DNA from: a virus | Virus record (IMG/VR): IMGVR_UViG_3300049825_000443 | Coordinates: 1 to 28,039 of that record | Reading direction: 5' to 3' (one strand) | DNA: 28,039 nucleotides | Shown: positions 1 through 28,039 of the stretch, one piece after another | How positions within the stretch are numbered: position 1 is the first letter of the stretch | How the letters are laid out: every line of letters begins with the position of its first letter | Translations under genes and position numbers: made by a program | Notes under the pieces: generated by a model | What the model was told of the DNA's origin: nothing | The model's input: the letters and a program-made list of their open reading frames with translations, nothing else | Databases searched by the model: none

Positions 1-371
1 GCGCCGTCCATGCGCTCGGTGGCGTTGTCGGGATCGTCGGCGATGCCGCACCTGGTGAGCGCCAGGCAGCAGTCTTCCAGTGTGCCGGCGTTGGCGTCGT
101 TCTCTTCCAGCGGCAGCGTGACGGCGGCGCGCAAGTAGCCGTCCATGAAGTTGGATGCAACGGTAAGCTGGCGCGTCAGCCGCTCCAGCGCGGCCGTGCC
201 GGCGGCCTTTTCGGCGTCGCTGGGGGTGCCAGTCCAGGCGCCGCCAGCGGCAACAGCAATCGCGTCCTTCAGCAGCGTGGCTGTGAGCAGCGCTTCCTCG
301 TCTGCGAGTAGCTGCACGGCTTCGTCCAGGCCGAAGCGGCTCAGGTAGCGGGTGGGGGTGGCGTAGGGCAT
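1..371 (-). CDS. Mu gp36-like protein (DUF1320), truncated by window edge
   Basis: An open frame starts at ATG 371 and runs off the left end without a stop. The N-terminus reads MPYATPTRYLSRFG, followed by a helical segment (LDEAVQLLADEEALL) and a 'MDGYLRAAVTLPL' stretch. This pattern is typical of the DUF1320/Mu gp36 family (polar helix, DGYL, then LPL, then a Cys-containing helix). In Mu-like phages this protein follows the capsid genes and is thought to act at the head completion/connector interface. It lies 21 bp downstream of the beta-propeller gene, in the same leftward structural operon, so tail genes are expected just beyond the edge. Confidence 0.75.
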   Translation of the reverse strand, partial: MPYATPTRYLSRFGLDEAVQLLADEEALLTATLLKDAIAVAAGGAWTGTPSDAEKAAGTAALERLTRQLTVASNFMDGYLRAAVTLPLEENDANAGTLEDCCLALTRCGIADDPDNATERMDG

Positions 372-392
372 GGGTTAGCGCGTATTGGAAGA

Positions 393-1844
393 TCAGCCCA
401 GCCGCACCCAGGTCTCGACTGCCGCCGATTCCTTGAGGCATTTGAAAACGACGGCCTGCCCTCTGGCCAGCGTAGTGGCGTCGGATTGCGTGCCGCTGGA
501 AGCGAAGGTTGCAGGCGCGGTGCACGTCGCCTGGACGGTTCCGGTGCCGGTTCCTCCATTTGCCGCGCCAATCAAAGTGCCGTGCGCCCCGCGTGGCAGC
601 GGAAATACAAAGCCAGCAGTGTTTGAAGGATCAATAAGGTAGTCGCCGAAAGGCTTTACCGGTTGCCCGCTGATGGCATAGCGCGCCTCCGGTACGAGGC
701 TCTGACTGCCAATCTGTGGGCGGCTTTGGTCCATCGGCGACCACACCATGCCGTCTCGCATGAGCGTCGTTGCACTCAGCGGCGCCCACTTGACGACGAA
801 GGTATTGCTTGGATTGCTGGCCGCTGTCCAGAAGCACCACCAGCCGCCAGGCACCCAGCAGGGGTCCGCATCCGCTACCTGATCGTGCTCGTAGCGAGTG
901 TCCTGGCGGGCATAGATTGGATAGCCCCACAGATCGACGGTCCAATTCCTGCAATTCGGCGATGTCAGACGATACAAGTCGCTGGTCGGATTTCCGTCGC
1001 CAGAACCTGTCTTCCAGCCGTGCGTGATCATCACGAACTGCCCGTTCTCCCAGATCGGCGAACCCGCGCCCATCCAGCCGCGCCAGCCTTCCAGCAGGAA
1101 GTTTGTCGTCGGGGGAATTGGGTTCTGCTTTGAGCGCTGATGCCCAGGCTGGGCGTCCATGGACTTGAGGATGCCCGTCTCGACCGAATGGGTTCCGGTT
1201 GCGGTTGCGCAAGTGGCAAAGACTGGATTCCAAGAGTCGCTTCCGGTGCCCCACAGTGCCTCCACCAGCAGGCCATAGTTGCCGCCGATTGGCGACAAGT
1301 TGACGCCGCCGTAGTTCCCCAGTTGCAGCGCATCGGGCAGCACACCGCCAGCCTTCTGGATGAGTACAGCTTGACTGCCAGCAAATGCCGTCGTCGGCGA
1401 TGCGGCGATGGCTGCCATAGTCGCGCCAGCTCGCTTGACGATCAGGCCGTTGCCGGCCGTGATGTAGTCGATGTAGACCATGGTCGAGTCGGTGTTCCAT
1501 GGGCCGTCAATGAACTTGCTCGGGTGTACGACACCCGACGCCTCGCCCCCAACACCTCCGCCCATCACAGTGCCGACCTTGGTGAACACCACATCCTGAG
1601 GTCTACCGCCTACCGGCGCAGGCGCTGTGTACAGAACCAGCGCCGCCGACTGGTTCAACAGCAAGTAGATCAGCCCGTTGTAGTACCAGGAATTTGGTTC
1701 CTGGCTAGGCGTGGCGCCAGCGTCCACTGCCACATAGGTCTCGCCGGGATGCGACGGGAATCTTGCGTAGGCCAGCGCCGTGCTGTGCCAGATGTCGAGC
1801 GGCTGCGGGTTGCTCGGGGCGACAGGGCCGATGGTGGTAGTCAT
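393..1844 (-). CDS. Beta-propeller/glycosidase-like virion protein with fiber-type C-terminus
   Basis: 483 aa. The middle is rich in Trp, Tyr and Gly and contains a 'DADPCWVPGGWWCFW' stretch (around residue 330) preceded by 'YEHDQVAD'. This resembles blades of five-bladed beta-propeller glycosidases of the GH43/GH32/sialidase type, but I cannot assign catalytic acids with certainty. The last ~50 residues (ATFASSGTQSD, TLARGQAVVFKC, TWVRLG) resemble the terminal domain of many phage fiber and tailspike-like proteins. It lies between the FN3/LamG gene and gp36, so it is probably virion-associated: a glycan-binding or glycan-degrading decoration. The start at 1844 is 7 bp from the end of the preceding gene. 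Codon use looks somewhat less GC-rich than in the capsid genes, consistent with acquisition. Function is inferred only. Confidence 0.5.
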   Translation of the reverse strand: MTTTIGPVAPSNPQPLDIWHSTALAYARFPSHPGETYVAVDAGATPSQEPNSWYYNGLIYLLLNQSAALVLYTAPAPVGGRPQDVVFTKVGTVMGGGVGGEASGVVHPSKFIDGPWNTDSTMVYIDYITAGNGLIVKRAGATMAAIAASPTTAFAGSQAVLIQKAGGVLPDALQLGNYGGVNLSPIGGNYGLLVEALWGTGSDSWNPVFATCATATGTHSVETGILKSMDAQPGHQRSKQNPIPPTTNFLLEGWRGWMGAGSPIWENGQFVMITHGWKTGSGDGNPTSDLYRLTSPNCRNWTVDLWGYPIYARQDTRYEHDQVADADPCWVPGGWWCFWTAASNPSNTFVVKWAPLSATTLMRDGMVWSPMDQSRPQIGSQSLVPEARYAISGQPVKPFGDYLIDPSNTAGFVFPLPRGAHGTLIGAANGGTGTGTVQATCTAPATFASSGTQSDATTLARGQAVVFKCLKESAAVETWVRLG

Positions 1845-1851
1845 GATTGCC

Positions 1852-3069
1852 TCAGACGGTGGCTTGCACGGCCATGCTCACGCCGTACTTCGTGCCAAAT
1901 AGCGCCTCTACCGCCTGGCGTTGCGCGTCAGGCTGGGCGCCACGAACAACCAAGCCGGGGACAGCCATATCCACCGAGGCGCCGGCCGTGTTCTGGCCGA
2001 ACACGGCGCCGAGATTGAAGGGGTTGTCGCGCTGCAATAGCGGTTCGATACCGCCGTATTTGGTTGGCTGCCTGACTCCGTTAACGAAGAACTGCTTTCC
2101 CGTCACGATGCTCAGGATGTAAATCGTGTTGGTAGCGATTGCCGACCCGGAGTTGTTTGTCACTCCACCGCGCACTGAATGCCAGTTTCCAGCTCCACCT
2201 GCACCGTTCGCGCCACCATTGCCGTCGTTGGCGCAGACGCAGAAGCCGCCATCGCCGCGGGTCAGCTCGTTCGTGACAATCCGCATGTCACGCCCGCCTT
2301 GCCCGTTCGTTCCGGTAGTGATTGAGAAGACGAGAAACCAGGTCACCACAGGCCCGGTCAAGATGGATGTCAGAAGGCCGTTCATTTCGTCCCAGTCAGA
2401 TCCGACCTGGCTGAACCGCACAGCGGGCTTTCCCGAGCCGCCGCCGCCCCAGTTTCCAGCCGTCTTGTAGACGGGCTGACGCGCTCCGATGGCCTGCGCC
2501 AAGTGGTAGCCATTGCCGGAAACTTCGATCCACGAGCTAACTGCCGTACCGTCGGCGACGACAGGCAACGCGTCCGCCTCCCACCAGGAAATAATGTTGT
2601 CGATGCCGGCAAGAGCTACTGGGCGCGATGTCGGCGTTACCGCGTTGCTAGCAGCCGACGTTACAGATCCCGAAGAATTCGATGCCGTCACCTGGAATGT
2701 CAGCGGCACCCCATTCGTGAGGCCCAAAACCTTGATTGGCGATGCGGCGCCCTGCGCAGTGGCACCGTTGCTGGCTGTCACCGTGTAGCCGGTGGCGCGC
2801 GGAGCAGGGTCAAAGAAGACAGAGGCGCTGCCGTCGTTGGCAATTGCCAATACCTTCTTGGGCGTGTCCGGGTTGGTCCCTGTTACACCAATGATCGAGG
2901 CTACCTGCGCCGTCTGGGCTGGCGTGAGAGCGCGTGCCGGCACATAGAACGCGTCGCCGCCCTGCGTGGCCTGCCCTTCCTGCTGCGGCGTGAACCAATC
3001 GATGTATGCGTAGGGCGCGTAGTTGACGCCGCCGAAGCTCAGCCCCTTGCTACTCACCTGAATCGGCAT
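1852..3069 (-). CDS. FN3 plus LamG/concanavalin-like virion protein
   Basis: 405 aa. Residues ~1-75 form an N-terminal region with 'WFTPQQEG' that may anchor to the particle. Residues ~75-150 show a fibronectin type III pattern: 'ASVFFDPAPRATGYTVTAS', then 'KVLGLTNGVPLTFQVTASN', then 'SSGSVTSAASNAVTP'. Residues ~155-400 look like a LamG/concanavalin-type lectin fold: 'ISWWEADALPVVADGTAVSSWIEVSGNGYHLAQ' pattern in pieces, a Gly-rich loop, 'YILSIVTGKQFFVNGVRQ', and a terminal 'ALFGTKYGV'. Such proteins are usually surface-exposed and bind glycans. The position directly after the gp35-like gene suggests a head decoration or head fiber rather than a tail fiber. No homologue can be named with certainty. 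Confidence 0.6.
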   Translation of the reverse strand: MPIQVSSKGLSFGGVNYAPYAYIDWFTPQQEGQATQGGDAFYVPARALTPAQTAQVASIIGVTGTNPDTPKKVLAIANDGSASVFFDPAPRATGYTVTASNGATAQGAASPIKVLGLTNGVPLTFQVTASNSSGSVTSAASNAVTPTSRPVALAGIDNIISWWEADALPVVADGTAVSSWIEVSGNGYHLAQAIGARQPVYKTAGNWGGGGSGKPAVRFSQVGSDWDEMNGLLTSILTGPVVTWFLVFSITTGTNGQGGRDMRIVTNELTRGDGGFCVCANDGNGGANGAGGAGNWHSVRGGVTNNSGSAIATNTIYILSIVTGKQFFVNGVRQPTKYGGIEPLLQRDNPFNLGAVFGQNTAGASVDMAVPGLVVRGAQPDAQRQAVEALFGTKYGVSMAVQATV

Positions 3070-3147
3070 GCTCGAACCCCATTCAAACCATGTCCATGCG
3101 CCAAGCCGAATACGGCCGCTCGAAGCTGGGCCCTCGATGCCCCGGCC

Positions 3148-3717
3148 CTACTCGCCCTTTAGCTCAACCGTGTGCCCCAGCAGCGGCGCGGCCTGGCTCT
3201 GCGTCAACTGCAGCTCGGCGCCCACCGCCCGGCGCTTGCCGTCGTGGTCCAGCGGGCTCAGCACGCGGTAGGCCAGGCGCGGCTCGACCACTGGCTGGCC
3301 GGCCAAGATCGGCCGGCGTAGCGGGGTGCCGGGTGCTACGGCGCGCACCGTGTGGCCCACCAGCGGGGCCGACTCTTCGGCCGTCAGTTCCACACCGTCG
3401 CGAGGCTCGTAGAGCTGGCCGTCGTGACGCAGCGGGCTCAGTACCTCGTAGAGGTGGCTGGCGCCCGGCGCCGGTGTCTCAGTCTGCGGCGCGCTGGCCA
3501 CCAGCTCGGCGCTTGCATCTTCCGCAGCAACGGCAACAAGTACATCGGCAGCACCAGCATCGCCTGGCTCGGCTGGGCCGGCATCGCCGGATTCAGCACT
3601 CCTGGCAACCTGGTCGTTCGCGATGAGCTTGGACGTGTTGGCGGCATCAGCCGCAGGATTGCCCGCGGCCTTGTCGGTCGGAGCACTGCTCTTCTGGGTC
3701 TTCTTGGCTGCAACCAT
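3148..3717 (-). CDS. Mu gp35-like head protein with two tandem repeats
   Basis: 189 aa. The first ~90 residues are a low-complexity Ala/Glu/Asp-rich linker starting with a basic patch (MVAAKKTQK). The C-terminal half has two copies of a ~40-residue unit. Copy 1 begins YEVLSPLRHDGQLY and ends PLVGHTV; copy 2 begins YRVLSPLDHDGKRR and ends PLLGHTV. This unit (V-L-x-P-L-x-H-D-G, then E-L-T, then A-A-P-L-L) is characteristic of gp35-type proteins next to the capsid gene in Mu-like phages. The gene starts 2 bp from the capsid stop. The disordered N-terminus plus a duplicated domain suggests a capsid-associated tether; its exact role in the family is not established. Confidence 0.6.
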   Translation of the reverse strand: MVAAKKTQKSSAPTDKAAGNPAADAANTSKLIANDQVARSAESGDAGPAEPGDAGAADVLVAVAAEDASAELVASAPQTETPAPGASHLYEVLSPLRHDGQLYEPRDGVELTAEESAPLVGHTVRAVAPGTPLRRPILAGQPVVEPRLAYRVLSPLDHDGKRRAVGAELQLTQSQAAPLLGHTVELKGE

Positions 3718-3719
3718 GA

Positions 3720-4679
3720 TCAGGCCACCGCCGCTTTGAAGAGATAGCCCAGGTCGTTGGCGGTTATCAACTCCTTCACCGATTCGCCCGAACGCACCCG
3801 CTGGCCGCCGCGCAGGCCAACATCAGGGTCTTCGATGGTGCCGGCCACCTTGTCGCCCCACTGCGCCGTCATCCCGAAAGTGACGCCGCCGCGGGTGTCG
3901 GCCGTCATGTTGCGATACATGAAGCCGCAGTCCTTGCCCCAGGCCCGCGACAGCACCGACGCCTGGCCGGGCGCTGCGGTGTCAATCCACGCGTCGCCCA
4001 CGTAGATGTCGTCCAGGCCCAGCAGGTCGGCAATGGCGCGCATGGGCGCGATGCCGGCGTCGGTCTGCTGGCCGAAGACGGCCTTGCACACTTTCGGGTG
4101 CATGGTGAGCTTGGTGGCCACTTGGCGGCCCATCCAGCCGATGTTCGGGCGCATCACCATGCTGTCAAACGCCGTCATGATTACCGACAGCGGGTCGCTG
4201 TTGGTGTAGTCGCTCCACTGGCCGGTGCCGCTGAGAGTCACCTTGTTGGCGGTGGCGTAGTTGGCCAGGTTGGTGATGAGGCCCGATGCACGGAATTCGC
4301 GCCGGTTCTGCACCGCGCCGGTAACACGTACCGTGGCGTTCGAAATCGGGTCCACCTGGCTGACGTAGCCGCTGCCGGCCTGCTGCGCCTTTTCCCAGGC
4401 CATCATGTCGGCGTTCGGCACGGGGCTGTCCAAGCCCTCGTCGAAGGTCTGGTCGGTCAGCTCGGTCGAACCCCAGTCCAGCTGGTTCGGCGCGCCCTTG
4501 CGGCCGACGCGGGTGTCGGGGATCTTGAACGCGTCGCCCAGCGCGTACTTGATGTACCGAAATGCCTGGGTGTCCACCATCACGCGCGGCAGCAGCATGT
4601 CGGCGATCAGGTTCTTCTGCGAGTACGCCACCGCAATGGCGGTGAGACTCGGGACGATCACGAACGGAGAAGTAGCCAT
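3720..4679 (-). CDS. Major capsid protein
   Basis: 319 aa. The size and the position after the protease and cement genes fit the major capsid protein of a transposable phage. The sequence starts MATSPFVIVPSLTAIAVAYSQ and includes 'FRYIKYALGDAFKIPDTRVGRKGAPNQ' (split here as pattern), 'DWGSTELTDQTFDEGLDSPVPNAD', and late segments 'WGDKVAGTIEDPDVGLRGG' and 'VRSGESVKELI'. These match my recollection of capsid proteins in B3/BcepMu-like and other betaproteobacterial Mu-like prophages rather than Mu T itself. An HK97-type fold is expected. No separate scaffold gene is seen; the C-terminal half of the protease ORF may supply it. Confidence 0.75.
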   Translation of the reverse strand: MATSPFVIVPSLTAIAVAYSQKNLIADMLLPRVMVDTQAFRYIKYALGDAFKIPDTRVGRKGAPNQLDWGSTELTDQTFDEGLDSPVPNADMMAWEKAQQAGSGYVSQVDPISNATVRVTGAVQNRREFRASGLITNLANYATANKVTLSGTGQWSDYTNSDPLSVIMTAFDSMVMRPNIGWMGRQVATKLTMHPKVCKAVFGQQTDAGIAPMRAIADLLGLDDIYVGDAWIDTAAPGQASVLSRAWGKDCGFMYRNMTADTRGGVTFGMTAQWGDKVAGTIEDPDVGLRGGQRVRSGESVKELITANDLGYLFKAAVA

Positions 4680-4742
4680 GGTGCTTCGGGCTCCAGGTGT
4701 CGGGTGTTAGGGTCAGGCGGATTCAGGCGCGACGCAGCAGCG

Positions 4743-5117
4743 TCACACCGTGCCCAGCGAGCGCAAGTAGGTAATGACGTCGTCGGCCACGCCAGGCACC
4801 TCGGCCACGCCGATGATCTGGTGCCCGATGGTGACGGTGGCTATGGCCTTGCCGTTGGCGTCGCTGGTGAGCCTGTCGCCGGCCACCACGGTGCCGCCCA
4901 GGCGCACCTTGGGCACCGGGCCCACGGCCACGTTCACCTCTTCGCCGATGGCGTAGCTGATGTAGCCGCCGTCGTCGCCGTCTGAGGTGCCGATGATCTT
5001 GTCCGCGGCAGCACTGGCCTGCACGCAGCTACGGGGCGCGGTGCCGGACTTGACGATGCGGTAGCCCGCCACCGCGGCTTCGGCGGTGCGCGAGCGAAAG
5101 TCTGCATTGATGGCCAT
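4743..5117 (-). CDS. Capsid cement/decoration protein (DUF2190-like)
   Basis: 124 aa. Starts MAINADFRSRTAEAAVAGYRIV, then a beta-rich core containing 'VGPVPKVRLGGTVVAGDRLTSD', 'GKAIATV' and 'QIIGVAEVPGVADDVI'. The order R-I-V-K, then G-T-(S/D), then G-G-T-V-x-x-G-D-x-L-T-(S/T)-D-x-x-G-K-A, then I-I-G-x-A is typical of small capsid cement proteins found between protease and capsid genes in siphovirus-like and Mu-like phages. It probably trimerises on the outer capsid surface. A good ribosome-binding site (GAGGA) precedes ATG 5117, and the gene lies 63 bp upstream of the capsid start. Confidence 0.65.
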   Translation of the reverse strand: MAINADFRSRTAEAAVAGYRIVKSGTAPRSCVQASAAADKIIGTSDGDDGGYISYAIGEEVNVAVGPVPKVRLGGTVVAGDRLTSDANGKAIATVTIGHQIIGVAEVPGVADDVITYLRSLGTV

Positions 5118-5163
5118 TACGGTCCTCGGTATGGTGGTGGTGGTGCGTTGATCGGGCGGAGGC

Positions 5164-6420
5164 TCAGGCGGCGGCGCTGGTGGTGACGTGCATCACCGCC
5201 TGGGCCACGCTCACCACGCGGCCGGCAGCGGCTTCGCTGGTCACGAACTCATTGGCGGCCCGGGCAATGGCCACGTAGCTGCTGGTGTCGACGGCCGGCT
5301 TCGGCTCATCGCCCTTGTGCATGCCGCTGCTGCCCAGCTTCAGCGCCTTGCGGCCAGCCACGTAGGCGGCGAACCACTGCGCGGGGGTCTTCGTTGCCTC
5401 ACTCTTGTCAGCAGCCGAGAACTTGAACTCGCCCGCCTGGCCGCCCTCCAGCGCGGCCATGAACTCAGCCAGGCCAGGCTCTTCAGCCGGCAGCAGCAGG
5501 CCCGCGGCCTTCCAGCCGTTGATCTGCACGCCAATGCGTTCGCTCTGGCGCTGGGCGCGCAGCTCGGCCAGTTCCTTGCCTTGTGCCGCGAACTGCGCCT
5601 GCGTGTCGGCAGTAGCCTTGGCAGCGGCTTCTTCGCGCGCCTTGTTCAGGTCGGCTTCAGTGATGGTCATGGTGGTTTCTCCGGTGCGGGCGGTGGTGGT
5701 GGCGCCGCGGTTGAACATGGGCATAGCGCCCCTCTTGTCTGCGCTTTCGGCCAGCGCCGCGTCTGTGATACGACGCGCGGCTTCAGCCACCGAGGTGACA
5801 GTCCAGTCGGGCAACACCTTGTCGGCCACGTCCAGGCCCTTGTCGCTGATCACCCAGTCACGAAGGCTGCGCAGCAGGCGGGCGATGTCGCCCAGCGCCC
5901 AGCCGGTTTCCATGTCTTCTGACGCGAACTCGAAGACCTCAGCACCGGCAGGCGGCGCCGAGTAGCTCAGCGCCTTCATGCCAGCGACGGCGGGCGCCAC
6001 AGCACCCAGCCAGCCGATGTGCTGCAGCACCCATCCGCGTTGCGGGTCCTTGTAGACAGAGACGCTGCGCTCGCGCCAGGCGCCGCCGTCAACGCCGGCT
6101 TCAAAATCGGGGTTCACGTCGCTGGCCAACACCAGCAGCGAAGCGCCTTCGCGCTTCACGTCGCCGGGCTTGCTCCAAGCGTAGGCCGGGTCAATCTCTT
6201 TCGGGTGGCCAATGACGTGCGGCACACCGGCGCCGGCCACATTGGCCACCATCTGGTCCAGGTCGCCCTCGGCGAACGTGACTTCGCGACCCTTGCTGTC
6301 GGTGCGGGTGCCGGCGGCAAAGACCTCGATCCAGTCCTTCAAGCCCTTGAACGCGTGGCGCGCCGCTGCAGCAACAGGCCGCAGGGCCGGGGGTTTGGAG
6401 CTGGTGTCTTGCTTCGCCAT
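5164..6420 (-). CDS. Phage head maturation protease with scaffold-like C-terminus (Mu I/Z type)
   Basis: About 418 aa from ATG 6420 (MAKQDTSSKP). A TTG 7 codons upstream (6441) is possible but has no support. Residues ~30-150 match Mu gp32 (I) proteases: 'WIEVFAAGTRTDSKGREV', 'VIGHPKEIDPAYAW', 'RERSVSVY', 'LQHIGWLGAVAPAVAGM'. From about residue 235 the protein becomes a charged helix (TEADLNKAREEAAAKA, AAQGKELAELRAQRQ), typical of the scaffold part that Mu makes separately as Z from an internal start. An internal ATG (MTITEADLNKAREE, near 5669) with upstream GGAGAAACCACC could serve that role here. First gene of the leftward structural operon, 44 bp downstream of the centre of the conserved dyad at 6457-6472. 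Confidence 0.85.
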   Translation of the reverse strand: MAKQDTSSKPPALRPVAAAARHAFKGLKDWIEVFAAGTRTDSKGREVTFAEGDLDQMVANVAGAGVPHVIGHPKEIDPAYAWSKPGDVKREGASLLVLASDVNPDFEAGVDGGAWRERSVSVYKDPQRGWVLQHIGWLGAVAPAVAGMKALSYSAPPAGAEVFEFASEDMETGWALGDIARLLRSLRDWVISDKGLDVADKVLPDWTVTSVAEAARRITDAALAESADKRGAMPMFNRGATTTARTGETTMTITEADLNKAREEAAAKATADTQAQFAAQGKELAELRAQRQSERIGVQINGWKAAGLLLPAEEPGLAEFMAALEGGQAGEFKFSAADKSEATKTPAQWFAAYVAGRKALKLGSSGMHKGDEPKPAVDTSSYVAIARAANEFVTSEAAAGRVVSVAQAVMHVTTSAAA

Positions 6421-6456
6421 GCCCGGCACTGTGCCGAGCAATCATCTTGCGGTCTT

Positions 6457-6472
6457 GGTGAAATGCTTCACC
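6457..6472 (-). promoter_or_regulatory. Candidate late-activator dyad, copy 1 (head operon)
   Basis: On the minus strand this reads GGTGAA-GCAT-TTCACC, followed directly by AAGACCGC and, a few bases later, GATTGC. The same dyad plus AAGACCGC...GATTGC occurs on the plus strand at 20445-20460, and a slightly degenerate copy lies at 26500-26515. All three lie 40-90 bp ahead of the first gene of a late transcription unit and point toward it. A binding site for the phage's Mor-type activator is the simplest reading; the identity of the bound protein is inferred. Confidence 0.55.
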
Positions 6473-6571
6473 CGCCGCTGGCGCCGGAAGAGGAAGGCGA
6501 TTCGCGCCGTTTTTCTGGCCGGTAGGTGGGGATGTAGCCCGGCACCCGTTCGCGGCGGTTTTAAACGGGTA

Positions 6572-7132
6572 TTAAACGGCCTGGCGGGGCTTTTGAGGCC
6601 CTAGGGCGGGTGGCGCGGGGATCAATTCTGCGCCCGCGGGTGCAGATTCGGCCAGCGCAGCGTCATCGTCGTCGTCAAACAGGTCAGTCTGAAGATGGGC
6701 CTGCCCGCGGGCGGCCGCCGGCTCGCCGGGCAGCAGCCCATCTTGCATGCGGGCTGCATTCAGCACGTTGATGACTTGCCGAACGGTGTAGCCGGTGGTC
6801 AGCGCAATGTCGGCCAACTGCATGCGATGGCGGCTGCGCAGATCTATGACGCGCTGGTGGCGAAGCTGGCGCAGCACGCCGTCGTACTTCGGCAGGTGCA
6901 GCGTCTGCCCCGACAACTCAGCCACCAGGGCGGCTGCAGCATCAATGCCAACCAGGTCCACCAGGCCGGCAAACTGCGGTGATCGGGCGTTCTTCGGCAC
7001 GGTGAACGGCGTGCCGCCCCGTTCCTGCACCAGGCGGTAGGCCGCCGCCTCACCCATCAGCCGCACCAGCATGCGCAGCTGTACAGGCAGCATGTGCAGT
7101 GCGATACCGGTGGCGCTGGCGGGGCGGGACAT
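6572..7132 (-). CDS. mor: Mor/C-type transcription activator
   Basis: 186 aa from ATG 7132; a TTG at 7141 overlapping the gemA stop is an alternative. The N-terminal helical part (IALHMLPVQLRMLVRLMGE...YRLVQERGG) is followed by 'FTVPKN', 'LVDLVGIDAAAALVAELSGQTLHLPKYDGVLRQL' (in pieces) and a helix-turn-helix 'VIDLRSRHRMQLADIALTTGYTVRQVINVLN'. This is the architecture of Mu Mor/C: a dimerisation part with a beta-hairpin (L-x-L-P-K), then a C-terminal HTH. An acidic, Pro-rich tail of ~50 residues with DDDDD is extra. As last gene of the early operon, directly ahead of the head operon, it fits the role of switching on late transcription. It is the obvious candidate to bind the three dyads. Confidence 0.8.
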   Translation of the reverse strand: MSRPASATGIALHMLPVQLRMLVRLMGEAAAYRLVQERGGTPFTVPKNARSPQFAGLVDLVGIDAAAALVAELSGQTLHLPKYDGVLRQLRHQRVIDLRSRHRMQLADIALTTGYTVRQVINVLNAARMQDGLLPGEPAAARGQAHLQTDLFDDDDDAALAESAPAGAELIPAPPALGPQKPRQAV

Positions 7133-7137
7133 GTGCG

Positions 7138-7608
7138 TCAATCAGTGGCCAGGCCCAGCCGGCCGAGCCACATCTTCAGACTCTCGATGAGCTTGTCCAT
7201 CTGCGGGCCGGTGGCAAAGCGCAGCGCGCTGAACACACGGGCTTCAAGCTGGCGCTTGGCCCAGGTCTCGATGGCGGCATTGCAGGCGTCCATGTCGGCC
7301 GGGGGGTCTACCTCGCCGGCATCGGCCAGCACGTACCACATGGCGCGCAGCTTGCGCATCTGCGGCGCACGCTGCCAGCCGGATTCAGCCGCCGCCTTGC
7401 TGCCGGACTTGGGCTTCACCACGAAGCCGCTGGCCTTCATGTGGGCAAGCACCTGCTGGCGCTCGGCGGCCGTGAGCGCGGTGCTGCTTGTCTTGCCGCC
7501 GCTGAAACGGGCCAGCATGTCGCGGTAGGTGCCGTCGTCAAGCTGCAGCGCACGACGGCCGATCTGAATGAGCTTGACCTCGAAGGCGGCCGTGGTGGCG
7601 CTGCTCAT
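7138..7608 (-). CDS. gemA: GemA-like regulatory protein (Mu gp16, DUF1018)
   Basis: 156 aa. 'KLIQIGRRALQLDDGTYRDMLARFSGGKTSSTALTAAERQQVLAHMKASGF' (shown as family pattern: K-L-I, L-D-D-x-x-Y-R-x-M-L, G-K-x-S-S, L-T-A-A-E, L-x-H-M-K) is the DUF1018/GemA signature. The C-terminus has the usual second helical part ending ML..LG. In Mu, GemA affects host DNA supercoiling and gene expression and is expressed early; its placement before mor is conserved. Here its ATG (7606-7608) overlaps the stop of the integron integrase as ATGA, so translation of gemA may depend on ribosomes leaving the integrase gene. Confidence 0.85.
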   Translation of the reverse strand: MSSATTAAFEVKLIQIGRRALQLDDGTYRDMLARFSGGKTSSTALTAAERQQVLAHMKASGFVVKPKSGSKAAAESGWQRAPQMRKLRAMWYVLADAGEVDPPADMDACNAAIETWAKRQLEARVFSALRFATGPQMDKLIESLKMWLGRLGLATD

Positions 7609-8639
7609 TGCAATGCGTCCAACGGGCTGCGCGTACCGCTGGCGCCCACTTGTGCCACATGCGTGTAGATCATGGTGGTGCTGACATCGGCATGTCCCAG
7701 CAGGGCTTGCACTGTCCGGATGTCTTTGCCGGACTCAAGCAGGTGCGTGGCGAAGCAGTGGCGCAGCGTGTGCGGGGTGGCCGGCTTGTGCACGCCGGCA
7801 GCCTGCACAGCGGCTTTCATGGCACGCTGGATGGATGTTTCATGCAGGTGGTGGCGGCGCAAGACGCCCGCCTCACGCGGATTGGCGCAGTAGCCCTTGG
7901 TGGCAAAGACGAACTGCCAACCCAGCGAGCTGGCGGCGCGCGGAAACTTGACGCGCAGCGCATGCGGCATCTCGACATCGGCATAACCGGTCGCCATGTC
8001 CTTGGCATGCCAGCGCTCACGCTGCAGAAGCTGGGCGCGCAGGTCTGGCAGCAGGCTGCGCGCGAGGGTTGTGACGCGATCTTTCGCGCCCTTGCCGTCA
8101 CGCACAGTGACCTGCAGGCGCTCAAGGTCCAGATCCTTGAAGCGAAGACGCAGCGCCTCCATCAGGCGCAGGCCCGATCCATACATCAGCCGCAGAATCA
8201 GACCTTCAGTGCCTTCGGTCTTGGCGAACACCCGCCGCAACTCTTCGACGGACAGCACCATGGGTACATGCTGACTCGCCTTGGCCTGCACGATGTTGTC
8301 CAGCCACGGCAGGCTGACGCCAAGCACCTGTGCATAGAGAAACAACAACGCGCTACGGGCTTGCTTGGCTGTGCTGGCTGTGACGTTTCGCTGGACAGCC
8401 AAGTGGGAGAGGTAGGCCTCGACTTCAGCCGCGCCCATTTCCCGCGGATGGCGCCGGCCGTGAAAGCGTACAAAGTCCCGCGTCCAGTAGACGTAGGCCT
8501 TCTCCGTCTTCAGCGCGTAGTGCCGAACTCGAATGGCTTCACGCACGGCGTCGGTCAGCATTCGTGGACGCGCGCTGCTTATCTGGCCTTCAGTGCCGCG
8601 ACTATCAGCGGCAAGGGACTGAGAATCAATGGTTTGCAT
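7605..8639 (-). CDS. intI: Integron integrase (IntI-type tyrosine recombinase)
   Basis: 344 aa. SAM-like N-terminal domain (~29-125) with 'RVRHYALKTEKAYVYW', 'FVRFHGRRHPREMGAAEVEAYLSHLAV' (integron-type pattern) and 'SALLFLYAQVLG'. The catalytic domain has R158 (YGSGLR), Lys in GKGAKDR (183/186), H290 and R293 (PHTLRH), H316 (LLGHADVS) and nucleophile Y325 (MIYTHV), so the active site looks intact. The IntI-specific insertion is present at ~228-270 (GWQFVFATKGY ... LRRHHLHETSIQRA), which distinguishes it from XerC/D and ordinary phage integrases. It ends RSPLDAL like many IntI. ATG 8639 lacks a clear ribosome-binding site; ATG 8561 (MLTDAVREAI) is a plausible alternative start that would leave more room for attI. 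No LexA box or private promoter was seen; it appears transcribed with the phage operon. Confidence 0.92.
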   Translation of the reverse strand: MQTIDSQSLAADSRGTEGQISSARPRMLTDAVREAIRVRHYALKTEKAYVYWTRDFVRFHGRRHPREMGAAEVEAYLSHLAVQRNVTASTAKQARSALLFLYAQVLGVSLPWLDNIVQAKASQHVPMVLSVEELRRVFAKTEGTEGLILRLMYGSGLRLMEALRLRFKDLDLERLQVTVRDGKGAKDRVTTLARSLLPDLRAQLLQRERWHAKDMATGYADVEMPHALRVKFPRAASSLGWQFVFATKGYCANPREAGVLRRHHLHETSIQRAMKAAVQAAGVHKPATPHTLRHCFATHLLESGKDIRTVQALLGHADVSTTMIYTHVAQVGASGTRSPLDALQ

Positions 8640-8691
8640 TGGATGGCTATTCGGATAGGCAGCGACGCGTGCTGTTCACTTGACGTTGGGC
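8640..8691. other. attI: Candidate attI region with core site GTTGGGC
   Basis: GTTGGGC at 8685-8691 matches the integron core GTTRRRY. It lies 46 bp from the intI start, on the side where attI is expected, with the same orientation as the R' box of the attC at 9277-9283. The segment between 8640 and 8684 has no gene. I do not see clear direct repeats like those of attI1, so the attI call rests on position and the core alone. The exchange point would be between G8685 and T8686. If intI actually starts at 8561, attI could extend to about 8562. Confidence 0.55.
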
Positions 8692-9191
8692 GCTTGCAGG
8701 TTCTCCACCGCCCAGGCGCGCATACGCTGCCAGCGCTCGCGCGGGTGGTTGTCGTTGTGCACTCTTACGCTCTTGGTGTGGCGGCCCCAATCAGGGTAGT
8801 GCGGACGAACCGGGCCGCAGAACTCCAGGTCTACCCACTTCCACTCATCCACGGCGCACTCGTCGTTCATGTACATGATTTCGGCCGCCATCGCAGGCGC
8901 AATGCCGAAGCGCTGGCCCACCGTCGCGGGGTCGCAGTCGTCTTCGTCGCCCAGGTCGTCCATCTTCGTGCCACGCTTCGCGCCCAGCACGCCCAGCGTG
9001 CAGAACTCACCCTCTGGCGTGGCAAAACTGCCCGGGTATAGGCGCTTGTCTTCCATCGCGTCCAGTGCCTCCACCAGTTCGCGCAGCAGGGCCTTCCCGC
9101 GCTGCCCGTGCAATGCCCGCTTCACGGCCTGGCGCCAGCGGCCCTGTGCCAGCGGGTCGTCGTTGTCGTCTGTGTAGCCACTCCTGCTCAT
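8676..9191 (-). CDS. Cassette-borne phage hypothetical protein
   Basis: 171 aa. Starts MSRSGYTDDNDDPL, then 'WRQAVKRALHGQRGKALLRELVEALDAMEDKRL', 'GEFCTLGVLGAKRG', 'FGIAPAMAAEIMYMND' and 'RWQRMRAWAVENL' (quoted in pieces as family landmarks). This matches a common phage hypothetical family starting MSRSGYSDD, whose members lie in early regions; no function is known. A ribosome-binding site (AAAGGTGG) precedes ATG 9191. The gene lies between two integron core sites and reads toward intI. Its family-conserved part ends at about '...AVENL'; the last residues QAPNVK and the TGA at 8676-8678 are supplied by the core site and the attI side, so the ORF has no stop of its own inside the cassette. Confidence 0.75.
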   Translation of the reverse strand: MSRSGYTDDNDDPLAQGRWRQAVKRALHGQRGKALLRELVEALDAMEDKRLYPGSFATPEGEFCTLGVLGAKRGTKMDDLGDEDDCDPATVGQRFGIAPAMAAEIMYMNDECAVDEWKWVDLEFCGPVRPHYPDWGRHTKSVRVHNDNHPRERWQRMRAWAVENLQAPNVK

Positions 9192-9225
9192 TGCTCGCCA
9201 CCTTTCGTAAGTTCATCCACCCCGC

Positions 9226-9283
9226 GCCCAACACGCAAATCAAGCTGACCGCCTACGGCGGCAGCTTATTTGCAACGTTAGGC
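9226..9283 (+). other. attC: attC recombination site
   Basis: 58 bp in the order R'' GCCCAAC (9226-9232), L'' GCAAATCAAGCTG (9235-9247), a short loop-forming spacer (ACCGCCTACGGCGG, 9248-9261), L' CAGCTTATTTGC (9262-9273), and R' GTTAGGC (9277-9283). The two L arms are perfectly complementary except for one extra C at 9241 in L''. This gives an unpaired G on the bottom strand, the hallmark extrahelical base that sets attC polarity. R'' and R' pair with one mismatch, and the spacer itself can form a small CCGCC/GGCGG stem. The site is oriented so that the cassette it terminates lies to its left, toward intI. Confidence 0.9.
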
Positions 9284-9552
9284 AGCTCACAGCGGGAGCA
9301 CCAGCCTTTCGGGATACCGTGGTCACAGTGAGTTGCCTGCCACGCGGGCGGCGGCTCGCTGTCCGGCAACGGTGCAATCGTCACGCGCGCCTCCTCAAAT
9401 GGCCGCAGCTTCTGCGCAGCCAGCAGCGCAAGCCGCGCTCTGGGGTGCGAGTCGTAGACCCGTGCATTCCGTGCGTCCAGGCAACGCCCTGGGTCGCCGC
9501 TGATCGGCGCGAGAAACACGCCGGGCTCAAGTTCAACAATCCAGTTACTCAT
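9253..9552 (-). CDS. Small zinc-binding-like phage protein ending inside attC
   Basis: 99 aa from ATG 9552 (MSNWIVELEPGVFLAPISGD), which overlaps the preceding stop as ATGA. The body has 'RVYDSHPRARLALLAAQKLRPFEEARV'-type sequence, common in small phage proteins that summarise a per-sample value. It ends with 'THCDHGIPKGWCSRC', a likely Cys/His metal site. The last residues (LPNVANKLPP) and the TAG at 9253-9255 are encoded by the attC. If the cassette were excised the reading frame would instead end ...CELPNVK and stop at 8676. Function unknown. Confidence 0.65.
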   Translation of the reverse strand: MSNWIVELEPGVFLAPISGDPGRCLDARNARVYDSHPRARLALLAAQKLRPFEEARVTIAPLPDSEPPPAWQATHCDHGIPKGWCSRCELPNVANKLPP

Positions 9553-9740
9553 GCGAACTCCACGCGCGAGCCGCAGGCCGGACACGGAGCGCTTCTCGGT
9601 GTCAGGCGCCGGCCGCGCCACTGACAAATCTCGCAACGCACGGACATCGGCCTGCGCAGGCTTGTGCGCTTCGGACGCAGCCGCCCAACCCCTGGTTTGA
9701 AAGAAGGCGGTACAGCAGCAGTGGTGTCTTCAGGCTTCAT
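9549..9740 (-). CDS. Small zinc-ribbon protein
   Basis: 63 aa from ATG 9740, with ribosome-binding site AAAGGGG about 6 bp upstream; a GTG one codon earlier is also possible. The N-terminal half is basic and Pro-rich (KPGVGRLRPKRTSLRRP). The C-terminal half holds two CxxC knuckles, 'CEICQWRGRRL' and 'CPACGSRVEF', giving a zinc ribbon. It overlaps the upstream gene by 11 bp and the downstream gene by ATGA. Function unknown; probably a DNA- or protein-binding early phage protein. Confidence 0.6.
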   Translation of the reverse strand: MKPEDTTAAVPPSFKPGVGRLRPKRTSLRRPMSVRCEICQWRGRRLTPRSAPCPACGSRVEFA

Positions 9741-9918
9741 CACGCACCCCTTTCAACGGGACGTTCCGCGCGTAGTCAGCGCAAACCCAGCGCTGCCCGT
9801 CATGCCGAGCCGGCGCCTCGCGTGAGGCCTTGGCGTCGCGCAGCGCGCAGGTGCGGCACATTGGCAGCAAGACGGCCGGGCGCACCGGGAACGCTTGGCC
9901 TGGGCAGGGCTTGCTCAT
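9730..9918 (-). CDS. Small Cys-containing early phage protein
   Basis: 62 aa from ATG 9918, overlapping the stop of the HD gene as ATGA. It contains 'PMCRTCALRDAKAS' and 'QRWVCADYARN', i.e. CxxC plus a further Cys, which could form a metal site with the N-terminal CPG Cys. The sequence type (CRTC.....W.C.D) is common among short phage proteins encoded next to nucleotide-metabolism genes. No function is known. Confidence 0.6.
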   Translation of the reverse strand: MSKPCPGQAFPVRPAVLLPMCRTCALRDAKASREAPARHDGQRWVCADYARNVPLKGVRDEA

Positions 9919-10439
9919 GACTGCATCAGCTCCCAATACCGCAGCATGAACATGCGGCGCGCCAAGACGCTTTCGACGGGCTCGATCCTGGCCGGCAGCG
10001 GCTGGGCGCCTTCAAGGCAGTCCCAGTCGTCGGGATGCGCCGGCATCAGGTCGCGCTTCTCAGTGGCCAGCAGCACCATGTCGGCGTGCTTGACCTCGGG
10101 CGGCAGGTCTGGCGACAGGCCGAAGCGCCCCAGCACCACGGCCTCAACGCGCTTCTCTATGATCTTGTAGTCCGGCAGCAGTGCCTTCAGCGGCCGGCTC
10201 ACGTCGCCGATGAATGCCTCTGCAGCATCGTGCAACAGCCCGGCCAGGGCGTGCTGCGGCGGCACAACTTGGCTGACCAGAACCGAATGCTGGGCAACGC
10301 TGTAGAACTGCCGCACGGCGCCAGTGAAGCGGCAGATGTGCGCCAGGTGGTGGGCAATCTCCTCAATCGTGAACCGGCTCCGCTCCGGGTGCACGAAGTC
10401 GAAGCAAGTGCCGCCGGCCGTGATGATGTCTGTCTTCAT
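9915..10439 (-). CDS. HD-domain phosphohydrolase (YfbR-like, phage type)
   Basis: 174 aa. 'ICRFTGAVRQFYSVAQHSVLVS' with H51, then 'HALAGLLHDAAEAFIGDV' with H70-D71 and a following GDVSRPLK, gives the HD-superfamily metal site H...HD...D; a later D lies in 'EVKHADMVLLATEKRDLM'. Phage members of this family are usually treated as dNMP phosphohydrolases that remodel the nucleotide pool. A recalled family consensus (FDF, IA+ALSH.CRFTGH, FYSVAQHSVLVS) matches closely. ATG 10439 is preceded by AAGG. It fits an early DNA-metabolism role in the operon. Confidence 0.85.
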   Translation of the reverse strand: MKTDIITAGGTCFDFVHPERSRFTIEEIAHHLAHICRFTGAVRQFYSVAQHSVLVSQVVPPQHALAGLLHDAAEAFIGDVSRPLKALLPDYKIIEKRVEAVVLGRFGLSPDLPPEVKHADMVLLATEKRDLMPAHPDDWDCLEGAQPLPARIEPVESVLARRMFMLRYWELMQS

Positions 10440-10449
10440 TGCCTTGTCC

Positions 10450-10899
10450 TCATAGCGGCAGCTCCAATGTGTTGCGGCGTTCCCGCCGCGTCATGTAGGC
10501 GGTGGTGACGTGGTGGTCCTGGTCATAGGCCAGGTGGTGGCGCTGGCACCAGGCGCGCAGGTTTTCGGGCTCGCAGTTCTCTGGCGTGTGGTCCAGGTGC
10601 GCAATGGTCAGCACGATCACCAGCAGCGGTTCTTCGGCCCACACATCCCTGTCGGCCTTGGCGATGGCGCGCGCTTCCTTGAAGCTCAGCATCCCTTGGC
10701 CAGCCAGGTTTTGCTCCCGGCTGCCAGACAAGGGCTGGAACACGTAGCCGGCAATGGTGCGCTGCCAGCGGCCCACGGCGTGGTGGCGCGCGCCGCAGCC
10801 AGGCCACTGGCAGCAGTAGCGCGCCCGGCCAAGCTGTTGGGTGCGAATCTGCGGCCAGTGGGCCGGGTAGCGCGCTACGTTCTCGGGCTTGATGGGCAT
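10450..10899 (-). CDS. HNH-type endonuclease-like protein
   Basis: 149 aa. The C-terminal half carries 'IAHLDHTPENCEPENLRAWCQRHHLAYD'-type sequence (L-D-H, N-C, N-L, C-x-x-H-H), the core of the HNH/His-Me finger fold. Upstream Cys pairs (CCQWPGCGARH) could bind structural zinc. Small HNH proteins of this kind occur in early regions of Mu-like phages; whether this one cuts DNA, and which DNA, is unknown. It starts at ATG 10899, overlapping by one base the stop of the preceding small gene. Confidence 0.7.
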   Translation of the reverse strand: MPIKPENVARYPAHWPQIRTQQLGRARYCCQWPGCGARHHAVGRWQRTIAGYVFQPLSGSREQNLAGQGMLSFKEARAIAKADRDVWAEEPLLVIVLTIAHLDHTPENCEPENLRAWCQRHHLAYDQDHHVTTAYMTRRERRNTLELPL

Positions 10900-11120
10900 C
10901 AGCGGCTCCCGGGGTTCGAGCAGGCCGTCCAGCCGCCTGCATAGGTCCAGATCCAGGCCACGGCCTCCAAGTCATTCAGCACGCGCCAGGAGACGCTGTG
11001 CTCGATTGAGGCAGCCAGCTCGCCCAGGCTCTCGGCCAGGGACTGAACCTCCAGCAGCTCGGCCTGGTCGAAACTGATGACCTGATTCCACCGCTTACCG
11101 TCGTTCACCTGAAGCTTCAT
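10899..11120 (-). CDS. Small early phage protein, unknown
   Basis: 73 aa: a short beta-like start (MKLQVNDGKRWNQVISFDQ), a helix (LLEVQSLAESLGELAAS) and a Trp-rich end (VAWIWTYAGGW). No family is recognised. Start ATG 11120 is preceded by GGGCAAGGCA, nearly identical to the sequence ahead of the HD gene start (GGACAAGGCA at about 10440-10449), suggesting a common translation-initiation module. Gene overlaps support it being real. Confidence 0.55.
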   Translation of the reverse strand: MKLQVNDGKRWNQVISFDQAELLEVQSLAESLGELAASIEHSVSWRVLNDLEAVAWIWTYAGGWTACSNPGSR

Positions 11121-11166
11121 TGCCTTGCCCTTTGCAGCTTGTTCAATGGCGCGCTCAACGCCCTTG

Positions 11167-11188
11167 AAAAAGCCCCCGACCCGAGGGC
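11167..11188 (-). terminator. Possible internal terminator/attenuator in early operon
   Basis: On the minus strand GCCCTCGGGTCGGGGGC (11188-11172) can fold into a stem of about six pairs (one G-T), followed at once by TTTTTC. It falls in the only sizeable gap of the early operon, between 11217 and 11120, just past the 121-aa gene. It may partly end transcription after the transposition genes and so lower expression of the accessory block (HNH, HD, intI). Confidence 0.45.
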
Positions 11189-11216
11189 CGGAGGTTGAAA
11201 GATCGAGCGACCTCGA

Positions 11217-11582
11217 TCAGGGAGATAACTTCTGCACGACTCTGTCCACCGGGTAGACCGGGCTGTGCTGCATGCCATCGGGCGATTGGTAGCGAAGCCG
11301 CTCACCCACCTTGGCTTCGCCCACCAACGTGCAGCCCACCCAGGCCCAGGCTTGGCACGGCCGGCTGGCCACCACCACGCCCTTGGCGTCGATATCCCAT
11401 TCCAAGAAGTCCTGGCCGTGGTCTTCGAAGTGCACGGTGTGCGGGCCCGGTTGTGCCGGGTCCAGCCGGGCGTCTACGTGTGTGGCCAGTGCGTCGAACA
11501 CAGCCCGTGCCGCAGTGCCGGTGGCCTTCACGGTGGTGCCGCGCTTGCTTCGGCTGACGGTGATGCCGCTCGGCCGGCTCAT
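11217..11582 (-). CDS. Early phage hypothetical protein
   Basis: 121 aa, starting at ATG 11582 and overlapping the DUF3164 stop as ATGA. Contains 'FDALATHVDARL', 'HTVHFEDHGQDFLEWDIDAKGVVVASRP' (patterned as beta strands) and 'AWVGCTLVGE'. A small alpha/beta protein common in early operons of betaproteobacterial Mu-like prophages; no function known. Its stop is followed by the terminator-like hairpin at 11167-11188. Confidence 0.55.
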   Translation of the reverse strand: MSRPSGITVSRSKRGTTVKATGTAARAVFDALATHVDARLDPAQPGPHTVHFEDHGQDFLEWDIDAKGVVVASRPCQAWAWVGCTLVGEAKVGERLRYQSPDGMQHSPVYPVDRVVQKLSP

Positions 11583-12265
11583 GCCGCCGCCGCGTTCAGG
11601 CTGATTGGCACGTAGTCGCCCGTGCTGTCATTGCGCCGATAGGCGCGCACATAGGCCACGCTGAAGGCGACGGTCAGACTGTCGGCTGCGGCTTCCATGG
11701 CTTGCAGCCACTTCGGGTCTTCAATCTTGGCGGCGCGCAGGCCCATCACCTTGGCCACAGACACGCGCCCAGCCTTGTCAACCTGAAAGGCGTGATTCAC
11801 CAGTACCTTCAGGCTGCCGTCCGCGTTCTTGCCCCAGCGGCGAATGCAGTCGTCTATCAGCTGCTTGGCCACCTGCAGCCTCTCGTCGAAGATGATGCGG
11901 TCTGAGATCTGCTTCTCCACCTTCAGCCGGCCATCAAAACTCACAAGCGTGACGTTTCCCTTGCCTGCAGCGCCCCGCATCACGGCGCCGTACTGCGCCG
12001 CGCTCAGCGCCACGAACTGGTCAATCTCGGCCATGGCGTGGCGCTTGAAGTCGGTCAGCTCGGCGCTGACCTTCTCTGCAGAGCCTATGAGCCTGCGCAC
12101 CACGGCGTCGCGCGCCTTGTCCACTTCCTTGATCTTCGACACGGGTACCAGGCTGCCGTCAGCGGCTTCCCAGTAGCCGCGGGGAATGCTTGGGGCCTCA
12201 GTGGCTGCCTCACTGGCGGCCGCAGCGGCGGCAGCAGAGGTGTCGGCGGGTTCAGCCTTGCTCAC
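11579..12265 (-). CDS. DUF3164 family protein
   Basis: 228 aa. After an Ala-rich linker, the core begins 'YWEAADGSLVPVSKI' and contains 'KARDAVVRRLIGSAEKVSAELTDFK'-type helix, 'YGAVMRGAAGKGNVTLVSFDGRLKVE' and 'AFQVDKAGRVSVAKVMGL' landmarks, then 'SLTVAFSVAYVRAYRRND'. This is the DUF3164 pattern (Y-M-x-D-A-x-G-x-L-V-P, Y-G-G-x-K-G-N-V-T-L, F-D-x-K-x-x-V). DUF3164 genes accompany transposition genes in Mu-like phages; biochemical role not established. It overlaps the upstream gene by 4 bp. Confidence 0.8.
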   Translation of the reverse strand: MSKAEPADTSAAAAAAASEAATEAPSIPRGYWEAADGSLVPVSKIKEVDKARDAVVRRLIGSAEKVSAELTDFKRHAMAEIDQFVALSAAQYGAVMRGAAGKGNVTLVSFDGRLKVEKQISDRIIFDERLQVAKQLIDDCIRRWGKNADGSLKVLVNHAFQVDKAGRVSVAKVMGLRAAKIEDPKWLQAMEAAADSLTVAFSVAYVRAYRRNDSTGDYVPISLNAAAA

Positions 12266-12915
12266 AGGTAGTCCTTTGCGGAAGTTGATGCCGCTGACCC
12301 AGCGGCTAGGTTGAAGATCGAAGCGTTGCGCGAAAGCTCGCGCACGGCCTGGCTGAACAGCGCGCGCTCTTGCTGCCGGCTGCGAAATTCGGCGTTGATG
12401 CGCTGGCGCGGCTTCGGCGGTGGCGGCGGCATGTCCTGGCGGCCGATGTGGAAGCCATACACGGCCACCGGCGCACAGCCAGGCTGCACGGTCCAGTCAA
12501 CTACCGGGAACACCTGGCCGATGGCTCGCCCCTGGGCCAAGTGGCGGCCTAGCGCGGGCTTGGTGAGGCCCACTTCAGCGGCCATGGCAGTGGCCGTCAT
12601 GTTTCGCTGTGCGGCGCGAATGATCGAAGCCAGGGTGATGATGTCGGCGCGCAGCTTGGCCGGGCGGCCGGTTTGCACGCGGATGTCAGCGTCTGCACCA
12701 AACCACCAGCAGTAGGTGGTGCCACGCTGCCACACGCGCTGCTGCTCGCGGCGCACCAGGCGCAAGGTGCGCAGGCTGTTGAGAATGGACAGGCACTGCT
12801 CCACGCTGCAGGCCCGCGCCCGCTGGGCGATCTGCGGGGTGGTCTGCCCACCGCGGTGCACTTCCAGCAAGATGCGGAAGTACAGTGCGAAGCCGATGCG
12901 ACCTGCGGGCCTCAT
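12262..12915 (-). CDS. Winged-helix/HTH early phage regulator-like protein
   Basis: 217 aa from ATG 12915 (MRPAGRIGFALYFRIL). The same frame stays open upstream to 13044, but that part is Arg/Pro-rich shadow sequence covering another small gene. Two DNA-binding-like segments are visible: 'TTPQIAQRARACSVEQCLSILNSLRTLRLVR' early on, with a wing-like 'CWWF' following, and 'TATAMAAEVGLTKPALGRHL' in the middle. The C-terminus has 'PPPPKPRQRINAEFR' linker sequence. Probably an early regulator or accessory replication protein; no family name is certain. It starts as TGATG coupled to the preceding small gene. Confidence 0.55.
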   Translation of the reverse strand: MRPAGRIGFALYFRILLEVHRGGQTTPQIAQRARACSVEQCLSILNSLRTLRLVRREQQRVWQRGTTYCWWFGADADIRVQTGRPAKLRADIITLASIIRAAQRNMTATAMAAEVGLTKPALGRHLAQGRAIGQVFPVVDWTVQPGCAPVAVYGFHIGRQDMPPPPPKPRQRINAEFRSRQQERALFSQAVRELSRNASIFNLAAGSAASTSAKDYL

Positions 12916-13079
12916 CACAGTGCCCCTGCCAGCCAAGCGCGCAGGCCGCGCCACCAGCACCGAAGGCGGCGGCGCAGGCCGTTGGCGTGCGGCCCGTCTA
13001 TGACGCCGGGCGCGAACGCCGGGCAGACCAGGCCGCGCTGGCATAGGCCGTCGCAGCAGTTGCGCTCAGGTGTCTGCAT
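12915..13079 (-). CDS. Small Cys-rich protein
   Basis: 54 aa, ATG at 13077-13079 and TGA at 12915-12917 overlapping the next start. Begins MQTPERNCCDGLCQRGLVC, followed by a basic C-terminus rich in Arg and Trp (RRRLRCWWRGLRAWL). It fills the gap between 13066 and 12915 and overlaps both neighbours by a few bases, as expected in this operon. Function unknown; a Cys cluster could bind metal. Confidence 0.45.
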   Translation of the reverse strand: MQTPERNCCDGLCQRGLVCPAFAPGVIDGPHANGLRRRLRCWWRGLRAWLAGAL

Positions 13080-13293
13080 GGTTTGTATCCTTCGGCTTCA
13101 CTTCTATGCGGGCGGCCGACTGGAATCGCTCCAGCGCGTCGTCGTAGGCGTCGAAACTGCTGGCGAAAGCACCCTCATAGGTGAAGCGGTGTCCAACGTC
13201 GTTGGTGACGGCCACAGTCATCACATGGCGCGCCTTACCCTGCGAGGCTGGGTCATTGATCCAAGCCGGCAGGCTTGCGGTGCTGCTGCTCAT
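13066..13293 (-). CDS. Small early phage protein, unknown
   Basis: 75 aa from ATG 13293, overlapping the MuB-like stop as ATGA. A short hydrophilic beta/alpha protein with 'HVMTVAVTNDVGHRFTYEG' then 'FDAYDDALERFQSAARIEVKP'. The pattern (ordered strand pair followed by a helix with D-A-Y-x-D-A) occurs in small proteins downstream of MuB in related prophages. No function known. Confidence 0.55.
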   Translation of the reverse strand: MSSSTASLPAWINDPASQGKARHVMTVAVTNDVGHRFTYEGAFASSFDAYDDALERFQSAARIEVKPKDTNHADT

Positions 13294-14312
13294 CGCGCGT
13301 CTCCCCGCTTGATGAAGCACACGGTGCTGGCGATCTTGTCTATCAGCTTGGCGTTCACCAGGTGGCGGCCCACGCCGTAGTCACGAATGGCAGGCAGCAG
13401 GCTTTCGGTCAGCGTGCGGGCCGATCCTTTGCAGTACGACCACAGGGCCTCCAGCACTTCATCAGTGGCCTGCACGGCCGTGTCATCGGCGTTCTTCAGG
13501 GTCTCCAGCGTCTTGCGCGCAATGTCGTCCATGTCATCGCGAGTGATGGTCTCAATGGTGGGCGGCCACATGCTCACCCGGCTGCGCAGCTCCTGAAACT
13601 GGCCTACCTCTGGCGCCAGCATGGCGTGCAGCTTCTGGTTTCCCGTCAGCACGATGCCGACGCCAGCCTTGTCACGCACCCGGCGCAGATAGTGCAGCGC
13701 GATGGGGCAGAGGTTGTTTGCTTCGTCGGCAATCACCAGGTACTGGGTGCCCTTGATAGCCTTCAGCACTGCGGCGAACTTGCGGCCCAGGCCAGACGGC
13801 GGGTCGATGCGTAGCTGCTGCAGCAGCTCGTCCAGCAGCCGCCCGGTGGTCATGTTGGGGTCGGCCTCCACCATCAGCGTGAGGGGGCGGCGCTTGAGGT
13901 ATTCCTTGAAGGTGCGCGTCTTGCCCACGCCCACGCTGGCAATCAGCACACCCAGGTTCGCTTCCTTGCGCATGCGGTCGCACACCACGAAGACCAGGCG
14001 GTGCACGCTGCCTTCGATGTAGCCGGGCGAGCCATGCTCCATGCGCTCGCCCTCAACGGCCAGCACCTGCAGCATCTGATCCAGCAGCGCCCCGGGCGGG
14101 CTGGGGTACTTCTGCGCCAGTATCTGGCTGATGGTGCTGCCGTTGATGCCGGCCTTACGGGCCAGCCAGGCGCGCGGCAGGTCCCGTTGCTGCAGCCATT
14201 CGGCCACGGCGCGGGCGCGCTCTAGGTCTTCCTGGCTGTAGGCGTAGCGTGGCAACGCGTCAGCCGGGTTCTCCGCCTGCGCTGCCTTGACTTGCCTGCC
14301 GATAGGGCTCAT
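13290..14312 (-). CDS. Transposition AAA+ ATPase (MuB-like)
   Basis: 340 aa. N-terminal HTH (~residues 40-70: DLPRAWLARKAGINGSTISQ) like MuB, then an AAA_22-type ATPase: Walker A 'ASVGVGKT' at 125-132, Walker B 'YLVIADEAN' at 191-199, followed by 'RDKAGVGIVLTGN' (sensor-1-like region) and a C-terminal helical lid. MuB binds DNA as ATP-dependent filaments, delivers target DNA to the transposase and gives target immunity. Start at ATG 14312 overlaps the transposase stop by 4 bp, so the two should be made together. Confidence 0.9.
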   Translation of the reverse strand: MSPIGRQVKAAQAENPADALPRYAYSQEDLERARAVAEWLQQRDLPRAWLARKAGINGSTISQILAQKYPSPPGALLDQMLQVLAVEGERMEHGSPGYIEGSVHRLVFVVCDRMRKEANLGVLIASVGVGKTRTFKEYLKRRPLTLMVEADPNMTTGRLLDELLQQLRIDPPSGLGRKFAAVLKAIKGTQYLVIADEANNLCPIALHYLRRVRDKAGVGIVLTGNQKLHAMLAPEVGQFQELRSRVSMWPPTIETITRDDMDDIARKTLETLKNADDTAVQATDEVLEALWSYCKGSARTLTESLLPAIRDYGVGRHLVNAKLIDKIASTVCFIKRGDAR

Positions 14313-16006
14313 GGCTTGTCTCCGTTGTAAGACGTGAGGTCGATGACGATGTCGTCGTCCGCCTCTGGCCTGGCCGCTTTGGCGGGCTTGTTCGGCTTGT
14401 CGGCGGGCGCCTGCAGGGCCAGGGCGGGCGCTGGCAAGCCCAGTTCGGCGCCGATCTCGAGGTCTTCGATGGCGCGGGCCTGGGCGTCGGCGTTGATGGG
14501 GTCGGCACGCCGGGCATGCGCTTCATCCAGCTTGCGTTCCAGGCGCTTGACCTGGCCTTTAAGCCGCCGGTCACGGCCCTCTTCAATGCGGCTGGTGGGA
14601 AGCACGCCGATCACGCTCACCAGCTTGGCTTCGCAGATCAGGCGACCCTTCTTGTCTTGCACCCACACCAGGCCGTCCTTGTGTAGGTCGTACTCCACCA
14701 TGACCTTCTTGCCGTCGTACAGCGCCAGGGCCTCGTGGTAGTAGAAGCGGTTGTGCAGGCGCACGGTCTGCCGGCCCACGGTGGCCTCTTGGCTGGGGCG
14801 CATCACAGCCTCGGCTTCCACGCCCACGGCCACGGGCACCAGCTCGGCCCACAACTGGGCCGGGGTGCGGCCGTCCAGCACGTCCATGGGCTCATTGAAG
14901 TAGCTGTCCATGAACTTGGCGAAGCTGCTCACGTAGTCCTGAAAGCTGGGCAGCTTGCGGCGGCCAGCCGCCAGTTCGGCGCTGAGGCGGCGGTTCACTT
15001 CCTCAGCCATGTCGTGGCCGCAGTAAACCTGGCCGCCGAAAAAGAACTTATCGTGCTTGTCGCGGCAGGTGCGAAAGAAGCGCTCTATCCAGCCCTTGCC
15101 GTGCGGGTTGCCAGGAAGCGCGCCGATCACGTCGATGTCGAACTTCTGGTACCAGCCGGTGCTCTCGTCGCTCAGCAGCTTGGCGCGGTAGCCGGCGCCA
15201 CGGTCTATGTACAGCCAGGCGGGCACATGGTCATGCCCCAGCATGGCCGCGCTCAGCGCGAAGAGCGTGCTGACGGCGCTTTCACTTTCGGTGAAGTACC
15301 AGCCCGGGACGTAGCGGCTCTTGATGTCGATGAAGCAGGTCAGCTCAGGGCGGAAGGGCTTGCCCGTGTTCGGGTGGGCCACGTAGCAGTCAACGGTGTG
15401 GCCGTCACCGGCGTAAATCTCGCCCACCAGCACTTCATCGAGGTTGCGGCGCTGGTACTTCTGGCGGGTCAGCCGGTGCAGGTGTTTGCCTATGCGCGCT
15501 GGGCTCTTCTCCCCCAGCGTGGCCGGCAGGGCCTTCAGGTAGCGCTTGACGCGGCTTTCCGTGGCGTCAGCGAAGCCTTCGCTGCGCAGGCGCCAGGCCA
15601 CGTCGGCGAAGCCGGGCTTGCTGGGGCTGTTGTACAGGGCCACGGCGCGCTGGTCCCACCCGTAGGCCAGGCCGTCTTTGCCGCAGCGCAGGTAGTCACC
15701 CAGCCAGCGCTTGAGGGTGGCGAAGCTGGGCGCGTCTTCGCCTTCCTTCGTGGCCGCGCTTTGCATGGCGTGGGCCACGGCGGGGTCCAGCAAGCCGGCA
15801 GCGGCCTGGGCCAGCACCAGGCGCACGGCGTTGTTCATGCTGGCGCCGCCCTCAACCAGCGCGGCCAGCGGGGCGATGACGGCCTGGCGCATTTCGGCCG
15901 CGCGGCGCTTGGCCTCGGTGGCTGCGTCCCAGGGCTTGGCACCCAGAGCCACGGGCAGGTCGCTCATCTGGCGAACGTCTGAGACGAGCTTGAGCAGGGC
16001 AACCAT
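14309..16006 (-). CDS. DDE transposase (MuA-like)
   Basis: 565 aa from ATG 16006; the frame is open to 16069, but that extension overlaps the upstream gene. Catalytic triad visible as D201 ('AGDGHTVD'), D268 ('LYIDRGAGY') and E308 ('GKGWIERFF') in an rve/RNase H-like core, preceded by helical DNA-binding parts (FATLKRWLGDYL; ESRVKRYLKALPA) and followed by a Mu-type beta-barrel (~400-470, with 'RPSQEATVGRQTVRLHNRFYYHEALALYDGKKVMVEYD' in pieces). The tail is helical and basic, then acidic. It catalyses strand transfer during integration and replicative transposition. Somewhat shorter than MuA (663 aa), as in BcepMu/B3-type relatives. Confidence 0.93.
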   Translation of the reverse strand: MVALLKLVSDVRQMSDLPVALGAKPWDAATEAKRRAAEMRQAVIAPLAALVEGGASMNNAVRLVLAQAAAGLLDPAVAHAMQSAATKEGEDAPSFATLKRWLGDYLRCGKDGLAYGWDQRAVALYNSPSKPGFADVAWRLRSEGFADATESRVKRYLKALPATLGEKSPARIGKHLHRLTRQKYQRRNLDEVLVGEIYAGDGHTVDCYVAHPNTGKPFRPELTCFIDIKSRYVPGWYFTESESAVSTLFALSAAMLGHDHVPAWLYIDRGAGYRAKLLSDESTGWYQKFDIDVIGALPGNPHGKGWIERFFRTCRDKHDKFFFGGQVYCGHDMAEEVNRRLSAELAAGRRKLPSFQDYVSSFAKFMDSYFNEPMDVLDGRTPAQLWAELVPVAVGVEAEAVMRPSQEATVGRQTVRLHNRFYYHEALALYDGKKVMVEYDLHKDGLVWVQDKKGRLICEAKLVSVIGVLPTSRIEEGRDRRLKGQVKRLERKLDEAHARRADPINADAQARAIEDLEIGAELGLPAPALALQAPADKPNKPAKAARPEADDDIVIDLTSYNGDKP

Positions 16007-16010
16007 ATCG

Positions 16011-16352
16011 TCACCCGGCGCTGCGCAGGCTGGCGCCCTGCGCCTGCCACAGCGCCTTGCCTTCTTCAACGCCCGCGAAGAAGGCGTCGGCCTGCGCCGT
16101 GCCCACGGTGAAGTGGCAGAGCAGCCGGCCGCCGGTGGCGCGGTGCATCAGCAGCGCGCGCACGCCTTCGCGGTATTCCACGCTGCGCGGGTTGCGTGGC
16201 CGGTCGAACGCGGCGGCCACCACGCGATCAACTTCGTCCGACACCAACACGGGCATAAGCTCCTGGTCGCAAGCCGGGCAGGCGTGCGGGCCGAAGCCGA
16301 TATGGCTGCTGACGTGGTCGCACCAGCCGCAGTAGTGCTTCAATGCGCTCAT
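16011..16352 (-). CDS. Small zinc-ribbon early phage protein
   Basis: 113 aa. N-terminal zinc ribbon: 'CGWCDHVSSHIGFGPHACPACDQEL' has two CxxC pairs. The C-terminal helical part 'EYREGVRALLMHRATGGRLLCHF' and 'GTAQADAFFAGVEEGKALW' is a pattern seen in many phage small proteins (Y-R-x-G-V-R-A...G-T-x-E-A-D-A-F-F-A-G-x-x-E-G). Function unknown. ATG 16352 overlaps the stop of the frame upstream (ATGA), and its stop is 4 bp from the transposase start. Confidence 0.65.
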   Translation of the reverse strand: MSALKHYCGWCDHVSSHIGFGPHACPACDQELMPVLVSDEVDRVVAAAFDRPRNPRSVEYREGVRALLMHRATGGRLLCHFTVGTAQADAFFAGVEEGKALWQAQGASLRSAG

Positions 16353-16936
16353 GACATCGAACCCTTCTTCTTTGCCACGGCAGGCAGGCGATATCGCAGA
16401 TCTGCAACGCGCTGCCCAAGCCGCTGTAGGCCGTGCCGAAATAGCCAGCCTGCGGCATTGGCTAGAGGCTGATACGCCCAGTGGTTGGACCTCTTGGCGC
16501 GCATGGCGAGAACAGCACTGCTCTGATATCGCAAGCTACGCATTTGCTCCCGCTGAGCCCGCGCGACGGGGCAAAAGCGGGCCGCCTGCCCACGGATGCG
16601 ACGCTCATCGGCCGGACTGCGTGAAAACCGACTCAACAAGTCCGACACACCGCAGCCGCATGTGTCTGGGTGTCTGGCAGATGTGTGCAGAAGCACTGCG
16701 CCTGCTTCGGCCGTTTGTGGAGCACGGGCTGCATCTGCCGATGCATCACGATGGGCCAGACCTGCTGTGCACGCTGTCGGGCATGCATCAGGAGCTGCAG
16801 GACGACTCGGACGCGGACTTGTGGTGGCCGCCGGACTGGGGGCCGAGTCCGTTTGAGTGAGGCCCTGCGACAGGGCCCAATCCAGGAACGCCCGACCGTT
16901 AGCCGCCACACGGGCACGAAGGGCAGCGGGGCTCAT
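16349..16936 (-). CDS. Uncertain early ORF, both ends coupled to neighbours
   Basis: 195-aa frame. Its ATG (16936) overlaps the upstream stop and its TGA (16349) overlaps the next start, both as ATGA, which is strong positional support. The first ~30 residues (AALRARVAANGRAFLDWALSQGL) and the last ~65 (LRYQSSAVLAM ... WLFRHGLQRLGQRVADLRYRLP) look protein-like. The middle has poor codon use and Pro/Ala-rich sequence, and there the opposite strand has better coding character (see the + ORF entry). It may be two genes or one with a low-constraint centre. No function is recognised. Confidence 0.4.
   Translation of the reverse strand: MSPAALRARVAANGRAFLDWALSQGLTQTDSAPSPAATTSPRPSRPAAPDACPTACTAGLAHRDASADAARAPQTAEAGAVLLHTSARHPDTCGCGVSDLLSRFSRSPADERRIRGQAARFCPVARAQREQMRSLRYQSSAVLAMRAKRSNHWAYQPLANAAGWLFRHGLQRLGQRVADLRYRLPAVAKKKGSMS
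16351..16860 (+). CDS. Possible counter-strand ORF with good codon use
   Basis: 169-aa frame antisense to the preceding entry. Its 3' third, from an internal ATG near 16681 (MCAEALRLLRPFVEHGLHLP, then DLLCTLSGMHQEL, ending DLWWPPDWGPSPFE), has high-GC third positions and reads as a natural protein: an amphipathic helix and a Trp-rich end. The 5' part is less convincing. A real plus-strand gene here would be the only one inside the leftward early operon. I recognise no family. Either this or the minus-strand frame may be real, possibly both. Confidence 0.3.
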   Translation: MTSNPSSLPRQAGDIADLQRAAQAAVGRAEIASLRHWLEADTPSGWTSWRAWREQHCSDIASYAFAPAEPARRGKSGPPAHGCDAHRPDCVKTDSTSPTHRSRMCLGVWQMCAEALRLLRPFVEHGLHLPMHHDGPDLLCTLSGMHQELQDDSDADLWWPPDWGPSPFE

Positions 16937-17976
16937 GCCTCACCCCCAGGCCGCTTGGTGGGCCGACCCACCTTCTGCGGGCGATCTTTGGCACGATCCC
17001 ATTCGCGCTGGGCTTTTTCCAGCTTCTCAGCCGCCACCAAGACCTTGAAGCGTTCGGCGGTCTCACCCAACTCCTGCGGGGTGAGGTAGCTCTGCGTCAC
17101 GGGCACGGGGTCGCGGCCGGGCAGCATGTCCAGGTAGCGAGCCATCACGCCGTCGATCTGCAGGCGCACGGCGGCCACGGCAGCCACGGCCAGGCGCAGA
17201 GTGGCGTCTGCGGCGTCGTGTTGAGCATCGACATGGAGAAACTCTTCCAGCTCTGCCCCGGCGGCGCGAAGGCCGTCCACAGCCAAGCCGGCCCGCTTTT
17301 GCATCACCATCACCTCGGCGCGCAGGTCGGCGATGGCGTGCGGAATTCCGTCCTGGCGGTCGGGCAGGCCGCGCTTGAGTTGCTTCTTCAGGGCGACGGC
17401 CTCGGCCTCGGACGTTTCAAGCTCGACCTCGGTGTCCTTGAGGCCACGTTCCAAATCCTTGATGCGCTGGCGTAGGGCGCGCACGCCGATCAGGTTGAGG
17501 TCGATCTCTTCGTCGTCGAGGGCAGCTTCCTGGGCGGCCGGGCTGGCGTTGGCGAGCATCACCACCTTGGTCTTGTGCAGCGCCATCACCTGCTCGCGCT
17601 GCTCCACGGGCAGGCGCGCAACCAGCGCCGCGCCGCGCATCAGTTCGGATGCGCGCTGCTTGGCCATGCCGCGCTCCTCCAGGATCGCGGCGAATGCCTC
17701 AGCCCCCACCTCGGCATGGACGCTGGACAACAGCAACCCAGCCTCGACCATGTGATGCGTGGCCATGTTGTAGGCCTGCATCGCGCGCTCAGTCCGAACG
17801 TTCGGACTGGCGGAAAGGTCGATCTGAAGCCAGACCGCCAGGTCGCGTCCGGACTGGTCGAATTGTTCAGTCCGAACGTTCGGACTGGGTGGGATTTCAA
17901 AACGGCCAACGTCGGCCGGCTTGGCCTGGACGGGCGCAAGGGCGGTGGTGGTTGACTTGGTGTTGGCCATGGTCAT
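16933..17976 (-). CDS. DUF3102-like early phage protein with palindrome-encoded insertions
   Basis: 347 aa (ATG 17976 overlaps the upstream stop; ATG 17970 also possible). Residues ~65-130 ('ATHHMVEAGLLLSSVHAEV', 'FAAILEERGMAKQRASELMRGAALVARLP') match the DUF3102 pattern of a helical domain in which a long helix precedes a small HTH-like part. Residues ~155-200 form a predicted coiled coil (RALRQRIKDLERGLKDTEVEL), and the C-terminus is basic. Near the N-terminus the peptide SPNVRTE occurs twice (~31-37 and ~57-63), each encoded by a perfect 20-bp palindrome. A role in regulation or DNA partition is possible but unproven. Confidence 0.6.
   Translation of the reverse strand: MTMANTKSTTTALAPVQAKPADVGRFEIPPSPNVRTEQFDQSGRDLAVWLQIDLSASPNVRTERAMQAYNMATHHMVEAGLLLSSVHAEVGAEAFAAILEERGMAKQRASELMRGAALVARLPVEQREQVMALHKTKVVMLANASPAAQEAALDDEEIDLNLIGVRALRQRIKDLERGLKDTEVELETSEAEAVALKKQLKRGLPDRQDGIPHAIADLRAEVMVMQKRAGLAVDGLRAAGAELEEFLHVDAQHDAADATLRLAVAAVAAVRLQIDGVMARYLDMLPGRDPVPVTQSYLTPQELGETAERFKVLVAAEKLEKAQREWDRAKDRPQKVGRPTKRPGGEA
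17790..17809. repeat. Perfect 20-bp palindrome, copy 1
   Basis: CAGTCCGAACGTTCGGACTG, fully self-complementary, lies inside the DUF3102-like coding sequence and is read there as part of SPNVRTE. An identical copy lies 78 bp away at 17868-17887. I found no third full copy. Long perfect symmetry inside a gene, repeated at 26 codons, suggests a protein-binding site or a mobile palindromic element rather than chance. Confidence 0.85.
17868..17887. repeat. Perfect 20-bp palindrome, copy 2
   Basis: Identical to the copy at 17790-17809 (CAGTCCGAACGTTCGGACTG) and in the same reading frame, again encoding SPNVRTE. A shorter related symmetric octamer, GTCCGGAC, lies between them at about 17847-17854. 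Both copies lie within 250-430 bp of the early promoter at 18240-18268. Confidence 0.85.
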
Positions 17977-18215
17977 CCCCGCTTGATGCCAAGCGCGACG
18001 GCAGCGCGATGGCCTTCACCGAAAAGACCCTTGTTCACCCCGCGGATAACTTCGGAGACGGTGCGGTAGTTCAGCCCTTGCTTCTTGGCAAATTCCTTCA
18101 GCGTCATGCCTTTTTCGTAGACACGCGCCTTCGCTTGATCCGGGGTGAGCGGGGCTGCGTTCGTTGACCTGGCTGCGTGCTGCGTTCTCAAGTGCGCTAC
18201 TCCTATGTCTGTCAT
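17973..18215 (-). CDS. BcepMu gp16-like / Ner-like DNA-binding protein
   Basis: 80 aa from ATG 18215; the frame is open further but crosses the promoter. 'LTPDQAKARVYEKGMTLKEFAKKQGL' followed by 'NYRTVSEVIRGVNKGLFGEGHRAAVALGIK' is the pattern of the BcepMu gp16 family (P-E-Q-x-K-x-x-x-x-x-x-G-x-T-x-x-E-W-A, then a recognition helix, G-x-x-K-x-x-x-G-x-x-H-x-x-A-V-x-L-G). It is the first gene of the leftward early operon, opposite the repressor, where Mu has ner. It probably negatively regulates early transcription or the repressor promoter. It overlaps the next gene by 4 bp. Confidence 0.8.
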   Translation of the reverse strand: MTDIGVAHLRTQHAARSTNAAPLTPDQAKARVYEKGMTLKEFAKKQGLNYRTVSEVIRGVNKGLFGEGHRAAVALGIKRG

Positions 18216-18239
18216 TACGCGTTTAATTACCTGCGATGG

Positions 18240-18268
18240 ACTATAGGGCAACGAAACGGCACTTGCAA
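18240..18268 (-). promoter_or_regulatory. Early promoter (leftward), sigma-70 type
   Basis: On the minus strand TTGCAA (18268-18263), a 17-bp spacer, then TATAGT (18245-18240). The expected start is near 18233, about 18 nt ahead of the ATG at 18215. It is the best promoter match in the divergent region and would drive the whole early operon, including the transposition genes and, further on, intI, gemA and mor. Confidence 0.65.
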
Positions 18269-18357
18269 TAGATGAAGCAAAAAAGGAGCGCAACAAACGC
18301 ACACTCGAACATCATCAATCCGGCTCTTTAGGGGGTGGTCTCCTGGGTTGAACGCCT

Positions 18358-18385
18358 GCGACAATCCAGATCGTTAACTGATAAT
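18358..18385 (+). promoter_or_regulatory. Possible repressor promoter (rightward)
   Basis: GCGACA (18358-18363), a 16-bp spacer, then GATAAT (18380-18385). The predicted start is near 18392, some 26 nt ahead of the repressor ATG at 18418. The -35 element is weak, as is common for repressor maintenance promoters. Nearby AT-rich sequence (TCGTTAACTGATAATTCAC) includes the symmetric GTTAAC and may hold operators, but no repeated operator is obvious. Confidence 0.35.
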
Positions 18386-18417
18386 TCACTGTGCATAGGT
18401 CGCTAAGTGCCTTCTCC

Positions 18418-19068
18418 ATGTCAACCAACGTGCTAATCGGCCAGCGCTTGTGCGCTGAAAGGCAACGTCTGCGACTCACTCAGGTGGAGTTGGCAGAGAC
18501 TGCGCACGTCAGCAAGACATCGCAGATCAACTACGAATCGGGCAGGCGATCACCTGACGCCGGGTATCTAGCCGCGGTGGCAGCCATTGGGGTGGATGTG
18601 CTGTACGTGGTGACAGGGCGAGCGAGCGCACCTCTGCCAGTGACCAGCAGCACGGTCACAATTCCGCGCCTGGACGGCCGCGCCTGGTCAACCAGCCCCG
18701 CAGTGAACGAGGAGCGCGCCGCCTACAACGTCGACGCCCCTTGCGTCAGCGCTGCCTGGCTGGCAGCGCGCCAACTTGCGCCCGCACAGGTGCGCTCTGT
18801 CAAGGTTGTCGGAACCTCGATGCAGGGCGTGCTGGCCGATGGTGACCTGGTGCTGATGGATCAGTCAGACACCAAGCCGCGGAGCGGCTACGTGTATGGG
18901 ATCCGACAGGGCGAAGAGCTGCTCATCAAGTACTGCGAGCAGCTACCTGGTGGGGTGCTGCGCATCAGCAGCGCCAACCCCGCCTTTGCACCCTACGATG
19001 TTGACCTGACAAAGAACGACGACTTCGCCATCATCGGACGCGTGGTGGCGTCGATGCACGATTGGTAG
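18418..19068 (+). CDS. Phage repressor, HTH plus S24 peptidase-like domain
   Basis: 216 aa from ATG 18418; the frame begins 9 codons earlier without support. HTH_3 at ~5-62 (IGQRLCAERQRLRLTQVELAE, then HVSKTSQINYESGRRSPD). The C-terminal S24/LexA-like domain has 'VVGTSMQGVLADGDLVLMD' with candidate nucleophile S134 and 'ELLIKYCEQ' with general base K171. This is the architecture of CI/C2-type repressors that hold lysogeny and can be inactivated by RecA-stimulated self-cleavage. I see no obvious Ala-Gly cleavage bond in the linker, so SOS cleavage is uncertain. Divergent from the early operon; no other regulator is seen here. Confidence 0.88.
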   Translation: MSTNVLIGQRLCAERQRLRLTQVELAETAHVSKTSQINYESGRRSPDAGYLAAVAAIGVDVLYVVTGRASAPLPVTSSTVTIPRLDGRAWSTSPAVNEERAAYNVDAPCVSAAWLAARQLAPAQVRSVKVVGTSMQGVLADGDLVLMDQSDTKPRSGYVYGIRQGEELLIKYCEQLPGGVLRISSANPAFAPYDVDLTKNDDFAIIGRVVASMHDW

Positions 19069-19086
19069 ACGGGGAGTGACTCGCAG

Positions 19087-19437
19087 ATGAACAGCAGACT
19101 CTGGCTGACGACACTGGCACTTTGGAGCTTCACCACTGCACAGGCTCAAGACTTCGAATCGGTTCGAAGTAAAGCGCTTGCTGGCGACTACATCGCCCAG
19201 CGGAACCTCGCTTACGGATACAGCTCAGCGCCATATAGGGGCCAGGATAGGAACGAGTTGCTCGCCTGTGCTTGGCGGCATGTGATCGTCCGATCAGGAA
19301 ACGAACGAGTCGATCAAACGGACATCAACAACCTTCAGGTGTTTTGCGGGCAGCTTGACGCCACCCAGGGCGCTGCCGCAATGGCCCAGGCCAAGAGCTT
19401 ATATCGGCGCGTCTACTCGCGGGAAATGGGCCCTTAG
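19087..19437 (+). CDS. Exported Sel1-repeat-like protein
   Basis: 116 aa with a clear Sec signal peptide: hydrophobic LWLTTLALWSFTT then AQA|Q near residue 20. The mature part, 'FESVRSKALAGDYIAQRNLAYGYSSAPYRG', 'LLACAWRHVIV', ends with 'AMAQAKSLYRRVY'; A-x-x-G-D-x-x-A-Q-x-N-L-A-x-x-Y is a Sel1/TPR-like helical repeat. Two Cys may form a disulfide. It is likely periplasmic. It sits just downstream of the repressor, where phages carry lysogenic-conversion genes, and could be co-transcribed with it (18-bp gap). Its role for phage or host is unknown. Confidence 0.65.
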   Translation: MNSRLWLTTLALWSFTTAQAQDFESVRSKALAGDYIAQRNLAYGYSSAPYRGQDRNELLACAWRHVIVRSGNERVDQTDINNLQVFCGQLDATQGAAAMAQAKSLYRRVYSREMGP

Positions 19438-19440
19438 GTC

Positions 19441-19773
19441 GTGGCCCGTCGCTATGGGTCCAGCCTAACCTGCAGTCTGTTGTGCGCGATTCAGGTGACT
19501 GCATGCGGCACTGCTACAACCGCGACTGTGGCGCCGCGACGTTCATCTACGACTGTCGCTGAGTTCAAGCGCGCCCATATTTGCCCAGCCACTGGCGAAC
19601 CGAAGGGCCCCTGCCCGGGCTACGTCGTGGACCACATCATCCCGCTTTGCGCGGGCGGCGCCGACGCACCTTCGAACATGCAATGGCAGACCACGGCCGA
19701 AGCAAAGGCCAAGGACCGTGAAGAGATGAAGACTTGCCGCGCGCTGGCGCCTCTCCCGAGGCCATTGAACTAG
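19441..19773 (+). CDS. Exported HNH endonuclease-like (lipo)protein
   Basis: 110 aa from GTG 19441, immediately after the Sel1-like gene. The N-terminus has a hydrophobic segment ending in VTAC, a possible lipobox. The mature part contains 'FKRAHICPATGEPKGPCPGY', 'VVDHIIPLCAGGADAPSNMQW' and 'KAKDREE': the VDHxxPL...G(A/G)x..NxQW....K..D layout is an HNH motif typical of a small secreted family found in phages and accessory regions. The Cys residues before the HNH core may bind zinc or form disulfides. A periplasmic nuclease encoded with the repressor could attack incoming DNA; this is inference. Confidence 0.65.
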   Translation: MARRYGSSLTCSLLCAIQVTACGTATTATVAPRRSSTTVAEFKRAHICPATGEPKGPCPGYVVDHIIPLCAGGADAPSNMQWQTTAEAKAKDREEMKTCRALAPLPRPLN

Positions 19774-20018
19774 ACCGCGCGCACCGCCGTCTCTGCCCGG
19801 GCCAGATCGGCGTCGAAGCGTGAGTTGATCAACCGCATCAGGCCCGCCAGACGGTCGCGCTCGACCATCAAGGCGGGCACCTCTGCGGGCGTCGGGATGT
19901 CCAGCAGTATCTCGACAGTGCGGTACGCGTCGCGCACCTCCCGCAGGTCTTGAACCGCTGCGCGAACAGCCACATCAGTGGGTTCGAAGGCTTTCCGCTT
20001 TAAACGACCGCTACTCAT
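19770..20018 (-). CDS. Small hypothetical protein
   Basis: 82 aa on the minus strand, overlapping the end of the HNH gene by 4 bp (convergent). ATG 20018 is preceded by AGAGGT. All-helical and charged: 'FEPTDVAVRAAVQDLREVRDAYRTVEILLDIP', 'PALMVERDRLAGLMRLINSRFDADL'. No family recognised. Good codon use and a ribosome-binding site support it; its isolated opposite orientation beside the lysogeny genes is typical of an independent accessory gene. Confidence 0.5.
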   Translation of the reverse strand: MSSGRLKRKAFEPTDVAVRAAVQDLREVRDAYRTVEILLDIPTPAEVPALMVERDRLAGLMRLINSRFDADLARAETAVRAV

Positions 20019-20534
20019 GATCTTGTTGTACCTCTACCGATGTCGCGGCGGGAGGCCGCGCGCTCACCTACGCCATCTCCAAAGCGTGGGCGGCAACCCG
20101 AACGGTTTGGCATGCTGCCCATGCTCGTGCAGTCCCGGCAGACCCGCCTGGGTCTACCGAACGGGCCGCCAGACGGTGCTCTCTTCAGAGCAACCGTCCT
20201 ACCTGGGCTAGCTGCAGCGCGTACATGGTCGGAACGCCAATCCCGGGTCTCCACGCCATGAAATCGGGCCGTTGTAGCACCTGGCTGCCTTGCGCACCAT
20301 CGCCACCCGCTCACTCTGGGGGATAGCAGAAAACTCGGTCGCCGGGATGTCGCCTTAGACGCCGCGGATACGTTCAGGCGCGTGGTGCTTTGACGTTGGT
20401 TCGTCCATGCGCCCATGCTCGCGCGCGCGCGGCTCCCGCCGCTAGGTGAATTGTTTCACCAAGACCGCGCGCGGCTGATTGCCCACACTGATTGCTGACC
20501 CTGTTTTGCCGTCAGCCCCCGAGGTAGTCAGACC
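20019..20534. other. Gene-poor stretch with possible decayed gene remnant
   Basis: About 500 bp without a convincing gene. The frames present on either strand are Arg/Pro/Gly-rich and short. On the minus strand near 20260-20400 there are two adjacent stretches (MDEPTSKHHAPERIRGV, stop, then GDIPATEFSAIPQSERVAMV and so on to another stop near 20215) that look like natural protein broken by a stop, so a decayed gene is possible. The right end contains the conserved dyad at 20445-20460 and the leader of the next operon. Confidence 0.35.
20445..20460 (+). promoter_or_regulatory. Candidate late-activator dyad, copy 2 (terminase operon)
   Basis: GGTGAA-TTGT-TTCACC followed directly by AAGACCGC and, eight bases later, GATTGC. 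This is the same arrangement as the minus-strand copy at 6457-6472. The dyad centre is 83 bp ahead of the ATG at 20535, the first gene of the rightward operon. No good -35 box is seen nearby, as expected for an activator-dependent promoter. Confidence 0.55.
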
Positions 20535-20669
20535 ATGCATGAACCCTATTCGAGCACCGCACCACCGCGCCCCGTCGTGACCGCCGTGCTGGTGTTCGTG
20601 CTGGCTGAGGTGTTCGGCATCCTGTTGCTGCTGGCCAGCATTGCCCTCTCGGCGCCTGGCCCCGCATGA
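20535..20669 (+). CDS. Small single-span membrane protein
   Basis: 44 aa. A short Pro-rich start (MHEPYSSTAPPRP) is followed by one strongly hydrophobic helix (VVTAVLVFVLAEVFGILLLL) and a short end. Its TGA overlaps the next ATG (ATGA at 20666). As first gene of the late rightward operon it could be a lysis-related or accessory membrane peptide; small proteins of this type commonly precede the DksA-like gene in related prophages. Function unknown. Confidence 0.55.
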   Translation: MHEPYSSTAPPRPVVTAVLVFVLAEVFGILLLLASIALSAPGPA

Positions 20670-20923
20670 ACGACGTTCCCACACAGGCCATGCGCCGCCG
20701 CCGCGCTGCCCTGGTGGCGGCGCTTGACGCCGTAGACCGCACCGATGCGCGCCACGCCGTAGCCCGTGCGTTGCATGGCGCAGGCCCGCTTGAGTGTGAC
20801 ACCTGCGGCGAAACCATTCCGCCAGATGAACGCGCCTCGGCACCCAAGGCCGAGCAGTGCGCCGCCTGCCGCGCCGCGCTGGCGCTGCCGCTGCTGTCTC
20901 TTCGTTCCCGCTTTTCAACCTGA
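20666..20923 (+). CDS. DksA/TraR-type zinc-finger protein
   Basis: 85 aa. The C-terminal four-Cys zinc finger 'CDTCGETIPPDERASAPKAEQCAAC'-type (C44, C47, C65, C68) has the C-x-x-C-G-x-x-I-P-x-x-R-x-x-A-x-P pattern of the DksA/TraR family. The N-terminal ~40 residues form a short helix, as in phage TraR-like proteins, which are much shorter than DksA. Such proteins enter the secondary channel of RNA polymerase and modulate transcription. It overlaps the upstream membrane peptide gene by 4 bp. Confidence 0.8.
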   Translation: MNDVPTQAMRRRRAALVAALDAVDRTDARHAVARALHGAGPLECDTCGETIPPDERASAPKAEQCAACRAALALPLLSLRSRFST

Positions 20924-20944
20924 CAGATCGAAAGGTGCTCACCC

Positions 20945-21226
20945 GTGTCTGAACAAAACATAAACGTCGTTGCCTTGGCTCAATTGGCCGAGGTGAAGGG
21001 TCAGTTGCAGCAGATTTCCCAGCAGCTTCACATGAACAGTGAGGCAACGAACCGCCGAATTGATGACCTGCGCCATTCCGTAGAGGGGCGCCTGGCCGGG
21101 CATGAGTCGCGCCTTGGCACGCTTGAGAGAAACGAACGCGGCACAGCCATCCGCGTAGCGGGCATTGCCGCTGGGGCCAGCGCTCTGGTCAGCGCCGCCG
21201 TGGCGCTGGCCAAGGGCGCAAACTAG
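20945..21226 (+). CDS. Coiled-coil protein with C-terminal membrane segment
   Basis: 93 aa from GTG 20945, with ribosome-binding site GAAAGGTG about 9 bp upstream. Helical heptad-like region 'LAQLAEVKGQLQQISQQLHM', 'RIDDLRHSVEGRLAGHESRLGTLERNE', then a moderately hydrophobic C-terminal helix (IAAGASALVSAAVALAKGA). This layout recurs in small proteins upstream of terminase genes in Mu-like phages (DUF2730-like or holin-associated), but the assignment is uncertain. Next gene starts 13 bp downstream. Confidence 0.55.
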   Translation: MSEQNINVVALAQLAEVKGQLQQISQQLHMNSEATNRRIDDLRHSVEGRLAGHESRLGTLERNERGTAIRVAGIAAGASALVSAAVALAKGAN

Positions 21227-21239
21227 GCCACGCTGCCCA

Positions 21240-21749
21240 GTGGCCTACGACACCGCTGTCCGCAAGAAGGTGCGCGCGAACTACGTGCAGGGCATGGCAC
21301 TTACGTCGGCCGCCAGCGCAGCGAATGTGCCCTACAACACCGCGCGCACCTGGAAGCGCCAGGAAGCCGAGGCCGGTGACGACTGGGACATCGCGCGCGC
21401 TTCGCGCCGCATGACGAAGAGCGGCGTCGAAGAGCTGGTGAACCAGGTGCTGCCAGAGCTGGCTGAGCAGTTTGTGGCCACCATCAAGGCGCTGAAGGCC
21501 GACCACAAGATCAAGCCAGCCGATCGGGGCAAGATTTTGGTGCAGTTGATGGACGGTTACGGCAAGGCCATTTCGGCCTCTACGCGCGGCAGCCCGAACA
21601 GCAACCGCCTGGCCACGGCGCTGGACGTGATCAAGGTGCTGACGGACCTGTTCGCCAAGCATCACCCGAAGCTGCGCCCGCAGTTCGTGCATGCGGTAGA
21701 GCAGTTCGGCCCCGAGCTGATGCGCCACTTCTCCAGCGGGGCCACCTGA
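21240..21749 (+). CDS. Terminase small subunit-like protein (DUF1804, Mu gp27)
   Basis: 169 aa from GTG 21240 (MAYDTAVRKKVRANYV); the frame extends upstream over the previous gene, so the GTG is preferred. N-terminal HTH: 'TSAASAANVPYNTARTWKRQ', then 'GDDWDIARASRRMTKSGVEELVNQVLPELAEQF' in family order, and a C-terminal helical part ending 'FGPELMRHF'. This is the DUF1804 pattern (V-R-x-x-Y-V...A-A-x-x-x-x-V-P-x-x-T-A-R-x-W-K...G-D-D-W-D-x-A-R). It recognises DNA for packaging with the large subunit. Its stop overlaps the terL start (TGATG). Confidence 0.85.
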   Translation: MAYDTAVRKKVRANYVQGMALTSAASAANVPYNTARTWKRQEAEAGDDWDIARASRRMTKSGVEELVNQVLPELAEQFVATIKALKADHKIKPADRGKILVQLMDGYGKAISASTRGSPNSNRLATALDVIKVLTDLFAKHHPKLRPQFVHAVEQFGPELMRHFSSGAT

Positions 21750-23401
21750 TGCGCCGGGCCCAGTTGCGCGACAAAGACTTCCTGGAAGAGCTGGCGGCCT
21801 ATGCCGACGCGCAGCGCACGCTGATTGAGGCTGAGTGCGATGGCTTCGACACCGACGCAGCAGCCAGGGACATTCGCGCCACGCGGGCGCAGGGCGACTT
21901 CAGGTTCTTCTGCCGCACGTACTTTCCGCACTACATCAAGGCCGATGAAAGCCTGTTTCAGAAGTGGTTCTACGACAACGTGCCGCTGCTGATAGACCGG
22001 CCGACGGGGCAGCTCATCAATCTGAGTGCGCCTCGCGGTGAGGCGAAGTCAACGCTGGGGTCGATGCTGTTGCCGCTGTGGTGCGTCATCACCGGCCGGA
22101 AGCATTACATCCCCATCGTGATGGACAGTTGGGACCAGGCGGTGACGATGGTGGAAGCCATCAAGACCGAGCTGACCGACAACCCGCGGCTGGCGATGGA
22201 CTACCCGCAGCAGACGGGCCGGGGCCGGGTGTGGAAGGCCGGCGTGATCCTCACGGCCAACAACCGCAAGGTGCAAGCCTTCGGCAGCGCCAAGAAGATG
22301 CGGGGCATCCGCCACGGCCCGCACCGGCCTGACCTGGTGCCTCTGGACGACATCGAGAACGACGAGAACGTTCGTTCCCTGGTCCAGCGCAACAAGCTGG
22401 AGCGCTGGGTGAAGATGACGGTGCTCAATCTCGGGCCGCCCGAGGGCACGATGGATGTGCTGGGCCTGAACACGATCTTGCACTATGACTCGGTGGCCAA
22501 CCGCTTCCACAGGGCGCCGCGCTGGGTGCGGCGCAAGTTCAAGAGCATTGTGCGATGGCCCGACCGCATGGACCTGTGGCAGCAGTGGGAAGAGCTGTTC
22601 ATCAACGAAGCCGCCTCGGACGACGAAGACCAGGTCGAGCAGGCCAGCGTCATCAGCGCGGCCGACGCCTTCTACGCGCAGAACAAGGCCGAGATGGACC
22701 GCGGGGCCATTGTCAGCTGGCCCACGGTGCGCCCGCTGCTGGAGCTGATGAAGATTCGCGCCGAGGATCACCATGCCTTCGACTGCGAGCACCAGAACGA
22801 CCCGACAAACGACGAGAACTCATGCTTCACCAACATGCAGTTCTGGGTGCACCCGGATGGCAAGTGGATATTCCACGGCGTTCTGGACCCGAGCCTGGGC
22901 AAGATGGGCCGCAAGGGCGACCCGGCGGCAATTCTGGTGGGCGGCTTTCGGCGCGACATCACCAAGCTGAGCATCGTTGAGGCAGCGGTGGCCCGCATGC
23001 GGCCGGAGCTGCAGCTAGAGAAGCTCATCGCCTTCCAGCAGGAGTACCACTGCATCGTATGGGGCATCGAGGACACAGCGTTTCAGGAATATTTCCGCCA
23101 GCAGATCGTCTTGCAATCGGCTCAGCGTGGTGTGCCGATCCCGGCGATCGGCATCAACAACCCGAGCGACAAGGATCTGCTGATCGAGGCCGTGGCGCCG
23201 CACGTCAACAACGGTCTGATCCTCTTCCACCAGCGCCACACCGTGCTGAACACGCAGACGCGCCACTGGCCCGAAGCCGACCACGACGACGGCCCTGACG
23301 CGGTGCAGATGCTCTGGCGCCTGTGCCTCAGCCGGGCCGGCGGCATTCCCCGCATCCGCATGGGCAAGCGCACCGAAAAGGGCATCAGCAGGCCATCATG
23401 A
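21749..23401 (+). CDS. terL: Terminase large subunit (Mu gp28 type)
   Basis: 550 aa. ATPase half: Walker A-like 'SAPRGEAKST' at 93-102 and an acidic Walker B-like 'DLVPLDDIENDENV' at ~195-208. Nuclease half (RNase H-like): 'GVLDPSLGK' with D at ~378, 'GIEDTAFQEYF', and 'HDDGPDAVQMLW' near the C-terminus, giving the three acidic positions expected. It packages DNA into the head using ATP; Mu-type enzymes cut outside the prophage ends by headful. The start overlaps the small-subunit stop, and its stop overlaps the portal ATG. Confidence 0.93.
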   Translation: MRRAQLRDKDFLEELAAYADAQRTLIEAECDGFDTDAAARDIRATRAQGDFRFFCRTYFPHYIKADESLFQKWFYDNVPLLIDRPTGQLINLSAPRGEAKSTLGSMLLPLWCVITGRKHYIPIVMDSWDQAVTMVEAIKTELTDNPRLAMDYPQQTGRGRVWKAGVILTANNRKVQAFGSAKKMRGIRHGPHRPDLVPLDDIENDENVRSLVQRNKLERWVKMTVLNLGPPEGTMDVLGLNTILHYDSVANRFHRAPRWVRRKFKSIVRWPDRMDLWQQWEELFINEAASDDEDQVEQASVISAADAFYAQNKAEMDRGAIVSWPTVRPLLELMKIRAEDHHAFDCEHQNDPTNDENSCFTNMQFWVHPDGKWIFHGVLDPSLGKMGRKGDPAAILVGGFRRDITKLSIVEAAVARMRPELQLEKLIAFQQEYHCIVWGIEDTAFQEYFRQQIVLQSAQRGVPIPAIGINNPSDKDLLIEAVAPHVNNGLILFHQRHTVLNTQTRHWPEADHDDGPDAVQMLWRLCLSRAGGIPRIRMGKRTEKGISRPS

Positions 23402-25086
23402 GCAAAACCAATTTCAAGGGGCTGATTCGCAGCCTCAGCGGCTGGCTGGGCAAGAGCCTGGCCGGGCCTGACACCGACCCGCAGCGCTTCTTCGGCACGC
23501 TGTACGCGCTCCCCAACCCCGACCCCATCCTGCGGCAGATGGGCCAGGCCGAGAAGGTGTACTACAGCATCGCGGCAGACCCGCATGTGCTGGGCGACAT
23601 CCGCAGCATTCGCGGGAACTTTCGCAGCCACAGCTACCGGCTGAATGCCGGCGACGAAGGCGACAGCAAGAGCCTGGCCGCGCTGGAACTGTGTGAGCAG
23701 TGGATGGAGCGCTGCAGGCCCAACCCGCTGGCCGACTGGCTGGAGGTGATGTGGCAGATGAGCAGCTCGTTCATGACGGGCTACAGGCCGCACGAGACGC
23801 CGTACACGCTGCAGGACGGCAAGTACCTTCCTGAGCAGGTGCTTGACAGGCCGGCCCGGCGCTTCGTCTTCAACTCCCTGGGCGAGCCGCTGCTCATCAC
23901 GCGCGATGCGCCGCTGGGCAAGCCAGTAGAGCCCTACCAGTTCATCATCAGCCGGCACATGGCCGACAGCGTGAACCCCTACGGCGTGGCGGTGCTGTCG
24001 TCGTGCTTCTGGCCCTGGACCTTCAAGACCGGCGGCTGGCGCTACTTCGTGAAGTACTGCGAGCGGCACGGTCTGCCTTGGCCGGTAGGCCGCTATCCAA
24101 TGGGCACGAATGATGGCGACATCGCGCTGCTGGAGAAGGCGCTGGCCAACATGGTGGAGGCCGGCTACGTGGTGGCGCCCGAGGGCACGGGGCTGGAACT
24201 GCTCACCCCCAAGAACAGCAGCGGTGGGTTGCCCCAAGAGAACCTCATCGACCTGGCCAACCGGGAGATGAGCAAGGCGCTCACCGGGCAGGCGATGGTG
24301 GCCGAGCTGCAGGGCGCCGGTGCCCGGGCAGCCAGCGAAACCGCGATGAAGCGGCAGGAGAGCATTGACGACTCGGTGCGCGACATCGCGGCCGAGAGCA
24401 TGGGCAGCATCTTCCGCTGGGTCACGCTGTTCAACTTCGGCGACGGGATCGCGCCGCCCACGCTGGAGTTCTTTCAGCACGAGAACGCCGGCAAGGACCG
24501 TGCTGAGACGTACCAGATCGCCGCCAACATGGGCGCCAGGCCCAGCCGCAAAGGCATGCTGCAGGAACTGGGCATCCCCGAGGCGGAAACCCCCGATGAT
24601 GAGCTGCAGCCGCGCCAGGTGGCCGCACCGGTGGTGGGCGCACCGCCCGCGCCGGGCCCGGCCGGCGCAAAGCCCGCGCCGACGAAGGCGGACACGAACC
24701 CTGACCCCGGCGGCGGTGACGGCACGCAGTTCGCCAGCGCGGGGGATGCTGCGCCGATGTATGCCAGCCGCAAGGTTCTGAACGCCGACAAGGCGGCCGA
24801 CTTCTCAGGCATCGCCGGCTTCGAGTTCGCCAAGGCCGGCGGCATGACGGAGGACGAAGCCATCGCGCTGGCCGCCGAGGCGGCCGACCAGGCGATCGAG
24901 GACCAGATGATTGCCCCGGTGGCCCGCATGCTGGCCCAGTACGAAGCGGACGGCCGCACGCTCGAAGAGTTCGTCATCGACCTGGAGAAGATGGTCGGTG
25001 CCATGGACGATGAAGCGGTGCGCGAGGTGCTGGAGCGATCGCTGCGGTATTCCATCCTGGCCGGTGCGGCCACGAAGGTGGCGTGA
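23398..25086 (+). CDS. Portal protein (DUF935, Mu gp29)
   Basis: 562 aa from ATG 23398 (MSKTNFKGLIRSLSGWLG), overlapping the terminase stop as ATGA. 'YYSIAADPHVLGDIRSIRGNF', 'RPNPLADWLEVMWQMSSSFMTGYRPHE' and 'WPWTFKTGGWRYFVKYCERHGLPWPVGRYP' (in pieces) are DUF935 landmarks; then 'EMSKALTGQAMVAELQGAGARAASE' and a C-terminal helical part. The Pro/Ala-rich linker at ~405-440 separates the portal core from the helical tail. Forms the dodecameric ring through which DNA enters the capsid. Confidence 0.93.
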   Translation: MSKTNFKGLIRSLSGWLGKSLAGPDTDPQRFFGTLYALPNPDPILRQMGQAEKVYYSIAADPHVLGDIRSIRGNFRSHSYRLNAGDEGDSKSLAALELCEQWMERCRPNPLADWLEVMWQMSSSFMTGYRPHETPYTLQDGKYLPEQVLDRPARRFVFNSLGEPLLITRDAPLGKPVEPYQFIISRHMADSVNPYGVAVLSSCFWPWTFKTGGWRYFVKYCERHGLPWPVGRYPMGTNDGDIALLEKALANMVEAGYVVAPEGTGLELLTPKNSSGGLPQENLIDLANREMSKALTGQAMVAELQGAGARAASETAMKRQESIDDSVRDIAAESMGSIFRWVTLFNFGDGIAPPTLEFFQHENAGKDRAETYQIAANMGARPSRKGMLQELGIPEAETPDDELQPRQVAAPVVGAPPAPGPAGAKPAPTKADTNPDPGGGDGTQFASAGDAAPMYASRKVLNADKAADFSGIAGFEFAKAGGMTEDEAIALAAEAADQAIEDQMIAPVARMLAQYEADGRTLEEFVIDLEKMVGAMDDEAVREVLERSLRYSILAGAATKVA

Positions 25087-25271
25087 TGAATGAGCAGGAC
25101 AAGGCGAACCTCATGCGCCTTCGCCAGGCCGTGGCAGAGCTACCGCAGGAAGACCAGGCGAAGGTGAACCGCTGCGTCGCCACGCTCACCGCCGTGGTGG
25201 ACGCGCTGGGCTACCGCGGTTTGGTGGCGCTGGCCATCGTGGCCGTTGAGCAAGACGTGGCAAAACTCTGA
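25086..25271 (+). CDS. Small conserved-looking protein between portal and F-like genes
   Basis: 61 aa from ATG 25086, sharing a base with the portal stop; its own stop shares a base with the next start. Two helices (KANLMRLRQAVAELPQEDQAKV and VATLTAVVDALG) and a hydrophobic end (LVALAIVAVEQDVAKL). No family recognised. The tight one-base couplings on both sides show it is translated as part of the head operon. Confidence 0.6.
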   Translation: MNEQDKANLMRLRQAVAELPQEDQAKVNRCVATLTAVVDALGYRGLVALAIVAVEQDVAKL

Positions 25272-26509
25272 TGGCCGACGAAATTTTTGCCCGGCCCTTC
25301 GGCGTGCGCTTCGATGAGGCCATCAGCTACCTGAAGGGCAAGCTGCCCGAGGCCAGCGTGGCCTGGGATGACCTGGCCGGGCCGGTGCATGCGAAGGTCT
25401 TCACGGTAGCAGGCAGCACCACCGCGGATGTGGTGGACGACCTGCACCAGGCAATGGTCAACGCGGTGGCAAACGGCACCACGCTGACGCAGTTCCGCAA
25501 GGAATTCGACGCCACGGTGCAGAAGACAGGCTGGGCGTACAAGGGCAAGCGCGGCTGGCGCACGAGTGTCATCTTCAACGCGAACATGCGCTCGGCCCAC
25601 ATGGCAGGCCGCTGGGCGCAGATTGAGGCCAACGCCGACCGGCGGCCGTTCCTGCAATACCGCACCGCGGGCGATGCGCGCGTGCGCAAGCAGCACCGCC
25701 AGTGGAACGGGCTGATCTTCCCGGTGGGTGATGCCTTCTGGCAGACCCACTATCCGCCCAACGGGTGGAACTGCCGCTGCACGGTGCGTGCCTACAGCCA
25801 GGACGACCTGGACCGCAAGAACCTGCAGGTCTCAAAGCCCTTCGATCTGAAGATGCGCAACGTGGTCAACCGCGACGGCGCCACGACTGACATGGTGCCG
25901 GTCGGCATCGACCCCGGCTGGGATCACAACGTCGGCAAGGCGTGGGTCAACCCCGAGGTGGCCCTGGGCAACAAGCTGGCCCGCCTGCCGCGCGATCTGC
26001 AGGGGCTGCTGGTGGACAAGACCATCTCACCGGCCTATCAAACGGCCATTGCAGAGCGCTGGAAGGCGTTTCGCGGCAGCGCCGAAGCGGCGGCGGTGCC
26101 CAAAGGCGAAGCACAGATCGTCGGATTCCTGGACAGCGCCACGCTGGACGGATTGGCCAGCGCCGTGCCCGATCTGCAGGTGGCGTCCACGGCCGTGGGC
26201 GTTTTCGATACACAGCTCTCCGGTGGCAAGCTCGAACAGACCTGGCCGAAAGCCTGGGTCGATGATCTGCCCATCGAACTTCGCAACTACCGCGCGGTGC
26301 TCTGGGATCGTGTCAACCAGGTGCTGGTGGTGGTGCCGCAAGGAGAACTTCCGGGCCAGGGCCAGCCGCGCCTGGGCACGATCATCCTGCAGCCGAACGC
26401 AAAGACCGGATTCGGCCCAGCTTTGGCGGTGGAGAAGCTCGAATCGGCCACGGCCACGCAACTACTGGACACCAGCCGCTTTGTACCGCTGGCGGGGAGA
26501 GTGAAGTGA
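25271..26509 (+). CDS. Minor head protein (Mu F / SPP1 gp7-like) with extra C-terminal domain
   Basis: 412 aa. The N-terminal ~190 residues hold the head-morphogenesis domain: 'WRTSVIFNANMRSAHMAGRW', 'QYRTAGDARVRKQHRQWNG', and 'HYPPNGWNCRCTVRAYSQDDL' (the conserved P-P-x-G-x-x-C-R-C). It joins portal and capsid and may be ejected with DNA. Residues ~250-412 form an additional alpha/beta domain ('QIVGFLDSATLDGL', 'ELRNYRAVLWDRVNQVLVVVPQ', 'GTIILQPNAKTG') resembling the nuclease-like (PBECR) domains often fused to Mu F proteins. That domain call is tentative and I cannot fix catalytic residues. Confidence 0.85.
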   Translation: MADEIFARPFGVRFDEAISYLKGKLPEASVAWDDLAGPVHAKVFTVAGSTTADVVDDLHQAMVNAVANGTTLTQFRKEFDATVQKTGWAYKGKRGWRTSVIFNANMRSAHMAGRWAQIEANADRRPFLQYRTAGDARVRKQHRQWNGLIFPVGDAFWQTHYPPNGWNCRCTVRAYSQDDLDRKNLQVSKPFDLKMRNVVNRDGATTDMVPVGIDPGWDHNVGKAWVNPEVALGNKLARLPRDLQGLLVDKTISPAYQTAIAERWKAFRGSAEAAAVPKGEAQIVGFLDSATLDGLASAVPDLQVASTAVGVFDTQLSGGKLEQTWPKAWVDDLPIELRNYRAVLWDRVNQVLVVVPQGELPGQGQPRLGTIILQPNAKTGFGPALAVEKLESATATQLLDTSRFVPLAGRVK

Positions 26510-26515
26510 TTCACC
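26500..26515 (+). promoter_or_regulatory. Candidate late-activator dyad, copy 3 (lysis genes)
   Basis: AGTGAA-GTGA-TTCACC followed directly by AAGAC and GCGGC, matching the two other copies except for one base in the left arm. It straddles the stop of the F-like gene and lies 60 bp (centre to ATG) ahead of the endolysin gene. The 58-bp gap there is unusual in an operon whose other genes overlap, which supports a promoter at this point. Confidence 0.45.
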
Positions 26516-26567
26516 AAGACGCGGCAGAGGCGGGCTTCTACAGTCTCGTGGCCGCTGAAGCCACCCC

Positions 26568-26999
26568 ATGAGCCGAGAGATCAACGACCTCCACGCACGC
26601 GTGGCCGCCATGTGCCGATCGCACGCGGCGGCCTGCGCGGCTGCAGGCATTGACCTGCTCGTGACGCAGACCTTTCGCAGCGCAGCCGAACAGGACGTGC
26701 TCTTCGCACAGGGCCGAACCACGCCGGGCAATATCGTCACAAACGCCAGGGGCGGCGAGTCCTGGCACCAGTGGCGTCTTGCCTATGACGTGGTGCCTTT
26801 GTTGGCCGGCAAGCCGGTGTGGCGCACCAGCGGTCGGGATGGCGTGCTGTGGGCCAAGGTTGGTGCACTGGGCGAACAGTGCGGCCTGGAATGGGCCGGC
26901 CGCTGGAAAGGCGAGCTGCGCGAGATGGCCCACTTCCAGATGACTGACGGCCTGACTATCGCCGACCTGCAGGCCGGCAGGCAACCGAGGATCGCGTGA
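26568..26999 (+). CDS. Endolysin, M15-type peptidase
   Basis: 143 aa. 'LLVTQTFRSAAEQDVLFAQGR', 'GNIVTNARGGESWHQWRLAYDVV' and 'MAHFQMTDG' give the M15/VanY zinc ligands H67, D74 and H122, with the usual T-x-x-F-R-S-x-x-E-Q and Q-G-R-T-x-P-G motifs. It would cut the peptide of peptidoglycan at lysis. No signal peptide is visible, so release needs a holin; the next gene supplies a candidate. The usual 'YHNYGLA' of the family is here 'WHQWRLA', a modest change around the active site. It follows the dyad at 26500-26515. Confidence 0.87.
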   Translation: MSREINDLHARVAAMCRSHAAACAAAGIDLLVTQTFRSAAEQDVLFAQGRTTPGNIVTNARGGESWHQWRLAYDVVPLLAGKPVWRTSGRDGVLWAKVGALGEQCGLEWAGRWKGELREMAHFQMTDGLTIADLQAGRQPRIA

Positions 27000-27592
27000 T
27001 GGATGTCCATTGGAAGAAGGCTCTCCCGTTCCTGGGCGCGCTGGTCACCGGCGGCGTGCCCGCAATGGTCACCGCCGCGGCCAGCGCCATCGGCGACGCG
27101 CTGGGCACAACCGTCGCGCCAACGAAGGATGCCGTCGACAAGGCGATGGCCGCTGCCACGCCAGAGCAGATTGCCGTGCTGAGCCAGATCGACGCCGACT
27201 TGAAGGTGCAGATGCGGTCCTTCGAAGTGCAGGAGTTGCAGATCGAGGCCGGCACGACAAAAGCCTACCTGGCCGACATCGATTCGGCCCGAAGGGCGCA
27301 TGCCCAGCAGACCGGCGTGCTGCGCCTAGCCTACGGTATCAACGCGCTGAGCTATTTACTGATCGCCATCGTGATCGTCGGCTGCTTTCTGCTCATGAGC
27401 GGCCGGTGGGATGTCAAGGTAGACGCAGGCATTGCCGCGATGCTGGGCAGCCTGATCGGCGCCTCCGTGCAATGGGTGCTTGCTCAAAGCCAGCAGGCCA
27501 ACAGCTACTGCTTTGGCAGCAGCCCCTCCAGCCGCCAGGCCAATGCCGAACTCAGCGCGGCTGTCACTGGTGCCCTGAAGTCGCCTCGCTGA
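26999..27592 (+). CDS. Holin-like membrane protein
   Basis: 197 aa from ATG 26999, sharing a base with the endolysin stop. A helical start contains a weakly hydrophobic stretch (FLGALVTGGVPAMVTAAASAIG); an amphipathic middle (EQIAVLSQIDADLKVQMRSFEVQEL) follows. Two strong hydrophobic helices come next (ALSYLLIAIVIVGCFLLMSG and AAMLGSLIGASVQWVLAQSQ). This is the layout of phage holin families of the 3TM type with a long cytoplasmic helix. It ends with a Ser/Gln-rich tail. Adjacent to the endolysin, it most likely forms the membrane lesion. Confidence 0.7.
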   Translation: MDVHWKKALPFLGALVTGGVPAMVTAAASAIGDALGTTVAPTKDAVDKAMAAATPEQIAVLSQIDADLKVQMRSFEVQELQIEAGTTKAYLADIDSARRAHAQQTGVLRLAYGINALSYLLIAIVIVGCFLLMSGRWDVKVDAGIAAMLGSLIGASVQWVLAQSQQANSYCFGSSPSSRQANAELSAAVTGALKSPR

Positions 27593-27621
27593 GGCCATCA
27601 CCCCCGAAAGGAATCCACGCC

Positions 27622-27918
27622 GTGTCCTACTCATTCACCGTGCGCGCCGCCACCAAGGCCGCCGTGCTCGCCCTGGTCGTTGCGCAGCTCGACCAGGTGC
27701 AGGCGCAGCAACCCCAGCACGAATTTGGCCGGGTTCCGGCCGAGTCTGCCGCCACGGCCTTCGTGAACATCCTGCCCGACGACCCGAACCTCGATGTCGT
27801 GGTGTCCGTCAATGGCTCAATCGGCTGGCGAGGCACCTGGGGCGCCGATCACAGCATCACCGCGGCCGGATTCGGGGTGTATGCCCGACTGGAACCGCGC
27901 GAAGCCACCGGCCCGTAA
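27622..27918 (+). CDS. Small phage protein, unknown
   Basis: 98 aa from GTG 27622, with GAAAGGA ribosome-binding site. Same frame is open far upstream, but only this part has natural composition. Starts (M)SYSFTVRAATKAAVLALVVAQLDQV, then 'ATAFVNILPDDPNLDVVVSVNGSIGWRG' and 'ITAAGFGVYARLEPRE'. It reads as an alpha/beta protein of a kind found near lysis or head genes in siphovirus-like and Mu-like phages (S-F-x-V-R-A-x-T-K-x-x-A). Last gene of the rightward operon in this window; function unknown. Confidence 0.65.
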   Translation: MSYSFTVRAATKAAVLALVVAQLDQVQAQQPQHEFGRVPAESAATAFVNILPDDPNLDVVVSVNGSIGWRGTWGADHSITAAGFGVYARLEPREATGP

Positions 27919-28039
27919 TTCCCGGGCCCCCGATCTTGGCGGGTTTGTGGTGACATTGAACCGGCGTTAAAGCGGTTTTCACCGCATTTTCTGCCACGCT
28001 TCTGGTGCATTTCGAGCGCCGACTGGCTCAAAATAAACG
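27919..28039 (+). other. Non-coding right end, possible terminator
   Basis: No gene is seen. A short stem GCGG-TTTTCA-CCGC (around 27973-27986) followed by ATTTT could be a weak terminator for the lysis operon. The flanking sequence CGTTAAAGCGGTTTT is loosely similar to the CGTTTAA repeats downstream of mor at 6555-6580. This could be an operon junction or lie close to a phage terminus; the window ends before it can be decided. Confidence 0.3.

Follow-up and report, generated by a model that had tools for sequence, protein, structure and literature searches.

A probable phage-borne integron of distinct type, with cassette genes flipped into the phage operon and exchange that changes protein tails

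Integrons are regarded as bacterial devices that are occasionally picked up by phages, and in class 1 and sedentary chromosomal integrons the cassette genes diverge from the integrase gene, intI, with Pc at attI as their promoter. A different arrangement is seen in the IMG/VR virus record IMGVR_UViG_3300049825_000443, of which positions 1–28,039, a 28,039-base contig, are analysed here as the window. Its intI lies in a phage operon, its cassette gene runs toward intI, and genes read in frame through the recombination cores. The locus raises the question of whether it is an integron at all and, if so, whether cassette exchange swaps the tails of the neighbouring proteins, as the original prediction made from the sequence had claimed. 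The features concerned are as follows.

6572–7141, minus strand: Mor-like middle/late activator, weak match (Pfam PF08765, E 0.003, below cut-off)
7138–7608, minus strand: GemA, a Mu-like early protein, immediately downstream of intI (Pfam PF06252, 99 bits)
7605–8639, minus strand: intI, integron integrase of 344 aa (TIGR02249), overlapping the downstream GemA gene by ATGA
8640–8691, plus strand: attI region, with R-box core GTTGGGC at 8685–8691; its minus strand gives the tail V-K-stop
8676–9191, minus strand: flipped cassette gene, 171 aa (phrog_25637), ending ...ENLQAPN-VK-stop after reading through the attI core in the Asn frame
8685–9276, plus strand: gene cassette, 592 bp, in the canonical site polarity attI - cassette - attC
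9226–9283, plus strand: attC, with R'' GCCCAAC at 9226–9232 and R' GTTAGGC at 9277–9283
9253–9552, minus strand: upstream phage gene, 99 aa, whose 3' end crosses the attC core in frame (...CELPN-VANKLPP-stop)
13290–14312 and 14309–16069, minus strand: MuB-like and MuA-like transposition genes (phrog_296; PF09299), in the direction of the operon

The operon is Mu-like and lies on the minus strand: the MuA-like and MuB-like transposition genes are followed by small genes, and these by GemA and the weak Mor match, all collinear with intI, which is located between the small genes and GemA. The ATGA overlap with GemA indicates that intI is a member of the phage operon. The encoded protein scored 430 bits against TIGR02249, for which the cut-off is 265, and its IntI-specific RRHH...IQRA patch and catalytic R/K/H/R/H/Y residues were invariant in an alignment with phage IntIs. 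Judged by these sequence features, it is a genuine integron integrase.

The attI core GTTGGGC, with its G/TT point, precedes the intI start by 46 nt, and sister phages have natural insertions at the equivalent position. In the nearest relative, L011, attI has a similar AACGT..AGTGAAC. R'' is exactly complementary to the cassette's own start at 8685–8691, as expected for one circular cassette. Folded as DNA, the minus strand of attC gave a structure of -19.9 kcal/mol (z = -6.3) whose L'' arm carries two extrahelical bases, so that the cassette is bounded by an attC hairpin of canonical polarity. A homing or accidental insertion beside a phage tyrosine recombinase, together with a palindrome arisen by chance at 9226–9283, could in principle give a similar picture, since the window has one cassette only and a second candidate attC at 9684–9769 is unstructured (z +1.2). 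That explanation is highly improbable and in practice already refuted, because the TIGR02249 score is far over the cut-off, because attC combines its z score with canonical extrahelical bases and an R'' that matches the cassette's own start, and because multi-cassette arrays adjoin the sister IntIs. As every testable defining feature of an integron was found, we filed the locus as an integron, in a new layout variant. A third operon gene (ORF 9730–9936, minus strand) reads ARN-VPLKGVRDEA-stop at a GTT, with a core-like AAC at 9763; a second window cassette with this core was rejected, because its candidate attC (9684–9769) folds no better than its shuffles and because a gene starts within it.

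On the minus strand the GTT at 8685–8687 becomes an in-frame AAC of the ORF 9191–8676, and the GTT at 9277–9279 is likewise AAC in the minus-strand ORF that ends at 9253 (...SRCELPN-VANKLPP-stop). Direct reading of the sequence thus bears out the claim that both cores are read as Asn, with the coordinates and tails that had been given. The stops of the two genes lie in attI and attC, in agreement with the proposal that the recombination sites supply them. Two cores both in the Asn frame are expected by chance with P = 1/9 (0.20 at the family rate of 36/81), so the window locus alone proves little. A PNVK end in homologues away from any core site had been named as evidence against the idea; the 11 cassette-gene homologues (L170–L180) in contigs not retrieved via intI do not end in PNVK. 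The sole homologue found of the upstream 99-aa gene, in L183, matches residues 1–64 and diverges thereafter. In the cassette protein the last helix is predicted at residues 149–166, with the site-coded residues beyond it, and a fold search against the PDB returned nothing significant. A consensus scan of window 8500–9800 found no promoter-like site, and it is plausible that the cassette genes have no private promoters.

It is the relatives of this IntI that give the pattern its meaning. IntI scans provided 80 viral and 80 chromosomal loci, in each case the 80 best matches to the query and no census, and the relatives are without exception contigs assembled from metagenomes. In a tree of 149 IntIs, 63 viral IntIs including the window's formed one group (SH-aLRT 93), inside which none of the 74 chromosomal IntIs fell. 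In a careful tree of 50 IntIs, which leaves the side of the root unfixed, a single branch divided phage from chromosomal IntIs (support 99/94), and the window IntI was sister to that of L011 (100/98). Genes near intI in the sister contigs included terminase, tail fibre, spanin and phage integrase by PHROG matches, indicating that these contigs are phages and not solely Mu-like ones. PHROG matches to terminase, tail and lysis genes were used as phage markers because the Pfam terminase PF03237 was present in only 2 of 20 contigs.

These results bear on the possibility that the phage simply captured an ordinary bacterial integron. Captures have been reported: the complete integrons on Vibrio anguillarum phages, P1 and Shewanella M16-3 are fragments of bacterial integrons of Vibrio, Shewanella and class 1 types (PMC9892861), and CALINs occur in virulent phages (Qi et al. 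2023, PMC9892861). Here too, a few viral contigs (L054, L074, L078 and L079) carry a chromosomal-type or class 1 IntI. The captured integrons share with the present ones IntI, attI and attC on phage genomes as well as DNA methyltransferase cassettes (PMC9892861). They differ in that the IntIs described here, the window's among the 63, form their own group, that the cassette genes of this group are flipped relative to attC, that intI sits within the phage operon, and that genes cross the core. Moreover, the cassette pool is not shared with the chromosomal loci, phage cassettes being found at 0 of the 80 examined (the 80 best query matches). Capture of an ordinary bacterial integron is accordingly improbable for the window.

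Cassettes were located by a chain search that relied on site features only, namely a cassette start complementary to its own R'' together with a hairpin; it was adopted because a strict RYYYAAC...GTTRRRY scan missed most phage arrays. Scores above 8 were obtained as false positives in 8 of 42 downstream control regions, and the window itself gave one cassette with a low score of 6.1. Arrays of up to nine cassettes were found by this search 5' of the intIs of the clade. At the viral loci, 132 cassette ORFs were codirectional with intI and the phage operon, 15 were opposite and 33 undecided, these 180 cassettes including a few from loci outside the viral IntI clade. At the chromosomal loci, 95 ran away from intI, 10 were codirectional and 9 undecided. 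The strand of single cassettes was called from ORF length and Shine-Dalgarno motifs. The 139 codirectional cassette ORFs matched 86 PHROG and 17 Pfam families, the 128 antisense ORFs 3 and 1. In 92 of 99 informative phage attC sites, and in 64 of 70 chromosomal ones, the L'' arm held most of the extrahelical bases. Since canonical attC polarity is kept in the phage sites, it is the gene that has been turned and not the recombination site. What had been noted for the window, namely genes that oppose the array but share the direction of the phage operon, is thus a property of the whole family (132 versus 15).

The layout differs from the known ones. With class 1 and sedentary integrons it shares the integrase family, attC architecture and polarity, and the G/TT recombination point; there, genes diverge from intI, whereas here the cassette genes converge on intI, that of the window included, and probably use a phage promoter. 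Treponema chromosomal integrons have a turned intI that is transcribed toward attI, with genes normal relative to attI (PMC3607928). Common to both is that intI and the cassette genes have the same direction; in the window, however, intI is in its usual place and points away from attI, and the gene is flipped relative to both attI and attC and points toward attI. A second, separate viral IntI group was observed in L009, L081, L082, L086 and L087. L009 has flipped cassettes too, two DNA methyltransferase cassettes in tandem, whose genes end before or in the core, and flipping of cassettes may have arisen more than once.

Gene ends were analysed at 33 related phage loci, which together gave 81 confident cassette genes. 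In 36 of them the core is in frame 0 and AAC is read as Asn; 34 of these cross the core. Frame 1 is used by 23 genes, 19 of which stop within 15 nt before the core, mostly with a TGA ending 5 nt before it, and frame 2 by 22, of which 18 stop with a TAA overlapping the core. Core crossing is therefore concentrated in the Asn frame, where it was seen in 34 genes compared with 1 and 2 for the remaining frames (binomial p = 1e-13), since private stops matched to the frame shut off both of the latter. A T at -8 was present in 85% of frame 1 genes compared with 37% of frame 0 genes, and a T at -1 in 90% of frame 2 genes compared with 46%. Such frame-matched stops indicate selection on how the genes end. 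Coding regions are pressed to the cassette edge in any frame, and the genes in the Asn frame borrow their stop.

The suggestion that cassettes come without stops of their own accordingly held in part: 42% of the 81 genes borrow the stop of a neighbouring site, whereas more than half carry a private TGA 5 nt before the core or TAA in it. A conserved frame across cassettes next to related intIs had also been expected and was rejected, the usage of 36:23:22 not being significantly unequal (p = 0.10). Nor was Asn-Val kept at the junction, where the residue after Asn was A, L, V, G, D, E, F, I or S. Selection of phage attC for supplying a stop in the Asn frame was likewise unsupported, as a stop within 12 nt in that frame was found in 17% of phage and 31% of chromosomal attC sites. 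On these grounds the Asn reading might be a meaningless coincidence of tight packing, random frame and free stops from conserved site sequence. The near-equal use of the three frames speaks for it, as does the fact that chromosomal attC, where no gene end is translated from the antisense strand, offers stops equally or more often. It does not explain why the genes are flipped, why the IntIs form a clade or why real tail variants, described below, exist, or why crossing is restricted to the Asn frame (34:1:2) with the other frames closed by private stops. We regard the question of whether the Asn frame itself has a meaning as evenly balanced. Separately, the tail encoded in the Asn frame of phage attI (L014:6839, L016, L024, L028, L031, L046, L069 and L080) is conserved as N-[LFVI]NS... 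and reaches its stop near codon 11; this conservation may reflect IntI binding, since TAAC resembles a left box, or a coding constraint. At L015:5575-6158, a cassette gene reads its neighbour's whole attC in frame and acquires a tail of more than 20 residues from attC sequence only.

Phages from different metagenomes that are otherwise nearly identical differed in their cassettes, and the breakpoints lay precisely at AAC. L014 and L015 represent one phage (99.98% identity over 5.5 kb on one side and 96.5% over 4.3 kb on the other), and L015 has two extra cassettes. A shared gene ends GHN-LNSTTPDVA-stop beside attI in L014 and GHN-G-stop beside a cassette in L015, giving the tail peptide variants ..GHNLNSTTPDVA and ..GHNG. 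Between L016/L018 and L017, three genes vary in this way: RPN-A-stop and RPN-VKVRGPEAA... in the first, SN-AELRGRPLADGPA-stop and SN-DRVEGRD... in the second, and HN-V-stop and HN-GQAQGAEGG...TNEAP-stop in the third. L056 and L059 have PAN-AELRGEE-stop and PAN-VRVERRACKRSRG-stop. In each case the gene is common up to AAC and different beyond it. The same gene with different tails in near-identical phages demonstrates that the predicted tail swap happens in nature, in phages other than the window's. Misjoined assemblies could account for a few of the cassette differences, though AAC is the exact breakpoint time after time. The precise differences between near-identical phages indirectly support IntI-dependent excision and insertion of cassettes. 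Close relatives of the window GemA were sought in viral contigs and none was found, so there was no empty-site or variant version of the window phage, and a tail swap at the window's own locus is a prediction, by which excision would leave the upstream gene ending ...CELPN-VK-stop and the gene of the circular cassette ending ...QAPN-VANKLPP-stop. Many viral contigs (L005, L006, L008, L022, L023, L030, L032, L042, L045, L047, L049, L057 and L058) extend no more than about 250 bases 5' of intI and so break off at attI or close to it. Such breaks are typical assembler behaviour at a variable place, which fits active cassette turnover; chromosomal contigs also end near attI.

Taken together, our data favour, with a probability of roughly 0.85, a phage-borne integron of distinct type, with flipped cassettes in the phage operon, gene ends at the core edge and tail-changing exchange. 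An IntI of the phage lineage, encoded inside a one-directional operon, would insert cassettes at the attI that immediately precedes its own gene. Site polarity is the usual one (attI - cassette - attC) while the enclosed gene is flipped; it thereby shares the direction of the operon and of intI, and its transcription is expected to come from a phage promoter; selection for operon direction would retain only flipped genes. Depending on its frame, a gene ends with TGA 5 nt before the core, with TAA inside the core, or by reading AAC as Asn and borrowing a stop from the neighbouring attC or attI, as the cassette gene and the upstream gene of the window do. When the next cassette is gained, lost or replaced, an Asn-frame gene acquires another C-terminal tail, a change that the proteins presumably tolerate. 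The array geometry implies that a new cassette goes in beside intI, at the end farthest from the promoter, which is the opposite of classical integrons.

Cassette genes matched families of DNA methyltransferases, Mom-like modification, PAPS-reductase-like proteins, DHH phosphoesterase and Lar restriction alleviation, and there was a weak Acb2/Tad1 hairpin match. Between phage lineages, 46 cassette matches were found, with up to 100% identity over 575 bp, and the orientation was identical in every cross-lineage match listed. The benefit of exchange is presumably, for the most part, the counteraction of host defence, and the recognisable cargo (DNA methyltransferases, Mom, Lar and the Acb2/Tad1 match) suggests a concrete mechanism by which phages could trade counter-defence genes one at a time. 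We consider it more likely than not that there is an integron class dedicated to phages, with a separate integrase lineage and flipped-cassette pool, exchanging counter-defence genes in early operons, and that each exchange rewrites the C-terminal tails of the neighbours. Under that reading, the separation from bacterial integrons would arise because a flipped gene is silent from Pc, and two cassette pools unable to mix usefully are predicted, together with a recombination system that routinely edits protein C-termini. No literature report of flipped phage cassettes or of a phage IntI clade was found in a search with preprints and most subscription journals outside its scope, which is weak evidence of absence. 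Viruses appear to run an integron system of their own, fitted to a one-directional polycistronic operon by gene flipping, and scans of phage contigs for arrays under classical orientation rules would misread the flipped genes. Elsewhere in the window, at 17630–17955 inside the ORF 16933–17976, stretches like AGTCCGAACGTTCGG are repeated and the plus strand reads SPNVRTG three times; by their sequence, these look like operator repeats.

Follow-up and report, generated by a model that had tools for sequence, protein, structure and literature searches.

Palindromes in and beside DUF3102-type genes as predicted binding sites of the proteins that these genes encode

Two identical 20-bp palindromes within a DUF3102-type phage gene, like the diverse palindromes associated with the same gene in its relatives, are very probably sites on double-stranded DNA that are bound by the product of their host gene, a prediction drawn from correlations between sequences and from structural models. 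On the best reading of these data, they would be in-gene operators, or parS-like sites, read by the encoded protein with a hypervariable and co-evolving specificity. The protein would consist of a ParB/KorB-like HTH domain followed by a coiled coil, and we infer that it dimerises and binds a 20–28-bp dyad located within or just before its own gene.

The window (the whole stretch of 28,039 nucleotides that was analysed) is an IMG/VR virus record; among named phages, Curvibacter phage TJ1 and Burkholderia phage KS10 come closest to it. The palindromes lie in the early region of a transposable, BcepMu/KS10-like phage, as indicated by this kinship and by the gp16-like HTH, CI-like repressor and Mu-type transposase genes neighbouring the gene of interest (Table 1). 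An exact scan confirmed what the initial annotation had described, namely two copies of CAGTCCGAACGTTCGGACTG in the same frame, each encoding SPNVRTE. Their identity extends to 22 bp, with a T and a G flanking the palindrome, and the pair forms the longest perfect palindromes anywhere in the window, where no further match was found with up to 3 mismatches (none being expected from 100 shuffles), nor a third copy in a script search allowing up to 6 mismatches. A near-perfect palindrome of another sequence, ACTTCGAATCGGTTCGAAGT, lies at 19151–19170, in the early part of ORF 19087–19437.

Table 1. Features of the window around the two palindromes.
Feature	Position	Strand	Basis
Palindromic site 1 (SPNVRTE, residues 31–37)	17868..17887	-	sequence scan
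Palindromic site 2 (SPNVRTE, residues 57–63; identical to site 1, 78 bp away)	17790..17809	-	sequence scan
DUF3102-type protein, 347 aa; likely reader of the palindromes	16933..17976	-	homology, profile comparison
HTH; model helices 92–101 and 106–121; proposed base readers Q107, S110, E111 (alignment columns 17, 20, 21)	17614..17703	-	
Upstream HTH gene, phrog_925, BcepMu gp16-like; first in early operon	17973..18302	-	
Divergent CI-like repressor (HTH + peptidase S24)	18391..19068	+	
Mu-type transposase, downstream of the DUF3102-type gene, same direction	14309..16069	-	

The encoded protein is homologous to QDB70120.1 of TJ1 and to gp15 of KS10. Taken alone, it had no DUF3102 (PF11300) match in a Pfam scan; its proposed DUF3102-like identity was established by profile–profile comparison, hhalign of a window, TJ1 and KS10 profile against the DUF3102 profile giving a probability of 97.9 (E 3e-13). 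Likewise, the window protein as sole query retrieved no relatives from viral contigs, for which an alignment query was required, and no tblastn match among plasmids. All 20 members of the A9 set match PF11300, and a PF11300 search of 398 Pseudomonadota genomes yielded a match in 22, with a palindrome directly past the HTH at many loci. Several of 14 plasmid and phage records (Cyanobacteria, Alphaproteobacteria, a Streptococcus phage) share this post-HTH palindrome, although not all were positive, and a palindrome was also seen by the DUF3102 genes of viral loci retrieved in three additional alignment scans (171 loci). Of 5426 complete E. coli genomes, 626 carry a DUF3102 homologue; a common E. 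coli form of the prophage, as in E. coli E41-1 (L293 1543–1860), has an extra 318-bp gene separating DUF3102 from the transposase. In the open-access literature (most subscription papers falling outside this scope), DUF3102 was found named in only three papers, each time incidentally, and work on in-gene operators and ParB specificity yielded no description of its palindromic site. It is entered next to an HTH protein and Gam in the available tables of one E. coli paper, and the accessible part of the KS10 paper makes no mention of a palindromic site.

The AlphaFold model of the window protein and a model of a classical DUF3102 protein reached pLDDT values of 86.7 and 93.0, respectively, and neither had a Foldseek match at E<=0.001. 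In VIA-align, the leading rows were the DNA-binding domains of ParB, Noc, KorB and Spo0J, with SopB lower and Raf1 interspersed at similar scores. The Z scores of the window model were 7.8 (Noc), 7.3 (ParB) and 6.8 (KorB), and that of the classical model 7.4 (ParB-parS), all below 8 and thus in the weak zone for helical folds; beneath its leaders, the rows of the classical model drop from 4.5 (SopB) to 3.7. Given these values, the resemblance of the predicted structures to ParB/KorB/Noc DNA-binding domains is support, not proof. Strands are absent from the window model, whose first 40 residues form no element, hence no N-terminal CTP-binding ParB/Srx domain, and a Pfam scan of eight homologues, including the window protein, returned no ParB-type match; a sequence search of solved structures gave nothing useful. 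No ParA ATPase partner was seen among the seven window proteins scanned.

In relatives, a palindrome is found in or beside the same gene, with wholly different letters and its symmetry kept. In the TJ1 gene the palindrome is CAAATGTGCGTACGTCCGCACATTTG, nearly perfect, of another sequence and in another frame than that of the window, and in two alignment-based scans, covering 7 genome and 15 viral loci, most loci had a palindrome of their own, such as CAAATCCCCGAACGTTCGGGGATTTG, CAAATATCCGAACGTTCGGATATTTG or AAACTTGCGGACGTCCGCAAGTTT. The closest relative with the layout of the window (L012, protein 54% identical) harbors two identical copies of CAGTCCGGACGTCCGGACTG, also 78 bp apart, each differing from those of the window by one and the same compensating pair. 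For KS10, a degenerate 23-nt version was all that could be recognised by eye, and the palindrome listing contained none. These changes in compensating pairs and differences in frame do not fit the conservation of SPNVRTE through synonymous codons, the pattern that the initial annotation had named as contrary to its proposal.

The association was quantified on 249 loci, grouped into 132 clusters at 80% identity and reduced to 124 representatives, nine mis-framed or truncated loci having been dropped by eye before the enrichment (132 clusters to 124) and centre-symmetry tests; in some loci, the palindrome was itself picked by eye. An arm score of at least 9 in the gene region was reached in 70 of the 124 non-redundant representatives, versus 2.9% of shuffles and 20 of 239 flanking windows, while 40 of the 124 have no palindrome of score >=8 there. 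Most distinct palindromes of score >=9 (79) lie at most 60 residues past the HG.F motif, the others being located N-terminal to this motif (17), upstream of the ORF (19), further C-terminal (3) or left unplaced (7), and those of even length are spread over the three codon phases (71/11/3). In one large group, the palindrome adjoins the ORF start in an operator-like position. The 20-bp site of the window is shorter than most of those of its relatives, and lacks AAAT ends. No palindrome copy was found beyond the DUF3102 gene in TJ1, in plasmid pB146-3 or in the window.

Other palindromes were observed along the way. In the IMG/VR phage record G1466, where the DUF3102 gene near 6.3 kb is devoid of any palindrome of score >=8, a perfect palindrome, CCAAATGCGCGAACGTTCGCGCATTTGG, lies between tail genes (L308 11787–11814), with a weaker similar site at L307 13700–13723; these may be distal binding sites or terminators and, being kilobases off, suggest that the palindrome may not always be in cis to the DUF3102 gene. 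A 38-bp palindrome with the same CAAAT...ATTTG ends (L050 2253–2278) also sits between tail genes, in another phage fragment and at the same intergenic spot as in L061, and no DUF3102 match was found in this 6.3-kb record. Upstream of the early operon, L005 (3506–3523), L014 (3506–3523) and L020 (3436–3453) carry the perfect palindrome AACAGTTAATTAACTGTT, perhaps the operator of a CI-type repressor. Lastly, CCGTAACCTGAGGCCTCAGGTTACGG, or a one-mismatch form of it, occurs some 2 kb ahead of the DUF3102 gene in L007 (1918–1943) and L010 (2018–2043), both Pandoraea genomes, as well as in L023 (1918–1943) and L025 (2018–2043), and is perhaps a terminator.

Could the palindromes be mobile elements that tolerate translation, of the kind of the Rickettsia RPE? 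The two identical in-frame copies of the window, and the varying position of the palindrome within the gene among relatives, would fit such an origin. Against it, the exact 20-mer had no match in either contig collection, IMG/VR or GTDB (a scan that may pass over close duplicates of the window record), each lineage has a sequence of its own, almost always tied to DUF3102 genes, and the letters are predicted by the HTH. The same sequence in unrelated genes, as for a Rickettsia-type element, was not found, and this origin appears extremely unlikely. Of the two possibilities raised by the initial annotation, an operator or partition-type site and a mobile element, the former gains ground and the latter is disfavored.

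A second question is whether selection acts on DNA or on RNA. An early-transcript mRNA hairpin could govern translation or decay, compensating changes preserving its stem, and the maintenance of the stem while the sequence varies would agree with this, as would a centre spacer that is unlike between groups. However, the putative loop is itself symmetric: although the arms were searched with the central 4 or 5 bases left unscored, 64 of 81 central pairs and 71 of 81 next pairs are complementary in even sites (25% expected), including those with the non-ACGT centres CCGG, CATG, TCGA, GCGC and TTAA, and the same holds for 13/21 and 17/21 pairs in odd sites. In addition, G-U pairs are not enriched among imperfect arm pairs of the coding strand (1 G-U versus 6 A-C; 19 versus 31 in a second count), and the stem bases track residues of the recognition helix, which a hairpin does not foresee. 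A hairpin is thus very improbable, and a protein of twofold symmetry on DNA fits better than a stem-loop, given the symmetric centre and the lack of G-U bias. Since position and frame vary and the centre is symmetric, the palindromes point to the DNA site of a dimer rather than to a peptide or an mRNA hairpin. An ACGT core was also considered as an essential element, and rejected, since members from Pseudomonadota, Cyanobacteria and Firmicutes differ from it at the centre.

The evidence pointing to the encoded protein itself comes from the covariation of site letters with residues of its recognition helix, as would be expected of an autoregulatory HTH protein and its operator. Half-site positions run from 1 to 12, starting at the outer AAAT and ending at the centre, and HTH residues are counted beginning with the H of HG.F; 11 loci whose best palindrome was not of the family type were dropped by eye before the association steps, and four more from the association sets (131 rows reduced to 127, 89 of them non-redundant). 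Across 240 alignable columns tested against half-site bases 5–9 (column statistics, not tree-based), the two top associations link base 9 to residue 21 (z 16.2) and base 6 to residue 20 (z 11.7), and residue 17 is associated with base 7 (z 7.8). These columns have the i, i+3, i+4 spacing of one helix face, and belong to the second HTH helix. Columns S33, D34, S37 and D38 score too, but are encoded by the palindrome itself in most members, while the scores of T52 and H186 against base 9 (z 7.6–8.0) are attributed at least partly to shared ancestry. In the 89 non-redundant loci, the pairings are R17-G7 (36/37) and Q17-C7 (9/10), R20-C5G6 (12/15) and Q20-C6 (19/21), and R21-C9 (45/48), E21-G9 (12/13) and N21-A9 (7/7). 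The site of the window conforms to this code through Q17-C7 and E21-G9.

The code holds between distant proteins. Below 30% identity, half-site similarity rises from 0.25 to 0.36, 0.53 and 0.70 with 0, 1, 2 and 3 shared residues; for pairs below 35% identity, the gain is 0.310, versus a maximum of 0.151 among 300 control column triplets. It also persists when each 40%-identity cluster contributes a single representative (n=21), a test from which L024, in another register and fitting E21-G9 if anchored on AAAT, was left out. Ten new DUF3102 loci (L294–L303) served as a test, four of them with an AAA-ended palindrome: L300 and L301 obey the applicable rules, L298 violates N21-A9, and L303 fits in one register only. 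Eight E. coli alleles each have a palindrome at nt 346–353 of the gene and obey 19 of 19 applicable rules, as judged by eye, several of them being equal or close to rule-deriving loci. Compared with SK1144 in 60-nt windows, helix and palindrome are the least conserved stretch of these alleles (43–74% identical), and the closest alleles are 78–100% identical outside it. Site and putative reading part of the protein thus change together, so that sequence alone allows a DNA-reading code to be inferred. Among the candidate readers initially listed, i.e. the gp16-like protein, the repressor and the encoded protein, the last named is probably the right one.

The sites could nevertheless serve as operators for another phage protein, be it the CI-like repressor, the gp16-like HTH protein or, as an enhancer, the transposase. 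The internal enhancer of Mu is located near its operators, and the placement of the window sites, which separate the early promoter region from the transposase, recalls this arrangement. On the other hand, DUF3102 genes of Firmicutes phages, and of plasmids from Cyanobacteria and Alphaproteobacteria, also come with the palindrome, its letters follow the DUF3102 helix residues, and TJ1-like relatives have separate palindromes upstream of their early operon, making another reader improbable.

If the encoded protein is the reader, what would its binding achieve? In the window, two bound dimers would separate the transposase genes from the early promoter region, as a roadblock or an autoregulatory site. 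There is about an even chance that the bound protein exerts such an effect on the early operon of its gene, upstream of the transposase genes, or seeds a parS-like complex, and that mobile elements sharing hosts co-diversify helix and site, thus avoiding cross-talk. The chief alternative to an operator would be a role like that of parS: as a sub-case overlapping the best explanation, the DUF3102 protein may read the site for DNA partition, packaging or replication. This reading is less likely than not; to it the predicted ParB/Noc/KorB-like domain lends weight, together with the record in which a DUF3102 gene coexists with similar palindromes kilobases away, and the annotated AAA ATPase gene near the DUF3102 gene of pB146-3; the lack of extra-genic copies in TJ1, pB146-3 and the window, and the operator-like site at the ORF start of one large group, argue against it.

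More tentatively, and with slightly less than an even chance, DUF3102 genes may be self-contained specificity cassettes, forming a heteroimmunity- or incompatibility-like system based on a ParB-like family devoid of the CTPase clamp, in which helix and site co-diversify among phages, plasmids and prophages that share hosts. As one gene carries both the reading helix and the site, recombination could not easily part lock and key. Each protein bringing its own site, the family would represent a natural set of matched DNA-binding proteins and targets and, if the cassette reading is true, a natural library for reading the protein–DNA code. Such pairs would open the evolution of DNA-binding specificity to direct testing, and could yield orthogonal DNA tags or repressors. 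They also offer a lead on the function of a large, unstudied family, whose members occur in phages and plasmids from several bacterial phyla, and suggest a second specificity system in Mu-like prophages beside the known repressor.

Several known systems share part of these features. In B. subtilis, parS lies within spo0J, the gene of its own reader, a situation similar to that proposed here, but this is a single fixed site, in contrast to the hypervariable, family-wide DUF3102 pair. More generally, parS is nearly invariant, whereas the DUF3102 site is hypervariable, and KorB has many dispersed operators, unlike a DUF3102 protein, whose gene has one or two sites. As with ParB-parS and Noc-NBS, to which both DUF3102 models are closest in predicted fold, an HTH domain would read a palindrome; unlike ParB and Noc, the window model lacks the N-terminal alpha/beta CTPase domain, and no ParA partner was identified. 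According to the available sections of one study, the specificity of ParB and Noc is shifted by few residues, R173 contacting G1, Q173 A1, and R201 C6:G-6 (PMC7383237), and the R173/Q173 alternative parallels R17/Q17 in DUF3102-type proteins. KorB of RK2, a ParB-like HTH repressor and a structural neighbour of the DUF3102 models, is described in the accessible text as a clamp that slides on DNA and turns into a repressor to achieve long-range silencing (PMC11790492). In mycobacteriophages, as far as the consulted portion of the source goes, prophages carry up to 30 stoperators, mostly in one orientation and for the most part not associated with promoters, which block elongation, and repressor and stoperator sequences diverge jointly between related phages (PMC6550527). 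The DUF3102 site and protein are unrelated to these numerous stoperators and their repressor, but resemble mycobacteriophage heteroimmunity in that protein and site diverge jointly within the family.
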